Below are positions 1 through 63,516 of a stretch of 63,516 bases of DNA, in pieces. Source of the DNA: an uncultured Bacteroidales bacterium (GTDB taxonomy: Bacteria > Bacteroidota > Bacteroidia > Bacteroidales > UBA932); assembly GCA_944325965.1 (NCBI GenBank), contig CALVCB010000003.1, positions 1 through 63,516 of the forward strand, in the 5' to 3' direction. The notes below the pieces were generated by a model. It saw only the letters and a program-made list of their open reading frames with translations, was not told the DNA's origin and ran no database searches. Numbering within the stretch: the first letter of the stretch is position 1; every line of letters starts with the position of its first letter. The position numbers were made by a program, and so were the translations under genes.

Positions 1-72
1 GGCTGTATGATTCCCGCTATCAGGGCTCATTAGGGTCTTGCACCCGTTAGCTGATACTCATGCCGAGCATAC
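1..72. other. Unassigned edge sequence beyond the first terminator
   Basis: No gene can be assigned to this edge. One plus-strand frame stays open from base 3 to a TAG at 48-50, so it could be the last residues of a gene lying outside the window, but it is too short to judge. A GGGT/ACCC stem with a five-base loop lies around 33-45. I compared it by eye with common riboswitch and tRNA motifs and found no match. Confidence 0.3.
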
Positions 73-112
73 AAAAAACAGGCCCGTCCCTTCATCTGAG
101 GGACAGGCCTGT
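73..112 (-). terminator. Rho-independent terminator of the carboxyltransferase gene
   Basis: Read on the minus strand, a 13-bp stem (arms 100-112 and 78-90, nine-base loop) is followed by a run of six T (plus-strand A at 73-78). It lies 22 bases after the stop codon of the biotin-enzyme gene, so it very likely ends that transcript. Confidence 0.88.
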
Positions 113-134
113 TCATATTGGAATCTGTTTTCAG

Positions 135-1916
135 CTATTCCACGAAAGCGATCACCTCGCCCTTGGCGACCATATCTCCCTGCTTTGAGCAGATGGCCAC
201 GATGCGTCCGCTTACTGCAGGGACAACTTCCTCCATCCCGTAATAAGTCTGGACATAGCTCATCGCCTTTCCGGCCTCGACCTCAGTCCCGACCACCGGG
301 GCAGTGGAAACATCATCCACATCCACCTGCCAGATCAGCTGGCCCTTCACCGGAGCCTGCACTGCCGTAGCCTTAGGATACTTCTCGGCAATCTTCTCCA
401 CATCATACTTCGGCACTTCCACCACAGGACGTGTGATGACTACAGGCGCTCCAGCCTTTTCTTTCGCAGCCTCGAGGTCTTTCTTGAAACGCTCCTTGGC
501 TATGCCGCTCTTGTAGTCGCGGTACTGCCTTTCGTGCATGGCGAACTCAAAGAGTTCCTCGTCGTCCTCCCCGAAGTCCCAGCCTTCCTCTGTCATCATC
601 TGGCGGTACTTGTCCAGCTCGTCCGGGAACGCATCCTGAGGATTTCCGGTATAGAACTCCAGGCCCTTGCTCTTGGCGAGCTCCACAAGCTCCGGAGCCA
701 GCTCGCCAGGGAGACGGCCCATCTTGCCGAGAATCATGTTCCACGTGTCCTTGTCGATGGTGGTCCATCTCGGCTGCCCCTTGAGGATGTTCATGAGGTT
801 CATCAGAGCCGTATTCTTGACATACTGGCTGAACGGTGTCACAAGTGGCGGATAGCCCAGGCGAGGCCATACGTACTCGACCTCCTGGAACAGCATCACC
901 ATCAGCTCGTCAAGAGTAAGCTCCTTCTTGCCCTGGGCGCGCAGTGAAGCGTTGATAGCTCCGTGGAAACCTTTCAGGTCCGCCATCATCGAGCCCATCA
1001 TGCCGCCAGGAAGGCCGCAGCCCACCAGAAGCGAGCTCATATGCGAGTTGTTAGGGTCAATCCAGTATCCGAGGAAGTCGTCTATGAACTTCTGGGTAAG
1101 ACGGCGCACCTCCATATATGCATTCATGTTCAGGTCCTTGACCTTGAACCCGTCCGCCTTCATCATCTCGCGGATGGTGATCACATCCGGATGCACCTTG
1201 CCCCATGAAAGAGGCTCGACAGCCACATCCAGATAGTCGGCGCCGGCGCGGGCGACCTCGAGCATCGAAGCAGGAGAGAACCCGGGGCCGGTGTGGCCGT
1301 GGTACTGTACCTTTATATGAGGGTATTTCTTCTTTATTGACGCAGTAAGCCGGCCGAGGAAAGTCGGACGTCCGATTCCGGCCATGTCCTTGAGGCAGAT
1401 CTCGTCGCAGCCGTACTCGACCACCTTGTCGACGATGCCCATATAATATTCCACAGTATGGATAGGGGAATTCGTGATGGAAAGGGCCACCTGCGAAATC
1501 ATTCCGCCCTTCTTCGCATACTCCACTGAAAGGCGGAGGTTCCTGTGGTCATTCAGACCGCAGAAAGAACGTGAGATGTTGGTCCCCTGCTTGCATTTCA
1601 CCTTGTACATGAGCTCACGGACATCGGCCGGCACCGGGTTCATCCTGAGCGCGTTAAGGCCCCTCTCCAGCATGTGGGTCTGGATTCCGGCCTTATTGAA
1701 AGGCGCGGTCCACTCGCGCACGGCCCTATTCGGGTTCTCCCCGAAAAGGAGGTTCACCTGCTCGAACGCACCACCGTTGGTCTCGACCCTGTCGAAGCAC
1801 CCCATTTCGATGATAGCCGGAGCCACTTCCTTGAGCTGGCTGACAGTCGGGACATACTTGCCCGAAGACTGCCACATGTCCCTGTAAACCAGGGAGAATT
1901 TTATTTCTCTTGCCAT
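135..1916 (-). CDS. Carboxyltransferase subunit (oxaloacetate decarboxylase alpha / pyruvate carboxylase B family) with degenerate biotinyl domain
   Basis: A 593-residue member of the HMGL-like carboxyltransferase family, which moves CO2 between biotin and a 2-oxo acid such as oxaloacetate or pyruvate. The N-terminal TIM-barrel region keeps RD...QSSG near residue 12, an HGH metal motif, and KDMAG. A conserved carboxyltransferase region follows, then a linker and a C-terminal biotinyl-like domain over the last 75 or so residues. That domain lacks the usual EAMKM biotinylation motif: the aligned stretch reads QTYYGMEE, with Tyr where the modified Lys should be. ATG 1916 was chosen because an upstream in-frame start at 1949 would fall inside the -7 promoter element. 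No sodium-pump beta or gamma subunit lies nearby. The family is clear; substrate and biotin dependence are not. Confidence 0.85.
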   Translation of the reverse strand: MAREIKFSLVYRDMWQSSGKYVPTVSQLKEVAPAIIEMGCFDRVETNGGAFEQVNLLFGENPNRAVREWTAPFNKAGIQTHMLERGLNALRMNPVPADVRELMYKVKCKQGTNISRSFCGLNDHRNLRLSVEYAKKGGMISQVALSITNSPIHTVEYYMGIVDKVVEYGCDEICLKDMAGIGRPTFLGRLTASIKKKYPHIKVQYHGHTGPGFSPASMLEVARAGADYLDVAVEPLSWGKVHPDVITIREMMKADGFKVKDLNMNAYMEVRRLTQKFIDDFLGYWIDPNNSHMSSLLVGCGLPGGMMGSMMADLKGFHGAINASLRAQGKKELTLDELMVMLFQEVEYVWPRLGYPPLVTPFSQYVKNTALMNLMNILKGQPRWTTIDKDTWNMILGKMGRLPGELAPELVELAKSKGLEFYTGNPQDAFPDELDKYRQMMTEEGWDFGEDDEELFEFAMHERQYRDYKSGIAKERFKKDLEAAKEKAGAPVVITRPVVEVPKYDVEKIAEKYPKATAVQAPVKGQLIWQVDVDDVSTAPVVGTEVEAGKAMSYVQTYYGMEEVVPAVSGRIVAICSKQGDMVAKGEVIAFVE

Positions 1917-1946
1917 AAATATGATAATATCAATCTGTTCAGCCTG

Positions 1947-1979
1947 CAAATATAGTGGTTTTTATCAAACATCCATCCT
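1947..1979 (-). promoter_or_regulatory. Bacteroidota-type promoter for the carboxyltransferase gene
   Basis: The minus-strand -7 element TATATTTG (plus strand CAAATATA, 1947-1954) and a -33 TTTG (plus CAAA, 1976-1979) are 21 bp apart. They overlap the 3' end of the upstream SDR gene, so the carboxyltransferase gene can be transcribed alone. The element also fixes its start at 1916. Confidence 0.65.
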
Positions 1980-2819
1980 TATAGGTGACAGAAGTCTGTA
2001 TATCCAGGCAAGCACAGGATCCGGCAGCACGGCTACAAGCGGCTTGAAAATATGGTTGAGGAAACCAGGCATCGTGCCTTTCCTCCTCCTGAATGTAGCC
2101 TCCAGGGCCTTCTCCACAGCCTTTTCAGCAGGAATCATCACCCTGAGGTTCCTTGCAAGCCTGCGGTAAGACGGCTTAAGATTGAAAAGCGGGGTATCAA
2201 CAGCCCCGAAATACGCATTGGTCACACTGACGCCTGTCCCGCGGCATTCCACCCGGAGGGCCCGGGAGAAATCCTTCACGAAGCGTTTGGTAGAGGCATA
2301 CATCCCCAGGCCGGGCCACGGTATCCATGCGGCGAGGGACGACACATTGAGGACGTATCCGCATCCCCTCGAAAGCATCCCGGGTACAAAAGCGCGGCAA
2401 AGAAGCAGAGGGGTATAGTTGTGCACCATCACCATCCTCGACAGGGCCGCCGGGGAGGTCTGGGCTATCCCCTGGTAATAGAAAAGTCCCGCATTGTTCA
2501 CAAGCACCTCCACCTCGCATCCATGCTGCATGGTGAACAAATGCACCTTCTCCGCAGCATCCTGCCGTGAAAGGTCCTGTACCAGAGGCAGGACTGAAAA
2601 GGATGACTTGTACGGAATCCTCCAGTCGGACAGTCCGGCGACCATATTCCTCAACCGGTCGGCCGTATCCTCGAGCTTTGCAGCGTTTATATCAACTATC
2701 ACCAGGCTGTACCCCATCAGCGCCAGCCTTTCGGCATACAGCCTGCCCATGCCGGAGGCGGCCCCGGTAACAATGGCAAACGCACGGTATTCTCTGAATT
2801 TCTTGCTGTCAATATCCAT
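1965..2819 (-). CDS. Short-chain dehydrogenase/reductase (classical SDR)
   Basis: A 284-residue NAD(P)-dependent oxidoreductase of unknown substrate. Visible motifs are the nucleotide-binding TGAASGMG near residue 18, the NNAG structural motif, a catalytic Ser in NVSSLAAW, and the YxxxK pair in MYASTK. The C-terminal 60 residues are basic and hydrophobic, ending in a segment with LVAVLPDPVLAWIYRLL that could associate with membrane, as in SDRs acting on lipid or ketoacyl substrates. The in-frame codon six bases upstream is TTG, so ATG 2819 is preferred. The gene lies 48 bp upstream of the carboxyltransferase gene on the same strand; a functional link is not shown. Confidence 0.85.
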   Translation of the reverse strand: MDIDSKKFREYRAFAIVTGAASGMGRLYAERLALMGYSLVIVDINAAKLEDTADRLRNMVAGLSDWRIPYKSSFSVLPLVQDLSRQDAAEKVHLFTMQHGCEVEVLVNNAGLFYYQGIAQTSPAALSRMVMVHNYTPLLLCRAFVPGMLSRGCGYVLNVSSLAAWIPWPGLGMYASTKRFVKDFSRALRVECRGTGVSVTNAYFGAVDTPLFNLKPSYRRLARNLRVMIPAEKAVEKALEATFRRRKGTMPGFLNHIFKPLVAVLPDPVLAWIYRLLSPIRMDV

Positions 2820-2836
2820 AACCAATGTCAGTCCGA

Positions 2837-2844
2837 CAAAATTA
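2837..2844 (-). promoter_or_regulatory. Possible -7 element of the SDR gene
   Basis: The minus strand reads TAATTTTG, an exact match to the Bacteroidota -7 consensus TAnnTTTG, 18 bp before the ATG. No good -33 element was seen at the usual distance, so support is partial. Confidence 0.4.
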
Positions 2845-2898
2845 AAGTTTAACTATCTTATTAAAAATCAATACTTTACCCCTTAATACCGAAATCCG

Positions 2899-3060
2899 TT
2901 ATCCGGTGTAGCCTTTTGTCATCCAGAGCACCGGCCGAGGAAATGGCCATTCTTCCCTACAGATTTCTCCATTCCCTTCGGCCAGTCTGAATAACAATTC
3001 ATATCTATCTGATTCCCAGTCACTTCGCGACAGCTTCTTGTCAAGGGGCGTCACCCCCAT
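2899..3060 (-). CDS. Candidate small protein (53 residues), unrecognised
   Basis: An ATG-initiated frame of 53 codons lies inside the GC-rich part of the intergenic region. The predicted peptide starts MGVTPLDKKLSRSDWESDRY, is strongly charged, and has three tryptophans, one in a PFPRPVLWM segment; it has no signal peptide or membrane span. An in-frame TGA lies nine bases upstream, so the ATG is the only plausible start. No Shine-Dalgarno is present, which is normal for the phylum. An open frame of this length can arise by chance, so it may be a real small protein, a decayed gene or nothing. Function unknown. Confidence 0.35.
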   Translation of the reverse strand: MGVTPLDKKLSRSDWESDRYELLFRLAEGNGEICREEWPFPRPVLWMTKGYTG

Positions 3061-3182
3061 CTCTGCTCACCGCTCGCGACCTCGCCGGGAGACCTGTCGC
3101 AGGACAAAAACCTGCTCCCCCAAAGGTAATTCACGTTAACTACCGTGGAAAGCTGTTTCTAAATTTGAATATTTCAATTTTA

Positions 3183-3214
3183 TTTGGTACAGGAGCAAAA
3201 TATTCCTAATTTTG
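3183..3214 (+). promoter_or_regulatory. Promoter of the Fur-family gene
   Basis: A -33 TTTG (3183-3186) and a -7 TAATTTTG (3207-3214) are separated by 20 bp, an essentially ideal Bacteroidota promoter. Transcription should begin near 3221, 15 bases before the ATG at 3236. Confidence 0.75.
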
Positions 3215-3235
3215 CGCAATCCGATTTGCAAATAT

Positions 3236-3694
3236 ATGACCAATTCGAAAAATACAAACATAGAAAAGTTCAAAAACGACCTCAAGAGGCACGGTCTGAA
3301 AGCGACCCCGCAGAGGCTTGCCGTGCACGAGGCGATGATGAAGCTCGGGCATGCGTCAGCCGACATGGTCACCGAAGAAATCAGGGAAAGCGGCACCACC
3401 AAGGTTACAGTGGCGTCGGTATACAACATCCTTTCACATCTGGCCCTGCTCGGGATATACGACCACAGGCTCAGCTCCAACAACAAGATGTACTTCGATG
3501 TCAACACATTCAAGCACATGCACATCTACGACTGCGAGAACCATGAGTTCAAGGATGTCGTAGACGAAGAGCTGCTATCCATCGTGGAGCGCCACCTGCT
3601 GCGCAGGAAGTTCAAGGGATACAGGATAGAGAACATCGACATCCAGCTTATCGGACGGCCGTCAAGGAGAAAGGCGAAGCCGGCATCAATATGA
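3236..3694 (+). CDS. Fur-family metal/peroxide-responsive transcriptional regulator
   Basis: A 152-residue winged-helix regulator. Early residues hold the family helix with KATPQRLAVHEAM, followed by the recognition-helix region TVASVYNILSHLALLGI. The dimerisation half has a histidine-rich metal site (FKHMHIYDCENHEF). The two CxxC pairs that bind structural zinc in most Fur/PerR proteins are absent: only one Cys is visible, and the C-terminus ends in a basic tail. The first in-frame ATG (3212) lies within the -7 element, so 3236 is the start. It precedes an outer-membrane-like gene by 7 bp, probably in one operon. Fur, PerR and Zur subtypes cannot be separated here. Confidence 0.85.
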   Translation: MTNSKNTNIEKFKNDLKRHGLKATPQRLAVHEAMMKLGHASADMVTEEIRESGTTKVTVASVYNILSHLALLGIYDHRLSSNNKMYFDVNTFKHMHIYDCENHEFKDVVDEELLSIVERHLLRRKFKGYRIENIDIQLIGRPSRRKAKPASI

Positions 3695-3701
3695 TTTGAC
3701 G

Positions 3702-4478
3702 ATGAAAAAATACCTGATACTTGCAGTCCTGGCCATAGTCCCAGCCATTACTGTATCAGCCCAGTACTTCAATCCCGACAGTTTCCGGAATGACTTTGAG
3801 GCAAGCGTGGGGTTCCAGAGCGACTTCAGGAGCGGCGAAGGCCCGGGAGCAAGGATAGACGTCAGCTATGCACGGTTCTACAGGCACAGGATAGGGTTCA
3901 GGGTCGGTGCGTGCTATATGCCTGACAATGTAGGCATCAGCCACTCTGCAGGCATCCCTGTGGCATTCGCATGGAGGACCAGGATATGGGGATATGAAGA
4001 CCAGTATGTGGAAGCCTCGAAAACTGCCATAGGCAGCAGCATAGAGGATTTCGCAGGAGACATCGGAAGATACGATTACTACTATGACGATGACAGCTTC
4101 GGGAGGGACATCGCCGAAGGGGCCACAACCGGGTTCCTGACCTTCCTCGCCAACCTCGTATCAAGGTTCGAGCTCTACTGCGGCCTCACGCCAGGATACA
4201 TCTTCGGGGACGACAGCACACAGATTGTGCCCTACCCGTCGGGACGGGACCGCTACTACGAGACCGGCATCGTGACACCGCACGACTTCTACCTTTCTGC
4301 AGACCTCGGAGCCAGGATCGTAATCAGGATATGGAGGCTCTCCTTCAACATCTCCCCTGCCGCCCATTACTATATCACAGACAATTTCAGGGAATACAAC
4401 TCGGCCATGAAGACCAAGCTGTCCGACCCGATAAGGTGGCAGATGTCACTGAATTTCGGGATAAGCTGCATGTTCTGA
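3702..4478 (+). CDS. Putative outer-membrane beta-barrel protein
   Basis: A 258-residue exported protein of unknown function. It starts with a signal peptide (MKKYLILAVLAIVPAITVSAQ) and then alternates aromatic and polar residues in a way typical of beta-strands. It has an acidic/tyrosine-rich loop near residues 120-135 (YDYYYDDDSFG) and ends in phenylalanine, as many outer-membrane barrels do. ATG 3702 is used; a TTG six bases upstream is in frame but unlikely. It follows the Fur-family gene by 7 bp, so it may be a member or target of that regulon. The family was not recognised by eye. Confidence 0.7.
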   Translation: MKKYLILAVLAIVPAITVSAQYFNPDSFRNDFEASVGFQSDFRSGEGPGARIDVSYARFYRHRIGFRVGACYMPDNVGISHSAGIPVAFAWRTRIWGYEDQYVEASKTAIGSSIEDFAGDIGRYDYYYDDDSFGRDIAEGATTGFLTFLANLVSRFELYCGLTPGYIFGDDSTQIVPYPSGRDRYYETGIVTPHDFYLSADLGARIVIRIWRLSFNISPAAHYYITDNFREYNSAMKTKLSDPIRWQMSLNFGISCMF

Positions 4479-4510
4479 CCCCCTGTCACGCATCAGGAAA
4501 AGCATGACAA

Positions 4511-5605
4511 TCATAGCAGCGACCTGTAAACTTTTTCCAATGCAGCTGCACTGGACTTCCAGTCGAACATCTCGAGCCTCTTTCTTCCGCGTTCAACTAA
4601 TTTTGCACACAGATACTTGTTGTCCAGACACTTGAACACGGCATCACACACAGACTCCGAATCCCCTGGTGTAAAATACAGGGCCGCATCGCCGGCCACC
4701 TCCGGGAAACAGCTCGCATCTGAAAGGCAGACCGGGCATCCTGCCCTGAATGCTTCAAGGACAGGCAGGCCGAACCCCTCATACAGGGAAGGGAAAACAA
4801 AAGCCTCCGCATTCATATACAGGGAAAGCAGCTGGGCGTCGGTAGCCCTCACGGTGGACACACGGTCATACAGCCCCATCCCGGCCAGCTCCCTGCCCTC
4901 ATGGGAACTGAGCGGTTCCCCCGCACATACTATTTTCAGGTCCTTCTCCTTCTCCATAAGCGGGAGCAGGTCACGGACAAAAGGAAGGAAGTTCTTGTAT
5001 CCGTCACGCCTGCCCACCAGCAGCAGATAGCGGGCCGGCCACGGCCCGCCCTCCGGCACAAGGTCCCTGAATGATGTCCCGTGGTATATGACCGAGACCT
5101 TCGAAGGGTCTATCCCGGGATACAGGGCCAATATATCCTTCTTAGTGTTTTCCGATACGGCCACGATATGGTCGGACTCGAAAATATGCCTTTTCTTATC
5201 CCTGATGATCTTCCTGTCGAAATCCCCCGGGTACAGCTCCTGTATCATATCATGTATGGTGGTCACCACAGGCCGTCCCGGCTTCATGTCGAACAGATAG
5301 CACCCGTAATATGTGGGATGCAGGATGTCATAGTCCTGGTGTCTGATATCATATTTAGAATACGCCCTGTTTATTCTCTCCACGGCCGCCAGGGCGACTT
5401 TCCTGCCACGGAAACGGAAATCGTAGTCGGTGACATTCCTCAGGAACAGCCCGTCCGCCCCGGAGATATACATGTTCCTGTTGAACTTAAGCGAGACGAC
5501 AGGCTCCACCTCCGGGGAAAAATGGCTGAAAAGCTCCGCAAAATACCGTGTTATGCCACCGGCCCTCTGCGAAGAAAACTTCTGGTAATCAAACAGGACC
5601 CTCAT
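4511..5605 (-). CDS. GT4-family glycosyltransferase
   Basis: A 364-residue GT-B fold glycosyltransferase. The N-terminal domain begins with MRVLFDYQKF and a glycine-rich AGGITRY loop that binds the donor. The C-terminal domain has LLLVGRRDGYKN and the family-typical donor-site segment PSLYEGFGLPVLEAFRAGCPV, with the E-x7-E pattern. It likely transfers a sugar from a nucleotide donor in polysaccharide or glycolipid assembly; donor and acceptor cannot be read from sequence. It starts 15 bp after the stop of the PrxQ gene on the same strand, suggesting co-transcription, although no functional connection is evident. Confidence 0.85.
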   Translation of the reverse strand: MRVLFDYQKFSSQRAGGITRYFAELFSHFSPEVEPVVSLKFNRNMYISGADGLFLRNVTDYDFRFRGRKVALAAVERINRAYSKYDIRHQDYDILHPTYYGCYLFDMKPGRPVVTTIHDMIQELYPGDFDRKIIRDKKRHIFESDHIVAVSENTKKDILALYPGIDPSKVSVIYHGTSFRDLVPEGGPWPARYLLLVGRRDGYKNFLPFVRDLLPLMEKEKDLKIVCAGEPLSSHEGRELAGMGLYDRVSTVRATDAQLLSLYMNAEAFVFPSLYEGFGLPVLEAFRAGCPVCLSDASCFPEVAGDAALYFTPGDSESVCDAVFKCLDNKYLCAKLVERGRKRLEMFDWKSSAAALEKVYRSLL

Positions 5606-5620
5606 TCCACCCCCTGTTTA

Positions 5621-6067
5621 TCAGAGCAGTATCTGGGCAGCGTGGTTCTTGGTATCCACCTTCTCTATCACCCTTTCGAGAATACCTTCCTCCGAGAAGA
5701 TGAACGTGCGGCGGAGAGTCCCCATTGTGGTCTTCCCGTACATCTTCTTCTCTCCCCATGCCCCGAAATCCTGGAGCATCTTAGTGGAGCTGTCGGAAAG
5801 CAGGGTGAACGGGAGCGAATACTTCCCGATGAACTTCCTGTGGGAGGCCTCGCTGTCCTTGCTCACACCCACCACATTGTACCCTGCCGCCACGAGGGCG
5901 TCATAATTGTCCCTCAGGCTGCATGCCTCGGCAGTGCAGCCAGGGGTATTGTCCTTCGGATAAAAATAGATTATTGTCCTCTTCCCTATCAGGTCTGAAG
6001 ACTTCACCACATTGCCGTCCTGGTCGGTGACCTCGAACTCAGGCATCCTGTCCCCTGGTTTCAACAT
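5621..6067 (-). CDS. bcp: Thioredoxin-dependent thiol peroxidase (PrxQ/Bcp)
   Basis: A 148-residue atypical two-cysteine peroxiredoxin that reduces peroxides using thioredoxin. It carries the family motif YPKDNTPGCTAEACSLRD. Cys44 should be the peroxidatic residue and Cys49 the nearby resolving one; Thr41 and the conserved Arg are present. The length is normal. The start is MLKPGDRMPEF at 6067, since the upstream in-frame ATG adds an unneeded AT-rich leader overlapping the promoter. It is followed at 15 bp by a glycosyltransferase gene. Confidence 0.93.
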   Translation of the reverse strand: MLKPGDRMPEFEVTDQDGNVVKSSDLIGKRTIIYFYPKDNTPGCTAEACSLRDNYDALVAAGYNVVGVSKDSEASHRKFIGKYSLPFTLLSDSSTKMLQDFGAWGEKKMYGKTTMGTLRRTFIFSEEGILERVIEKVDTKNHAAQILL

Positions 6068-6091
6068 AACGAACGAATTTAAAAACAACTG

Positions 6092-6124
6092 CAATTATAA
6101 GAAACAGTTTTGGATTTTTCCAAA
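6092..6124 (-). promoter_or_regulatory. Likely promoter of the PrxQ gene
   Basis: On the minus strand a TTTG (plus 6121-6124) lies 21 bp upstream of TATAATTG (plus 6092-6099), which differs by one base from the TAnnTTTG consensus. It is 24 bp ahead of the chosen ATG. Confidence 0.45.
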
Positions 6125-6173
6125 CATTCTTTTATTTAAGTCTGTCCGCCGGAGTCAGGAGGCAATCCGGTCT

Positions 6174-7514
6174 TCAGTCAGCCTTTCCGGAAGGGTCCTT
6201 GAGGGAATCCATATAGTCCATGTAGAACTTCCTCACGTCGCTCCACCTGTAATACGGGCCGGACACAGGCTCCAGCGGCAGATGCATCTCCTTCTCGTTG
6301 TGCATCATCCTGACAAGAATGCCGTCCTCCCCGGAAGACTGACTGTTACGGTAGAATATTATCTGTATATTAGCCGCCATAGGGCTGAGCTCATACAGCG
6401 TCCAGTCCTCGGCGACAGCCTCCATGTCCCTTTCGTCCCTGTCGTAGCCGCTGTATTCCGTGAACTGCAGCATAGTCAGCAGAGGCATGACATTGGTGTC
6501 GTGGCCGAAACGCAGGTCTGCACATGGTGTACCGGCCTGGAGGGCCCTGTCTGCCTTGAATACAATGTCCTCCAGGATAAGTTTTCCATAATATTCCGGG
6601 AAGCCCCTGTTTATCGATGACGGGCCGTTGGTCACGAAATAGCGGTAATTCTCGTATACGCTGAGACGGTAAAGTTCATCCGGGGTGAACAGGTCGTAGA
6701 ACGATATGCCCAGGTCGAGATCCTGCATATCGGACGCGAAAAGGTACAGATTGATGACCAGCTCTACGGCATCGATTCCCCCTGTGAACTTCCTGTCGGA
6801 GAACAGCAGGCCTATAACACGCTCCACCGGGACATATTTTTCAGCTGCCGCATCATACTCCTTCCTCCACGGGGCGTCTGAACTCCTGTAAGCCCGGAAA
6901 TCATCGCTCAGTTCCGGATGGGTGGAAGAATCATAACAGTTGAGGTATCTTGTAGTGCGCGGACTTGCCTCCCTGCTTATCGACAGGGCCGGCTCCAGTT
7001 CCTTGAGACGCTCGCAGAAAGACGCCATGCTGAGGATGCAGCGCGGCACTACGGTGGATACGGCCTCTATCGTAGCCCCGCTGCGGAATACCCCTGGGAA
7101 CGAGGCGTACATCCTTGAAGCAATCTCCCTGTGCTGTTCCGCGCCCAGAGGGGAAAGTGTACCATAGCGGTATATGCCGTCATCATACACGGCCTGCACC
7201 CGTTTGTAAACATCCTCGCCGAAAGGCGTGAGGACACCCTCTGCGGAGGCGGCATCGAAGACCTCCTTTACCTCATTGTAATAAGAGGCGCTTGTGAGCC
7301 ACCTCGACCCGTGCCTGCCGTAATGGCTTATATAGAAAGGCTCGTAGCCTTCCGGCGCCGGGGTGTAGTCCTGCGGGACATAGTAATAATTGTAATATAT
7401 GTTGCCTGACTTTTCCGGGCAGGCGAAGATTTCGTCCCTGACTGACTGCGCTCCGAGCGGCAGGGCAAACGAGACGGCGGCGAGAAGGAGGACGCTCCTT
7501 AAAATCCTTTTCAT
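6174..7514 (-). CDS. Secreted histidine acid phosphatase (MINPP-like)
   Basis: A 446-residue branch-2 histidine phosphatase with a cleavable signal peptide (first 22 or so residues, ending LPLGAQ). The catalytic RHGSR motif lies at residues 67-71, preceded by YISHYG, and the proton donor pair HD at 338-339 in FGHDTNVMPLL. Bacteroidota members of this family include multiple inositol polyphosphate phosphatases, so phytate or other phosphomonoesters are plausible periplasmic or surface substrates; specificity is inference. It starts 13 bp after a secreted endonuclease/phosphatase-fold gene, so both are probably one phosphate-scavenging operon. Confidence 0.85.
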   Translation of the reverse strand: MKRILRSVLLLAAVSFALPLGAQSVRDEIFACPEKSGNIYYNYYYVPQDYTPAPEGYEPFYISHYGRHGSRWLTSASYYNEVKEVFDAASAEGVLTPFGEDVYKRVQAVYDDGIYRYGTLSPLGAEQHREIASRMYASFPGVFRSGATIEAVSTVVPRCILSMASFCERLKELEPALSISREASPRTTRYLNCYDSSTHPELSDDFRAYRSSDAPWRKEYDAAAEKYVPVERVIGLLFSDRKFTGGIDAVELVINLYLFASDMQDLDLGISFYDLFTPDELYRLSVYENYRYFVTNGPSSINRGFPEYYGKLILEDIVFKADRALQAGTPCADLRFGHDTNVMPLLTMLQFTEYSGYDRDERDMEAVAEDWTLYELSPMAANIQIIFYRNSQSSGEDGILVRMMHNEKEMHLPLEPVSGPYYRWSDVRKFYMDYMDSLKDPSGKAD

Positions 7515-7527
7515 GACAGCTTGCCTC

Positions 7528-8436
7528 CTATTCGTTTTCAGGGTTGATCCTCAGGTCCGCGACAAGGAAATAGTGGTCGCTCGGGTAAATCCCGTCCCTG
7601 CTGTCCTTGACTATCGACGAGGACAGGGGTTCCACAGGGCCTTTGGTGAATATGAAGTCTATCCTCTTGCCTGGATTCTTCGGCTTGTATTCCGCTCCCT
7701 GGAAAAGATGGCAGGTGAGCTGGTCCGCCTCCCCCTCATGCAGGCCGGAATACACGTCATCCCATCCGGCCCCCACAAGGGTCGTGACGGCAGGCTGTGT
7801 CTTGCCGGAATTGAAGTCGCCGCACAGTATCTGCGGGAAGTCCTCCAGATACTGGCCAGCCTCCGCGGCTATCATCATAGACTGGTTGCGCTTGGCCTCC
7901 TCCGACTTGTGGTCGAGATGCACGTTCATGACGCGGAACTCGGCTCCGGTCTTCCTGTCGCGGATGCGCACCCAGTTGCAGTGCCTCGCCCTGTTCGTGT
8001 TCCAGGAGCAGCTGCCGGCAATCAGAGGTGTCTCGGACAGCCAGTAGGAACCGGAAGAGACAAACTCGTAACGTGATTTACGGAAGAATATCACGTTCTT
8101 GGCGATATTGTGGTACCCTTCGGTGTACGGGTCCATTTCAGGTCCCGGAAAACCGAACGCGAAGTACTCCTTCAGGTTCTCCTCCATGAAGGCGTCTGAA
8201 TCATATACCACCTCCTGCATGCATATTATGTCCGCATCATAGGACTTTATCACATCGAGGCAGATGTCTTTCCTCTCATTCCACGGACGGCCGGGATGGC
8301 CTTCATCAGCTTCAAGGCCGGTCACCCTGATATTGCAGGTCATGACCCTGTGCACTGTCCTGTCTTTTGCTTCGCAGACCCCGGAGGCGGCGAGCAGTGC
8401 CGCGAGGGCGGCAAAAACCATGAGTTTATTTTTCAT
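7528..8436 (-). CDS. Secreted endonuclease/exonuclease/phosphatase-family protein
   Basis: A 302-residue EEP-fold metal-dependent hydrolase exported by an N-terminal signal peptide (cleavage near GVCEA). Conserved positions are the metal site MTCNIR, the catalytic Glu in IICMQEV, the MNVHLDH histidine, CGDFNSG, and the C-terminal SDHYFLV. Enzymes of this type hydrolyse phosphodiesters or phosphomonoesters in nucleic acids, sphingolipids or inositol phosphates; this one's substrate is unknown. The cluster with the downstream histidine acid phosphatase (13 bp gap) suggests successive diester then monoester cleavage outside the cytoplasm. Confidence 0.85.
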   Translation of the reverse strand: MKNKLMVFAALAALLAASGVCEAKDRTVHRVMTCNIRVTGLEADEGHPGRPWNERKDICLDVIKSYDADIICMQEVVYDSDAFMEENLKEYFAFGFPGPEMDPYTEGYHNIAKNVIFFRKSRYEFVSSGSYWLSETPLIAGSCSWNTNRARHCNWVRIRDRKTGAEFRVMNVHLDHKSEEAKRNQSMMIAAEAGQYLEDFPQILCGDFNSGKTQPAVTTLVGAGWDDVYSGLHEGEADQLTCHLFQGAEYKPKNPGKRIDFIFTKGPVEPLSSSIVKDSRDGIYPSDHYFLVADLRINPENE

Positions 8437-8460
8437 AAAGTGATTTTAATGTAAATCGGA

Positions 8461-8468
8461 CAAACGTA
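8461..8468 (-). promoter_or_regulatory. Possible -7 element for the secreted hydrolase operon
   Basis: The minus strand reads TACGTTTG, matching TAnnTTTG, 24 bp upstream of the ATG at 8436. No -33 element is obvious at the expected spacing. Confidence 0.4.
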
Positions 8469-8513
8469 TCCAAATAATATTATAATGGTGTATAAAATTT
8501 TCTTACAATTCCT

Positions 8514-9881
8514 TCAGGGCCGCAGATACGCCCCGGTATCAACAAGTTCACGCTGCAGTTTCTTCACATCCACCTCAGATACCGGGACGCCGTCCAGGAT
8601 TGCGATTCCGGCAGCCCGGCCCGCAGCCTCTCCCATAGCCATGCATGTGGACATGACCCTTGCAGAGGCCATTGCCTCATGTGTCATGGAGGCACACCGC
8701 CCTGCCACCAGCAGGTTGCCGACCTTTTCCGGGACAAGCATCCTGTACGGGAGGTCATAGCAGTCCTCGCACCAGTGCATAGTACAGTCGTCTCCTACAC
8801 TGTGGTGTATGTCCACAGGATAGCTCGCAACACCTATCGCATCATCGAAATGCCTGCAGGAGAGTATGTCGTCCGCCGTAAGGACGTATTTCCCCACAAT
8901 GACGCGGCTCTCCCTGATTCCCATGAAAGGAGCCACCCTGTCGATCCAGGCGTTCCTGAAACCAGGTATATAGTCCTGGAGATACCTGCGGATCTCCGGG
9001 ATCTGTTCTATGGCAAGCATTTCGCCCCTGGTGTAGCTGTCCGGCGAGGTGGAGTCCGTTCCGTTTACACGTGTCATGTTGACCCAAATCTCGTCATCCG
9101 CAATCCCCGTGATGAGGATGGTCCTCGCCACCGGGATAGAATATCCGGCGGCCCTGGCCCGGAGTATCTGCTTCCTGAAGCCGACGGTAATGAATTTCCC
9201 TTCCCTGAACTGCTCCGGAGGCATGGTGTCCATATCGAACTCGTCGCTGTGGTTAACTATGGCATCCCTCAGGGCAGGGACATCCACACCCTTCATCGAA
9301 AACATCAGTGTAGGAGGCTGCATCCCTCCGTCGGAGTCGCCCTTGCGGCACTCGACGCCGGAGCGGAAGGCGACATCCCCGTCTCCGGTGCAGTCGATCA
9401 CGGTCTTCGCAAGAATGGCCTCGCGGCCCTCCTTGCTCTCGATTATCACCCCTTTAAGCGCATCTCCGTCCTTTATCGCACCGGCACAGAATACATACAT
9501 CAGTATATCCACCCCGGCTTCCCGCAGCATGTCCAGCGCCTCGGACTTGACAGCTTCCGGATCGATGATGGTAAGGCTCACATGCAGACGGCACGGCTTG
9601 TGAGCGCAGGCGGCGCCCCTGGCCTCAAGCCTGTCGATGAACTTCTGCGGCAGGCCCTTGATTATCTGGTTGCCCTTCCTGCCGAGGAAGCCCAGTATAG
9701 GCAGGCCTATTGTCATGTTCCCTCCGAGATAGCCCCTGTTCTCTATCAGCATTACCTTCACACCTTTCCTTGCGGCTGCACATGCCGCCATTATACCGGC
9801 CGGTCCTCCTCCGACCACAAGGACATCAGTCTCGCACTTGACCCTGATGCTGCGTTGAGGTTCAATTATTGTCTTGTCCAT
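8514..9881 (-). CDS. FAD-dependent oxidoreductase (FAD_oxidored family)
   Basis: A 455-residue flavoprotein. An N-terminal dinucleotide-binding fold holds VLVVGGGPAGIMAACAAARKG with the acidic ribose ligand in MLIENRG. The second FAD contact reads TVIDCTGDGDVAFRSG, and a C-terminal FAD motif is LLVAGRCASMTHEAMAS, the pattern of the FAD_oxidored family found in sugar and polyol catabolic clusters. The oxidised substrate is unknown. It is the last gene of an apparent three-gene operon (kinase, transporter, oxidoreductase), 49 bp after the transporter, which suggests it acts on the imported compound or a derivative. Confidence 0.8.
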   Translation of the reverse strand: MDKTIIEPQRSIRVKCETDVLVVGGGPAGIMAACAAARKGVKVMLIENRGYLGGNMTIGLPILGFLGRKGNQIIKGLPQKFIDRLEARGAACAHKPCRLHVSLTIIDPEAVKSEALDMLREAGVDILMYVFCAGAIKDGDALKGVIIESKEGREAILAKTVIDCTGDGDVAFRSGVECRKGDSDGGMQPPTLMFSMKGVDVPALRDAIVNHSDEFDMDTMPPEQFREGKFITVGFRKQILRARAAGYSIPVARTILITGIADDEIWVNMTRVNGTDSTSPDSYTRGEMLAIEQIPEIRRYLQDYIPGFRNAWIDRVAPFMGIRESRVIVGKYVLTADDILSCRHFDDAIGVASYPVDIHHSVGDDCTMHWCEDCYDLPYRMLVPEKVGNLLVAGRCASMTHEAMASARVMSTCMAMGEAAGRAAGIAILDGVPVSEVDVKKLQRELVDTGAYLRP

Positions 9882-9930
9882 AATATCAGTATTTAATTTG
9901 ATTTTCCCGGTTCCTGAAAATTGTCCCGTA

Positions 9931-11232
9931 TTATTTGACTGTCTCTTTCCTGACCATCTTCCACAAGATCAGGGACGAGATAAGGTGCATGACGCCCATT
10001 ACGGCGAAAAGGAGATTGCCCATATGGGCGAGCAGCGAGCCTATGAAAATGTTGAATACGGCACCTCCCACCGCTCCGGCACCGGCCGTTATTCCGACGA
10101 CGCTGGCCACATTCTTCACAGGGAACGCCTCCGCTATCACCACGCAGATGGTGTAGAGCCAGCTCAGGCACATTATCGCGATAAGGCTGAATATGGCAAC
10201 GACAAGCAGTATCCTGCCGTCAAAAGGTATCGATGCGCACTGGCTGACATACGGGACCGCGATGCACAGAGGGGCCACGAACGAAATGCTTATCATCATG
10301 ACCTTGCGGGCCTTGAGCGCCGGCATCCCCTTCTTTACCAGATGGTCGGACCAGACGGAGGAGAGTATCCCGCCGATGGCCCCGAAAAGGAAAGGCACTC
10401 CGCCGATATACTGTATCATATCCAGTGTCTCCTGGTGGCTCAGCCCCTGCATCTGTCCCATCTGCCTCAGATAGCCGGGCAGCCAGAAACAGCAGAAATA
10501 CCATACAGGGTCGCTTATCATCCTGATGAGGAGCACTCCCCAGAGGCTTCTGGTGCCCCAGAGCCCTTTCCATGTGAAATACGGCTCCTCCGCAGCAGGT
10601 CCGGCCTCCGCGTCACGGTCCATAGTCACCGCGAGCACGTCAGGAGAAGGGTTCCTGTATACGAAAAGCCATATCAGGGCAATCACGAGCCCTGCGACAC
10701 CGGAGACGATGAACACCTCATGCCACGGCAGGTACCTCGAGATCCATGCTATCACTAAAGGAGCTATCACCGTCCCGAGGGAGCCGCCGGTGGTACACAG
10801 GCTGTTGGCCGTTGCCCTGTGGCGCTTCTCGAACCATACGGTGACGGCCACGATCTGCCCGGCGAATATGGTAGGCTCCGCAAGGCCGAGTATGCCGCGG
10901 CATACGGTAAAGAGGACGACATCATTGGCCAGACCACCGCCGATACATGCCAGCGACCATGCGACAATCCCCGCGAACATTACCGGCTTCGGACCGAACC
11001 TGTCTACAAGGATGCCGGACACAGGGTACATAACGGCATAGCAGATGAGGAACACGTTCACTATCCACGCGTATTCCATGTCGCCGATTGAAAAATAGTC
11101 AAGTATCTCGGGCTTGAGAATAGATAGCAGCTGCCTGTCGAGATAGTTGCAGATGATGGCGATGAATATCGTCGCCACGATGAACAGCCTTCTTTTGCTG
11201 TGGATTTCCTTTGCGGCCATTGGTTTAAACAT
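9931..11232 (-). CDS. MFS transporter, hexuronate/organic anion (ExuT-like) type
   Basis: A major facilitator of about 433 residues with 12 predicted membrane segments. It has the anion-symporter hallmark NYLDRQLLS in the first helix, the DRFGPKPV loop between helices 2 and 3, and RGILGLAEPTIFAG in helix 4, all as in the anion:cation symporter group that carries hexuronates and related sugar acids. The start at 11232 (MFKPMAAKE) overlaps the kinase stop codon by 8 bp; ATG 11220 is an alternative. The longer upstream frame lies within the kinase gene and was rejected. Position between kinase and oxidoreductase genes implies uptake of the sugar or sugar acid this locus degrades. Confidence 0.82.
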   Translation of the reverse strand: MFKPMAAKEIHSKRRLFIVATIFIAIICNYLDRQLLSILKPEILDYFSIGDMEYAWIVNVFLICYAVMYPVSGILVDRFGPKPVMFAGIVAWSLACIGGGLANDVVLFTVCRGILGLAEPTIFAGQIVAVTVWFEKRHRATANSLCTTGGSLGTVIAPLVIAWISRYLPWHEVFIVSGVAGLVIALIWLFVYRNPSPDVLAVTMDRDAEAGPAAEEPYFTWKGLWGTRSLWGVLLIRMISDPVWYFCCFWLPGYLRQMGQMQGLSHQETLDMIQYIGGVPFLFGAIGGILSSVWSDHLVKKGMPALKARKVMMISISFVAPLCIAVPYVSQCASIPFDGRILLVVAIFSLIAIMCLSWLYTICVVIAEAFPVKNVASVVGITAGAGAVGGAVFNIFIGSLLAHMGNLLFAVMGVMHLISSLILWKMVRKETVK

Positions 11233-12880
11233 AAAAATGATCCATGAACGAACCCAATGATATGTACCGCCTGTACCTGGCGTCAAGAACCGGTGCGGAA
11301 TTTCCGTCAGGGGTGTATTCCGTGCGGCACGGCGGACACATGCGGCTCTGCGCCTCAGGGACGGATGCATATATGCCGGATGCCACTGCGGCATTCACAG
11401 CGGCGCCCAGGGCGCAAGGCAGGCTGCTGCCGGAAACCTTGATAGGCTTCCCGGTGACATTGGCGAGCATCTGCATTATGAAAGGGGACTTAAGCGCTAT
11501 GCCTCCGACAGCGACCATATCCTCTACCGCCACTCCCCCGTCTACAAGATGCTCTATGACAGCCCTCGTGGCGAAAGCCGCCGCCTCGGAAAGCGCATAG
11601 TAGAACTCCGGTGCGGAATCCGCAAGGGAAAGCCCCGCCACCGCTGCCTTCAGGCCCGGCCTCGGGTCAGGGCTGCGCCTGCCGTTGAAATGGTCGGTGG
11701 CCACAGGCGCATCCGCGGCCGCCTGTATCTTCCCCGCACATTCTCCCAGAAGGCCCAGCATCCTGTTTTCAGCGTCGGCGCAGAATTTATGCACCTCTCC
11801 GCTCCCGGACATCTTGCCGAAGGTATCCAGCGGCCAGCTGAGCAGCCTCTTGAGCCATGCGAAAATATCCCCGAAAGCCGACATCCCGGACTCGAACCCG
11901 ATCATGCCAGGGATGATGGAGCCGTCCACCTGCCCGAATATGCCTTCTATCTGCCTTCCCTTCATCTCCTCCGCAGGCATGACCGCCATGTGGCAGGCGG
12001 AAGTGCCGAGGTTGAGCACCATCGTACCATATGCTATACCCGCACCGACAGCCCCCGCATGGGCGTCTATGCAGCCGGTGCAGACAACCACATCCTCACC
12101 CAGGCCGGTCTTCTCTGCCCATTCGCCGCACAGCCTGCCGGCAGGGACGGTATTTCCGGCCACAGACGCAGGGAGGTTCGAGGCCACCCTTCCCGTAGCC
12201 GCATCCATTGCGGCGAAGAACTCCGCAGGAGGGAATCCGCCCCAGTCCTCCGCCCACATCATCTTCGAGCCGGCGGCGCACCGGCCGACCTTCATTGCGG
12301 AGATGTCCCTGCATCCGGTAAGGACAGCAGGTATCCAGTCGCACAGCTCCACTGCTGTCCATGCGCTCTCGCGCAGGCGGGCGGAACCCTTCATTATATG
12401 CATTATCTTGGACCAGTAACATTCGGCGGAATAGTATCCTCCGCAATATTTCATATAGCCGGCGCCGCTCCTGCGGACTGCATCCGTGATCAGGCCGGAC
12501 TCGGCCACAGCCGTATGGTCTTTCCACAGTACGAACATGGCATCCCTGTCATCAGCATATTCCGGCTTGAGCGACAGCGGCATGCCGCTCCGGTCCACAA
12601 GGCACGGCGTGCTCGAGGTGGTATCCACCCCCACAGCCCTGACCCGCCCGGGGTCCGGGCACTTTGAAACCACGTCCTTCAGCACATGCTCAAGGCCTTC
12701 CAGAAAATCCAGGGGGTGCTGCCTGAAGCAGGACGAGGCCACATCGGTGTACCTGCCCTCTCCCCATCTGGGGTAACGGAATTCGGATTCAGCGACTTCC
12801 TGGCCGTTCCCGGCATCAACGAGCAGGGCACGGACGGAGTCGGAACCGAAATCCACTCCTATAATATAAAAAGAATCCAT
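11225..12880 (-). CDS. FGGY-family carbohydrate kinase, ribulokinase-like
   Basis: A 551-residue FGGY kinase that phosphorylates a ketopentose or similar sugar with ATP. The N-terminus has GVDFGSDSVRALLVD, the phosphate-1 motif in its ribulokinase form, followed by the YPRWGEGRY segment also seen in AraB proteins. Other landmarks are GVDTTSSTPC, GCIDAHAGAVG with the catalytic Asp, and MVAVGGIALKSPFIMQMLANV near the C-terminus. Length matches L-ribulokinase. The arabinose isomerase and epimerase expected for an ara operon are absent from the window, so the substrate may differ. It leads an operon with the transporter (8 bp overlap) and FAD oxidoreductase, and is divergent from an araM-like gene. 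Confidence 0.8.
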   Translation of the reverse strand: MDSFYIIGVDFGSDSVRALLVDAGNGQEVAESEFRYPRWGEGRYTDVASSCFRQHPLDFLEGLEHVLKDVVSKCPDPGRVRAVGVDTTSSTPCLVDRSGMPLSLKPEYADDRDAMFVLWKDHTAVAESGLITDAVRRSGAGYMKYCGGYYSAECYWSKIMHIMKGSARLRESAWTAVELCDWIPAVLTGCRDISAMKVGRCAAGSKMMWAEDWGGFPPAEFFAAMDAATGRVASNLPASVAGNTVPAGRLCGEWAEKTGLGEDVVVCTGCIDAHAGAVGAGIAYGTMVLNLGTSACHMAVMPAEEMKGRQIEGIFGQVDGSIIPGMIGFESGMSAFGDIFAWLKRLLSWPLDTFGKMSGSGEVHKFCADAENRMLGLLGECAGKIQAAADAPVATDHFNGRRSPDPRPGLKAAVAGLSLADSAPEFYYALSEAAAFATRAVIEHLVDGGVAVEDMVAVGGIALKSPFIMQMLANVTGKPIKVSGSSLPCALGAAVNAAVASGIYASVPEAQSRMCPPCRTEYTPDGNSAPVLDARYRRYISLGSFMDHFYV

Positions 12881-13358
12881 AACAGACTTGATTATCCAAA
12901 TGCGAAAATATGAAGAATAAAATCAAAAACGAAACTTTTTGAAAATATTTTATTCAAGAACAAAAAGAAATCGCTAATTTTAAGTTCAAAACTGAAAGAA
13001 CAACACAGACAATGGAAAAGAAATAAAAATCGCCATGCTTTCTTTAATCAAGTTTAAATATGCCCCATAACATACTCCGCATCCAAACCTCACGAAAAAT
13101 TTGACTGCAAGCATTGACATTCTGCACGGCAAGACCATGTCCGCCCGATCGGGAAGCCATGGAGAATGGCGGAACAATAATCAGGAACATCACTCCGAAA
13201 GAACACGATTGAAACTGTAAAGGGAATTATACAGGAACCAGTTAGTCATAAAAAATTATCTTGAAACAAAATTAAAACACGATAAATTCATGCAAAATGA
13301 AAAATTTTACTATCTTTGTCACAAGAAAAAGAATCAAATGAAAATTTAGACATAGAAA
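12881..13358. promoter_or_regulatory. Divergent control region between kinase operon and araM-like gene
   Basis: The 478-bp gap is AT-rich at both flanks with a GC-richer centre around 13090-13180. The centre contains the perfect palindrome CCCGATCGGG at 13144-13153, a possible operator core. No regulator gene adjoins it. A 63-residue minus-strand frame within it looks like chance. No exact -7 element was found for the kinase side. Confidence 0.45.
13311..13318 (+). promoter_or_regulatory. -7 element of the araM-like gene
   Basis: TATCTTTG matches TAnnTTTG exactly and lies 40 bp before the ATG at 13359. The expected -33 position (about 13287-13291, TTCAT) is poor, so activation by a regulator is possible. 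Confidence 0.5.
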
Positions 13359-14696
13359 ATGGAAAGCTTAGGAGAGATTTTGAAAAGAACATCAGACACC
13401 AAGGCGGCAAGAATCGGCATCGGAGCCATTGAGTCGAGCCATGAGGTTTTCAACGAACTGTTTCCAGGCAGGAAAGCCATACTGGTGGCAGATACGAACA
13501 CGTACGAAGCTGCAGGAAAAAGAGTCGAGAAGGACCTGGAAGAGAACGGAATCGCGATTGAGGGTAAATTTGTGTTCGGCGACCCGGATCTCTATGCGGA
13601 ATGGGGATACCTGACAGAGCTCGAGGACTATCTCAAGACTGTGGATGCGGTTCCTGTCGCAGTGGGGTCCGGTGTGATCAACGACCTTTGCAAACTCTCC
13701 TCCCACCATCTCGGACGGAAATACATGATAGTAGGTACCGCAGCTTCCATGGACGGGTACACCGCCTACGGAGCATCTATCACCTACCAGGGCAACAAGC
13801 AGACATTCGACTGCCCGGCACCTGCCGGGATTGTCTTTGACCCTGAAGTAGCCGCCCTCGCGCCGAAGGAACTGGCGGCCTCCGGATATGCAGACCTCCT
13901 GGCAAAGATACCTGCCGGGGCAGACTGGATGCTGGCTGACGCCGCCGGCGAGGAAAAGCTGGACAAATACGCATTCGGGCTTGTCCAGGACAGGATCAGG
14001 GAGGCTCTCAGAGACCCTGACGCCATACTCGCAGGCAATGTGCAGGCCACAGGCCATCTCGCGGACGGACTGATAATGAGCGGATTCGCCATGCAGGCCA
14101 TCAACTCAAGCAGACCGGCCTCCGGAACAGAGCACCAGTTCAGCCATTTCTGGGACATGGAAGGCCTGTGCATCAACGGGAAACATGTATCGCACGGCTT
14201 CAAGGTGGCCATAGGGACCATGGTCTCCACCGCCTGCCTCGAATACCTTCTCAAACAGGACATCCAGAACATAGACATAGACGCATGCGTAAACGCATGG
14301 CCGTCATGGGAAAAGATGGAAGAGTACATACGGCAGATCTTCAAGGGGAAACCAGGACACCTGGAAAGGGGCCTTACCGAGAGCAGGGGCAAATACATAG
14401 ACGCACATCAACTGAGGAAAGAGTTCGAGAGGATAGCAGCGGCATGGCCTCAGCTCAAGCAGCGCATCTCCGCCCAGATCATCCCGCTGTGGAAGATAGA
14501 GGATTCGCTTCGCAGGGTCGGAGCGCCGTACAGGCCGGAAATGATAGGGGTGAGCAGGGAGCACCTGCGGGATACTTTCCGCTGCATACCGTTCATGAGG
14601 AACAGATATACGAACATTGACCTGATATACAGATGCCACCTTATGGGCAAGGTAGAGAAACATCTGTTCGGAAAAGGAGGAATATGGGAGGTCTGA
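13359..14696 (+). CDS. sn-glycerol-1-phosphate dehydrogenase family protein (AraM/EgsA-like)
   Basis: A 445-residue member of the iron/zinc-dependent alcohol dehydrogenase-like family that includes Bacillus AraM and archaeal G1P dehydrogenase, enzymes reducing dihydroxyacetone phosphate to sn-glycerol-1-phosphate. Visible signatures are VGSGVINDLCKL (nucleotide site), GTAASMDGYTAYGASI, the metal-binding Asp in SGYADLLAKIPAGADW, and metal-binding His in RPASGTEHQFSHFW and SHGFKVAIGT. The C-terminal extension (about residues 340-445) contains a helical domain seen in AraM-type proteins. In Bacillus, araM sits in the arabinose operon; here it faces a ribulokinase-like gene, a parallel that may be meaningful. 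Family assignment is good; the reaction in this organism is inferred. Confidence 0.82.
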   Translation: MESLGEILKRTSDTKAARIGIGAIESSHEVFNELFPGRKAILVADTNTYEAAGKRVEKDLEENGIAIEGKFVFGDPDLYAEWGYLTELEDYLKTVDAVPVAVGSGVINDLCKLSSHHLGRKYMIVGTAASMDGYTAYGASITYQGNKQTFDCPAPAGIVFDPEVAALAPKELAASGYADLLAKIPAGADWMLADAAGEEKLDKYAFGLVQDRIREALRDPDAILAGNVQATGHLADGLIMSGFAMQAINSSRPASGTEHQFSHFWDMEGLCINGKHVSHGFKVAIGTMVSTACLEYLLKQDIQNIDIDACVNAWPSWEKMEEYIRQIFKGKPGHLERGLTESRGKYIDAHQLRKEFERIAAAWPQLKQRISAQIIPLWKIEDSLRRVGAPYRPEMIGVSREHLRDTFRCIPFMRNRYTNIDLIYRCHLMGKVEKHLFGKGGIWEV

Positions 14697-14710
14697 GACC
14701 TCCCTTTTTT
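14686..14710 (+). terminator. Terminator wrapped around the araM-like stop codon
   Basis: GGGAGGTC and GACCTCCC form an 8-bp stem with loop TGA, and that loop is the gene's own stop codon (14694-14696). Six T follow. The last codons of the gene therefore encode the left arm of the terminator. Confidence 0.9.
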
Positions 14711-14769
14711 ATGGCATTCGCCTGATTTTGTCCATGCCCCATACGGAAGGGATCCCGTTCCCGCAGGGG

Positions 14770-15423
14770 CTATTTTTTATCGCCGTAGGCCAGGTCGCCA
14801 GCATCGCCGAGCCCCGGAACGATATACGAATGGCTGGTGAGCTCTTCATCCTGCGTGGCCATCCACAGGGTGATGCCCTCGCCAGGGAGATATTTCTGGA
14901 GATATTCCACAGCATATACACTGGCCACAGGACACACGAGATGAGTATAAGACGGCGTGCCGTCCTCAAGAAGCCTGTTGTATGCCAGCTCCAGGGAAGC
15001 CCCGGTAGCCAGCATGGTATCAGCCAGGATAAGGACTTTCCCGTTAAGGTCGGGAGCGGTCACATATTCTATGTTGATATGGAAATCATCCCCCTTGTCA
15101 TATTTCCTGTAGGCGGCCACAAAAGCATTCTGGGCGTCATCGAAGAAATCAAGTATCCCCTTGTGCAGAGGGAGTCCGGCCCTCAATATGGTGGCGACCA
15201 CTACCTGGTCATCATGTGTGCTGACATCCGCGATGCCCAGCGGCGTCACGACCTTCTTTTCCGAATAGTGCAGCCTTTTGCTTATTTCATAGGCGAAGAT
15301 AGCTCCCACACGCTCCAGGTTGGCCCGGAACCGCATGCTGTCTTTCTGCACAGTCCTGTCCCGCATCTGTGCAATGAACCTGTTGAGGATAGAATTCTGT
15401 TCTCCGAGATTGATGATTTCCAT
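14770..15423 (-). CDS. upp: Uracil phosphoribosyltransferase
   Basis: A 217-residue type-I phosphoribosyltransferase that salvages uracil to UMP with PRPP. The PRPP-binding loop reads VLILADTMLATGASL, the uracil-binding C-terminus reads YIVPGLGDAGDLAYG, and ATILRAGLPLHKG marks the flexible-loop side. Length and end are as expected for bacterial Upp. It begins 41 bp after the stop of radC on the same strand with no promoter consensus between, so it is probably co-transcribed. Confidence 0.95.
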   Translation of the reverse strand: MEIINLGEQNSILNRFIAQMRDRTVQKDSMRFRANLERVGAIFAYEISKRLHYSEKKVVTPLGIADVSTHDDQVVVATILRAGLPLHKGILDFFDDAQNAFVAAYRKYDKGDDFHINIEYVTAPDLNGKVLILADTMLATGASLELAYNRLLEDGTPSYTHLVCPVASVYAVEYLQKYLPGEGITLWMATQDEELTSHSYIVPGLGDAGDLAYGDKK

Positions 15424-15464
15424 GACAGTAAGTTTTGATACCGCTAAGATACAACATTTTCCCG

Positions 15465-16154
15465 TCAGTGCATAACTTCCGTGCGCTCGTCGGCAAAACT
15501 GTAGAAGCTGTCATCTGCGATGATGATATGGTCAACGAGAGATATGTCGAACGTCTCCGCCGCCTTTTTCAGGATTCCGGTCTGCCTGATGTCGCTTGCG
15601 CCAGGCTGCGGATTGCCCGAAGGATGGTTGTGGACCAGGATTATGCCACTGGCAAGCCTTTCAATGGCATTCCTGATGATCATCTTCACATCGATGACAG
15701 TAGCGGAGACCCCTCCGGAGCTGAGCTTCTCCTTCCCTATTATGTAGTTCGCCCTGTTCAGGTATATGACCCAGCATTCTTCATGGCCGAGCCCCTTCAT
15801 ATAGTGGAGCATGTGCCGGTATACCATCGCAGGGCCCGTGATTGACACCTTCTCCACACGGCTGGCCTCCGCGGCACATCTGCGCCCGAGTTCAAAAGCG
15901 GCGGCCACTGAGGCGGCCTTCCCAGGTCCCATCCCCCTGGTCCTGCACATCTGCCCAACGGTCATCCCCGACAGGCATGCGAGGCTGTCCCCCGCGGATT
16001 TGAGCAGCTTCCTCGATATGTCTACGGCATTCTCCTCACCGCATCCAGTCCTTATGATGACAGCGGCCAGCTCCGCATTGCTCAAAGCCCCGACCCCCTT
16101 CTCGGCCATCTTCTCCCGCGGCCTGTCATCCTGTCCCAGTTCCTTAATCTTCAT
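15465..16154 (-). CDS. radC: RadC family (JAB/MPN domain) protein
   Basis: A 229-residue protein with an N-terminal helix-hairpin-helix region (GALSNAELAAVIIRTG; RGMGPGKAASVAAAFELGRR) and a C-terminal JAB-type metalloprotease-like domain. The zinc signature is ILVHNHPSGNPQPGASD, with an upstream glutamate after the SSGGVSATVID segment. RadC proteins were named for a repair phenotype later questioned; biochemical function remains unsettled. The upstream in-frame codon at 16169 is TTG, so ATG 16154 is used. It is followed by upp at 41 bp. Confidence 0.93.
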   Translation of the reverse strand: MKIKELGQDDRPREKMAEKGVGALSNAELAAVIIRTGCGEENAVDISRKLLKSAGDSLACLSGMTVGQMCRTRGMGPGKAASVAAAFELGRRCAAEASRVEKVSITGPAMVYRHMLHYMKGLGHEECWVIYLNRANYIIGKEKLSSGGVSATVIDVKMIIRNAIERLASGIILVHNHPSGNPQPGASDIRQTGILKKAAETFDISLVDHIIIADDSFYSFADERTEVMH

Positions 16155-16186
16155 TATTTTTTCCGGCAAATATATGACACAGGCAT

Positions 16187-16215
16187 AAAAAAAATCCCGG
16201 AGCGGAGCCCCGGGA
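16187..16215 (-). terminator. Terminator of the GlpT-family gene
   Basis: On the minus strand TCCCGG...CCGGGA (arms 16210-16215 and 16195-16200, nine-base loop) precedes eight T (plus A at 16187-16194), 30 bases past the antiporter stop codon. Confidence 0.85.
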
Positions 16216-16244
16216 AGCGATATTTTTCTTTTTCTTTAAGTTTT

Positions 16245-17630
16245 TTACGAATCTTTATGTCCAATCTCGGCCAATACCTTCTCCGCCTTCTCATAGCCGT
16301 CAGCCTTGGCCTTCCACATCGTGGCTATCACCAGCGATCCGATGACCCCGACTATGACAGAAACCATGAATACGGCATTCCATCCGAAATGCTGGGCAAG
16401 ATAGCCGAAGCCGAGTCCTGAAACGGTAGTGCTCGCATACCCGAATACGCCCAGTATTCCGTTTGCCGTGGCGCAGGCATGTTTCGTTGCCTGGTTCGAA
16501 GCCGCGATGCCGAGCAGGGCCTGCGGGCCGTAGACAAAGAAGCTTGACAGGCAGAGGAATACGGAGGAGAGCCAGTTCATGTCAGCCGGGGTCTTCCAGA
16601 ACAGGAAGAACGACAGGGTGGCGCCTATCGTACAGAACAGGCAGGTCCTGTGGGCCCTGCTCTTCATGAACCTGTCGGTGAACCATCCGGCTATAAGCAT
16701 CCCTGCAATGCCTCCTATTATCTCTGAAGCCGCCACAACTGACCCTGCATGGGATATTTCCATCCCCTTGTACTGAGTCAGGAAGGTCGCCCCCCAGTCA
16801 AGTATGGTGAAGCGCACCACATAGATACAGAAATTCGATACGGCAAGTATCCATATGATGGGGTTCCTGAACACGAGCCTGCTGATGAACTGCTTGAAGG
16901 CGCCTCCCGTCAGCTCCACCTCCTTCTTTTCCTCCTGCGGTTTCGCATCGTCCATGTCCTCGAGCTCCGGCAGCCCGACAGAAGACGGAGTGTCCTTAAG
17001 GGCGAACAGGAGTACAAATGCCCCGACTACTGCGATGGAGGCCGGCACGGCGAAGCACATCTGCCATGCGCTGTAGCCGTAATGGTCAAGTATGAACGCA
17101 CAGATGACGCTTATGAGACCTGCCCCTATTGAGTGCGAGGCATTCCAGATGGACTGCTTGGTGGCAAGCTCCTGAGGTTTTATCCAGTGGGCCATAAGGC
17201 TCATGCACGGAGGAACACCCATCCCCTGGAAATATCCGTTCAGGACCCATACAGAACCTATTATATATACAAGCGCGAGCGTAGCTTTCCCTTCAGTATC
17301 CAGCACGTCCACAAAGGAATCCATTGCAGGGCTGAAGCAAATGAAGAAATTGGCCGCCGCCGAAAGGAACAGTCCGGAGGCCATCAGTTTCCTGCGGCTG
17401 AACCTGTCTGCCAGAAAACCGTTCGCAAACCGCGACAGTCCATAGATTATCCCGTTCAGGGTCAGGAACAGTCCCAGCTGGACTTTCGTAATCCCCAGCT
17501 CCGCCTCCAGGGCGGGCATGACCACGCTGAAATTCTTCCTCACGAAATAATAGAATGCATATCCGAGCATCAGGACGATAAGTGTCCTCCACTGCCAGTA
17601 GTTGTATTTTTTCTTCTGCTCTCCAGTCAT
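16245..17630 (-). CDS. Organophosphate:phosphate antiporter, GlpT/UhpT family
   Basis: A 461-residue major facilitator with 12 predicted membrane helices. Family hallmarks are the N-terminal YYFVRKNFSVVMPAL, with the substrate-phosphate arginine, FANGFLADRFSRRKLMASGL after helix 2, and GYFQGMGVPPCMSLMAHW in helix 4. A charged central loop (EDMDDAKPQEEKKE) joins the halves. Relatives exchange glycerol-3-phosphate, hexose phosphates or phosphoglycerate for inorganic phosphate. The gene follows a glycerophosphodiesterase lipoprotein by 55 bp, making glycerol-3-phosphate the most likely substrate, by inference. Confidence 0.9.
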   Translation of the reverse strand: MTGEQKKKYNYWQWRTLIVLMLGYAFYYFVRKNFSVVMPALEAELGITKVQLGLFLTLNGIIYGLSRFANGFLADRFSRRKLMASGLFLSAAANFFICFSPAMDSFVDVLDTEGKATLALVYIIGSVWVLNGYFQGMGVPPCMSLMAHWIKPQELATKQSIWNASHSIGAGLISVICAFILDHYGYSAWQMCFAVPASIAVVGAFVLLFALKDTPSSVGLPELEDMDDAKPQEEKKEVELTGGAFKQFISRLVFRNPIIWILAVSNFCIYVVRFTILDWGATFLTQYKGMEISHAGSVVAASEIIGGIAGMLIAGWFTDRFMKSRAHRTCLFCTIGATLSFFLFWKTPADMNWLSSVFLCLSSFFVYGPQALLGIAASNQATKHACATANGILGVFGYASTTVSGLGFGYLAQHFGWNAVFMVSVIVGVIGSLVIATMWKAKADGYEKAEKVLAEIGHKDS

Positions 17631-17685
17631 GATTTAAATGCCAATATCAGGGTTATATGGCCGCCGGACCGGCGATTCCGTTTCA

Positions 17686-18567
17686 TTATTCCACCAGTTT
17701 TACGAACTCCAGGGGAAAATCCGTCTCCACAATATCAGGTGAGGTCCCGAGTACGTCCCTGAACAGGGCGGCCCTCTCCTGCTCCGTCTCCGCCTTGTCC
17801 TGGTCCGGAGCGGTGGACACCATGCACGGTATGCCCTCGGCATGCAGGGCGTCATACAGGTCCTGAGACCCGGCCTTCATGGTAGAGGAACATACATATG
17901 CAAGGGCGATATTCTCCATAGGGATTCCGGCATCCTTATATGACTGCAGCTGTGCCACGTCCTTCACCCAGGCAGACATACGTGCATCAGGGTCAATGCT
18001 GTACACCTGGAGCGCCTCCTCCGCATTCCTGACAGTATAGATGCAGTTTTCCGCCCCGAGCGAATTCACAAACGGCACAAGGACATCCCGCGTCACATCC
18101 TTGATGTCGAAATTCAGGATGGTCTTGCCCTGGCTCCATTTGATGACAGCCTCCACGGACGGGATCTTATATGGGGTCTCGTTCCCCCAGCGGTCCACAA
18201 GCCTGAAGGCCTGCAGTTCCTCATAGGTATAGTCCTTCACCTTCCCGGTACCGGTAGTCGTACGGTCCAGTGTGGCATCATGCATGAGCACTATCACGCT
18301 GTCCCTGGTCATGCGAGGATCTATCTCGTAGAATGAAGGCATCGATTCGAGTATCTTTGAGAATGTCTCGATGCAGTTTTCAGGATAACCCGGCATATTC
18401 CCGCCCCTGTGGCCGCTGACAATGACATTTTCCTGTGACATGAAGCTGTTTATATCCTCGGGGGAGTCACAGTCGATATAAAAACCCGTGTTCCTGTCCT
18501 GGGCACATGATACCGACAGGGCAAGGCAAGACAATGCCGCTAATGGCTGCAAAAATTTCCTGTTCAT
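17686..18567 (-). CDS. Glycerophosphodiester phosphodiesterase, lipoprotein
   Basis: A 293-residue GDPD-family hydrolase that releases glycerol-3-phosphate from deacylated phospholipids. The signal peptide ends in lipobox LSVSC (Cys21), so it is anchored in the envelope. The catalytic core shows SGHRGGNMPGYPENCIETF, a metal-binding Glu in YEIDPRMT, and the second His in VLMHDATLDRTTTGTG. The start is ATG 18567; the longer in-frame start at 18594 falls in the promoter. The GlpT-family antiporter follows at 55 bp, so products released outside can be imported by the same operon. Confidence 0.92.
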   Translation of the reverse strand: MNRKFLQPLAALSCLALSVSCAQDRNTGFYIDCDSPEDINSFMSQENVIVSGHRGGNMPGYPENCIETFSKILESMPSFYEIDPRMTRDSVIVLMHDATLDRTTTGTGKVKDYTYEELQAFRLVDRWGNETPYKIPSVEAVIKWSQGKTILNFDIKDVTRDVLVPFVNSLGAENCIYTVRNAEEALQVYSIDPDARMSAWVKDVAQLQSYKDAGIPMENIALAYVCSSTMKAGSQDLYDALHAEGIPCMVSTAPDQDKAETEQERAALFRDVLGTSPDIVETDFPLEFVKLVE

Positions 18568-18591
18568 TGTATTATGGTAAAAAATATCGCA

Positions 18592-18622
18592 CAAATATAT
18601 AAATTAGAGGTTTCATTTCAAA
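18592..18622 (-). promoter_or_regulatory. Promoter of the GDPD-GlpT operon
   Basis: Minus-strand TATATTTG (plus 18592-18599) and TTTG (plus 18619-18622) are 19 bp apart, a strong Bacteroidota promoter 25 bp ahead of the ATG at 18567. Confidence 0.7.
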
Positions 18623-18676
18623 CTATTTTAGTAATTTTACAAAACGAAACGAAATAAAAAATTTATTTTTCATAAT

Positions 18677-19561
18677 ATGACGAATAATTACAACAAGGAA
18701 ATCAGTGCAGAGCTTGCATCGAGAATCAGGAAAATCAGGCATGTTGCCCTGGACATGGACGGGACAATCTATCTGGGAAACACGCTTTTCCCTTTCACAC
18801 TGGACTTCCTGAAATCACTGGAGGAAATGGGCATCGGATATTCTTTCCTTACGAACAACCCCACCAGGTCTGTCGCCGACTATCTCAAAAAGCTTTCAGG
18901 CATGGGCATAGCAGCAACGGAAGATAACATGTACACCACTTCCATAGCAGCCATCGACTATATAAAAGCGAAATACCCGTCAGCCAGACGGTTGTTCCTG
19001 CTCGGCACTCCGAGTATGGCAAGCCAATTCATGGCGGCAGGTTTCGAGGAATGTACCGACGACCCGGATGATGTCCCGGATGTTCTGGTCGGGTCCTTCG
19101 ACATGACGCTCACCTATTCCAGACTATGCCGTGCCGCATGGTGGGCCTCACAGGGAATCCCGTATATAGCGACCAACCCGGACAAAGTGTGCCCTACCAG
19201 CGAAAGGACCGTACTGGTGGACTGCGGATCAATCTGCAAGTGTATAGAACATGCGACAGGACGCAGACCGGACGTTACCCTCGGCAAGCCGGACCCGAAC
19301 ATGATCACCGGGATACTCAACAGGCACGGGCTCGCCCCTGATGAGATAGCGATGACCGGAGACAGGATATATACAGATATAGCTATGGCGCATAACGCCG
19401 GGGCCTTCGGGGTGCTGGTCCTGTCTGGAGAGACCACCCTTGAGACAGCCCTTGCCGTAAAGGCAGATGCGGAAAACAAAAAAGATCCGGAGTTTTTCCC
19501 TCCGGACCTCATAGTTCGCGATATTGAAGAACTCGGAAAAATCCTGCAAGCGTACAGATAG
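18677..19561 (+). CDS. HAD-IIA family phosphatase (NagD/phosphoglycolate phosphatase-like)
   Basis: A 294-residue HAD hydrolase. Motif I reads LDMDGTIYLGN near residue 27, motif II is FLTNNPTRS, and motifs III/IV are LGKPDPNMI and MTGDRIYTDIAMAHNAG, the pattern of the IIA subfamily with a large C2 cap. Relatives dephosphorylate nucleotides, phosphoglycolate, pyridoxal phosphate or glycerol-3-phosphate. Its location, divergent from the glycerophosphodiester salvage operon, fits glycerol-phosphate hydrolysis but does not prove it. It ends 4 bp from the end of the convergent lspA gene. Confidence 0.85.
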   Translation: MTNNYNKEISAELASRIRKIRHVALDMDGTIYLGNTLFPFTLDFLKSLEEMGIGYSFLTNNPTRSVADYLKKLSGMGIAATEDNMYTTSIAAIDYIKAKYPSARRLFLLGTPSMASQFMAAGFEECTDDPDDVPDVLVGSFDMTLTYSRLCRAAWWASQGIPYIATNPDKVCPTSERTVLVDCGSICKCIEHATGRRPDVTLGKPDPNMITGILNRHGLAPDEIAMTGDRIYTDIAMAHNAGAFGVLVLSGETTLETALAVKADAENKKDPEFFPPDLIVRDIEELGKILQAYR

Positions 19562-19565
19562 TCCC

Positions 19566-20141
19566 CTACCTGGACTCCTTTGCAAAAAAACGGAACTGGA
19601 AGAACAGGAGATACAGCGCTCCGCAAGTGACACAGCTGTCTGCAAAATTGAAAACAGGCGCGAAGAAACGGAACGGGCGGCCTCCTATCAGAGGCATCCA
19701 GTCAGGGAATACCGTATCTATGATCGGGAAGTAGAACATGTCCACCACGCGCCCGAACATGAACGGGGCGTAATCCCATATCAGCCCATAGAACAGACAG
19801 TCCACGATATTGCCAAAAGCACCGGCCGTAATCAGGGTAAGGCCTACAGCCACCCCGAAAGGAGTCCCGGGCTTTTTCAGCAGCCTGTTTATCCACCATA
19901 CCAGAAACCCGAAAAGCACAATCCTGAACAGGGACAGCAGGAACTTGCCGACTGCTCCGCCGAACTTCATGCCGAAGGCCATGCCCTCGTTCTCGATAAA
20001 GTAGATCTGGAACCAGTCTCCGAACACATGGATGCTGTCCCCTATGGACATGTTGGTCTTGACAAGAACCTTGATCACCTGGTCGATGATGACAAGGAGC
20101 ACGCCGAGGGCTATAAGGAATTTTCCTCTTGATAGTCTCAT
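19566..20141 (-). CDS. lspA: Lipoprotein signal peptidase II
   Basis: A 191-residue inner-membrane aspartyl protease that cleaves prolipoproteins. Four membrane spans are visible. The catalytic aspartates should be Asp134 in RVVDMFYFP and Asp168 in FNFADS, with the conserved NIVD at 111-114. It is slightly longer than the Escherichia coli enzyme owing to a loop between the two active-site motifs. It begins 1 bp after the dksA-like stop, and follows ileS and dksA in an arrangement usual for the phylum. Confidence 0.94.
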   Translation of the reverse strand: MRLSRGKFLIALGVLLVIIDQVIKVLVKTNMSIGDSIHVFGDWFQIYFIENEGMAFGMKFGGAVGKFLLSLFRIVLFGFLVWWINRLLKKPGTPFGVAVGLTLITAGAFGNIVDCLFYGLIWDYAPFMFGRVVDMFYFPIIDTVFPDWMPLIGGRPFRFFAPVFNFADSCVTCGALYLLFFQFRFFAKESR

Positions 20142-20142
20142 C

Positions 20143-20556
20143 TTACTTGTTCTTGTTCATCATCTCCTTCGCCTCAACGGTCAGGGTAGCGTGAGGTACA
20201 AGACGGAGCCTCTCCTTGGGGATGAGCTTCCCTGTCACACGGCATACGCCGTATGTCTTGTTCTCGATCCTGACAAGCGCAGCCTCCAGGTTCTGTATGA
20301 ACTTGTACTGGCGCTGGGCAAGCTGGCCGGCCTCCTCCTTGGAAAGTGTGGAAGCGCCCTCTTCCATTACCTTAAATGTAGGGGAAGTATCCTCTATGTC
20401 ATTGCTTGATCCGTGAGTAACAACATCCCTGAGGGTCTTGTACTCCTTCTTGGCCTTTGCAAGCATATCAAGGATAATCTCCTTGAACTCCTGGAGCTCC
20501 TCGTCGCTGTAGCGGACCTTGAGTTCTGGCTCATTGTTTTTCTTATCTTCAGCCAT
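20143..20556 (-). CDS. DksA/TraR-family protein with degenerate zinc finger
   Basis: A 137-residue protein with an N-terminal acidic segment, a coiled-coil middle (about residues 20-100) and a C-terminal DksA-type globular region (GVCRVTGKLIPKERLRLVPHAT). The four-cysteine zinc finger is reduced to one Cys, so it probably folds without zinc. Family members bind the RNA polymerase secondary channel and modulate rRNA and stress promoters; whether this one does is inference. It sits 25 bp after ileS and 1 bp before lspA. Confidence 0.85.
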   Translation of the reverse strand: MAEDKKNNEPELKVRYSDEELQEFKEIILDMLAKAKKEYKTLRDVVTHGSSNDIEDTSPTFKVMEEGASTLSKEEAGQLAQRQYKFIQNLEAALVRIENKTYGVCRVTGKLIPKERLRLVPHATLTVEAKEMMNKNK

Positions 20557-20581
20557 AATCGAATAGTTTTAATGATCTATT

Positions 20582-23500
20582 TTATATTTTCTCTACATCA
20601 ACAAAGATAGGAGTGTTTCCCCACTCCACTTCGGTACCATGGCAGGAGCCGTCCGCCTCCTTAAGGACAATGTCCCTTGCAAGTGTCTGTGCAAGCACGT
20701 AATCCCTGAAACTTTCGAGGGAATCTCGCAACTCAGCATAGTTCTCGCCATCGGCACACACTGTAACATTGACCCTGTCTGTCACATCGAAACCGTTCTC
20801 TTTCCTCATGTTCTGTATCCTGTTTATCAGCTCCCTGGCAGTTCCCTCATGCCTGAGACTGTCCGTGATGGTAACATCAAGGGCCAGGGTCAGAGGACCG
20901 TCCGAAGCCACAAGCCAGCCAGGCATATCTTCCGAAATAACCTCATAGTCGCCCGGCGAGAGGCTTACGTCGCCGGAAGGAAGGTGAAGCACATAGCCGG
21001 CATCCCCGCTTGCCTGTATAGCAGATATCGTCTCCTGCGGAAGAGACATAAAGGCAGATGCTATTTCCTTCATCTGCTTGCCGTATATCTTGCCCAAAGT
21101 CTTGAAGTTCGGCTTTATCTTCTTGGTAATGAGGCCTGCAGTGTCCGAGATGAACTCGGCATCCTTGACATTGACCTCCCCCAGCAGAAGGGTTTTGACT
21201 TTCTCCAGCTGATCCTTGACCCTGGTATCAATCACAGGTATTATAAGCTTGGAGAGAGGCTGGCGCACCTTGATATTCACTTTTCTCCTGAGGGCGAGCA
21301 CCATTGAGGACGCTCTCTGGGCAAGTTCCATCCTTTCCTCAAGATCCCTGTCAACGACCTGAGCGTCATACAAAGGCATGGGCTCGAAATGTACAGACTC
21401 GGCATCCGGGACGAGGTCAAGGTAAAGCCGTTCCATATAGAACGGAGCTATCGGAGCGGCCAGCAGTGCCACATCCTTCAGCACCTCATAGAGTGTCTGG
21501 TATGCAGTGAGCTTGTCATGGTCCATCTCCCCTCCCCAGAACCTCTTCCGGTTCAGCCGGACATACCAGTTGCTCAGGTGGTCACACACAAAGTCCTGGA
21601 CAAGACGCCCGGCAGTAGTGATGTCATAATCCTCGTAAGCGTCCTTCACGTTCTTCACCAGGGTATTCAGCAATGATATGATCCATCTGTCTATCTCCGG
21701 ACGTTCTGAGACAGGGACAGCCGGTACGGCGGACGGGTCGAAACCGTCCACATTGGCATAGAGGGCAAAGAACGAATATGTATTGTACAGCGTGCCGAAG
21801 AACTTCCTGCGCACTTCATCCACGCCGGACTCATCGAATTTGAGGTTGTCCCACGGCTGCGAATTGGTAAGCATGTACCATCTCAATGCATCCGGGCCGT
21901 ACTTGTCCAGGGCCTTGAACGGATCCACGGCGTTACCGAGCCTCTTGCTCATCTTGTTGCCGTCCTTGTCAAGCACAAGACCGTTGGAAATCACCCTCCT
22001 GAAGGCACAGGTTCCGCTTACCATTGTGTGTATTGCGTGGAGCGTATAGAACCATCCTCTGGTCTGGTCAACACCTTCGGCTATGAAATCGGCAGTGCAT
22101 CCGAATTTAGGGTTTCCAAGGTTCCTCAGGCCCTCCTGGGCATAAGGCATGGCCCCTGAATCGAACCATACATCGATAAGGTCGGTCTCCCTGACCATCT
22201 TGCGACCGCTGTCAGACACCAGGAATATATTGTCGACATACGGACGGTGAAGATCTATCCTGTCATAGTTCTCCTTTGACATGTCGTCCGGGTCGAATCC
22301 CCTGTCCTTGAGAGGGTTTGCAGACATTATACCTGCCGCCACGGCTTTCTCTATCTCATGGTACAGTTCCTTCACGGAGCCTATGCACTTCTCCTCTTTC
22401 CCGTCTTCAGACCTCCAAATAGGGAGCGGAGTACCCCAGTATCTGCTCCTCGAAAGATTCCAGTCCTGGATGTTCTCAAGCCATTTCCCGAAACGTCCCG
22501 TGCCGGTCGACCCGGGCTTCCATGTGATAGTATTGTTGAGCTCTATCATCTTGTCCTTCACCGCGGTAGTCCTGATGAACCATGAATTCAGAGGATAGTA
22601 AAGGACAGGCTTGTCAGTCCTCCAGCAATGAGGATATGTATGTACGTGTTTCTCTATCTTGAACGCCTTGCCCTGCTGCTTGAGCATCACGCAGATGTCT
22701 ACGTCAAGGGTCGGTGCGTCCGGCCCGAGGGTGTCGTCGTATGCATTCTTGACATACCTCCCGGCAAACTCGGCATATTCAGGAGAGACCCTTTCCCTGA
22801 CATATTCAGGATCCAGGTCCTCTATCCTGTAGAACCGTCCTTTCCGGTCCACCTGGGCCTGGCGGTCCCCGTTACGGTCCGTCACCATAAGAGGAGGCAC
22901 GCCTGTCGCCTTGGCCACCTTGTCATCGTCGGCACCGAATGTAGGTGCGATATGCACAATACCGGTGGTCCCCTCGTCCGTAGTCACATAGTCCCCCGGG
23001 ATGACCCTGAAGGCCCCTTCGTCCGGTCTGAACCATGGTATGAGCTGACGGTATGATACCCCGACCAGGTCAGTGCCCTTGAACTTGCCGTCCAGCACAC
23101 GGTAAGGCACCAGTTTGTCCCCAGGCCTGTAGTCCTCTATCTGTATGTCCCTGGCCTTCGGGTTGAACACCGAGTCAAGAAGCGCCTCGGCTATGACATA
23201 TATGGCCTGCGCGCCGGTATAAGGGTTGAAGGAAAGCACCCTTATATAGTCTATACCAGGGCCTACACAGAGGGCGGTATTCGACGGGAGAGTCCACGGC
23301 GTAGTCGTCCATGCAAGGAAATACACCGGGAGTGTCCCGCAGCCGAAAAGCATCTGGGACTTCTCGTCCTTTATCACCTCGAACTGCACCACCGCAGTAG
23401 TGTCCTTCACATCGCGGTAGCAGCCCGGCTGGTTGAGTTCGTGGGAGCTGAGCCCCGTCCCCGCGGCCGGTGAATACGGCTGGATGGAGTAGCCCTTGTA

Positions 23501-24016
23501 AAGGAGGCCCTTCCCGTAGATGTCCTTGAGGAGGTACCAGAGCGTCTCGATATACCTGTTGTCATATGTAACGTAAGGGTCGTCCATATCCACCCAGTAG
23601 CCAATCCTTTCAGTAAGGCTGACCCACTCGCGTGTATATTTCATGACCTCCTTGCGGCATGCGTTATTGTATTCCTCGACACTTATCTTCGTTCCTATGT
23701 CCTCCTTTGTGATGCCGAGCATCTTCTCCACGCCGAGCTCTACAGGAAGCCCGTGGGTGTCCCACCCGGCCCGTCTCTCCACACGGTAGCCGCTCTGGGT
23801 CTTGTACCTGCAGATCGCGTCCTTGATGGAGCGGGCTATCACATGGTGTATGCCCGGCATACCGTTGGCCGAAGGCGGACCTTCAAAAAATATGAACTCA
23901 GGCGCGCCCTCGCGTACCTTGAGGGAACACTCGAAAGCATGGTTCTTCTTCCATCTGTCAAGAATCTCATTGCCTGCCTGTACCAGGTCAAGACCTTTGT
24001 ACTCTTTAAATCCCAT
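20582..24016 (-). CDS. ileS: Isoleucyl-tRNA synthetase
   Basis: A 1144-residue class Ia synthetase charging tRNA-Ile. The HIGH signature appears as PGIHHVIARS (about residues 53-62) and the KMSKS signature as DGNKMSKRLGN. The editing domain lies between them, and the C-terminal anticodon-binding region is long. The length and N-terminus (MGFKEYKGLDL) resemble the eukaryote-like IleS2 type often associated with reduced mupirocin sensitivity; this is by similarity only. It is the first gene of the ileS-dksA-lspA operon. Confidence 0.96.
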   Translation of the reverse strand: MGFKEYKGLDLVQAGNEILDRWKKNHAFECSLKVREGAPEFIFFEGPPSANGMPGIHHVIARSIKDAICRYKTQSGYRVERRAGWDTHGLPVELGVEKMLGITKEDIGTKISVEEYNNACRKEVMKYTREWVSLTERIGYWVDMDDPYVTYDNRYIETLWYLLKDIYGKGLLYKGYSIQPYSPAAGTGLSSHELNQPGCYRDVKDTTAVVQFEVIKDEKSQMLFGCGTLPVYFLAWTTTPWTLPSNTALCVGPGIDYIRVLSFNPYTGAQAIYVIAEALLDSVFNPKARDIQIEDYRPGDKLVPYRVLDGKFKGTDLVGVSYRQLIPWFRPDEGAFRVIPGDYVTTDEGTTGIVHIAPTFGADDDKVAKATGVPPLMVTDRNGDRQAQVDRKGRFYRIEDLDPEYVRERVSPEYAEFAGRYVKNAYDDTLGPDAPTLDVDICVMLKQQGKAFKIEKHVHTYPHCWRTDKPVLYYPLNSWFIRTTAVKDKMIELNNTITWKPGSTGTGRFGKWLENIQDWNLSRSRYWGTPLPIWRSEDGKEEKCIGSVKELYHEIEKAVAAGIMSANPLKDRGFDPDDMSKENYDRIDLHRPYVDNIFLVSDSGRKMVRETDLIDVWFDSGAMPYAQEGLRNLGNPKFGCTADFIAEGVDQTRGWFYTLHAIHTMVSGTCAFRRVISNGLVLDKDGNKMSKRLGNAVDPFKALDKYGPDALRWYMLTNSQPWDNLKFDESGVDEVRRKFFGTLYNTYSFFALYANVDGFDPSAVPAVPVSERPEIDRWIISLLNTLVKNVKDAYEDYDITTAGRLVQDFVCDHLSNWYVRLNRKRFWGGEMDHDKLTAYQTLYEVLKDVALLAAPIAPFYMERLYLDLVPDAESVHFEPMPLYDAQVVDRDLEERMELAQRASSMVLALRRKVNIKVRQPLSKLIIPVIDTRVKDQLEKVKTLLLGEVNVKDAEFISDTAGLITKKIKPNFKTLGKIYGKQMKEIASAFMSLPQETISAIQASGDAGYVLHLPSGDVSLSPGDYEVISEDMPGWLVASDGPLTLALDVTITDSLRHEGTARELINRIQNMRKENGFDVTDRVNVTVCADGENYAELRDSLESFRDYVLAQTLARDIVLKEADGSCHGTEVEWGNTPIFVDVEKI

Positions 24017-24072
24017 ATATAATGATTTTTCTTTTCATGCTGTCCGGCAATGGAGTATTTACAAAAAATGCC

Positions 24073-24080
24073 TAATTTTG
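24073..24080 (+). promoter_or_regulatory. Possible -7 element of the cvpA-tsaB operon
   Basis: TAATTTTG matches the Bacteroidota -7 consensus. No convincing -33 element is present. If active, it faces the ileS promoter, giving transcripts overlapping by about 20 bases. Confidence 0.4.
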
Positions 24081-24113
24081 CAGGCCGACTCCGCTGCCGG
24101 TTTTTTCAGCCTG

Positions 24114-24144
24114 CAAATATACGCAGAAACAGAGAGCAATGCAA
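24114..24144 (-). promoter_or_regulatory. Promoter of ileS
   Basis: Minus-strand TATATTTG (plus 24114-24121) with TTG (plus 24142-24144) 20 bp upstream. The predicted transcript has a leader of about 90 bases. Its 5' end overlaps a 9-bp inverted repeat (24077-24085 with 24109-24117). Confidence 0.65.
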
Positions 24145-24204
24145 GTTTACTTGCGCAGGCAGTATAAATGACGAAGTAAAATATAGGCGTTAGCTTCGAT
24201 ATAA

Positions 24205-24699
24205 ATGAATATCATTGACATAATAATCCTTCTATGCTTTGTGCCGGCTGTAATAAACGGGCTTAGGAAAGGCCTGGTGGCACAAGTCGTCGCAATAATA
24301 TCGATCATACTGGGCGTATGGATGTCATTCAAATTCTCATCGCTACTGAGCGGCCGGATGGCCGAATGGTTCGACGGGGCATCTTCCGCTATACTGAACG
24401 CAGCTGCATTTGCTGTCATCCTGCTTGCGGTGATATTCGCCCTGTTCGCCCTTGGCAAAATCATTGAGGCAAGCATAAAGATCATCATGCTCGGCTGGCT
24501 CAACAGGCTGCTGGGCGTAATATTCGCCATTCTGAAATGCGCCCTGTTCATAGGGCTTGCGATAATATTGCTAGACACCCTCAACGCAAACTTCCATCTG
24601 ATCTCCGGGAACACCATGGATGGCTCCGTACTGTATCCGCCTCTAAAGGAAATGGCACACAGTGTATTCCCCTACCTCAAAGACATGTTTTTCAAATAG
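24205..24699 (+). CDS. CvpA family membrane protein
   Basis: A 164-residue protein with four hydrophobic segments (about residues 1-20, 28-45, 63-90 and 100-122) and the CvpA pattern GLRKGLVAQVVAIISIILGVW, with GWLNRLLGVIFAILKC later. CvpA homologues are linked to colicin V production, envelope stress and purine-operon contexts, but a biochemical role is not established. tsaB starts 8 bp downstream. Confidence 0.85.
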   Translation: MNIIDIIILLCFVPAVINGLRKGLVAQVVAIISIILGVWMSFKFSSLLSGRMAEWFDGASSAILNAAAFAVILLAVIFALFALGKIIEASIKIIMLGWLNRLLGVIFAILKCALFIGLAIILLDTLNANFHLISGNTMDGSVLYPPLKEMAHSVFPYLKDMFFK

Positions 24700-24707
24700 T
24701 ACGACAT

Positions 24708-25400
24708 ATGGACACCTTCATACTAATAGAGACCGCCACCGACCTGTGCTCCACCGCATTGGCCCGGGACGGCAGGATAATATCACACAGGGAAAGTACG
24801 ACACCCCGTACACATGCATCACTTACAGCAGTGTTCGTAAAAGAAATGCTGGACGAGACAGGGACAGAGCTGCAGAAGTGCTCGGCCGTATGCGTAAGCA
24901 TGGGTCCCGGCTCATATACCGGCCTGAGGGTCGGCGTATCTACGGCCAAGGGGCTGTGCTTCGGGGCGGGAATCCCGCTTCTTGCGGTCGGGACACTTGA
25001 CACCCTGGTATGGCAGGCCATCGGGGAAGGGCGGCTTCCGGAAGGGTGCAGGCATATTGTCCCGATGATCGACGCAAGAAGGATGGAAGTCTATACCGCG
25101 GTGTTCTCGGCAGACGGCGGACAGCTCACAGAGACAGCCCCGGTGATACTCGACCAGGACAGCTTCAGGGAATACCTCGACCAGGGGCCGGTACTGTTCA
25201 TAGGAGACGGGGCGCAGAAGACATCGGAGATTATAAGGCACAGCAACGCCTCCTTCTGCCAGTGCTGCCCGAAAGCCTCGTCCATGCTGGTGCCTGCCAC
25301 GCAGGAGTTCAAAGAAAAACGGTTCAAAGACGTAGCGTACTTCGAACCGTTCTATCTCAAGGAATTTGTCGCCACGACAAGCAAGAAGAAAATCTTCTGA
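24708..25400 (+). CDS. tsaB: tRNA threonylcarbamoyladenosine biosynthesis protein TsaB
   Basis: A 230-residue ASKHA-fold protein needed, with TsaD and TsaE, for t6A37 modification of ANN-decoding tRNAs. It shows ILIETATDLCSTAL at the N-terminus, the hallmark SMGPGSYTGLRVGVSTAKGL near residue 65, and MIDARRMEVYTAVF. The start is ATG 24708; the longer frame to 24537 lies inside cvpA. No tsaD or tsaE is in the window. Confidence 0.93.
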   Translation: MDTFILIETATDLCSTALARDGRIISHRESTTPRTHASLTAVFVKEMLDETGTELQKCSAVCVSMGPGSYTGLRVGVSTAKGLCFGAGIPLLAVGTLDTLVWQAIGEGRLPEGCRHIVPMIDARRMEVYTAVFSADGGQLTETAPVILDQDSFREYLDQGPVLFIGDGAQKTSEIIRHSNASFCQCCPKASSMLVPATQEFKEKRFKDVAYFEPFYLKEFVATTSKKKIF

Positions 25401-25427
25401 ACGATATCGCGGCATTCACTATGCCGG

Positions 25428-25447
25428 GCTCTGACCGTGGTCAGAGC
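25428..25447. terminator. Perfect hairpin between convergent tsaB and DUF4369-type genes
   Basis: GCTCTGACC and GGTCAGAGC form a 9-bp perfect palindromic stem around a 2-base centre. It covers the TGA stop of the minus-strand gene (25441-25443) and lies 27 bp after the tsaB stop. There is no T-run on either side, so it may be a processing barrier or weak terminator rather than a classical one. Confidence 0.45.
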
Positions 25448-26589
25448 AGGGAGTCCAGCAATTTTCTGAGAGATGCCCCGTCCGAGAATTTCCCGTCGAC
25501 CAGCTCTCCGTCTGCAATAACAAACGAAACAGGCAGTTTGTCAAGATTGTACAGCGCCAGCGAGGAGGATCCGGCTCCGAGCCCTTCGCAGACATTGATC
25601 CACCCGAGCCCCTGGTCCTTGACGGTCCTGGCCCACTGGGCCTTGTCCGTATCCAGAGCCACCTGATAGATTTCAAGCCCCCTGGAATGGAATTCTTCGT
25701 ATATCGGCTTGAGCACATCCAGGTTGAACATCTTCTGGGCGGCATCCGTAGAGGTCCAGAAGTGCAGGAGGATGACTTTGGCATCCACTTCGCTCAGTTT
25801 TACCATCTTGGCGCTGGTATCAGGAAGCTCAAGGTCCGGATATGAAAGTTCCGGGGCATTCTCAATTCTTATGCTCAACGACAACAGGTCTGAGCGCCTT
25901 TTTGCCTCCTTCCTCAGGGCCTTGACATATTTCGAATCCGGATACACAGTCTCCAATGAGTCGCATATATTGTTGAAATGGATGGCGTCGGTCTGCTGTG
26001 AAAATATCGGGAAGTCCGTCCCGACTGTCTGGTACAGCACCGGCACCGTAGTAAGGGAATGTGAATTTTCAAGAATATATTTGACACGGCTTCTGTAATA
26101 GGCTGTGTATGTCTTCACCATATCCTTTCTGATACTGTCAGCCTCCTTCGATGATGCATCCATACCGGCAAGCTTGTCTGCAAACACGGAGAAATCCGAG
26201 ACAAAATCGGCGAAATCCTTTTCAACGGACGCGAGCCTGACGCTTTCATCCGAGCCGTCTACAGAAAAAATCCCGGTAGTGTCAGCCGTGACATATACAC
26301 GGTCTCCCTTCTCGAGAAGGAGGGATGCGATCTTCGTATCATTATGGAAGACATATACGAACTCCGGCTGGCCGTCAGCGACAGGGACCTTATAGGAAAA
26401 ATGTCCCGAAGCGTCTGTCTTGAGGGTGTCAAGGACCTTGTATGTATTTATATCCAGCAGCTTGACTATCACCTCACCGTCTCCGAGCCCCTGTACTTCA
26501 CCTTTTATCCGGGCTGTCTTCCCGCAGGAAACCAGCATGCACACAGCCATGGAAATGGCCGCGAATCTCAACGTCCTACAGTTTTTCAT
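25441..26589 (-). CDS. DUF4369/thioredoxin-fold lipoprotein lacking the CxxC active site
   Basis: A 382-residue envelope lipoprotein: signal peptide, lipobox LVSC with Cys22, then a beta-rich N-terminal domain resembling DUF4369 (IKGEVQGLGDGEVIVKLLD...). A helical middle follows, then a C-terminal TlpA/AhpC-like thioredoxin fold from about residue 248. Where redox-active relatives have WCxPC, this protein has WTSTDAAQK (residues 278-286), so thiol-disulfide chemistry is unlikely. It may be a structural or binding derivative. Its start overlaps the HIT gene stop by 14 bp, so it is probably co-transcribed with greA-hit. Confidence 0.75.
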   Translation of the reverse strand: MKNCRTLRFAAISMAVCMLVSCGKTARIKGEVQGLGDGEVIVKLLDINTYKVLDTLKTDASGHFSYKVPVADGQPEFVYVFHNDTKIASLLLEKGDRVYVTADTTGIFSVDGSDESVRLASVEKDFADFVSDFSVFADKLAGMDASSKEADSIRKDMVKTYTAYYRSRVKYILENSHSLTTVPVLYQTVGTDFPIFSQQTDAIHFNNICDSLETVYPDSKYVKALRKEAKRRSDLLSLSIRIENAPELSYPDLELPDTSAKMVKLSEVDAKVILLHFWTSTDAAQKMFNLDVLKPIYEEFHSRGLEIYQVALDTDKAQWARTVKDQGLGWINVCEGLGAGSSSLALYNLDKLPVSFVIADGELVDGKFSDGASLRKLLDSLL

Positions 26590-26980
26590 ACTCTGCAGCT
26601 ATTGATGAAGCTATCCTCGTAAAATCTTCCGGGGAAAGTTTCAGTTTATCCTTCCTGAAATCCAGATCGGACTCGCTGTTAAGAGGCACCAGATGTATGT
26701 GCGTATGAGGCACTTCCATACCGAGAACAGCAACACCGACCCTTTTGCAAGGCACCGCCTTCCCTATAGCTGAAGCCACCTTTTTCGCAAACGCACAGAG
26801 ACCCAGGTATGTATCATCGTCAAGATGGAATATATAATCATCCTCAACATTCCTTGGTATGACCAGAGTGTGCCCCTCCGCAAGGGGGTTTATGTCAAGG
26901 AAAGCATAGAAGTCACTGTTCTCCGCGACTTTATATGAAGGGATCTCCCCCTTGGCTATTTTTGTGAATATAGTTGACAT
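26576..26980 (-). CDS. HIT family nucleotide-binding hydrolase
   Basis: A 134-residue histidine-triad protein with the catalytic HTHIHLVPL motif (about residues 91-99) and typical N-terminal IFTKIAKGEIPSYKVAE. Such enzymes cleave nucleoside phosphoramidates or dinucleotide polyphosphates; the physiological substrate is usually unknown. It lies 4 bp after greA. Confidence 0.92.
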   Translation of the reverse strand: MSTIFTKIAKGEIPSYKVAENSDFYAFLDINPLAEGHTLVIPRNVEDDYIFHLDDDTYLGLCAFAKKVASAIGKAVPCKRVGVAVLGMEVPHTHIHLVPLNSESDLDFRKDKLKLSPEDFTRIASSIAAEYEKL

Positions 26981-26984
26981 ACCA

Positions 26985-27452
26985 CTAAAGCGTTATATCC
27001 AATATCTCAAACTTGATAATGCCGGAAGGCACCTTGGCATCTACCACCTCACCCTTTGAATGTCCCATCAGGGCACGTCCTATAGGCGTGGTAGCAGCAA
27101 GTTTGCCGGCCGCAAAATCAGCTTCGCTCTCACCCACGAGTGTGAACTCCACCACCTGATTATTGCTGAGGTTCTTGACTTTCACCTTATTCAGCATCTG
27201 GACCTTGTCTGTGCCTATCTGCGATTCGTCAATAACCCTGGCATTTGCAACAAGGTTCTGCAGCTTGGAGATTTTAAGTTCCAGCAGCCCCTGCGCTTCG
27301 CGGGCCGCCTCATATTCAGCATTCTCGGAGAGATCGCCCTTATCCCTTGCTTCTGCGATCTGTGCAGAAATCACAGGTCGCTGGGCTATAGCTTCAGACA
27401 GTTCTTTTTTCAGTTTGTCAAGACCTTCCTGGGTCATGTAGTGTAAATCCAT
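26985..27452 (-). CDS. greA: Transcription elongation factor GreA
   Basis: A 155-residue Gre factor that rescues backtracked RNA polymerase by stimulating transcript cleavage. The N-terminal coiled coil carries the acidic tip DLSENAEYEAAREAQ (about residues 40-54), and the C-terminal FKBP-like domain has TPIGRALMGHSKGEVVDAKVPSG. Length and motifs are normal. It heads the greA-hit-lipoprotein operon. Confidence 0.96.
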   Translation of the reverse strand: MDLHYMTQEGLDKLKKELSEAIAQRPVISAQIAEARDKGDLSENAEYEAAREAQGLLELKISKLQNLVANARVIDESQIGTDKVQMLNKVKVKNLSNNQVVEFTLVGESEADFAAGKLAATTPIGRALMGHSKGEVVDAKVPSGIIKFEILDITL

Positions 27453-27590
27453 AGTTATATGATTTAAAATTTATATTTATTCAGGAAACACCCGCCTGCA
27501 TCTATGGCACGGATACAGACGCTTCTCAAATTCTCTTCAACAAAAATATAATCGACCAAAAAATACATTTTTGGCCGACCTCTGTCTTTG

Positions 27591-27622
27591 CAAATATAGT
27601 AATTTAAATTGGTGAAAGCAAA
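27591..27622 (-). promoter_or_regulatory. Promoter of greA
   Basis: Minus-strand TATATTTG (plus 27591-27598) and TTTG (plus 27619-27622), spacing 20 bp, about 140 bp ahead of the ATG. This implies a leader of around 130 bases, with no recognised riboswitch. Confidence 0.65.
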
Positions 27623-27629
27623 TATTGCA

Positions 27630-28070
27630 CTAAAACTTGGTTTTCATTATTTCAGAATACAGTATAAGCTTCCTTGGGTCTATCTCAAGACGACCGTCTT
27701 TCTCCGGGAGCGGTTCTGCTGATGCGTATGAAGCCAGCCTTCCGCGCTCAGCCACAATGTCCTTTACAGACCGGCTGGCATTACCGGGTAAGGCTTCCAG
27801 CACACGGGCATCAGTATCTGTGACGGCATCCCCGGCCTGTGGAGGTTTTTCAGGACAATTCCGCACCTCTGGAGAGAACACCACTGTCGGAAACGGCTCG
27901 TCCAGCACATTCTTCCGCTCCGTGTCACGGTCTTCAAACTGCTCCCTGAACCGGCGTACCTTTCCTGCCGTATCCTGTCTCCCGGCCTGCACAAGTTTCT
28001 TCTCTATGGCCTTGGCCACAACGGGAACGATAAGTATAAGAACTGTGATAATAGTAAAAAAGATTTCCAT
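27630..28070 (-). CDS. Small single-pass membrane protein, unrecognised
   Basis: A 146-residue protein starting with one hydrophobic helix (MEIFFTIITVLILIVPVVAKAIEKK), then a charged, low-complexity cytoplasmic region. The end (IDPRKLILYSEIMKTKF) looks more ordered and may be the conserved functional tip. An upstream in-frame codon is TTG, so ATG 28070 is used. It follows ribF at about 90 bp. No function is assigned. Confidence 0.65.
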   Translation of the reverse strand: MEIFFTIITVLILIVPVVAKAIEKKLVQAGRQDTAGKVRRFREQFEDRDTERKNVLDEPFPTVVFSPEVRNCPEKPPQAGDAVTDTDARVLEALPGNASRSVKDIVAERGRLASYASAEPLPEKDGRLEIDPRKLILYSEIMKTKF

Positions 28071-28159
28071 GCAAAGCCCTGTTTTCTTCAAAGTTCAGAA
28101 AAATTTTCCATATATCGGACACAGTCCCGCGATTTTATACGCTACATTCCGGAACGTTG

Positions 28160-29056
28160 TCAGGGTTTATTCCTGAAATCCGATGCGAGACATGCCTGCC
28201 TGTCCCTGCGCAGCTGTTCTCCCAATGCATCAATAGAACTGAACTTCACTTCATCGCGTATCTTGCGAAGGAACGTCACATTTATGTCCAGGCCATATAT
28301 GTCCTCATCGAACCCGAATATGTTCGTCTCGACAGTGCAGGAGTTACCCACCCCGACGGTGGGCCTGTTACCTATGTTGCACATGCCCTTCCACTCTTTA
28401 CCGAGAGTCCTTACTTTTACGGCATAGACACCATTGCCGGGTATCAGCTTAAGAGGCTCATAAAGCTGCATATTGGCCGTAGGAAACCCCATTGTCCTCC
28501 CGATACGGTTACCGGCGACCACCACCCCATACAAAGAATAGTCATATCCGAGCATAGACGCCGCTGCGGTCACATCACCGGAAGCGACCAGGGACCTGAT
28601 TCTGGTGGAGCTGACAGCTGTCCCGGGCATTCCTTCAACCATATCCGTCCTTATGACCTCCAGACCCAGACCTTCTGCCACGGAGACAACATCCTGAGGG
28701 GAAATGGAATCGGACCCCATCCTGTTGTCATACCCCAGGACAACAGCTGTTCCGCCGAACTTCCCCATGACATACTGCCGGAGGTATTCCTTTGTGGTCA
28801 ATGCCCCGAACTCTCTCGTAAACGGGATCACTTCAATCCGGTCCACACCCAAATCCTTCAGCATCCTGTACTTCTCGTCAAGTGTGGACAGGAGCCTGAA
28901 TGTGCGCGCCTCCAGCTGAAGCACATTACGGGGATGAGGCCAGAATGTAATCACCAGGCTCTCCTCCCCGCGTGCTCTTGCAGCCTTCACCAGCTGCGAT
29001 ATTACAAGACGGTGCCCCATATGGACACCGTCAAAGAATCCGGTCGCTACAACCAT
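28160..29056 (-). CDS. ribF: Bifunctional riboflavin kinase/FAD synthetase
   Basis: A 298-residue enzyme converting riboflavin to FMN and FAD. The N-terminal nucleotidyltransferase half has GFFDGVHMGHRLVI, TFWPHPR and SSTRIRSLVASGDV; the C-terminal flavokinase half has GNRIGRTMGFPTANM and VETNIFGFDEDIYG. It starts directly at the first strand (MVVATGFFDG), shorter than many homologues that have a leader. Its start overlaps the synthase-phosphorylase gene by 10 bp, placing a cofactor gene at the end of the glycogen operon. Confidence 0.95.
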   Translation of the reverse strand: MVVATGFFDGVHMGHRLVISQLVKAARARGEESLVITFWPHPRNVLQLEARTFRLLSTLDEKYRMLKDLGVDRIEVIPFTREFGALTTKEYLRQYVMGKFGGTAVVLGYDNRMGSDSISPQDVVSVAEGLGLEVIRTDMVEGMPGTAVSSTRIRSLVASGDVTAAASMLGYDYSLYGVVVAGNRIGRTMGFPTANMQLYEPLKLIPGNGVYAVKVRTLGKEWKGMCNIGNRPTVGVGNSCTVETNIFGFDEDIYGLDINVTFLRKIRDEVKFSSIDALGEQLRRDRQACLASDFRNKP

Positions 29057-32000
29057 CTCACAAGTTCGAAATCCTGTCTGTGCGGCAGAAGCGCATTCTT
29101 GGCATAAATACGCACTGCGACCTGGTAGAGTCCGGCACGTTCAGGCATGACAGAAGCCTGGTACCTGGCGGTTTCGTCATGATACTCTACTGGGGTGAAC
29201 CCGTATTTCTCCTGTATATGGAGCTTGCCCTTGCTGTCAGTAGTGGCAAACAGCATTTCCACCCCGATATCGTCAGGATGCAGGTCGCTGATATTCAGAA
29301 CAACCTCAGCCTTGAACTCCTTGCCCAGAGACACATAATCATACGAGCCATCCGGCTTGACCACGGACACTACACTCACATTTGCCCACTCCCTTCTCAT
29401 ATGGCGCTTCCATGCGGCTATCTCCTTGGCCACCTTATAGTCATCGGCTACAAGTTTCGCAGTACGCTGTGACTGAGGGTCATAGTACTGGTTTATGTAG
29501 TCGGTGAGCATCCTGTTTGTCGTGAAATTGCAGGCCACCTGCGCTACCGTATTCTTTATATAGTCAATCCAGCCGGCTGAAAGCCCGTTCTCTTTGTTCC
29601 GGTCATAGAACAGCGGGGCAATCTCGTTCTCGATGATCGTATATATGGTGGCAGCATCAAGTTCATCCTGATAGTTCTGGTCATCATATGTACGCTCCCT
29701 AGGGAGAGCCCAGCCGGCTCCCGGCCTGTAGCCTTCTACCCACCATCCGTCCAGGACGGAGAAATGCATGACACCGTTCATGGCAGCCTTCTCGCCGGAA
29801 GTCCCGGAAGCCTCAAGAGGCCTTGTCGGGTTGTTCATCCAGACATCGACTCCCTGGACGAGCAGCTTGGCAAGCGAAATGTCATAATTCGGAACAAACA
29901 CTATCTTTCCGATGAACTGCGGCATTTTGGAGACATCCACAATCATCTTTATGAGGTCCTGCCCCGCCTTATCGGCCGGATGCGCCTTGCCCGCAAAGAT
30001 GAACTGTACCGGATGCTCCGGATCATTCACAATGTCACTAAGCCTGTCAAGGTCACGGAACAGAAGGTGCGCCCTCTTATATGTAGCAAACCGTCTGGCA
30101 AAGCCTATGGTAAGAACATCATCCCGCAATGTCTCCTTTATGGTCACAATCTGGCGCGGAGAATAGTGGTTTGCGGCAGCCGGGTCGGACAGACGCTCCT
30201 TGATGGCAGCTATCAACTTTGCCCTCAATGCCGTCCTCACGTCCCAGACAGTCCTGTCGTCAACCTTGTATATCCCCTCGAAGCAGGACTTCTCGTAATG
30301 ATGCGTCGCGAATTCGTCGCCGAACACCTTTGCATGGACAGCCTTCCATTCCGGAGCAGTCCATGTAGGGTAATGGACACCGTTCGTCACATATGTGATG
30401 TTCAGTTCCTCCGGCAGATATCCAGGCCACATATTGGCGAATATGTCCTTGCTTACCTCGCCATGAAGCCATGACACGCCGTTGACTTCCTGGGATATAT
30501 TGGCTGCGAGATAGCTCATGGAGAATTTCTCGTCAGGGTCGGCCCCGTTGATCTTCCCGAGTCCCATCATCGTCTCCCAATCCACCTTCAGACGCTGAGG
30601 GTAATGTCCAATATATTTCCTCAGGAGGCCCTCGTCAAAAGCGTCATGCCCTGCCGGGACAGGGGTATGCGTAGTAAACAGGGATGAAGCCCTTATCACC
30701 TCCATGGCCTCGGCGAAATCGAGGTTGTCATTCTGGATATACTCGCGCAGCCTCTCAAGGCCGATAAATGCGGCATGGCCTTCATTGCAGTGGTAGATTT
30801 CCGGATTTATACCGAGTTTCCTGAGAGCCCTGATTCCGCCGACACCGAGGAGAAGCTCCTGCTTGAGGCGGTTCTCCCAGTCTCCGCCATAGAGGTGATG
30901 GGTCACGGACCTGTCCTCCGGAAGGTTGTCCTCATAGTCGGTATCCATGAGATACAGTTCCGTCCTGCCCACATCCACTCTCCAGAGCCTTGCATTAAGG
31001 TTGCGGCCCGGAAAAGCTATGCTTACTGTCATCCAGTTGCCCTCCGCATCCTTCACAGGAATGGCAGGGATCTTCATGAAGTCCTGGGCATCATATTTAG
31101 AGACCTGGTTGCCCTGGGCGGAAAGTATCTGCGTGAAGTACCCGTACCTGTAAAGCAGTCCTACGGCGACAAGATTCGTGTTCATGTCGCTGGTCTCCTT
31201 CAGATAGTCGCCGGCAAGGATGCCGAGTCCCCCGGAATATATCTTCAATGAGGTGTCCAGTCCGTATTCCATGCAGAAATAGGCAATCGACGGGCTCTTC
31301 CGTTCATCTTTCAGTGCCATGTATGAATTGAACTCGTCCACAACGGACCTGAGTCTTGCAAGGAACTCGCGGTCCTTCTCAAGGGCATGGTAGCGCTTTA
31401 GGCTCACCTTGTCAAGCATTGCTATAGGATTTTCTCCGGAAGCGTCCCATGCCTCTGGATCGATTGACCGGAAAAGATCCTTTGCCGAATCGTTCCAGCA
31501 CCACCACAGGTTTCTTGAAAGTACCTCAAGGTCCTTGAGGCTGTCCGGAAGATGACGAAGGAAGAACACACTGTTCCAGGACGGCCTGTTAACGTCTATT
31601 TTCTTATACTGCATTGATTTCTCGCTTCTTGTCTCAGGGAATGCCCCTTTTTCTGATATGACTTTCTCAAGCGCTGCCGAATACGCCTGTTTGTAATATA
31701 CGATATTGTTCTCCCACAGAGCTATCTCGGATACCTCCTTGGCGTTGGACATATAGATCTGCCGGCCCGCCTTGTCCAGATTTGCTATTTCTTTCATGCG
31801 GGCTATCACCCCGTCCACGACATCGGCGTAGTTGGAATCCGTCCTTTCTATGATAGAGATTCCAGGATGATCCTTCCTGTAATGGTCCTTTACCCACACT
31901 CCGAACCCGGCAAGCGTGGTCGTAAGTGACGGCACCCTGAACGCAAGGCTCTCCAGAGGGGTATATCCCCACGGTTCATAATATGATGGAAACACAGTAA

Positions 32001-33285
32001 GGTCGAGGCCTGCAAGAAGATCATAGTATTTCATGTTGAAGATACCGTCATCCCCGTTGAGATAAGACGGGATGAAATATACCTTCACCTTGTCCCCGAC
32101 AGAGTTGTTCAGCCCGAGCTCACGCAGCCTGCGTGTGATTATGTCATACTCCGGATCCATCAGATAGTGGGACACCTGTGTGACATATGAAGTATCGGCG
32201 CCACCGAGCTTGGCGACAAGGTCCTTGTCCGCGCCCTTGTGTCCTGAAGGAATCAGTATGAAAGCCTGGAGCGTCTTGCCCTCGAAACCGCTCTCATTGA
32301 GTTTTGCAAGAGCATCGATAAAAACGTCAATGCCCTTGTTCTTCCACTCGTAACGTCCGCCGATACCAACAAATACGGCGTTGTCCGGGACTGTCTCGCC
32401 GGACATTGCCGTGGCTACCTCGACGAATTTCGCCCTGGCAGCCTTGCGTATCGTATCGTATTCATCATCCGTCGCCGGAGTGAAGCTGTTCTCGAAACCG
32501 TTGGGAGTAACGATATCCACATCCCTGGTAAGGAACTGCCTGCATTCGGCCGCCGTGATGCCGCTGACAGTGGTGAAGACATCGGAATGGACAGCGGACT
32601 GCTTTTCAAGCGAATGTCGCGCCATGACGTTGAACTCCCGGGCCTTGGCGTCCCCGTCATACAATTTCATGGAATCGTATAAAGGAAGGTTGTTGCCCGC
32701 AAGACAGCGCCCCACTACGGTAGCGTGGGTTGTGAACACTGTAGCTATCGGAAGTTTCGTACCTTTAAGGTACAGCAGCCCGGCACCTGTCATCCACTCG
32801 TGAAACTGGGCAACCACCTTGTCCGAAGACGTGAGGTTGAACCTGTAGAAGCTCTCGATCACCTTACCGGCCGTATAGCCGAACAAGGCGGACTCAACAT
32901 AATCCCAGTTCCCGGTAATGGAATCGACACCGAAATCACGCCATAGCTCCGCCAGCAGCTCGTCCTTCTTTGTCAGGTACTGCTTGAAATCAACAAGGAT
33001 AGCCGTAGGCTTGCCGGGGACATTCCATTTTCCTACCCTTATACGCAGGCCTTCCTTGGCGGCCTGGTCCCTCCACATCCTGTACAGGAGCGGGTCCTCA
33101 ATGAAATCAGGGTTGTTTTCAACATTCATCCAGACATCAGGGCCTATGAGGATATGATGCCTCTTAAGCTCGCTCTTGAGATACAGGGACTTCGTGGCAA
33201 TGACAGTATAGATGCCTCCGACCTTGTTGCACACTTCCCAGCTGACCTCGAAGAGGTAGTCCGGCTTGATCAATTCTTTATTCAT
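29047..33285 (-). CDS. Fused glycogen synthase (GT3) - alpha-glucan phosphorylase (GT35)
   Basis: A 1412-residue two-enzyme polypeptide. Residues 1 to about 545 match the eukaryote-type GT3 glycogen synthase: LFEVSWEVCNKVGGIYTV at the donor loop, AQFHEWMTGAGLLYL, VFTTHATVVGR and FPSYYEPWGYTPLESLA. Residues from about 558 match a GT35 alpha-glucan phosphorylase: IAYFCMEYGL, IYSGGLGILAGDYLKE, HCNEGHAAF, THTPVPAGHDAFD and EASGTSGEKAAMNG, where Lys1166 should bind PLP. Met558 may be a relic of the phosphorylase start. It can in principle both elongate glycogen from nucleotide-sugar and shorten it to glucose-1-phosphate. ATGA overlap with GH57 upstream and 10 bp with ribF downstream. Confidence 0.92.
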   Translation of the reverse strand: MNKELIKPDYLFEVSWEVCNKVGGIYTVIATKSLYLKSELKRHHILIGPDVWMNVENNPDFIEDPLLYRMWRDQAAKEGLRIRVGKWNVPGKPTAILVDFKQYLTKKDELLAELWRDFGVDSITGNWDYVESALFGYTAGKVIESFYRFNLTSSDKVVAQFHEWMTGAGLLYLKGTKLPIATVFTTHATVVGRCLAGNNLPLYDSMKLYDGDAKAREFNVMARHSLEKQSAVHSDVFTTVSGITAAECRQFLTRDVDIVTPNGFENSFTPATDDEYDTIRKAARAKFVEVATAMSGETVPDNAVFVGIGGRYEWKNKGIDVFIDALAKLNESGFEGKTLQAFILIPSGHKGADKDLVAKLGGADTSYVTQVSHYLMDPEYDIITRRLRELGLNNSVGDKVKVYFIPSYLNGDDGIFNMKYYDLLAGLDLTVFPSYYEPWGYTPLESLAFRVPSLTTTLAGFGVWVKDHYRKDHPGISIIERTDSNYADVVDGVIARMKEIANLDKAGRQIYMSNAKEVSEIALWENNIVYYKQAYSAALEKVISEKGAFPETRSEKSMQYKKIDVNRPSWNSVFFLRHLPDSLKDLEVLSRNLWWCWNDSAKDLFRSIDPEAWDASGENPIAMLDKVSLKRYHALEKDREFLARLRSVVDEFNSYMALKDERKSPSIAYFCMEYGLDTSLKIYSGGLGILAGDYLKETSDMNTNLVAVGLLYRYGYFTQILSAQGNQVSKYDAQDFMKIPAIPVKDAEGNWMTVSIAFPGRNLNARLWRVDVGRTELYLMDTDYEDNLPEDRSVTHHLYGGDWENRLKQELLLGVGGIRALRKLGINPEIYHCNEGHAAFIGLERLREYIQNDNLDFAEAMEVIRASSLFTTHTPVPAGHDAFDEGLLRKYIGHYPQRLKVDWETMMGLGKINGADPDEKFSMSYLAANISQEVNGVSWLHGEVSKDIFANMWPGYLPEELNITYVTNGVHYPTWTAPEWKAVHAKVFGDEFATHHYEKSCFEGIYKVDDRTVWDVRTALRAKLIAAIKERLSDPAAANHYSPRQIVTIKETLRDDVLTIGFARRFATYKRAHLLFRDLDRLSDIVNDPEHPVQFIFAGKAHPADKAGQDLIKMIVDVSKMPQFIGKIVFVPNYDISLAKLLVQGVDVWMNNPTRPLEASGTSGEKAAMNGVMHFSVLDGWWVEGYRPGAGWALPRERTYDDQNYQDELDAATIYTIIENEIAPLFYDRNKENGLSAGWIDYIKNTVAQVACNFTTNRMLTDYINQYYDPQSQRTAKLVADDYKVAKEIAAWKRHMRREWANVSVVSVVKPDGSYDYVSLGKEFKAEVVLNISDLHPDDIGVEMLFATTDSKGKLHIQEKYGFTPVEYHDETARYQASVMPERAGLYQVAVRIYAKNALLPHRQDFELVRWL

Positions 33286-34592
33286 TTGTCTGTTTTTGTT
33301 TTTACCGTTTTCTTCGCGGCGGCAGGCTTTCTGGCAGTTCTGGCCGGAGCCTTCTTCACCGTTTTCCGAGTTTTCGGGGCTGCAAAGTTAGCATCAGAAA
33401 ATGAAATTGCATCATCTACCCTGATAATAAAATCGCTCAAGACATTCATATAATTTATAAATGCCTCATACGGAGTATCATACGGGTTGAAATATTTATG
33501 CACCGCACCGTCTGAGAAGAACTTCGTACACATATAATAGAAATGGTCACTCTCCTGCAGGTGCCCGAAATCCGACCACAGTACAGGATCGTTCAGAATG
33601 GAAAGTTTCTCTGTCAGGCCATAGAGCTTATTGAACGCGTCATTCTGCAGCTCGTTGCCAAGCCATGCTGTCACATCACGCTCCTCATCCGCCCACGAAA
33701 TGGCATCAGGAACATCAAGTTCGCCTACAGGGCTGTGCTTTTTGGCCGCCTGGGCAGGTGTGACAAACTCGAATTCACCGTCCTTGAGAATGACTTCAGG
33801 AAGATATCTCATGAAATCGAATATGCCGCTCTGAGCCTTCTGGTGCTCTCCGAATGTCTCATAATCCATGAAAAGGTTCACTATCTCACCGTCCTTGGCG
33901 GAGGCCTTTATCCATGAAAGATATTTCTCACCGGTTAAAGGCCAGTCCGGCCAGCTCTTGTCGGAGAACCGAAAAGCGATATCGTCGCTCAGGGAGGAAT
34001 TTTTCAGAAGGAGCTTCAGGCCCGGAGCCTGGGCACCGCTGTACAGATAGTTGGGACTCCTCCATCCCAGCACATGCTTCGCTCCTTCCGTAAGCATGGT
34101 CTTGAAGCCCATGTCGTAAACCATCGCACCGATAGAGTCGGAATAGATCAGCTCCGTATTCCTGAAGGACTTCGGGGTGACTCCGAAATAATTCTTGACA
34201 GCCGTCTTGTGCTTCTCCACCTGGTGTATGAACTCCGCAGGGGAGGCAAGGGATGCAAGGGAATGATAATAGGTCTCGCAAAGGAATTCCACGCATCCGG
34301 TATCAGCCAGTTTCCTGAAGCTTTCGATCACTTCAGGGGCGTAACGGTCAAACTGTTCCAGCACTGAACCGGAAATGGAGAAGGTCACCTTGAACTGCCC
34401 CTTGTACCTGTTGATAAGCTCGAGAAGGAGAGCGTTGGCCGGAAGATAGCACCTCTGGGACACTCTGCGGAGGATGGTCCTGTTGGCAAAATCATCATAA
34501 TAATGTGAATCCTTACCTATATCAAAGAATCTGTATAACCTTAACCTGTTTGGCTGATGGACCTGGAAATATAGGCAAATACTCTTTTTCAT
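33282..34592 (-). CDS. Glycoside hydrolase family 57 alpha-glucan enzyme
   Basis: A 436-residue GH57 protein. Conserved regions include YFQVHQPNRL (region 1), FSISGSVLEQF (region 2), FRNTELIYSD with the probable nucleophile Glu (region 3), and FMDYETFGEH with the acid/base Asp (region 4). Family members are amylases, 4-alpha-glucanotransferases or branching enzymes; this one, in a glycogen operon, likely acts on internal or cytoplasmic alpha-glucan. The last 30 or so residues are a Lys/Ala/Thr-rich tail (KTVKKAPARTARKPAAAKK), unlike the rest. The start is 15 bp after the GT4 stop, and the end overlaps the next gene by ATGA. Confidence 0.9.
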   Translation of the reverse strand: MKKSICLYFQVHQPNRLRLYRFFDIGKDSHYYDDFANRTILRRVSQRCYLPANALLLELINRYKGQFKVTFSISGSVLEQFDRYAPEVIESFRKLADTGCVEFLCETYYHSLASLASPAEFIHQVEKHKTAVKNYFGVTPKSFRNTELIYSDSIGAMVYDMGFKTMLTEGAKHVLGWRSPNYLYSGAQAPGLKLLLKNSSLSDDIAFRFSDKSWPDWPLTGEKYLSWIKASAKDGEIVNLFMDYETFGEHQKAQSGIFDFMRYLPEVILKDGEFEFVTPAQAAKKHSPVGELDVPDAISWADEERDVTAWLGNELQNDAFNKLYGLTEKLSILNDPVLWSDFGHLQESDHFYYMCTKFFSDGAVHKYFNPYDTPYEAFINYMNVLSDFIIRVDDAISFSDANFAAPKTRKTVKKAPARTARKPAAAKKTVKTKTDK

Positions 34593-34607
34593 GGCTGTTA
34601 TGTTTTA

Positions 34608-35897
34608 CTATTTTATCACTGATTCATACACTTTCTTGATCTTGTAGGCGGCATTGTTCCATTTGAGGGCATTGACTTCATCATACCCGCAACGTGCGGC
34701 CATATCCGCCATCGCACTGTAATTCAGGAGCCCGTAAATGGCGTCAGCCATCGCGTCAACATCCCAGAAATCCACCTTGATGGCATACTTGAGCACCTCT
34801 GCCACGCCGGACTGCTTGGATATGATGGTCGGCACATTGGTCTGCATGGCCTCAAGCGGAGAGATTCCGAACGGCTCCGAAACCGAAGGCATGATATACA
34901 CGTCAGACAATGCGAACATCTTCTGCACCTCTGCCCCCCTGAGAAAGCCGGTGAAATGGAACCGGTCCGAAATGCCCAGGCGCGCCACGTGGCGGATACA
35001 CCTGTTGAGCATGTCACCGCTGCCGGCCATCACGAAGCGGACATTGCCGCATCTCTTGAGGACCTTGGCCGCAGCCTCGATGAAATACTCGGGCCCTTTC
35101 TGGAATGTTACTCGCCCAAGGAAAGTGACCACCTTGTCACGCACGCCACGCTCGACCCTGAGGTCCTCCCTGCCGCTGAAATCCACCGCATTGTGCACAG
35201 CGACTACCTTGCCCGGAGGAATGCCGTACCTGTTGATCACTATATTCCTGGTAAGCTCGCTCACCGCTATCACACGGTCCGCAGCCTCCATCCCCTTTCT
35301 CTCTATGTCATAGACCCTGGTGTCTATCTTGTCATCGCTGCTCCTGTCAAACGAAGTCGCGTGGACATGGACAACGAGCGGCTTGCCTGTAAGCTCCTTG
35401 GCCGCCGCACCTGCAAGGTAGGTCAGCCAGTCATGGGCGTGTATGACATCGAACTCGTCCTTGTGCTGCAGGGCGATTGTCGCCCCCACCATTGCATAGC
35501 GGGCCACCTCCTCCATAAGGTTGGAACCGTATTTCCCGGAGAACTTGTATTTCTGGCCGTAATTGACGGTAAAACTCTTGACCTGCCTTCTCCTCTCCTC
35601 CTCGACCATATCAGAAAAGGCCTGGGGATCAACGTAAGGCATCATGTTGGAATGAATGTGCACAAAACGCACCTTGTCAAGGAAATCCTCGACGGAAGTC
35701 GATACCGTATCTACCGGGACATCGCTGGCGTTAATGATGGAAACAGCACTCTGGTCTTCATCTCCAGAGGCCGAAGGCATAACGAACAGGACCTCCACCC
35801 CGTTGGCCGCAAGGCCCTTGGTCATACCGTAGCATGCCGTACCGAGTCCTCCTGAAATGTAAGGAGGGAACTCCCAACCGAACATCAGTACTCTCAT
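34608..35897 (-). CDS. GT4/GT5-like glycogen synthase or alpha-glucosyltransferase
   Basis: A 429-residue GT-B glycosyltransferase. The start MRVLMFGWEFPPYISGGLGTACYG is the donor-binding loop seen in bacterial glycogen and starch synthases. VIHAHDWLTYLAG and VVTFLGRVTFQKGPEYFIEAA follow, then MPSVSEPFGISPLEAMQTNVP with the E-x7-E catalytic pattern. It probably elongates alpha-glucan alongside the GT3 domain encoded downstream. Its ATG overlaps the debranching gene stop by one base (TAATG), implying translational coupling. Confidence 0.85.
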   Translation of the reverse strand: MRVLMFGWEFPPYISGGLGTACYGMTKGLAANGVEVLFVMPSASGDEDQSAVSIINASDVPVDTVSTSVEDFLDKVRFVHIHSNMMPYVDPQAFSDMVEEERRRQVKSFTVNYGQKYKFSGKYGSNLMEEVARYAMVGATIALQHKDEFDVIHAHDWLTYLAGAAAKELTGKPLVVHVHATSFDRSSDDKIDTRVYDIERKGMEAADRVIAVSELTRNIVINRYGIPPGKVVAVHNAVDFSGREDLRVERGVRDKVVTFLGRVTFQKGPEYFIEAAAKVLKRCGNVRFVMAGSGDMLNRCIRHVARLGISDRFHFTGFLRGAEVQKMFALSDVYIMPSVSEPFGISPLEAMQTNVPTIISKQSGVAEVLKYAIKVDFWDVDAMADAIYGLLNYSAMADMAARCGYDEVNALKWNNAAYKIKKVYESVIK

Positions 35898-37834
35898 TAT
35901 TTCTCCTCCTTGTATTTTTTCATAAGATAATCAGCCCGAAGCAATGCAGCGGTACTACATGCCGAAGAAATCGCACCGTGAGGTTCATGAGGAGGGTCGC
36001 CGTCATAAAGTTCAGAGAATGCGCCTACACCGTGCTTGTTTATGTCCTTGTAAAACCCTTCCACAAGATATTCGGCCTTCTTGTAGAACGAAGGACCGAC
36101 CATTCTGAAGCACAGGTCTATATAAGGACTGAGCAGAGAAGGGAACGCACATCCCTGATGGTAGGCCAGGTCCCTCTCTGTCTGGGATCCTTCATAGACT
36201 CCGCGGTATTTCGCATTACGTGGAGAAAGAGTCCTTATCCCGCGGGATGTAACCAGTTCATTGTTGATGACCTGCATGACAGCCATCTTTTTCAGGTCAT
36301 CGATCGGTGAATAAGGCAGATATACCGCGAACATCTGGTTCGGGCGGACATCAAGGTTCCTGCCGCCGTTGTCGACATAGTCGGCAAGATACCCTGCCTG
36401 CTTGTCCCAGAATGTCTTCTGGAAACTCTCCTTTACAAGGTCGCGCACATGTGACCATCTTGCCGCAAATGCGCTCCTCCTGGCACCGTATTTTGCCTCC
36501 ATATCAAGGGCGAAACAGAGCGCGTTGTACCACAAGGCATTGGTCTCCACCTGATAGCCTGCCCTCTCTGTAACGGGACGCCCGTCCACATAGGCATTCA
36601 TCCATGACAAGGCCACCCGGTCCATCTGCGCCCACAGAAGCCCGTTCGGGTGAAGCGTTATCTCTGCCCTCTTTCCAGGGGCATAACTGTCCACTATGGC
36701 CTTGAGCACCTTGCCGTACTTTTCCCAGATGCGCTTTTCCTCGCCAGTGAACTCGATGTACTGCTGGATAGTGTCAGTCAGGCGCAAGGGTGCCTCTATC
36801 TGGGTCGTTCTCCTGGTGAGCCTGTCCTGTTCCGCGGAAATCAGGTTGTCCAGTATTTCCTCGAACTCCCTTGTGTTCCCGTCAGCGTAAAGGGTAAGCC
36901 CCGGAAGGGCTATTATTGTCTCTCGAAGCAGGCCGGTCTCAAGCCACGAGAAGCCGGCGTTGATCTGCTTGTTGCCGTTGCGGTTGCATATCAGGAGGTC
37001 CGCGTCATGCACAAGTATGTCATGGTAGTCGGAAATCTCCGTGAGCTTCCGTTCAATCTCCGTACATTTCCTCTTCAGCTGCTTTGGATTCGTCTCGGTG
37101 ACAGATCCGGAAAAGACTATTGTCTCCCCCGGCTTCATGTTCATTATGAACATGCCCGGCACGAAAAGGTCTTCCTTGCAGTTGAAACCCCTGCGGTATT
37201 CGTCCGAATAAGTGATGCCGTTATACCAATAAGGCATATACCGGAATGACGATTTGCAGCTCAACTGGAGGTTCAGGTCCGGGAAGCCGTTGTACATTTT
37301 GAAAGACACCCCTCCGTCAACCTCCTTGTACTCCGTCATGGCCTCGGTATTCTGGCTGGTCAGGCTATGGATATTCCTGAATGCGAGGAACGGCTTCAGG
37401 AGCAGGGTGACCTTCTCCGGCGACTCCGCCAGCTCGTACTTGATGAGGACCTGGTCATTGTCCGGAGCCAGGATGATTGATTTCTTGAATACAATCTCCC
37501 CAACCTTGAATGTAATCACAGGCGAAGGGTCCAGATCGAAGTCCACTATGTACTTATGCCCCCTGGGTTCATAGACATCCCCATAGCAGTGGATGCCCAA
37601 GTTGAACTGTTTTCCGTTCATCACAAGACTTTCGTCAAGTGCGGACAAGAGCACATACTTGCCTTTTCCGAAACGGTCTACAGGGACTGCCAGAAGCCCG
37701 TGATAGCGTCTCGTATTGCAGGTGACTATGGAAGTGTTGCAATACGCGCCTGTCTTGTTCGCTGAAATGATTTCCCTCTTCAATGAATAGGACAGGTTGA
37801 CAAGTTCAGACTTGTTGAATGTTAAAAAAGCCAT
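35897..37834 (-). CDS. Glycogen debranching enzyme (amylo-alpha-1,6-glucosidase, GH133)
   Basis: A 645-residue enzyme removing alpha-1,6 branches. The N-terminal beta-rich domain includes NTRRYHGLLAVPV, typical of archaeal/bacterial AGL-like proteins. The C-terminal (alpha/alpha)6 barrel includes DGNTREFEEILDNL, NGLLWAQMDR, the ETNALWYNALCFALDM helix, DVRPNQMFAVYLPYSP and YEGSQTERDLAYHQGCAFPSLLSPY. The start is ATG 37834; the longer in-frame extension runs into glgB and was rejected. It is 7 bp after glgB and coupled to the next gene by TAATG. Confidence 0.9.
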   Translation of the reverse strand: MAFLTFNKSELVNLSYSLKREIISANKTGAYCNTSIVTCNTRRYHGLLAVPVDRFGKGKYVLLSALDESLVMNGKQFNLGIHCYGDVYEPRGHKYIVDFDLDPSPVITFKVGEIVFKKSIILAPDNDQVLIKYELAESPEKVTLLLKPFLAFRNIHSLTSQNTEAMTEYKEVDGGVSFKMYNGFPDLNLQLSCKSSFRYMPYWYNGITYSDEYRRGFNCKEDLFVPGMFIMNMKPGETIVFSGSVTETNPKQLKRKCTEIERKLTEISDYHDILVHDADLLICNRNGNKQINAGFSWLETGLLRETIIALPGLTLYADGNTREFEEILDNLISAEQDRLTRRTTQIEAPLRLTDTIQQYIEFTGEEKRIWEKYGKVLKAIVDSYAPGKRAEITLHPNGLLWAQMDRVALSWMNAYVDGRPVTERAGYQVETNALWYNALCFALDMEAKYGARRSAFAARWSHVRDLVKESFQKTFWDKQAGYLADYVDNGGRNLDVRPNQMFAVYLPYSPIDDLKKMAVMQVINNELVTSRGIRTLSPRNAKYRGVYEGSQTERDLAYHQGCAFPSLLSPYIDLCFRMVGPSFYKKAEYLVEGFYKDINKHGVGAFSELYDGDPPHEPHGAISSACSTAALLRADYLMKKYKEEK

Positions 37835-37841
37835 ACTATTA

Positions 37842-39860
37842 TTATTTATCACTACATTTTTCCAAAACAACAGCACAACGGCACGGGAGATACAGATACA
37901 AGGTATCGTCATAGGTCTGGTTGCCGTTCGCTGACTTCTCAGGGACAGTGAAGTGCTCTTCGCCTCTCTTGACCCTGCCGAATCCGTCAAACTCGGGGTC
38001 ATCGCTGTCAAGGACTACGGTATATTTCCCGGCAGGCGCTGCGAAACCATAGTCCGTAAAAGATGATACCGGGTTGAAATTGAGCGCAAAGATACAATTT
38101 ATTCTTTTGAATATTAATATTTTTTTCTCCTCGTCCTGCACGAGCAGCTCGGGCGGGGCCTCGAGAATGCCCTCCGTACGGGCCAAAGACACCATGGCGC
38201 GGTCAAAAAGCATCAGCGGCCTGTACCTCAGATAGTCGGCCTTCACAAGGGACCACTGCCTCCGGGCGTACTTGTATGACCACCCGTTTCCCTCCCTCGG
38301 GAAGTCGATCCATTCGGGATGGCCGAACTCGTTGCCCATGAAATTAAGGTAGCCGTCCCCGGAGGTGGCCATGGTAACGAGCCTTATCATCTTGTGCAGG
38401 GCGAGCCCGCGGTCAATCACGTCCGAATGCGAATTCCTGTCCATGTGGAAATACATCTCCTTGTCCATCAGGCGGAAGGCGATGGTCTTATCCCCGACCA
38501 TGGCCTGGTCATGGCACTCGGCGTAACTGATGGTCTTCTCGTCCTTGCGCTTGTTGGTCAGCTGCCACCACATCTCCCCCATGCTCCACTGCTCGTCGCT
38601 CTGAGTCTTTATCCATTTTATCCAATTGTCGGCCACGCCCATGCTCATGCGGAAATCGAAGCCGACACCGCCAGCCTCGAACGGGGCAGCCAGGCCTGCC
38701 ATCCCGCTGACGTCCTCGGCAATGGTGATGGCCTCAGGGTTGACCTCCTTTATAAGCATATTGGCAAGGGCAAGATAGGTCACAGCCGACTCGTCGACCC
38801 CTTCGTCGAAATAGCACCCGTATCCGCTGAAAGCCTTGCCCAGCCCGTGGTCCCAGTACATCATGCTGGTCACGCCGTCGAAACGGAACCCGTCCAGATG
38901 GTACTCCTCCAGCCAGAACTTGCAGTTTGAAAGCAGGAACTGCTGGGTCTCATGCTTCCCGTAGTCGAAGCACCTCGACCCCCACGCCGGATGCCTGCCC
39001 CTTTCCCCGCTGTAGAAATACAGGTCCTCCCGCCCGTCGAAACGGCTCAGGCCCTCGGCCTCATTATCCACTGAATGCGAATGGACAATATCCATCACGA
39101 CTGCAATCCCCATCCCGTGTGCCTCGTCCACAAGTGCCTTGAATTCCTCCGGAGTACCGAAGCGCGAGCTCAGGGCGAAGAAATTGGAGACCTGATAACC
39201 GAATGAGCCGTAATATGGGTGCTCCTGCAGCGCCATTATCTGTATCGTGTCATAGCCGAGGGAACGGATATACGGAAGCACGTCCCGCCTGAACTCCGAA
39301 AACGAGGCAACCTTCTCCTGCTCGGAGCTCATGCCGATATGGCACTCATATATAAAGGGATGTTCCTTTTTCGCAGGGTTGCGGTGCTTCCACCTGTAAG
39401 GCTCCGGATCCCACACCTGAGCGCAGAAAGCCTTGGTCTCCGGGTCCTGCACCGCCCTTGTGGTATATGCCGGAAGGCGCTCCCCTCCGCCGCCGTGCCA
39501 TTCTATATAAAGCTTGTACAGCGAGCCGTGCGACAGGAACATGTCCTCGAGGATTATCTCCCAGTTCCCCTCGCCTACCGGATGCAGGGCATAGGCCTCT
39601 GTCTTCTTCCAGTTGTTGAACTCGCCTATCATATACACCTTCAGGGCATTTGGAGCCCACTCCCTGAACACCCATGAACCGTCAGCCTGCCGGTGAAGCC
39701 CATAGTAGAGATGATTGTTTATACCTTTTGAAAGCGACCCGCCGTGTCCGGCCGATATGCGCTCCTTCTCTTTGAGAATCCGCTCGTGCCGGGCATCTAT
39801 CGCCTCCCTGTAAGGCTTCAGCCACGGGTCTCCGTCATATATTTTCTTTATTCCAGACAT
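37842..39860 (-). CDS. glgB: 1,4-alpha-glucan branching enzyme (GH13, eukaryote-like)
   Basis: A 672-residue GH13 branching enzyme. A CBM48-like N-terminal domain (FREWAPNALKVYMIGEFNNW) precedes the catalytic barrel, with YECHIGMSS, VVMDIVHSHS, DGFRFDGVTSM (nucleophile Asp), ITIAEDVSGM (acid/base Glu) and YAECHDQAMVGDKT. The opening DPWLKPYREAIDARHERI resembles eukaryotic GBE1 more than classical bacterial GlgB. The start is ATG 39860 (MSGIKKIYDGDP); an ATG at 39890 would overlap xseB. It forms the branches that the downstream debranching gene removes. Confidence 0.93.
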   Translation of the reverse strand: MSGIKKIYDGDPWLKPYREAIDARHERILKEKERISAGHGGSLSKGINNHLYYGLHRQADGSWVFREWAPNALKVYMIGEFNNWKKTEAYALHPVGEGNWEIILEDMFLSHGSLYKLYIEWHGGGGERLPAYTTRAVQDPETKAFCAQVWDPEPYRWKHRNPAKKEHPFIYECHIGMSSEQEKVASFSEFRRDVLPYIRSLGYDTIQIMALQEHPYYGSFGYQVSNFFALSSRFGTPEEFKALVDEAHGMGIAVVMDIVHSHSVDNEAEGLSRFDGREDLYFYSGERGRHPAWGSRCFDYGKHETQQFLLSNCKFWLEEYHLDGFRFDGVTSMMYWDHGLGKAFSGYGCYFDEGVDESAVTYLALANMLIKEVNPEAITIAEDVSGMAGLAAPFEAGGVGFDFRMSMGVADNWIKWIKTQSDEQWSMGEMWWQLTNKRKDEKTISYAECHDQAMVGDKTIAFRLMDKEMYFHMDRNSHSDVIDRGLALHKMIRLVTMATSGDGYLNFMGNEFGHPEWIDFPREGNGWSYKYARRQWSLVKADYLRYRPLMLFDRAMVSLARTEGILEAPPELLVQDEEKKILIFKRINCIFALNFNPVSSFTDYGFAAPAGKYTVVLDSDDPEFDGFGRVKRGEEHFTVPEKSANGNQTYDDTLYLYLPCRCAVVLEKCSDK

Positions 39861-39873
39861 GTTTTTCTGCCAT

Positions 39874-40116
39874 TTACAATACATTTCCATTCCCTGTCAC
39901 TTGCATCCGGACATCTCCCTCCCCCTTGTCCAGCCGGTCCAGGGTCTCCCTTGCCTGCCTCAGGTATGCACGGCACTTTTTCAGCAGGTCATCAGCCCTC
40001 GCCACGCACTCGCCTATGTCGTCAATGCCCGTGGCAGGGTCCTCCACTTTCACGACCAGCGCCTCCAGTTCAGCCGTCGCCGCCGCATAGTCAAATTTCT
40101 TGCTGTCCTTGTCCAT
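39874..40116 (-). CDS. xseB: Exodeoxyribonuclease VII small subunit
   Basis: An 80-residue helical protein (FDYAAATAELEALVVKVEDPATGIDDIGECVARADDLLKKC...) matching XseB, the small subunit that wraps the large subunit of the single-strand-specific nuclease. It is immediately downstream of xseA (45 bp) and upstream of glgB. Confidence 0.93.
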   Translation of the reverse strand: MDKDSKKFDYAAATAELEALVVKVEDPATGIDDIGECVARADDLLKKCRAYLRQARETLDRLDKGEGDVRMQVTGNGNVL

Positions 40117-40161
40117 AACCTATCATCTCCTTTAAACCAATATCCGCCGCCCGAGCCAGGA

Positions 40162-41361
40162 TCACGGGACCCGCACCGGCCCGCCATCCGAGACCGAATC
40201 CACCGTACAGTCCAGACGCCCGTCCGCCATTAGCAGGAAGACCCTGTCCCCTGGCCTTTTCCCGGCGGCGCTCCTGAGTACGGCACCGGAACTGTCGAGA
40301 GCCAGCACATACCCTTTCTTCAGGACCGTCCTCGGATCAGAGGCCTTCAAGCGGGTCTCCATAATATCCAGCCGGCCCTCCATTGACATTATCTTCTTCA
40401 AGAAAGCGGCAGACATGCCATGGCAAAGCCCCTGCAGCCTGTTCTCTTCCCGGTAAAGCCGGCCAGAGGCGGCAAGCCTCAGCCTGTCGCCAAACGACTG
40501 CAGCAATGCATCTTCATCGGCATACATCGACACAAACTCGTCCGCGAGCGCAGTAGGGGTCTTCACAGACATGAAAGACACAATATCAACCGCATGGGTA
40601 TCCTGGTCATGGCCTATGGCCGTAAAGACCGGCACAGGGAACTGGGCTACATGCGCGGCAAGCCCGTAATCATCGTAGCACGCCAGGTCCAGCCTGGCCC
40701 CTCCTCCCCTTATGAGCGCAACAGCATCATACGCGATGCCGGATACCGCTATGGCGTCCAGAGCTTCTATCATGGACTCGGGGGCCCCTTCCCCCTGCAT
40801 CAGCGCAGGGAACAGGTCGGTATGGAAGACAAAGCCGTATCCGTTTTCATGAAGATGCCGGATGAAATCCCTGTATCCGGCAGCGTCCGGAGACGAGACC
40901 ACGGCTATCATATAAGGAAGCGGGGCAAGGTCAAGGCCCTGCTGCAAATCAGCCAGCCCCTCTTTTTCAAGCCTTTCCAGAGTAAGCCGCCTCTGCCTCT
41001 CCCGTTCCCCGAGAGAAAAATCAGGGTCTATGTCATTTATAATGAGCGAAAGGCCGTAAAGCTGGCTGAAACTCACCTGCACCTGTACAAGCACAAGCAT
41101 CCCCTCGCGAAGAGGGGATCCTGTAACTGATTCAAAATAAGGTGCAATGAATCTGTATTTCGAGCTCCACACCACAGCCTGCGCCTTGGCCACAATACCG
41201 TTTTCACCGCTCTGGGAAAGCTCCATGTAACAATGTCCACCGACACGCGCCTTAATGGCGCTTATCTCGGCCTCGAGCCAAATCTTCGAAGGAAAAAGCC
41301 GTTCTATCCCCTCCTTCAGCCGCGACTGAAGCTCAAAAAGAGTTATGAATTCCTTTCCCAT
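40162..41361 (-). CDS. xseA: Exodeoxyribonuclease VII large subunit
   Basis: A 399-residue catalytic subunit. An N-terminal OB-fold has TLFELQSRLKEGIERLFPSKIWLEAEIS. The catalytic domain has MIAVVSSPDAAGYRDFIRHL, ALIRGGGARLDLACYDDYGLAAHVAQFPVPVFTAIGHDQD and VKTPTALADEFV, and a coiled-coil C-terminus follows. It processes single-stranded DNA in repair. It appears to be the first gene of the long minus-strand run that continues into glycogen metabolism. A TAAATTTG element (plus 41388-41395) upstream could be its -7. Confidence 0.94.
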   Translation of the reverse strand: MGKEFITLFELQSRLKEGIERLFPSKIWLEAEISAIKARVGGHCYMELSQSGENGIVAKAQAVVWSSKYRFIAPYFESVTGSPLREGMLVLVQVQVSFSQLYGLSLIINDIDPDFSLGERERQRRLTLERLEKEGLADLQQGLDLAPLPYMIAVVSSPDAAGYRDFIRHLHENGYGFVFHTDLFPALMQGEGAPESMIEALDAIAVSGIAYDAVALIRGGGARLDLACYDDYGLAAHVAQFPVPVFTAIGHDQDTHAVDIVSFMSVKTPTALADEFVSMYADEDALLQSFGDRLRLAASGRLYREENRLQGLCHGMSAAFLKKIMSMEGRLDIMETRLKASDPRTVLKKGYVLALDSSGAVLRSAAGKRPGDRVFLLMADGRLDCTVDSVSDGGPVRVP

Positions 41362-41395
41362 TATGAGATTTTCCTGACCTATCTCTACAAATTTA

Positions 41396-41609
41396 GTAAA
41401 AAATCTGCTTCTGCCGTTAAGATTTCACCTATTTTTAACAAAATCACATTCCGATCCTCACATCGGGTGCCTCACGCGCATCGCCCCGCCGTCCTCTGTC
41501 AGCGGAGACCGACGGACAAGCCAGGACCGGCCACGTGAAGACAATGCCGAGACCCCGTGCGATTGTAGACGAAATACAAAATATATTTCAAACTGTCAAG
41601 CTTTTTTAG
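41396..41609. other. Intergenic region between xseA and engB
   Basis: Divergent intergenic DNA, AT-rich at the flanks with a GC-rich patch at about 41455-41575. I found no convincing reading frame, repeat or RNA motif. The patch is compositionally similar to those at about 2930-3120 and 43500-43590. Confidence 0.4.
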
Positions 41610-41617
41610 TACCTTTG
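41610..41617 (+). promoter_or_regulatory. -7 element of the engB-prs operon
   Basis: TACCTTTG matches the consensus, with TTTC (41586-41589) 20 bp upstream as a one-mismatch -33. A second match, TAATTTTG, lies at 41623-41630. The ATG is at 41646. Confidence 0.5.
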
Positions 41618-41645
41618 CAGACTAATTTTGATTGGACAGCAGGAC

Positions 41646-42257
41646 ATGAGAATCACCGAAGCACTTTTTGCCGGAAGCAGCACTAGGATTTCTGAAAAAC
41701 CGAAGCAGAGATTTCCCGAATTCGCATTCATCGGAAGGTCCAATGTAGGCAAGTCTTCCCTGATAAACATGCTGTGCAACAACAGAAAGCTCGCCATGAC
41801 TTCCGCCACTCCCGGGAAAACCAGGCTCGTGAACCATTTCCTCATAAACAGGCAGTGGTATCTGGTGGACCTGCCGGGCTACGGTTACGCAAAGATGTCC
41901 ATGTCAGGAAGACAGAAGCTGGCCCAGATGATATGGAACTACATAAACCTGTCCCAGGAACTTGCAATGCTTTTCGTACTCATCGACTCGCGCCATGACA
42001 TCGGAAAAATCGACATGGATTTCCTTTTCCGGCTCGGAGAAGCAAGAATACCTTTCGGTATCATTTTCACCAAAGGAGACAAGCTCGGTCCTGTAGCGCT
42101 GCAGAACCAGACTGAAAAAAACAGGCAGATGATTCTCGAGCACTGGGAGGAAATGCCCCCGTACTTCATAAGCTCTGCCGAAAGCGGACTGGGGAAAGAG
42201 GAAATCATCAACTTCATAGGCTCGGTACTCGAAAACATAAAAGGAACAGACAAATAA
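41646..42257 (+). CDS. engB: Ribosome biogenesis GTP-binding protein (YsxC/EngB)
   Basis: A 203-residue GTPase needed for large-subunit assembly. G1 is GRSNVGKSSL, G2 falls around the Thr in SATPGKT, G3 is DLPGYGYAK, and G4 is TKGD, with the SSAESG G5 region. The upstream in-frame codon at 41628 is TTG and lies in a promoter element, so ATG 41646 is the start. prs follows at 12 bp. Confidence 0.94.
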   Translation: MRITEALFAGSSTRISEKPKQRFPEFAFIGRSNVGKSSLINMLCNNRKLAMTSATPGKTRLVNHFLINRQWYLVDLPGYGYAKMSMSGRQKLAQMIWNYINLSQELAMLFVLIDSRHDIGKIDMDFLFRLGEARIPFGIIFTKGDKLGPVALQNQTEKNRQMILEHWEEMPPYFISSAESGLGKEEIINFIGSVLENIKGTDK

Positions 42258-42269
42258 AACCCTCATACG

Positions 42270-43220
42270 ATGCACAACGAACATAAAATGAAAATCTTTG
42301 CCTGCAGGAGGTCAAAACCCCTTGCCGAAAAAATCGCAAAGTGCCTCAGCACAGAGCTGGGAAAATCCGAAGTTCTGGAGTTCAGCGATGGAGAATTCCA
42401 GCCGTCTTTCAACGAAAGCGTCAGGGGCGCGACTGTCTTTATCGTGCAATCGACCTTCCCGCCTGTAGAGAACCTGTTCGAACTGCTGCTGATGATTGAC
42501 GCGGCCAAAAGGGCCTCAGCCCACACCGTAATCGCGGTAATGCCTTATTTCGGATGGGCAAGACAGGACCGGAAAGACAAGCCCAGGGTTTCGATCGGAG
42601 CAAAGCTCGTGGCCAATGTCCTCCATGCGGCCGGCTGTGACCGGGTAATGACCTGTGACCTGCATGCCGACCAGATACAGGGATTCTTCGATTTTCCCGT
42701 AGACCATCTGTATGCAAGCAACATATTCCTTCCCTACCTCAGGGACAAGCATATTGAAAACCTGGCCATCGCCGCCCCGGACATGGGAGGAGCAAAAAGG
42801 GCCAACGCGTATGCAAGATACCTCCAGTGCCCAGTCATCATCTGCCACAAATCCAGGGAAAGGGCAAATGTGGTGGGCTCCATCACGGCTATCGGTGACG
42901 TGGCCGGAAAGAATGTAATCATCGTCGATGACATGATTGACACCGCAGGCACCCTCACCAAAGCGGCAAACGTCCTGAAAGAGATGGGGGCCCTCAGCGT
43001 AAAGGCATGCGCCACACATGCGGTGTTCTCAGGAAAGGCATACGAAAGGATAGCCGAATCGGCCCTCGAGGAGGTCATAGTCACTGACACTATCCCCCTC
43101 ACCAGCGATCCGGACAAGGACAAGAGCAAGATTACAGTATTGTCCGTCGCAGATACCTTCGCGAATGTCATCGAAAAGGTCTACAATTACGAGCCTATCA
43201 GCGACAGTTTCATTTTCTAA
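42270..43220 (+). CDS. prs: Ribose-phosphate pyrophosphokinase
   Basis: A 316-residue enzyme making PRPP from ribose-5-phosphate and ATP, feeding nucleotide, His and Trp synthesis. It shows EFSDGEFQPSFNESVRG, the flexible-loop YFGWARQDRKDKPR, metal site CDLHADQIQGFF, and the PRPP signature VIIVDDMIDTAGTLTKAA. It is co-directional with engB and a small membrane protein gene. An alternative start at 42288 (MKIFACRRSK) is possible. Confidence 0.96.
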   Translation: MHNEHKMKIFACRRSKPLAEKIAKCLSTELGKSEVLEFSDGEFQPSFNESVRGATVFIVQSTFPPVENLFELLLMIDAAKRASAHTVIAVMPYFGWARQDRKDKPRVSIGAKLVANVLHAAGCDRVMTCDLHADQIQGFFDFPVDHLYASNIFLPYLRDKHIENLAIAAPDMGGAKRANAYARYLQCPVIICHKSRERANVVGSITAIGDVAGKNVIIVDDMIDTAGTLTKAANVLKEMGALSVKACATHAVFSGKAYERIAESALEEVIVTDTIPLTSDPDKDKSKITVLSVADTFANVIEKVYNYEPISDSFIF

Positions 43221-43232
43221 ATCATCTTTGGA

Positions 43233-43493
43233 ATGGAGATATTCATAGCAGCGCTGCTTCTTATTGGGCTGAGCCTTATCGGACTGTGTTTCAACATCAT
43301 ATTCCGGAAGAACGGGCATTTCCCGGAGACCGAGATCAGCAACAACAAGGAAATGCGGAAACTCGGGATAAGGTGCGCCAAAGAAGAGGAGATGCGCCTC
43401 TGGGGCAGCAAGAACGGGAAATCCCACCCTACATGCAGCGACCTGGGATGCAGCAGCTGCTCTGCAAGCTGCTCCTTCCATCCGGAAAAATAA
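43233..43493 (+). CDS. Small Cys-rich membrane-anchored protein
   Basis: An 86-residue protein with an N-terminal transmembrane helix (residues 1-24), then NIIFRKNGHFPETEISNNKEMRKLGIRCAKEEE and a cysteine-rich end (CSDLGCSSCSASC). The layout (helix, FRK...FP...NKEMRKLGI.C) matches, from memory, a group of small Bacteroidota proteins without known function. The five clustered cysteines could bind metal. It lies 12 bp after prs, so it is probably in that operon. Confidence 0.7.
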   Translation: MEIFIAALLLIGLSLIGLCFNIIFRKNGHFPETEISNNKEMRKLGIRCAKEEEMRLWGSKNGKSHPTCSDLGCSSCSASCSFHPEK

Positions 43494-43688
43494 AGGAAAG
43501 CCCCTCCATACTTCTCCGGATCCCGCCTGCGGCAAAGCCAGGGAGAGGAGCGGTCGGGAGGGGAGGACCCCCTTAGACCAAGGGGCTGGGGATTTACTCT
43601 GTTCAAGTCTCCGGACCTGAACGGAAAACGGCCTTAAAAGGTTTACAACAGAAAATATTACTAAACAAATTAATAGGAGAGACTTGAA

Positions 43689-44999
43689 ATGAGCCTTGTT
43701 GCCATTGTCGGACGCCCTAATGTAGGGAAATCGACTTTATTCAACCGCCTCGTAGGGATGCGCCAGGCGATAGTGGACGAAACGGCCGGTGTAACCCGAG
43801 ACCGCCACTACGGAAAATGCGAATGGTGCGGACATGAATTCTCCGTCGTCGATACCGGAGGATACACCTTCAACTCCGATGACATCTTCGAAGAAGCCAT
43901 CAGGAAGCAGGTGGTCATAGCCATACAGGAGGCAGACCTGGTCCTTTTCATGGTGGAGCCGGCAACAGGCATCACGGACTACGACGAGGAGATAGCCTCC
44001 CTGCTCAGGAAAAGCGGCAAACCGGTGGTCGTAGCAGTGAACAAGGTCGACACGGGGGACAAGATGTACGACACATACCAGTTCTACTCGCTCGGGCTTG
44101 GGGAGATATGGTGCATCTCGGCAGCCAACGGCGGAGGGACGGGAGACCTTCTGGACGAAATAGTGCGGAGGCTGCCTGAGGATAAGGCCGAAGATTACGA
44201 CGACAGGCCGGACCTTCCGCATATCGCCATTGTCGGGAAACCAAACGTAGGAAAGTCATCACTCGCCAATGCCCTGCTGGGAACAGAACGCAACATAGTC
44301 ACTCCGCTTGCCGGCACGACAAGGGACGCCGTCAGAACCTATTACAACAAATTCGGCCATGAATTCATGCTGGTCGACACCGCCGGTATGAGGAAAAAGT
44401 CAAAAGTCCATGAAGACCTGGAATTCTACTCAGTGATGAGGTCCATACGCGCCATAGAGCACTCCGACGTATGCATCCTCATGATAGACGCACAATGTGG
44501 GCTCGAGGCACAGGACATGAGCATATTCAACCTCATATCCAGGAACAGGAAAGGCTGTGTGATAGTAGTGAACAAATGGGACCTGGTCGAGAAAGACAGC
44601 AATACCATGAAAGCCTATACGGAGTCCCTCAGGGCAAAGCTTGCCCCCTTCAATGACATCCCTATCATTTTCACCTCTGTAATAAACAAGCAAAGGATAA
44701 TGGACGTGCTGGATGCGGCAAGGCTGGTGTACGACAACTATTCGAAAAAGATCTCCACATCCGTCCTGAACGAGGCAATGCTCCCGGAAATCGAGAACTA
44801 CCCACCTCCTGCGTGGAAAGGAAAATATGTCAAGATAAAGTATATTACACAGCTTCCCACAAAATCCCCGTCTTTTGCCTTTTTCTGCAATCTTCCCCAA
44901 TATGTAAAAGACCCGTACAAAAGGTTCCTGGAAAACAGGCTCAGGGAAAAGTTCGACTTCAGAGGATGCCCGGTCCAGATTTTCATGAGACAGAAATAG
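43689..44999 (+). CDS. der: Ribosome-associated GTPase Der (EngA)
   Basis: A 436-residue double GTPase acting in 50S subunit assembly. The first G domain has [17 protein letters not shown] and NKVD. The second has [27 protein letters not shown] and NKWD. A C-terminal KH-like domain follows (about residues 350-436). The length is typical. It converges with the large histidine kinase gene, leaving only 6 bp between stops. Confidence 0.96.
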
Positions 45000-45005
45000 C
45001 CGGTA

Positions 45006-48000
45006 TCAGGACAAATGCCGCGGAAGGCGGACAGTAAAGCAGGCGCCCTTGAGGACAAAGGACCTCTGATATAGTATCTCTCCATTGCACTTCTCGACAA
45101 TGTTGCGGCATATCGCGAGCCCGAGCCCCGTACCGGCACTCTTTGTCGTGAAGTTCGGGGTAAACAGCTTGCCGAGGTTCTCATCGCTCACCCCGGGGCC
45201 ATTGTCCTCGAACACAATGTCATAATAACCGTCCTTCACACTATTGCGCAGGCATATCTGAATCATGCCGCGCCGGATTTCCCTCCCGTCCTCCGCATCC
45301 TCCTTCTGCTGGATCTCTATGGCCTGTATGGCATTGGTAATCAGGTTGACAAACACCCTTATCAGCTGAGGTTTCGGCGCCAACGCCATGGCATTTTCCA
45401 TTCCGAGATATGACATCTCGATATTGTCCTTGTTGTCAAAGATCACGAGCTGGTCCCTCAGTGTCCTGTCAAGGTCGAGAAGGACAGGCTCCTCACTGTA
45501 GAGCTTGGCGAAGGTGGAGAATTCATTTGCGGTATCCGTAAGTATATCTATGTGCTCAAGCACGACAGCCGCGACCTTGTCGAACTTGTCGTTCCATGCC
45601 GGGTCGTTCTTCTGCTTGAGCCTGATGAGTCTCTGTATCTCCAGCTTGATAGGGGTAAGCGGGTTCTTGATCTCATGGGCCACCTGGCGGGCCATCTCGC
45701 TCCACGCCCTGTCCCTTTCGGCCTGGGCCAGCTGCCGGCTGCTGTCGGAGAGGTCATGCACCATCCTGTTGTATGCGTCCACCAGGCCGGATATCTCGTC
45801 ATCCTGCTTGTATATGATGTACTCCAGGCCATGCAGGTCCGCGGAATTCATCTTCCTTCCCATCTCTATGAGAGGCCTGAACATGGAGTTTACAATGGCG
45901 GTACTGATCAGCAGTGTGAGCGACAGGAGGATGAAGAACAGGTTCACGATGGTCGCCGCATGGAAGAGCGCATCCCTCGTGAAGTCATAGCTGGTGTCCA
46001 CATACGGAGAACTGAGGATAGCCACCATATCGCCAGCCGCATTGAACAAAGGCGAATACAAGGCATAGTACTTGTGCCCGGCCAGGTGCTCCTTATGAAT
46101 ATAGAACCTCTGGTTCCTGTACTTTATGTTGTTGTACGCATCCTTGTCTATCCTCGACTCAAGTATCATGCGGTCGAACAGTTCAGGAGTGGTGGACCTG
46201 TATACCTTTCCTCCCGGAGTATACAGTGTTACGTCCGCTTTGGTGGTATTAGCCACATTCTCAATATAAGAAGAAAAGTCCTGTGTCCCGAGGTCCTGGT
46301 AGCTTCCGGCATACATGCACCTGGATTCCAGCAGGGCCTGTATCGTGCTGATCTTGTTGGACATCATGTTGAACATGTTCTGTTCGTTGCGCTTATATAC
46401 GAAAGTGGTGCTGACGATGGCTATGCTCACCAGTGAAAAGAATAGGGCGCAGAACAGGACCGTATATATCCTCGAACGGAAATAGTTCTTGCGGAAGACC
46501 TGCTCCTTCTTCCGTCTCCTGCGCGTGACAAGCAGGAGCCCGCCATATGATATCAGTATCAGATATGAGAATGTCACCAGGTATGTCATTACACCGCGCA
46601 CCGGCCTTGAAATGACTATAACCTCATCCTGGGAAACCTGGTTGGCGAAATGCAGGTAGCCTCCGCTCTTGAAATGCACATGCCCGTCCTCCAGCATGTC
46701 ATCAGTGATACTTTCACCCATCACTGTGGGATATGCGAACGTGCCATTATAGTTGACAAGCTTGCCGGAAATGAATTTGGCATATGAATAGAAGGACGGA
46801 ATCACTACATCCCCGAGCCTGGAGTTCTCGCCGAGTATGCTGTAGTATCCAGTTCCGTCTTTCGATGACCGGGACTCGATTTCAATGAACATCCTGATTA
46901 CGCCGCAGTCATGGGAATAGTATATGAACCACCCGGTATAACTTGACCTGCCCGTATTGTCATAGGTATAGAAAAACCTGGAATTGTCTGCTATGGGGGT
47001 TCCTGAGCGGAGCTTCTGGTTGAAGTAGTCGAGATTCTCAATTACGGCGGCGGAAGCTCGTCTCCCGGACCCGGGACGCAGGTCGGAATCCCTGCAGGTG
47101 AAGACTGATATGTCATAGTCACTGGACACCCGGTTCAGATAGTTTTCTGTCAGACGGTTGATGATGATGACATCGTTGGCGGCATCCACAGCCAGAGTGG
47201 AGAACAGCGGATCATTCGCTATGCCCTTCTCGACAGAGCGCAGCTGTAACTCCAGCCCCAGGTCCCTGTCGATAGCCAGCCGGTTGGTCCACACCATCAT
47301 CCTGTCCATCTCCTTCCGGAATCCCAGGCTGCCGGCTATGAATGTGATATACAAGACACAAATGCCAGCATAGACGAACAGGAACTTTCTTGAAAACACA
47401 TTGTATCTCCTGCCGGTATATCTGACAAAAAGCGGCTTCTGCATCTGTATGAGCAGCAGCAGAGCCAGGAACAGGCCCGTATAGGACAAATACACCCAAA
47501 GGGTATTCAGGGAAATGCTGTTCCATGCATACAGCTCAAGCGAGATATTAGAATTCAATATCAGGCTCCTGAGGCTGAAATGGATATATACGGCCGTCAG
47601 GACCGATAAGACAATGACTGTCGCATAGTATACGTTACCACGGAACCGGCTACTGTTCCGCGAGGCCTTCTTCAGGAAAGCATCGCGCACGATATATGTG
47701 CATAGGATATACAGGAAGATATATGTATTGACAATCAGCAGTGAACCGAATGAATAGAAAAGATGCCCGTCCGCATATACATTAGGGGAAAAGATCTCAA
47801 GCGAGGCCTGCAGCCTGAGCCCCCAGAAATAGGCCGTGACCGTCGCACAGAACAGTATGACAAGGGATAAGGAATAGGTCCTCATTGTCTTGTGCGCGCT
47901 CAGGTACAGCACTACGGCCATAGTGAACAGAAGCAGCGCGACCCACCGGAGCATAGAGGCATCCACCGAAGGAAGGTCTGGGCGGGCTTCGGCGATCACC

Positions 48001-48635
48001 TTGAACATCGGGTCCGAATCCAGATACACGGTAGAGCCGCCGTCATAGCTGATAGGCATGATGAAATAGTTCTGAGGGAGACGGAGCCTGCTGTTCACGC
48101 CGTTCTCGGCACCGTTCACGTCAGAATAGAAATTGTCCTTTATCTCCATTCCCCCGATGACTTTGCATCCGACATAGTCTGTAATATAATATACGACATA
48201 CCATTTTGAGCCGAGGTTGATATAGGACGGGCTTTCCTTCACGTCCGCCAACGGAGAAGAGAGGCTTCCTCTCAGGCTTGAGAGCCTGTAGAATATCAGC
48301 CGGGACCCGATGTCGTCATTAATGACAGGGAACTGGTTGCTCCAGGACTGGAGGGTGTCGTATACATAGCGGTATATGACCATATCCTCCGGAAGATCCT
48401 CTATTTCAGACCATTGCCGGTCTTCTCCCGTCAAGGCCGATGACATGTATTTCCCCAGAAGCTCCATCCTCTTTTCGAGTCTCTGGGAAACCTTGCCGGC
48501 AATCCTGTCCGAATCGCCGGAGCGTGTATTGATAATCAGCGACAGCACGAAAATGAGCGCGGCCAGCATAATGGCTACAATGCTGGCTTTTGTCCGCACA
48601 TACTCCGCAGTCCCTGTGACAAGATCCTTATTCAT
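45006..48635 (-). CDS. Very large NtrY-like membrane sensor histidine kinase
   Basis: A 1209-residue sensor kinase, about twice the usual length. Membrane segments occur near the N-terminus (residues 18-38) and in a multi-span block (about 230-460). Two more lie around 735-790, and one (FFILLSLTLLISTAIV) comes before a HAMP-like region. Two large extracytoplasmic regions lie between. The cytoplasmic end has the phospho-acceptor in ARQVAHEIKNPLTPIKL (His987) and ATPase boxes NLITNAIQAIE, FEDNGPGV and GTGLGLAICRNIVEK. The NPLTPIKLEIQRL sequence resembles NtrY/PilS kinases that partner sigma-54 activators. Its start overlaps rlmH by 8 bp. No response regulator gene lies in the window. Confidence 0.88.
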   Translation of the reverse strand: MNKDLVTGTAEYVRTKASIVAIMLAALIFVLSLIINTRSGDSDRIAGKVSQRLEKRMELLGKYMSSALTGEDRQWSEIEDLPEDMVIYRYVYDTLQSWSNQFPVINDDIGSRLIFYRLSSLRGSLSSPLADVKESPSYINLGSKWYVVYYITDYVGCKVIGGMEIKDNFYSDVNGAENGVNSRLRLPQNYFIMPISYDGGSTVYLDSDPMFKVIAEARPDLPSVDASMLRWVALLLFTMAVVLYLSAHKTMRTYSLSLVILFCATVTAYFWGLRLQASLEIFSPNVYADGHLFYSFGSLLIVNTYIFLYILCTYIVRDAFLKKASRNSSRFRGNVYYATVIVLSVLTAVYIHFSLRSLILNSNISLELYAWNSISLNTLWVYLSYTGLFLALLLLIQMQKPLFVRYTGRRYNVFSRKFLFVYAGICVLYITFIAGSLGFRKEMDRMMVWTNRLAIDRDLGLELQLRSVEKGIANDPLFSTLAVDAANDVIIINRLTENYLNRVSSDYDISVFTCRDSDLRPGSGRRASAAVIENLDYFNQKLRSGTPIADNSRFFYTYDNTGRSSYTGWFIYYSHDCGVIRMFIEIESRSSKDGTGYYSILGENSRLGDVVIPSFYSYAKFISGKLVNYNGTFAYPTVMGESITDDMLEDGHVHFKSGGYLHFANQVSQDEVIVISRPVRGVMTYLVTFSYLILISYGGLLLVTRRRRKKEQVFRKNYFRSRIYTVLFCALFFSLVSIAIVSTTFVYKRNEQNMFNMMSNKISTIQALLESRCMYAGSYQDLGTQDFSSYIENVANTTKADVTLYTPGGKVYRSTTPELFDRMILESRIDKDAYNNIKYRNQRFYIHKEHLAGHKYYALYSPLFNAAGDMVAILSSPYVDTSYDFTRDALFHAATIVNLFFILLSLTLLISTAIVNSMFRPLIEMGRKMNSADLHGLEYIIYKQDDEISGLVDAYNRMVHDLSDSSRQLAQAERDRAWSEMARQVAHEIKNPLTPIKLEIQRLIRLKQKNDPAWNDKFDKVAAVVLEHIDILTDTANEFSTFAKLYSEEPVLLDLDRTLRDQLVIFDNKDNIEMSYLGMENAMALAPKPQLIRVFVNLITNAIQAIEIQQKEDAEDGREIRRGMIQICLRNSVKDGYYDIVFEDNGPGVSDENLGKLFTPNFTTKSAGTGLGLAICRNIVEKCNGEILYQRSFVLKGACFTVRLPRHLS

Positions 48636-49101
48636 GATGATACGGTTCGCCTTTGATAATTGTGAATGCCCGGTAGAGCTGCTCAAGGAATATTGTCCTT
48701 ACCATCTGGTGGGAGAATGTCATCCTGGAGAGGGAGACAAGCGACGATGCCCGTTCATAGACCGCGGACGAAAAGCCATATGCACCTCCTGTCACAAAGA
48801 CGATATTCCGTCCTCCTCCGGAGATCCGTTTCCCGAGCATGCCGGCCCACTCCCTTGAAGTGTACTCCCGGCCTTTTTCATCAAGCAGGATGACCTCATC
48901 CGTGTCCTTGAGGCATTTCAATATGAGCTGTCCCTCCTTCTCCTTAATCTGTTCTTTCGAAAGGGACGAAACATTTTTCAGCTCCGGTATCTCGACCAAA
49001 GAAAAAGGGATATAATGCTTCAGTCTGGCACGGTATATCTCAATTCCGTCCCAGACCCAGTTCCGGTCGGTTTTCCCGACAGTAAGCAGTGTGATATTCA
49101 T
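48628..49101 (-). CDS. rlmH: 23S rRNA (pseudouridine1915-N3)-methyltransferase RlmH
   Basis: A 157-residue SPOUT methyltransferase modifying helix 69 of 23S rRNA. It shows LLDEKGREYTSREWA, the SAM-binding knot IVFVTGGAYGFSSAVYERA, and the diagnostic C-terminus RAFTIIKGEPYHHE. Length is standard. The downstream kinase gene overlaps its 3' end. Confidence 0.96.
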   Translation of the reverse strand: MNITLLTVGKTDRNWVWDGIEIYRARLKHYIPFSLVEIPELKNVSSLSKEQIKEKEGQLILKCLKDTDEVILLDEKGREYTSREWAGMLGKRISGGGRNIVFVTGGAYGFSSAVYERASSLVSLSRMTFSHQMVRTIFLEQLYRAFTIIKGEPYHHE

Positions 49102-49116
49102 AAAGTTCCCTCACCG

Positions 49117-49147
49117 CAAATATATAAATGTGGCTCGGTATTTGCAA
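49117..49147 (-). promoter_or_regulatory. Promoter of rlmH-kinase operon
   Basis: Minus-strand TATATTTG (plus 49117-49124) and TTG (plus 49145-49147), spacing 20 bp, just upstream of the rlmH ATG at 49101. The mRNA would be nearly leaderless (around 10 bases). Confidence 0.6.
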
Positions 49148-49188
49148 GATTCTGCCGGGCTTATTGGATATGTCGGGCCACATTTCAG

Positions 49189-49593
49189 ATGAAAAAGCGT
49201 TTAAGCATAGCATCAGCCTTAATATTCCTCTTTATCGGGGCCAGTTCGCATGCTCAGGACAACGGCTATGATGTATTTGTGCCTATTGCCAAATACATGC
49301 AGGCAGGAGACGCGGACAAGCTGTCGGCGTGGTTCGCTGACAACCTCGAAATCACGATATTCACAGTCACCAACGACTCGAGCCGAAGCCAGGCCAGACA
49401 GATACTCAAGACATTTTTCAATTCATACACTCCACGGTCTTTCGATCTGACACACAAGGCAGGACGTGCCAACATGAAATATGCCCTCGGCTCGCTGAAT
49501 GCAGGAGGAGAGATATTCATCGTCACGATATTCGTAAGCTACAAGGACACTTCCTATAAAATACAGCAGATAAAAATAGAACGGATTCAGTAG
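49189..49593 (+). CDS. DUF4783 family exported protein
   Basis: A 134-residue protein with a signal peptide (MKKRLSIASALIFLFIGASSHAQ) and a single small alpha+beta domain fitting DUF4783, an NTF2-like Bacteroidota family: IAKYMQAGDADKLSAWFADNLEITI, SRSQARQILKTFF and a strand-rich end. Function unknown; probably periplasmic. The frame is open further upstream into rlmH, but ATG 49189 starts the signal peptide. Confidence 0.82.
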   Translation: MKKRLSIASALIFLFIGASSHAQDNGYDVFVPIAKYMQAGDADKLSAWFADNLEITIFTVTNDSSRSQARQILKTFFNSYTPRSFDLTHKAGRANMKYALGSLNAGGEIFIVTIFVSYKDTSYKIQQIKIERIQ

Positions 49594-49596
49594 TTT

Positions 49597-49610
49597 GGCA
49601 TAGTAATTGC
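49597..49610 (+). promoter_or_regulatory. Candidate sigma-54 (-24/-12) promoter
   Basis: The sequence TTTGGCATAGTAATTGCAAT contains GG at 49597-49598 and GC at 49609-49610, separated by exactly 10 bases. Flanking bases match the sigma-54 consensus TGGCAC-N5-TTGCW except one. It lies just after the DUF4783 stop and before a short AT-rich stretch that ends in a terminator, with no gene on this strand beyond. Start of transcription would be near 49622. Confidence 0.6.
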
Positions 49611-49621
49611 AATACACTTAA

Positions 49622-49692
49622 ACCGGTTAGTTTAGTTGTTAATAATAGGGTTATAGTGAAAAAGGTTGAGCTGTGAAGTTCAGCCTTTTTTT
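49622..49692 (+). ncRNA. Candidate small RNA (about 70 nt) from a sigma-54 promoter
   Basis: Between the putative -24/-12 promoter and the terminator is a non-coding stretch of about 70 bases, beginning near AACCGGTTAG and ending in a hairpin with a T7 tail. No frame longer than a few codons is present, and the next gene lies on the opposite strand, so the transcript cannot be a normal mRNA leader. Alternatively, the terminator may simply end the DUF4783 transcript and the promoter match could be chance. Confidence 0.45.
49659..49692 (+). terminator. Terminator after DUF4783 / candidate small RNA
   Basis: AGGTTGA (49663-49669) pairs with TCAGCCT (49680-49686) with one G-U pair, extended by A/T pairs, and is followed by seven T. 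The A-run on the left may let it also act on the opposite strand for the M16 peptidase gene ending at 49697. Confidence 0.85.
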
Positions 49693-49696
49693 CGTA

Positions 49697-50932
49697 TCAC
49701 AGGTATATCAGCCGACTGCATGAAGACGGGCAGAAAATGAGCCTGGCCGACTCCTGTATATCGGCGGAAGTGACAGACTCCACCAGCTCCCTTGTCTGGA
49801 GATCCGACATGACCTTTCCATACGCCAGCAGGCTCTTGCCCATGGAAAGGCACTGCGACTCTCCGTTGTCAGAGGCTATGGCAAGCTGTCCAAGGAACTG
49901 CTTCTTGGCGGCCCGCAGCCTTCCGGGGCCGAACGGGGAATCCTGGAGCTTCTTCACCTCCCTGCCTATAAGGGACAGGCATTTTTCATAATTGCCCCTG
50001 TCGCAGCCGAAACTGACAGCTGCTATCCCGGTATCGGCATATTGGGTATAAGAGCACTCCACCCCATATACCAGCCCGTACTTCTCCCTCAGGACAGAGT
50101 TAAGGATGGAATTGCTTGCAGGCCCACCGAGAATGTTGCACAACAAGGCGGCAGGAATCCTTTCCGCATCCTGGTAAAGAGAAGGGGCTGGCGCACCTAT
50201 AATGCAATTCACCTGATGGTTGCGCTTGTTTACAGTCCTGTCGAACACGTTGGTTATCCGGACAGTGCGAGGGGCCATTGTCCTGGACGCCGGCCCGCTC
50301 TCCTTCCCGGCAAAGAATTTTCCGCATAGACGCTCCACCTGAGCCTCCATGCGGGACTCCGGGATATCGGCCACAACAGAAAATGACATGTCCTGCGGAA
50401 CGAATTTCTCCTTTATGAAGCGATGCAGTTCCCCGCTTGTGATCCTCTTGACGGATGCAGCCGTCCCGAGTATGGGCATAGACAGCGGATGTCCCCGGAA
50501 AAGAAGCTCCTCAAACCTGTCATATATGTCCTCGGAAGGGGAATCCTTGTACGAATTGATCTCGTCTGTAACCACTCCTTTCTCCTTCTCGACCTCATTT
50601 TCCGGGAACGTAGCCGAGGTCACCAGTTCAAAAAGCAGCGATGCAGCCTTGGACAGGTCCTCCTTCAGGACCGTGGCATGGACTACGATTTCCTCCTTTG
50701 TGGTATAGGCATTGAGCTCACCTCCGAGCCTGTCTAGATAAGAGTTGACAGAGGAGGCGCTCCTATGCTCTGTCCCCTTGAACAATGTATGCTCCACAAA
50801 ATGTGCTATCCCGCTGTGGAACCCGTCTTCATTGCGTGTCCCGCACTTTATGCTCAGGGCGCAATATGCCACTGAGCCTCCGCTCTTCTTGACTGCATAC
50901 CTGAGTCCGCAGCCGGTTTTCCCTGTAATCAT
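49697..50932 (-). CDS. M16-family zinc peptidase
   Basis: A 411-residue pitrilysin-like peptidase. The inverted zinc motif HFVEH lies near residue 44 (GIAHFVEHTLFKGT), with the distal Glu in VVTDEINSYKDSPSEDIYD. LGGELNAYTTKEEIVVHATV follows, and the C-terminal substrate-binding half contains ILGGPASNSILNSVLREKYGLVYGVECSY. Length and single-unit form resemble processing-peptidase-like proteins. No signal peptide is visible. It starts 16 bp after the upstream secreted-protein gene. Confidence 0.9.
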   Translation of the reverse strand: MITGKTGCGLRYAVKKSGGSVAYCALSIKCGTRNEDGFHSGIAHFVEHTLFKGTEHRSASSVNSYLDRLGGELNAYTTKEEIVVHATVLKEDLSKAASLLFELVTSATFPENEVEKEKGVVTDEINSYKDSPSEDIYDRFEELLFRGHPLSMPILGTAASVKRITSGELHRFIKEKFVPQDMSFSVVADIPESRMEAQVERLCGKFFAGKESGPASRTMAPRTVRITNVFDRTVNKRNHQVNCIIGAPAPSLYQDAERIPAALLCNILGGPASNSILNSVLREKYGLVYGVECSYTQYADTGIAAVSFGCDRGNYEKCLSLIGREVKKLQDSPFGPGRLRAAKKQFLGQLAIASDNGESQCLSMGKSLLAYGKVMSDLQTRELVESVTSADIQESARLIFCPSSCSRLIYL

Positions 50933-50948
50933 GCCAACCCGTACGCTT

Positions 50949-51797
50949 TCAGTCCAGCTCCTCCGCTATGCGCTTGATGTCCTCGATCAGGAAGCCCGGT
51001 CCAGTTTTTCTGGTTATCCTGTGTTTCCTGAAATAATACAGTTCCCCGTTCCCGACATTGATAAGCATCTTGTAGCAGAAAGCCCCGGGCTCCGGATCCT
51101 CCGGACATACAGTATAGCTTACCACCACATCCTCGGCATGCCTTGTCACGTAACCGTCGGCAGAGTCCATGTCAGTGACTACAACAGGGTCCTTCAGATA
51201 CCTGTCCCTCATCCGGAAGGCCTCTGACGAAAGGTCCTCCTCGGCCATTACCACCTTGCAGCCCCTGATCTTCCCTATATTGTTGGAATATGCCGCAAGC
51301 GGGCTGTACGCCACAATATCAGTCGCTATCGAAGACAGCACGTGCTGCTGGATAATGTCAAGCACGAGAGGAAGGAACACGGTCTCCCTGCCGGACGGGG
51401 ACTCGACTGCCGCATACGGGAATGTAATAAGTTCAAGCATATTGTCAAGCCCCTTTGAGGCCTCAGGACCTCCCTTGAGCAGGGAAAGGAACTCGATACC
51501 CGGCTCAGACTCCTTCCTGAACTGCCCCTTGACCTTTATCAGAAAATAATAATCGGCATCCGTATTCATCTTCTGGAAATCGCTCAAGGAACAGAATTCA
51601 TAAGGAGATATCGTCCAGTGCTCCCTGACCGCCTCCTTCAGGGTAGAGTCGTAGAACATGTTCCCTGAAAGGACAATCTTGGTCACCTTCTCCGAAAAAT
51701 CCTCTATCTTGACCTTCTTCGTCGTGATCTGGGCCTGCGCCGCCATACCGGCCGGGATGAGGAGCGCAGCAAGAAACAAAATCAATATCTTTTTCAT
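50949..51797 (-). CDS. Exported protein of unknown function
   Basis: A 282-residue protein with a signal peptide (MKKILILFLAALLIPAGMAAQAQ). The mature part is mixed alpha/beta without motifs I recognise; ITTKKVKIEDFSEKVTKIVLSG and LYYFRKHRITRKTGPGFLIEDIKRI look best ordered. ATG 51797 is chosen as the start of the signal peptide. An upstream in-frame ATG at 51839 would sit in the dnaX promoter. It is probably co-transcribed with the M16 peptidase (16 bp). Confidence 0.7.
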   Translation of the reverse strand: MKKILILFLAALLIPAGMAAQAQITTKKVKIEDFSEKVTKIVLSGNMFYDSTLKEAVREHWTISPYEFCSLSDFQKMNTDADYYFLIKVKGQFRKESEPGIEFLSLLKGGPEASKGLDNMLELITFPYAAVESPSGRETVFLPLVLDIIQQHVLSSIATDIVAYSPLAAYSNNIGKIRGCKVVMAEEDLSSEAFRMRDRYLKDPVVVTDMDSADGYVTRHAEDVVVSYTVCPEDPEPGAFCYKMLINVGNGELYYFRKHRITRKTGPGFLIEDIKRIAEELD

Positions 51798-51838
51798 AAT
51801 CATTCCTCCGGAGGCCGTAAAGATAAATATAATTTTCA

Positions 51839-51846
51839 TAAATTTG
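51839..51846 (+). promoter_or_regulatory. -7 element of dnaX-lptB
   Basis: TAAATTTG matches TAnnTTTG, 19 bp ahead of the dnaX ATG. No clear -33 element was seen. Confidence 0.5.
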
Positions 51847-51865
51847 CAGGTTACAACATCTGGTT

Positions 51866-53596
51866 ATGTCAGAATATATAGTATCAGCACGAAAATACAG
51901 GCCGGACAGCTTCGGGACACTCATCGGCCAGGACAACATCGCCCAGACTCTTAAGAACTCGATTCTCAGGGGACAGCTTGCCCATGCCTACCTGTTCTGC
52001 GGGCCACGCGGGGTCGGCAAGACAAGTACGGCAAGGATATTCGCAAAGACCATAAACTGCTCCGACCCGACACCGGACATGGAGCCATGCGGGAAATGCG
52101 AGTCGTGCCAGTCCTTCGCAGAAGGAAGGTCCTACTGCATACATGAGCTGGACGCCGCCTCAAATAATGGAGTGGATGACATAAAGGCCCTGATGGACCA
52201 GGTCCGTATCCCGCCTCAGGTCGGAAAATACAGCGTATACATCATAGACGAGGTACACATGCTTTCACAGGCAGCTTTCAATGCCTTCCTGAAGACTCTT
52301 GAGGAACCTCCCGCACATGCAATATTCATTCTCGCTACTACCGAAAAGCACAAGATACTCCCTACCATACTGTCCAGATGCCAGACCTACGACTTCAACA
52401 GGATTACAATAGAAGACATAGTCCGCAATTTGCGCGGCATAGCCACACGGGAAGGAATAAAGATAGACGATGAATCGCTCCATATCATAGCCCACAAGGC
52501 TGACGGGGCGATGAGAGACGCCCTGACCATATTCGACCAGACAGTGGCATTCTGCGGGACGGAGGTGAAATACCAGGATGTACTGAAGAACCTGAATGTA
52601 CTGGACTACGAGCACTGTTTCATGCTCGTGGAGGACTTCCTCAGGGGGGACTATGCAGCCGCACTGCTCAAATTTGACGAAATCCTGTCCAAAGGATTCA
52701 ATGCGCTCCACTTCATGGCGGCCCTAAGCTCCCATTTCAGGGACCTAGCAGTCAGCAAAAGCGCAGGTCTCGAGGCACTGCTTGACCTGCCGGAGTCCCT
52801 GAAGAAAAAATACAGGGAGCAGGCGGAGCGCTGCCCCATTCAGTTCCTGTACGATTCGCTCAACATAACCACGGCATGCGAGGCCGGTTACAGGGCAAGC
52901 ATAAATCCGAGGCTGCATATAGAATTCGCACTGATGAAACTCAGCTTCCTGTCGAGAAAGGTGCAGGACCAGCCTGCTGCAGGGCGTCCAGCAATGCAGG
53001 AAACGCGTCCGGCACCGGCGCCATCCTCCTCAGAAGTAGGGAGGCAGGACAGCGGCCCTGTCCCGGGACCGGCTGATACAGATAAAGATGAAAAGCCACG
53101 GGAGACGGCACCGAGAAGGCGACAGGGCCGCAACGGCGCACCGGCGGGCCTGTCCATCAAGTCCGTGATGTCAGGAACGGAAGACAATGCCACGGCAGAT
53201 GCCCCAAGGCCGGAATTATCCGAAATCCCTGACGACGAGCTGCTGAAATTCAAGTGGAAAGACCTTGCCGCAAGGTATGCTTCAAAACCGAGGCTGGCTA
53301 ATACGCTGAGCTCATCCTCGCTCGATATCATGCTGCGGGATGGAGCGAAGCATGTCACATTCACAGTACAGAATGTCGCCCAGAAAGAGTGGATAGAGTC
53401 AAAACTGCTTCACGAGCTGGAGAAAGCATTCAGGGGGCTTGCAGGATCGGACAGAATATACCTCAAGGTATCCGTACTTCCGGATACTGAGGTAAAGCAG
53501 ACTGTATATATGCCGAGCGAGCAGGCAAAGGACCTGATGTCAAAGAATGAAGAAGTCAAAAACCTTGTAAAGGACTTCGAACTGGATGTAAAATAA
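51866..53596 (+). CDS. dnaX: DNA polymerase III subunit gamma/tau
   Basis: A 576-residue clamp-loader ATPase. The Walker A is GPRGVGKTS (residues 46-54), a zinc module uses Cys65, Cys75, Cys78 and Cys81, and the Walker B/DExx is YIIDEVH (125-131). SRC occurs in TILSRCQTYDF. The clamp-loader domain III follows, then a Pro/Ala-rich linker (about 375-430) and a C-terminal tau-like domain. No frameshift signal for a short gamma form was noticed. lptB follows at 18 bp. Confidence 0.95.
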   Translation: MSEYIVSARKYRPDSFGTLIGQDNIAQTLKNSILRGQLAHAYLFCGPRGVGKTSTARIFAKTINCSDPTPDMEPCGKCESCQSFAEGRSYCIHELDAASNNGVDDIKALMDQVRIPPQVGKYSVYIIDEVHMLSQAAFNAFLKTLEEPPAHAIFILATTEKHKILPTILSRCQTYDFNRITIEDIVRNLRGIATREGIKIDDESLHIIAHKADGAMRDALTIFDQTVAFCGTEVKYQDVLKNLNVLDYEHCFMLVEDFLRGDYAAALLKFDEILSKGFNALHFMAALSSHFRDLAVSKSAGLEALLDLPESLKKKYREQAERCPIQFLYDSLNITTACEAGYRASINPRLHIEFALMKLSFLSRKVQDQPAAGRPAMQETRPAPAPSSSEVGRQDSGPVPGPADTDKDEKPRETAPRRRQGRNGAPAGLSIKSVMSGTEDNATADAPRPELSEIPDDELLKFKWKDLAARYASKPRLANTLSSSSLDIMLRDGAKHVTFTVQNVAQKEWIESKLLHELEKAFRGLAGSDRIYLKVSVLPDTEVKQTVYMPSEQAKDLMSKNEEVKNLVKDFELDVK

Positions 53597-53614
53597 TTCA
53601 TACGGAAAACAATC

Positions 53615-54397
53615 ATGAGACTGCGTTGCGAAAACCTAGTAAAGAAATATGGAGTACGTACTGTTGTAAAGGGCGTATCAATGGAGGTGTCTCAGGGGGA
53701 GATTGTGGGTTTCCTCGGCCCCAACGGGGCTGGAAAGACAACAAGCTTCTACATGATAACCGGCCTTATCGTCCCCAATGCAGGAAGGATCTTCCTTGAC
53801 GATGAGGACATCACCTCACTCCCCATGTACATGAGGGCACAGAAAGGGGTGGGCTATCTCGCCCAGGAAGCATCCGTATTCAGGAGAATGTCAGTAGAAG
53901 ACAATATTATGTCCGTCATGGAAATGTCTTCCTACTCAAAGGCCGAAAGAAAAGAAAGGCTGGAGTCCCTGATTGACGAGTTCAACCTCCATAAGGTTAG
54001 AAAGAGCCTCGGGATACAGCTCTCAGGAGGGGAAAGGAGACGATGTGAAATAGCACGGGCCCTGGCCATCGACCCTAAATTCATCCTTCTTGACGAGCCT
54101 TTCGCCGGAGTCGACCCGATAGCGGTAGAGGATATCCAGTACATCATTGCCAAACTGAAATACAAAAACATCGGGGTGATCATCACCGACCATAATGTAG
54201 GAGAGACGCTGGCCATCATCGACAGGGCATACCTGCTTTATGAAGGAAACATACTTCAGAGTGGGACACCGGAGGCACTTGCGGCAGATGACGAGGTCCG
54301 CACAAAATATCTGGGGTCGAACTTCATCCTTAAAAGGTCATCAGCGTTTGACAGAGCACAGACAGAACACGATACAAAAGAAAGGGAGACAGTCTAA
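53615..54397 (+). CDS. lptB: LPS export ABC transporter ATP-binding protein
   Basis: A 260-residue ABC ATPase powering lipopolysaccharide transport with LptF/LptG. Walker A is GPNGAGKTT, the Q-loop region is VGYLAQEASVFRRMSVEDNI, the signature is LSGGERRRCEIARAL, and Walker B is FILLDEPFAGVDPIAVED, with the His switch in ITDHNVGETL. The C-terminus is about 20 residues longer than in Escherichia coli and its last codons form half of the terminator. Confidence 0.94.
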   Translation: MRLRCENLVKKYGVRTVVKGVSMEVSQGEIVGFLGPNGAGKTTSFYMITGLIVPNAGRIFLDDEDITSLPMYMRAQKGVGYLAQEASVFRRMSVEDNIMSVMEMSSYSKAERKERLESLIDEFNLHKVRKSLGIQLSGGERRRCEIARALAIDPKFILLDEPFAGVDPIAVEDIQYIIAKLKYKNIGVIITDHNVGETLAIIDRAYLLYEGNILQSGTPEALAADDEVRTKYLGSNFILKRSSAFDRAQTEHDTKERETV

Positions 54398-54420
54398 ACT
54401 GCCTCCCTTTCTTTTGTATC
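54371..54420. terminator. Long bidirectional terminator around the lptB stop codon
   Basis: Arms 54371-54393 and 54398-54420 pair at 22 of 23 positions, with the 4-base loop CTAA carrying the lptB TAA stop (54395-54397). A-rich and T-rich flanks within the arms let it serve both lptB and the convergent DUF4295 gene. The left arm is coding sequence. Confidence 0.88.
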
Positions 54421-54430
54421 TCCAGCTGAA

Positions 54431-54589
54431 TTAGTGTTTTGCGAAAAAATCTTTCACTTTTTCAGACTCTACGAGCTCCTCTTTGAACATATAGGCCCCA
54501 GTCTTTGGAGACTTGTCCATACGGATACACTTCACCATACTTTTAGCACCAGACTTGGCGCTGAAGGTTGCAACTGCTTTCTTTGCCAT
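54431..54589 (-). CDS. DUF4295 family small protein
   Basis: A 52-residue basic protein, MAKKAVATFSAKSGAKSMVK onwards, ending DFFAKH. Position directly after rpmG (17 bp) and the sequence match the DUF4295 family that accompanies rpmB-rpmG in Bacteroidota, likely ribosome-associated. Function is not established. Confidence 0.88.
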   Translation of the reverse strand: MAKKAVATFSAKSGAKSMVKCIRMDKSPKTGAYMFKEELVESEKVKDFFAKH

Positions 54590-54606
54590 AAATAATAATC
54601 CTCCAA

Positions 54607-54795
54607 TTATTTGATTTCACGATGAAGAGTCACTTTCTTCAGGTATGGATTATATTTCATACGCTCCAGACGCTGAGTCGTATTCTTCTTGTTCTTGGTT
54701 GTGATGTATCTTGATATCCCAGGTACACCGCTTTCTCTCTGCTCAGTGCACTCCAAAATCACCTGCACCCTGTTGCCTTTTGCTTTCTTTGCCAT
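54607..54795 (-). CDS. rpmG: 50S ribosomal protein L33
   Basis: A 62-residue L33 with [38 protein letters not shown]. It lacks the paired zinc cysteines (only one Cys), the C- form. It lies 11 bp after rpmB. Confidence 0.96.
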
Positions 54796-54806
54796 ATCCG
54801 ACGAAA

Positions 54807-55049
54807 TTAAACAAGGTTAATAAATCCTTTTCTCTGAGCATCTTTGATAGTAGCGTCAAAGCCATTCTTCTCGATTGTCCTGATGCCTTTGCAAGATACC
54901 TTAAGTGTCACGAACCTCTGCTCTGCCTCTGACCAGAATCTCTTGGTCTTGAGGTTCAGGGCGAAAATGCGCTTAGTGCGCCTCTTTGAATGGGAAACAT
55001 TGTTTCCTACCATTCTTTTTCTTCCTGTAACTTGACAAACCTTTGCCAT
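54807..55049 (-). CDS. rpmB: 50S ribosomal protein L28
   Basis: An 80-residue L28: [27 protein letters not shown], then [22 protein letters not shown]. The first gene of the rpmB-rpmG-DUF4295 operon. Confidence 0.96.
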
Positions 55050-55089
55050 TGTATATAACTTTTTTAATTATTTCACACTTTTGGGGCTG

Positions 55090-55120
55090 CAAATATCGTA
55101 TAAAAAATCCTGAAAAACAA
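55090..55120 (-). promoter_or_regulatory. Promoter of rpmB operon
   Basis: Minus-strand GATATTTG (plus 55090-55097, one mismatch to TAnnTTTG) with TTG (plus 55118-55120) 20 bp further upstream, 40 bp before the ATG. The -33 lies only a few bases from the end of lepB. Confidence 0.5.
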
Positions 55121-55126
55121 GTATTT

Positions 55127-56476
55127 CTATACAAACTTGAAAAACCTGCGCCACCTGATATTCTTCGGGAACGACTTGTTCTTGTCGGAAGAAAACCAGA
55201 TCAGTACCGGTTTCCCGACGATATGGTCTTCCGGGACAAATCCCCAATATCTCGAGTCAAGGGAATTGTGCCTGTTGTCGCCCATCATAAAATAATAGTC
55301 CTGTCGGAAAGTATAGCTTTCAGTCTCCTTACCGTTTATCGATATCTTCCCGTCAGGTGAAACTGCCAGGTCATTTCCTTCATAAGCGGTTATTATCCTC
55401 TCGTATAAAGGAAGATTCAGAGTATCGAGAGACACTGAAGCGCCCTTGCGGGGTATCCAAATCGGACCGTAATTGTCCCGCGTCCATTCGAATGACTCGG
55501 AAAACGGGAATATCGTAAGATACGAGTCATTATAGTCCGGAGGATATCTGTCTACATTCCTGTTTACCTCGACAACATTGGAATATGACGATACTGTTTC
55601 CATCATTGAAGCCGTAAGAGGCATCGCAGGATAGCCCGGCAACTGGGAACTGTAGGCCAGTTCTGCCGTATTGATCCCGAGCCTGTCGAGATTTTTCGGG
55701 TTGATTCTCTCGCCATTAGTGACAACGGTATATGTATTCTGTATGCCCGGATATTCTTCCTGAGGCCTGGAATTGACATATACTCTGCCGTCGATGACCT
55801 GAAGGGTATCTCCCGCAACAGCTACGCACCTCTTTACATAATGGTCTTTCTTGTCCATCGGACGGACCTTTACCGGACCGTACTGTCTGATGGCATAATC
55901 CCTTCCGACGAGTCTGCAGAACATATAGTAGTCTTCCGCAGGAACCTTTGAAAGGACGGTATCGCCATTAGGAAAGCCGAACACTACATAATCTCCCCTC
56001 TTCACATGACCGAACCCTTTAAGACGCCTGTAATCGTTCTGGACCAGAGTTGAATAGGACTCTTTTCCATTAGGAAGTACATTATGGGTAAAAGGCACAG
56101 TCAACGGAGTCTGGGGAACTCTCGGACCGTATGCAAGCTTGCTGACGAACAGATGGTCTCCTGTCAGAAGCGAACTTTCCATAGAAGAAGAAGGAATCTT
56201 GAAGGCCTGGAAGAAGAACGTATTGAAGAAAGTTACGACAATGGCAGCGAATATGATGGCGTCAAGCCAGTCCAGCAGCACATTGTGCTTTTCCCCTTCC
56301 TTATAATATTTTTTCCAGAACACCCATTTCACCTTGCGTGTGATATGGTGGTCGAAAATCACTACAAGTCCGAGGAGCCACCAATAGTTCCCAAGCCAGA
56401 TTACCCACAACAGATAGAGCAGGGCCCAGAATATGAACCTGGTCCATTTGCTGTGATATAATTCCTTCCAGCTCAC
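55127..56476 (-). CDS. lepB: Signal peptidase I (large Bacteroidota form)
   Basis: A 449-residue membrane peptidase that removes Sec/Tat signal peptides. Hydrophobic segments lie at residues 12-45 and 70-90. The nucleophile is Ser98 in FKIPSSSMESS, and the general base is Lys215 in YVKRCVAVAGDTLQV. The terminal box reads FMMGDNRHNSLDSRYWGFVPE. A large insertion between about residues 230 and 370 makes it longer than the Escherichia coli enzyme, as seen in this phylum. It lies 9 bp after rplT. Confidence 0.94.
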   Translation of the reverse strand: MSWKELYHSKWTRFIFWALLYLLWVIWLGNYWWLLGLVVIFDHHITRKVKWVFWKKYYKEGEKHNVLLDWLDAIIFAAIVVTFFNTFFFQAFKIPSSSMESSLLTGDHLFVSKLAYGPRVPQTPLTVPFTHNVLPNGKESYSTLVQNDYRRLKGFGHVKRGDYVVFGFPNGDTVLSKVPAEDYYMFCRLVGRDYAIRQYGPVKVRPMDKKDHYVKRCVAVAGDTLQVIDGRVYVNSRPQEEYPGIQNTYTVVTNGERINPKNLDRLGINTAELAYSSQLPGYPAMPLTASMMETVSSYSNVVEVNRNVDRYPPDYNDSYLTIFPFSESFEWTRDNYGPIWIPRKGASVSLDTLNLPLYERIITAYEGNDLAVSPDGKISINGKETESYTFRQDYYFMMGDNRHNSLDSRYWGFVPEDHIVGKPVLIWFSSDKNKSFPKNIRWRRFFKFV

Positions 56477-56485
56477 AGCAGAGGA

Positions 56486-56830
56486 CTATTTTACAGAGTT
56501 TATAATTGCCTCAAATGCCTGAGGATTATTCATGGCAAGGTCTGCAAGCACTTTACGGTTAAGGCCGATGTTCTGCTTCGAAATCCTGCCCATGAACTGT
56601 GAATAAGTCATACCGTACTGACGTGCAGCAGCATTGATTCTCTGGATCCAAAGGGCACGGAAAGAACGCTTCTTTGCCTTACGGTCACGATAGGCATAGG
56701 TAAGTCCTTTCTCATAGGTGTTCTTTGCTACTGTCCAGACATTCTTTCTTGAAAGAAAATTACCGCGGGTTTTTTTGAGAATCTTTTTGCGGCGAGCCCT
56801 TGAGGCTACTGAATTTACCGATCTTGGCAT
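56486..56830 (-). CDS. rplT: 50S ribosomal protein L20
   Basis: A 114-residue L20: [19 protein letters not shown], then [24 protein letters not shown] and [10 protein letters not shown]. It follows rpmI by 88 bp. Confidence 0.97.
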
Positions 56831-56918
56831 AATTTAACTGTTTTATGGATACAGTGTCCTGTCGCGGAACTTCTCAACTGTATTCCAAGTTTAACTTAAA
56901 TAATTGATTTAAGAAAGA

Positions 56919-57113
56919 TTACATTCCCAATAAAGCTTTGACTCTGCTTTCGTCCACTTTGTGTACGAGGCCGAAATGGGTCAAATTCCTTTTCTGCTTT
57001 TTGGTCTTTTTGGTGAGAATGTGGCTTTTGTAAGCGTGTTTTCTCTTCACTTTTCCCGTTCCGGTAAGCGTGAAACGCTTTTTTGAACCGGAGTTGGTCT
57101 TAATCTTTGGCAT
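56919..57113 (-). CDS. rpmI: 50S ribosomal protein L35
   Basis: A 64-residue L35: [20 protein letters not shown] onward, with the [18 protein letters not shown] core. It lies 49 bp after infC. The gap begins with a small hairpin, ATCCAA/TTGGAT (57148-57163), at the infC stop. Confidence 0.96.
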
Positions 57114-57162
57114 AGTTAAATTTTTTAACTGTTAATAAATATTCATCATCCAATCACTTGGA

Positions 57163-57792
57163 TTACTTTTTCTTAATCGGTGCAATCATCATTATCATCC
57201 TTTTACCCTCCAGCTTAGGCATCTGCTCGGCACGGCCGTACTCCTCAAGCTCAACCGCGAACCTCAACAGGAGCTTCTCCCCCTGGTCCGAATAAATGAT
57301 TGATCTTCCCTTGAAGAATACAGAGGCCTTTACTTTCGACCCTTCCTGAAGGAACTCCACCGCATGCTTCAGCTTGAACTGGAAATCATGCTCATCAGTG
57401 TTTGGGCCGAAACGGATCTCCTTGATCACAATCTTCGCGGAGTTGGACTTCATCTCCTTAGCCCTCTTCTTCTGCTGATAGAGATACTTCTGATAGTCAA
57501 TGATCTTGCATACAGGGGGATCGGCCTTTGCACTTATCTCCACCAGATCAAGCCCTAAATCATCAGCCATCTTCATGGCTTCCGTTAAAGAATAGATCCC
57601 CTGTTCCTGGATATTATCCCCGACCAGGCGAACTCTTGAGGCAGTAATCTCCTCATTGATCCTTAATTCATTTTCGTCCTTCCTCTGTCTTTGAGGCCCT
57701 CTAGGGTCGGGACGCCCTGCACCGTTGTTAGAATTGTTGTTCGGTCTCGGTCCGTTGAACCGTGGTGCAGATGGTTTGAATGGTGTTGCGAT
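57163..57792 (-). CDS. infC: Translation initiation factor IF-3, apparent AUC start
   Basis: A 209-residue IF-3. The core shows NEEITASRVRLVGDN, LDLVEISAKADPPVCKIIDYQKYLYQQKKRAKE, VIKEIRFGPNTDEHDF and VFFKGRS, after a Pro/Asn-rich N-terminal arm. The frame contains no ATG, GTG or TTG upstream of an internal Met that would lose the first 70 or so residues. An in-frame TAG lies just upstream. The only fitting initiator is ATC at 57790-57792, 8 bases after a perfect AGGAGG, echoing the rare AUU start used for infC autoregulation in other bacteria. It lies 39 bp after thrS. Confidence 0.88.
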   Translation of the reverse strand: MATPFKPSAPRFNGPRPNNNSNNGAGRPDPRGPQRQRKDENELRINEEITASRVRLVGDNIQEQGIYSLTEAMKMADDLGLDLVEISAKADPPVCKIIDYQKYLYQQKKRAKEMKSNSAKIVIKEIRFGPNTDEHDFQFKLKHAVEFLQEGSKVKASVFFKGRSIIYSDQGEKLLLRFAVELEEYGRAEQMPKLEGKRMIMMIAPIKKK

Positions 57793-57831
57793 AAATTTAT
57801 CCTCCTATAATTTAATTAATATTATACAAGG

Positions 57832-59793
57832 CTACGACAACTGTGCCTTGACTTCATCACTCACAAGCCTGATGAACTCATCCACAGTCATTGTCCCCTC
57901 ATCTTTACCTCCCTGGCGTCTTACCGACAGGGTGTTGTCCTCAACTTCCTTTTCTCCGACGACCACAAGGAACGGAACCCTCTTCAACTCATTTTCACGT
58001 ATCCTTTTACCGATGGTCTCGTTTCTGTCGTCCAATGCGGCGCGAATATCGGAATTATTCAGTAATTCACAAACTTTTTTTGCATAATCAGTGAATTTTT
58101 CGCTGACTGGCAATATGTTGACCTGCTCAGGAGTAAGCCAAAGAGGAAGCTTTCCTCCGGTATGCTCGAGTAATACGGCGACAAACCTTTCAAGGGATCC
58201 GAACGGCGCCCTGTGGATCATGACAGGACGGTGTTTCTTCCCGTCGCTTCCGGTATATTCAAGTTCAAAGCGCTCAGGCAGGTTGTAGTCCACCTGTATG
58301 GTACCGAGCTGCCACTTCCTGCCGATGGCGTCCTTCACCATGAAGTCGAGCTTAGGGCCATAGAAAGCAGCCTCCCCGTATTCCACCACGGTCTTGAGCC
58401 CCTTCTCTGCAGCGGCATCGATGATAGCCTGCTCGGCTTTGGCCCAGTTCTCGTCGGACCCAATATATTTTTCCTTGTGGTCCGGGTCACGAAGGGATAC
58501 CTGTGCGATATACTCATTGAAATTCAATGTCTTGAACACATAAAGTATAATGTCGATTACCTTGCAGAACTCTTCCTTTATCTGGTCTGGGCGGCAGAAC
58601 AGATGGGCGTCATCCTGAGTAAAGCCGCGTACCCTCGTAAGCCCGTGGAGCTCCCCGCTCTGCTCATAACGGTAAACCGTACCGAACTCCGCATATCTGA
58701 GAGGCAGGTCCTTGTAAGACCTCGGCCTTGTCCTGTATATCTCGCAATGGTGAGGGCAGTTCATCGGCTTGAGAAGGAACTCCTCACCCTCCTGTGGAGT
58801 ATGTATAGGCTGGAATGAATCCTTGCCGTATTTTGCATAATGGCCTGATGTCACATACAGGTCCTTGTTTCCTATATGCGGGGTTATCACCGGGAGGTAG
58901 CCGTAGGACTTCTGTACCTTCCTCAGGAAGTTCTCCAAACGTTCCCTCAGCTCGGCTCCCTTCGGCAGCCACAGAGGCAGTCCCTGTCCGACCCTTGCGG
59001 AAAATGCGAAAAGCTCCATTTCTTTCCCGATCTTCCTGTGGTCGCGTTTTTTTGCCTCCTCCAGCATTGCCAGATACTCGTCAAGCATAGATTTCTTCGG
59101 GAATGATATGCCGTAGATGCGGGTAAGCATGTTACGTTTCTCGTCGCCTCTCCAGTATGCCCCTGCTATAGAGGTGAGCTTGACGGCCTTGATGACAGAA
59201 GTGTCCCTCAGGTGCGGTCCGCGGCAAAGGTCGGTAAACGAACCGTTGGTATAGAATGAAATGGTGCCGTCCTCGAGCTCTCCGATAAGCTCGCACTTGT
59301 ACTCGTCCCCCTTCTTCTGGAACGTCTTGAGGGCGTCTGCCTTGGAGACTTCCTGACGGACGAACTTCTCCTTGGAACGGGCGAACTCCATCATCTTGTC
59401 CTCGATGGCCTTGAGGTCGGACTCGGAAATCTGCCTCCCGCCGAAATCCACATCATAGTAGAACCCGTTCTCGATTGCCGGCCCTATGCCGAACTTGACC
59501 CCGGGATAGAGGGCCTCGAGGGCCTGGGCTAACAGGTGTGAAGAAGAATGCCAGAAGACATGCTTGGCCTGGTCGTCCTCCCATTTATGGAATTTGATTG
59601 AAGCGTCCTGCCCTATAGGACGGTCCAGATCGTATATCGTACCTTTTCCTTTTGCGTCATCATTGAAAACTACCGTGGCGGCGAGCACTTCGGCCGCCAG
59701 CCTCGGGCTTATGCTCTGCGCAATCTCATAGCCTGTAACGCCTTTCTCAAAGGCCTTCACGCTACCGTCGGGAAATGTGATATTCACGTTCAT
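57832..59793 (-). CDS. thrS: Threonyl-tRNA synthetase
   Basis: A 653-residue class II synthetase. It has an N-terminal TGS domain ([21 protein letters not shown]) and the zinc-dependent editing/SAD region ([12 protein letters not shown]). The catalytic core has [43 protein letters not shown] and [14 protein letters not shown]. The anticodon-binding domain ends the protein. It starts the thrS-infC-rpmI-rplT-lepB operon. Confidence 0.97.
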
Positions 59794-59839
59794 ATTATAT
59801 TGTATTTAACGTCAGTCCTGTTATTTTCACCAAAGGCTG

Positions 59840-59847
59840 CAAAGGTA
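59840..59847 (-). promoter_or_regulatory. -7 element of thrS operon
   Basis: Minus-strand TACCTTTG, 46 bp upstream of the thrS ATG. The -33 position is occupied by the opposing gene's -7 element (59860-59867), so the two promoters overlap and may exclude each other. Confidence 0.5.
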
Positions 59848-59859
59848 CGAATTTTTTTC

Positions 59860-59867
59860 TATCTTTG
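59860..59867 (+). promoter_or_regulatory. -7 element of the DUF4199-glycosyltransferase operon
   Basis: TATCTTTG matches the consensus, 34 bp before the ATG at 59902. It is back-to-back with the thrS -7 element. Confidence 0.5.
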
Positions 59868-59901
59868 CGCAGTTATCTACATATTGTTTTCCATATCAAT
59901 T

Positions 59902-60447
59902 ATGAATCAGGATCTAACGACCAGGACAATCTGGAGCAAAGCCGGAATTTCGGGCATCGCACTCGGGGCAGTTTCCGGGGCATTCATGTTTATAGGGCAG
60001 GCCACCGGCAGCATAGGCTCTCCGGTTGTGTCGACACTGCTGTCGCTCTTATTGTGGCTCGCAAAGTTCGCCGGGTGCATCTGGCTGATGATGTTCTTCA
60101 TGAAGAAGCTGTGCTCGGAATTCGGGGAGGCCACCAATGCGGACACATTCAAGTTCGGCATGGCCACCGCCCTTCTGTCGGCCCTGATCTATTCCGCAAT
60201 AAGCCTTGCCAACATTCTGTTCATATCGCCGGACCTGTTCTCGGAACAGATGTCGGCAGCCATCCAGACATATTCTTCCATGCTGGACAGCAATTCCATG
60301 GCCATGCTTGAAAAAATGGAGGACAGCTATCCGCAGATCTCATTCTTCTCCAACCTGATATACTGCTTCCTCTACGGGACCGTACTGTCAGCCATCCTAT
60401 CGAGGAACATACCGGCCCGTGACCCATTCGCAAATTTCGAGAAATGA
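59902..60447 (+). CDS. DUF4199 membrane protein
   Basis: A 181-residue membrane protein with four hydrophobic segments (about residues 13-35, 40-65, 84-108 and 148-168), fitting DUF4199, a Bacteroidota family of unknown role. It includes WLMMFFMKKLCSEFGEATNADTFKFGMATALLSALIYS. ATG 59902 is preferred over the longer frame, which runs through the promoter. The stop overlaps the next start (ATGA), a pairing with a DPM1-like glycosyltransferase often seen in this phylum. Confidence 0.82.
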   Translation: MNQDLTTRTIWSKAGISGIALGAVSGAFMFIGQATGSIGSPVVSTLLSLLLWLAKFAGCIWLMMFFMKKLCSEFGEATNADTFKFGMATALLSALIYSAISLANILFISPDLFSEQMSAAIQTYSSMLDSNSMAMLEKMEDSYPQISFFSNLIYCFLYGTVLSAILSRNIPARDPFANFEK

Positions 60448-61418
60448 CCACTAAAGACAATTTCGACAAAGATATTTCCATTGTCATACCCCTGTTCAAC
60501 GAAGCCGAATCCCTGCCGGAGCTTGCCGGCTGGATCAGGTCAGTGATGGAAAGGGAAGGTTTCGTGTATGAAATCATAATGGTCGACGATGGCAGCAATG
60601 ACGGCTCATGGGATGAGATAATATCCCTTTCCCGGTCGGACAATGCGATAAGGGGAATATCCTTCAGAAGGAATTACGGGAAGTCAGCCGCCCTGTACTG
60701 CGGCTTCAAGGCTGCCGAAGGGCGTGTGGTAATAACCATGGACGCAGACCTGCAGGATTCTCCGGAAGAAATTCCGGAAATGTACAGGATGATTACCGGG
60801 GACGGCTACGACATAGTCTCCGGATGGAAGCAGCACAGGAAAGACAACAAGCTGACAAAGAACCTCCCTTCAAAACTGTACAATGCTACTGCCAGGAAAA
60901 TAACCGGAATCCGCCTGCATGACATGAACTGCGGACTGAAGGCATACAGGCATGAGGTAGTCAAGAACATCGAGGTGTACGGAGAGATGCACCGCTTCAT
61001 ACCTTACATGGCAAAGAACGCCGGATTCACGAAGATAACCGAAAAGCCTGTACACCACCAGAAACGCAAATACGGAAAAAGCAAATTCGGGATGAACCGG
61101 TTTGTCAACGGCTTCCTGGACCTGCTTTCCATCTGGTTCCTGTGCACCTTCGGGAAGAACCCCATGCATTTCTTCGGGCTTACCGGCATACTTATGTTCC
61201 TAACCGGAGGCATAATAGCCGTATGGCTGATCATCTCAAAACTTGTCCACCAGGCCAACGGACTGGGCTTCAGGCCAGTCACGGAGCAACCACTGTTTTA
61301 TCTGGCCCTTGTTGCCGTCCTTGCGGGAATACAGCTCTTCCTTTCTGGTTTCATAAGCGAGCTGGTGTCAAGGAACAGCAGCGAAAGGAACCATTACAAT
61401 ATCAAGGACACGATCTGA
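60444..61418 (+). CDS. GT2 polyprenyl-phosphate glycosyltransferase (DPM1/ArnC-like)
   Basis: A 324-residue GT2 enzyme. The GT-A domain begins DISIVIPLFNEAESLPEL and carries IMVDDGSNDGSWD, SFRRNYGKSAALYCGF and the DxD metal motif in MDADLQDSPEEIPEM. Later come MNCGLKAYRHEV and the HHQKRKYGKSKFG loop. Two C-terminal membrane helices (about 240-265 and 280-305) anchor it. Such enzymes move a sugar onto undecaprenyl phosphate on the cytoplasmic face for use outside. Coupled to the DUF4199 gene by ATGA. Confidence 0.9.
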   Translation: MTTKDNFDKDISIVIPLFNEAESLPELAGWIRSVMEREGFVYEIIMVDDGSNDGSWDEIISLSRSDNAIRGISFRRNYGKSAALYCGFKAAEGRVVITMDADLQDSPEEIPEMYRMITGDGYDIVSGWKQHRKDNKLTKNLPSKLYNATARKITGIRLHDMNCGLKAYRHEVVKNIEVYGEMHRFIPYMAKNAGFTKITEKPVHHQKRKYGKSKFGMNRFVNGFLDLLSIWFLCTFGKNPMHFFGLTGILMFLTGGIIAVWLIISKLVHQANGLGFRPVTEQPLFYLALVAVLAGIQLFLSGFISELVSRNSSERNHYNIKDTI

Positions 61419-61430
61419 ACCCCACCTGTC

Positions 61431-63290
61431 TCAATATTTTACCGGAAGGACTATACAAGAAGGACAGTCCTCCTGATGAAATATATTCATTCTGGCAGGA
61501 ATGTAATCTTCCGGAACGGCCTCATACACATTATTCACGAATTTCTGGGGATTCCTGTCTGCAAGAGGAAACCAGGAGCTCTGTATCTGAACCATTATGC
61601 GGTGCCCTGGAAGGAACCAGTGCGCGACATCGTCCAGACCAAAAGCGACTTCCGTAATCTCTCCAGGGATGACAGGAAGAGGTTTTTCAAAACCTTCCCT
61701 GTACCGGGCCCTGAACACATCGCCCCGGACAAGCATCTGATAACCGCCCATCTCGTATCCGGGATCAGGCAGCCGCTCTTCAACAGAAGCCCCGTATCCG
61801 AAGTCATCCGGGAATACGTCGACAAGCTTGACCACGATATCGGCATCACTTCCTGTAGTCTCGAACCATATCCTGGCGGACATGGGGCCCTCCAGCTTGA
61901 GAGTGTCCTCCAGAGGGGAGGACATAAAGGTGAGAACGTCAGGTCTGGCAGATGCAAATCTCTGGTCTTCAACCATATATTCCCTGTACCTTCCGCCTAC
62001 GGGCTTTCCGACATGCGGGACAGGATGTCCCGGATCTGAAACATATGATGAATACGACATACCCTCGGAAGGAGCTGCGAATGACAGGCTGTCCCCGCCC
62101 CTAAGATAGATTTCCCTGTATGTTGTTCCATCAGGAGGCCAGGAAGAATAGGAATGCCATCCGTCACCGCCATAAGGCAGGACACTGACCTTCGGAATAC
62201 GGTCACCTTCCCCTTCAAGATAATACCGGAAGAACGGGTATTCAATGTTTTCCATGAAATAAGCGGAGGTCCCCTCCCCTATCCAGACCTGTCCGAGATG
62301 AGTATAGGAAGTATTGTGCCAGCCGCCATGATACCACGGGCCGTAAACGAAATAGGCGTCAGTACCTGGAGACTGGCGGCAGATCGAGCCGTATGTGTTC
62401 AATGCCCCGTAGCAGTCATCTGTGTCGAAGGTCCCTCCGACAACCAGGACCGCAGGCAGGTCGCCTTTAAGATATTGCCCCGGGCATCTTTCCTGCCAGA
62501 AGCTGTCATAGTCAGGATGTTCCATCATCTGATGCCAAAAGGCAAGGGAATCCGAAAAGGTCTCTGTCACTCCGGACATCGGGCCGGCTTCAAGGAAGAA
62601 AGAATAGACGTCGCCTTCCATCCTGGCGGCGGTGCCGGGGGCTTTAGGGGCGGGATTGTCATGCTCCCTGTACATCGAGCCGCCGAAAGAATAAGTGTCC
62701 AGCAGCATAAGCACGCCGTTGTGGTGCGCATCATCCCCCATATACCAGTCATATACAGGGGCCTGAGGTGACACGGCCTTTATAGCCGGATGTCCGGACA
62801 GGGCCGCCATTGTAGCATAGAAGCCCGGATACGAAACCCCGGTCACACCGACATTGCCGTTATTGTTCGTATTCCTGACAAGCCACTCCACCGTATCGTA
62901 TGTGTCGGACGCCTCATCTGTCTGCCGTCCGGTCTTGCACGGATTGAACGGACGGATGTTCTCATATTCGCCCTCACTCATATAGCGGCCCCTTACATTC
63001 TGCAGGACAATGATGTACCCGTTCTCGGAGAACAGGCGCATATCCTTCCACAGCACTGAGGGGAACCCTTCCCCGTACGGTGAACATGAGTACGGGGTGC
63101 GCATCATTATTATAGGACGCCCGGAAAGGCCTGCAGGCTCGAATATGGCTGTATAAAGGGATATGCCGTCACGCATGGGGATCATGGCCTCACGTTTCAT
63201 ATAATTGTCCTCAATCCATTCCCTGTCAATGTCCGCTGCGGAAATGGCAATGGGAAGGAGGATAAAAGAAATCAAAAGGAATTTTTTCAT
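61431..63290 (-). CDS. Secreted CocE/NonD-type hydrolase (S15 family)
   Basis: A 619-residue exported alpha/beta hydrolase with a signal peptide (cleavage after about ISAAD). The N-terminal domain has IPMRDGISLYTAIFEP, RTPYS and the nucleophile elbow GVSYPGF, with an Asp in GGTFDTDD and a catalytic His in YGPWYHGGW. The C-terminal beta-sandwich is the X-Pro dipeptidyl-peptidase C domain. Members are acylases, esterases or prolyl peptidases; this one's substrate is unknown. It converges with the glycosyltransferase gene (12 bp). Confidence 0.88.
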   Translation of the reverse strand: MKKFLLISFILLPIAISAADIDREWIEDNYMKREAMIPMRDGISLYTAIFEPAGLSGRPIIMMRTPYSCSPYGEGFPSVLWKDMRLFSENGYIIVLQNVRGRYMSEGEYENIRPFNPCKTGRQTDEASDTYDTVEWLVRNTNNNGNVGVTGVSYPGFYATMAALSGHPAIKAVSPQAPVYDWYMGDDAHHNGVLMLLDTYSFGGSMYREHDNPAPKAPGTAARMEGDVYSFFLEAGPMSGVTETFSDSLAFWHQMMEHPDYDSFWQERCPGQYLKGDLPAVLVVGGTFDTDDCYGALNTYGSICRQSPGTDAYFVYGPWYHGGWHNTSYTHLGQVWIGEGTSAYFMENIEYPFFRYYLEGEGDRIPKVSVLPYGGDGWHSYSSWPPDGTTYREIYLRGGDSLSFAAPSEGMSYSSYVSDPGHPVPHVGKPVGGRYREYMVEDQRFASARPDVLTFMSSPLEDTLKLEGPMSARIWFETTGSDADIVVKLVDVFPDDFGYGASVEERLPDPGYEMGGYQMLVRGDVFRARYREGFEKPLPVIPGEITEVAFGLDDVAHWFLPGHRIMVQIQSSWFPLADRNPQKFVNNVYEAVPEDYIPARMNIFHQEDCPSCIVLPVKY

Positions 63291-63516
63291 GGCTTGCAGA
63301 TATTATCCCTGTATGCAACGGGAATGACGGGTCAAATATACGCAAACTCGCCCACATACGGATGAAATTCGGAGGAATAATGCAAACAGTTGGAAATGAA
63401 AGGTGATGTGCGGTTGTATTCCATGTCCATCATTGGAGTGCATCAGCCGTTTTTTGATGGGTTAGGAAAATGAATTGCTACCTATCCGTTGCCTTTTTCG
63501 GGGAAGAAAATCCACG
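63291..63516. other. Upstream region of the S15 hydrolase gene
   Basis: Minus-strand TATATTTG (plus 63333-63340) is a consensus -7 element 43 bp before the ATG; no -33 match was seen. The remaining sequence to the window edge shows no convincing gene, RNA or repeat. Confidence 0.45.

Follow-up and report, generated by a model that had tools for sequence, protein, structure and literature searches.

A predicted sigma-54-type small RNA behind DUF4783 in a Bacteroidales genome and its possible pairing with SusC transporter mRNAs

Positions 49594-49692 of the window (the whole 63,516-nt stretch of contig CALVCB010000003.1 that was analysed) very probably constitute a gene for a small RNA (sRNA) with a sigma-54-type promoter. 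The locus fills most of the 103-bp gap between the end of a DUF4783 gene (49593) and the end of an M16 peptidase gene on the minus strand (49697). In order, the gap contained TTTGGCATAGTAATTGCAAT, the core CGGTTAGTTTAGTTGTTAATAATAGGGTTATAGT, a 15-pair hairpin and seven T. As read from the sequence, the promoter element, the core and the terminator are present and are conserved jointly in related loci. The source genome was 2.06 Mb and 78% complete, and its genus was inferred from the DUF4783 protein, since the nearest records to this protein came from uncultured Bacteroidales and Candidatus Cryptobacteroides. The features are as follows.

49192..49593, plus strand: DUF4783 gene (Pfam PF16022), the upstream neighbour of the RNA in many relatives
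49594..49611, plus strand: sigma-54-type (-24/-12) promoter, TTTGGCAT-N4-ATTGCA, from the sequence and its presence in 37/39 loci selected by the core
49621..49692, plus strand: predicted sRNA of about 71-72 nt, from sequence, fold and the near-constant distance between -12 element and core
49624..49657, plus strand: conserved, near-invariant 5' core of 34 nt, candidate seed
49658..49692, plus strand (also readable as a minus-strand terminator): terminator hairpin and T run, from the fold and covariation in kin

The sequence TTTGGCATAGTAATTGCAAT occupied 49594-49613, and within it TGGCAT-N5-TTGCA began 2 nt past the DUF4783 stop. The earlier note had described a -24 GG and a -12 GC at exact 10-base spacing; on re-reading, GG was located at 49597-49598 and GC at 49609-49610, 10 bases apart and in a TGGCA and TTGC context. 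The published sigma-54 consensus, TGGCACN5-7TTGCT, agrees with the pair conserved here, TGGCA and TG(C). The exact pattern TGGCAYRNNNNTTGCW occurred once in the window. When one mismatch was allowed, three matches were found against 1.84 expected, which was not significant, as 29 of 100 shuffles reached three. Genome-wide, the exact pattern matched three times, at the window locus, upstream of a second sRNA-like unit on C106 (below) and within a 290-aa ORF on C64, and the 34 promoter-like matches with up to one mismatch were not above the reversed-pattern control (55). Significance from the pattern count alone was rejected, both counts being within chance. It is because of conservation in kin, and not because of the pattern match, that the promoter stands above chance. 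In a search for enhancers over 66 upstream regions, no 6-mer palindrome recurred in more than three, and none was convincing. Another sigma-54-like site, TGGCTCGGTATTTGCA, was located at 49131..49146 on the plus strand, before the DUF4783 gene; of the 81 DUF4783 loci compared, 63 had a similar upstream site (TGG[CT]N7[TC]TGC). DUF4783 may itself be sigma-54-driven, or the site may belong to the divergent rlmH promoter.

Conservation was determined in loci collected by a DUF4783-based search, which found 132 loci; 80 related ones were kept, giving 81 with the window. Since 44 of the 81 were chosen by TGGCA-N6-NTG plus the core motif behind DUF4783, the invariance of the promoter letters in alignment A1 (38 of the 44 loci) is partly by construction. 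A choice free of this circularity, by the core alone, gave 39 of the 81 loci. TGG-N9-TG ended 13-15 nt before the core in 37 of these 39, with TGGCA in 37/37 and the full TGC in 29, whereas shuffled upstream stretches contained the element in 18/1950 cases (0.9%). In the remaining two (L028 and L034) the element was located farther upstream, with an inserted stretch between. The spacing of GG and GC, on which the earlier note had staked its proposal, was thus kept in kin that retain the flanking gene. The stretch separating the -12 element from the core varied in its letters but hardly in its length, as expected if the core starts at the transcription start. From the -12 element the RNA start was placed at about 49621-49622, which would make the core the 5'-terminal part of an RNA of 71-72 nt. 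Thirty-six matches were located downstream of DUF4783, and two of them (L057, L063) had no core after the promoter match. Six loci (L047, L050, L054, L056, L028 and L034) kept the sigma-54 element behind DUF4783 with a longer or different core, for which they were omitted from A1; such variant cores suggest evolution of the seed.

The hairpin at 49658-49691 consisted of 15 pairs and a 4-nt loop, with T at 49686-49692. Its minimum free energy had a z of -4.33, and equal stability was reached by 0/200 shuffles. The terminator that the earlier note had placed downstream of the predicted start was recovered as a hairpin and T run ending at 49692. The fold z was below -2 in 39 of the 44 loci. A strict finder of perfect-stem terminators detected 23 of the 44 against 6/220 shuffles, several of the missed stems having mismatches. 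RNAalifold on 36 rows (alignment A2 held 36 of the 38 rows of A1) gave no consensus structure, because the hairpins vary and align badly; single folds and an alignment of eight kin were used instead. In these eight closest rows a 12-pair stem was 98.9% kept with double changes in six pairs, and its covariation was reached by 0/500 shuffles for four measures and 1/500 for a fifth. The leading 37 columns were identical across the eight kin, and the mean unpaired fraction of the core was 0.61 in single-sequence folds. No shared short ORF was seen, although 42 of 44 rows had some ORF (6-32 codons, start within the first 60 nt). Taken as a whole, the proposal of a terminated sigma-54-type sRNA stood in that promoter, core and hairpin are conserved together; it did not extend to every DUF4783 locus, the unit being missing from 37 of the 81.

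R1, a sequence-only model of the promoter and core built from the DUF4783-selected rows, had matches in 111 of the 299 family genomes (E<=0.01), and many of these matches were partial or weak. The stricter level of E<1e-6 left 29 of 62 own-genus genomes and, in the same draw, 0 of 237 genomes of other genera. Among the best 30 R1 loci, a DUF4783 match adjoined the RNA in 24 and was absent in 6.

We further investigated if the genome encodes the machinery that such a promoter needs. RpoN was encoded in the genome itself and in 278 of 299 family genomes (141 of the 143 good ones); as it is near-universal, its co-occurrence with the RNA is uninformative but permissive. The sigma-54 activator domain PF00158 was found in eight proteins, three of them strong (E<1e-66). 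Weaker PF00158 matches are unspecific because 14/14 control genomes have them too. By eye, a receiver-like part was present in two of the strong activators (L113 and L115) and not in the other (L114). The genome encodes both RpoN and candidate activator proteins. The NtrY-like kinase gene nearby, previously taken as a link to sigma-54, could not be upheld as one: among loci with at least 2 kb upstream it was present in 40/41 with the RNA and 30/30 without, and the linkage was rejected as unspecific. In Proteobacteria, sRNAs such as GlmY depend on sigma-54 and have a -24/-12 promoter that needs an activator. The RNA predicted here has the same kind of promoter and would have the same need for an activator; it belongs to a different phylum and is likened to these sRNAs by promoter alone.

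On C106, flanked by genes for a cyclophilin and for DUF456, a second sigma-54-type sRNA-like unit (L085) was composed of TGGCACAGGAGTTGCA and GAATAGTTTTTTCATAGGTTAAGTTTTAGGTTAGAATTG followed by a hairpin and T run. Judged by their elements, the genome holds at least two sigma-54-type sRNA units. RNAs like that of the window were named type 1, and those like the C106 unit type 2. Type 1 shares the promoter, the layout and GGTTA motifs with type 2, and GGTTA/GTTAA motifs recur in both. The type-2 design was also found in other genera of the family. R2, a model of the type-2 unit, matched 84 of 393 genomes of the order at E<=0.001, many by part of the model only. Twenty-three R2 matches were read; they included copies with a sigma-54 element in other families (L251, L255, L256, L260 and L262), copies with a sigma-A-like box, and matches antisense to gene starts. 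Three near-identical R2 core matches in family f93 (L247, L248 and L252) had in common a repeated flank that contained another AGGTTAGGTTTAG block; they had no sigma-54 element and are possibly another multicopy sRNA. A tandem pair of type-2 matches about 190 nt apart was observed at G041:C33:16199-16461.

According to PMC11697453, the FopS RNAs of B. thetaiotaomicron pair at the start codon region and block SusC translation, and their promoters in Bacteroides are of the sigma-ABfr type; PMC7366714, PMC10994844 and PMC13370916 provided further background. No Rfam family matched the window at the gathering threshold, and HrrF, GibS and FopS matched the locus below cut-off. The window RNA scored 13.5 bits (E 6.8) with FopS (RF04319; cut-off 56), which does not place it in that family by score, and the FopS model had 0 matches at E<=0.1 in the genome. 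Like FopS RNAs, the predicted RNAs are short, begin with a seed at the 5' end and finish in a terminator hairpin, occur in several copies per genome and are complementary to SusC start regions; the seed block TTTTTTCATAGGTTAAGTTTTAGGTTA is common to FopS and the type-2 sigma-54 RNAs. Unlike FopS, which has a sigma-ABfr promoter, they have one of the sigma-54 type, TGGCAT-N5-TTGCA in the window, and type 1 is without the TTTTCAT block and without a significant match to the model. The R1' seed block GTTTTTCAT...AGGTTAA was absent from the type-1 RNA of the window, and the genome's type-2 RNA has a block like it. GibS (RF04182) is likewise a Bacteroides sRNA related to FopS that pairs with start regions and has a non-canonical promoter, PM2; it differs in that PM2 is near-palindromic with elements at -10/-30 rather than -24/-12, and its match in the window scored 19.9 bits (E 0.7).

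Type-2 relatives in the family scored about 25-32 bits against the FopS cut-off of 56, and the type-2 copy L160 scored 31.9. FopS was scanned for in 26 genomes, matching at E<=0.1 in 20 and above cut-off in three; because these genomes were picked for their R1 or R2 matches, the share of sigma-54 copies among them is biased upward. Of 22 own-family rows matching the FopS model, 15 had a sigma-54 element, two had TAnnTTTG (L294 and L299) and five had neither by the patterns used; 14 of the 15 were read in sequence, and the other (G046:C21) is an R1 match spanning the promoter. Five loci were read in genomes where FopS matches exceeded the cut-off; TAnnTTTG was present at -12 in 5/5 and the sigma-54 element in 0/5. 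Moreover, two genomes of the own genus, G022 (L299) and G189 (L294), contained FopS-like RNAs with TAnnTTTG alongside sigma-54 copies. We conjecture that the window RNA descended from a FopS-like RNA.

Pairing with SusC start regions was calculated using RNAduplex. Loci were obtained for 30 of 39 SusC matches in the own genome and 30 of 49 in G189; 28 of the 30 in the own genome were used, L172 and L195 being dropped for internal starts, and compared with 127 other ORF starts. These controls were mechanical ORFs with unchecked starts. For type 1, the mean dG was -17.0 kcal/mol for SusC versus -15.05 for the others (p=0.0045), a difference reached by 2/100 dinucleotide-shuffled cores. Type 2 gave p=0.0028 and 1/100 shuffles, and reversed and reverse-complemented cores showed no SusC bias in the own genome. 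In G189, its own type-1 letters gave p=0.012 with the first ATG and 4.4e-5 with the signal-peptide ATG (0/40 shuffles each), and the type-2 letters of the window genome gave p=0.0085 (2/40). Under the same two start rules, the values for the window genome were p=0.0059 (2/40) and 0.022 (1/40). The bias, 1.4-2.7 kcal/mol, is moderate, the p-values come from several tests and are uncorrected, and the leaders of SusC genes are richer in AU than the others (GC 0.36-0.39 versus 0.46). The strongest duplex in the window genome was with L171 (-25.1), spanning -41 to -6. Complementarity to SusC start regions, a mark of FopS, was thus found as a moderate bias in two genomes. From these calculations the bias is repeatable but moderate.

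A near-perfect antisense target was not found in the own genome: the 18-mer search with up to three mismatches returned the locus itself and one three-mismatch site, and the reversed control gave two sites. Antisense positions were also read at 28 partial or promoter-less matches (11 R1 and 17 R2), which are no random sample. Four of the 11 partial R1 loci lay opposite the beginning of an ORF of 100 aa or longer. Two of them (L168, L271) concern one lipoprotein-like gene in two genomes; the remaining two, L274 and L275, comprise a gene for a secreted protein and one that is tentatively SusC-like, is truncated by the end of its contig and matches CarbopepD and STN below cut-off. Seven of the 17 R2 loci were antisense to ORF starts, four of them SusC/RagA-like (CarbopepD_reg_2 and TonB plug), and all four came from the single family f24.

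On balance, we consider it more probable than not that the locus encodes a sigma-54-switched, FopS-like, trans-acting sRNA that represses SusC-type transporters by seed pairing; our confidence is slightly lower because the antisense SusC matches stem from one family. A real sigma-54-type sRNA with some other main job, its repeated GGUUA motifs binding a protein or other RNAs, is unlikely but has evidence of its own: the conservation of the core, 37 identical columns in eight kin, is longer than a short seed requires, GGTTA/GTTAA motifs occur in both types, and starts of non-SusC genes were also found antisense (L168, L275, L254, L258 and L266). Against it are the SusC bias in two genomes and the SusC-like antisense starts, and no RRM_1 (RbpB-like) protein was found in the genome at its 78% completeness. 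This last result also weighs against the preferred FopS-like reading, RbpB binding being a mark of the FopS family.

The other explanations dispense with such an sRNA or with its promoter. A hairpin between convergent genes that also reads as a minus-strand terminator could be a bidirectional terminator beside a chance promoter, the single promoter match being within chance; any short RNA would then be a piece of the DUF4783 message, from its 3' UTR. This is very improbable, as the core is kept while the downstream gene changes (M16 was present in just 5 of 43 related loci having the RNA) and also persists in the R1 loci without DUF4783, and the promoter element accompanies it in nearly all core-selected loci. 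Transcription from a housekeeping sigma-ABfr promoter, to which the sigma-54 likeness would be incidental, has precedents in the Bacteroides FopS RNAs (PMC11697453) and in the TAnnTTTG at -13 of the FopS-like RNAs of two own-genus genomes (L294, L299). TAnnTTTG is absent before the core in the window sequence, and the conserved pair has the fixed spacing of the sigma-54 consensus, so that we regard this origin as slightly more improbable still. A promoter with an early terminator is also the layout of an attenuator, yet a regulatory leader of a downstream gene is the least probable reading of all: the next plus-strand gene, dnaX at 51866, is more than 2 kb off behind two minus-strand genes, as the earlier note had already argued, and the downstream gene is not conserved.

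Under the preferred reading, SusC repression, RNA polymerase with sigma-54 (RpoN) would make a trans-acting sRNA of about 71 nt, and would presumably do so only in response to an active NtrC-type activator. At its 5' end this RNA would carry a seed that is mostly single-stranded, and at its 3' end the terminator hairpin. Messages for TonB-dependent outer-membrane transporters of the SusC type, and perhaps for other exported proteins, would be bound by the seed at their leader and start codon, and the pairing would block translation in the manner of FopS in Bacteroides. That the RNA is transcribed, depends on sigma-54, pairs inside the cell, represses its targets and answers to an inducing signal is inferred from sequence comparison. 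Pairing with SusC start regions, absent from the earlier reading, appears to be a better functional lead than the nitrogen or stress regulation suggested there. At somewhat less than an even chance, Bacteroidales may have a split FopS-like network with sigma-ABfr copies and sigma-54 copies, sometimes in one genome (G022, G189), in which an NtrC-type signal can silence the translation of glycan transporters; the RNA of the window would then represent a branch confined to the genus, with a new seed of its own.

According to PMC12316311, protein genes such as grpE are under sigma-54 in Bacteroidota, and among the matches listed in the open-access PMC literature no sRNA under sigma-54 in Bacteroidota was found. 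Since no Rfam family reached threshold in the window, the RNA would be a new family with candidate targets. If the proposed repression is true, sigma-54 would gain a concrete role in gut Bacteroidales, the post-transcriptional shutdown of SusC-type transporters, and a sigma-54 switch would be tied to the control of food uptake.
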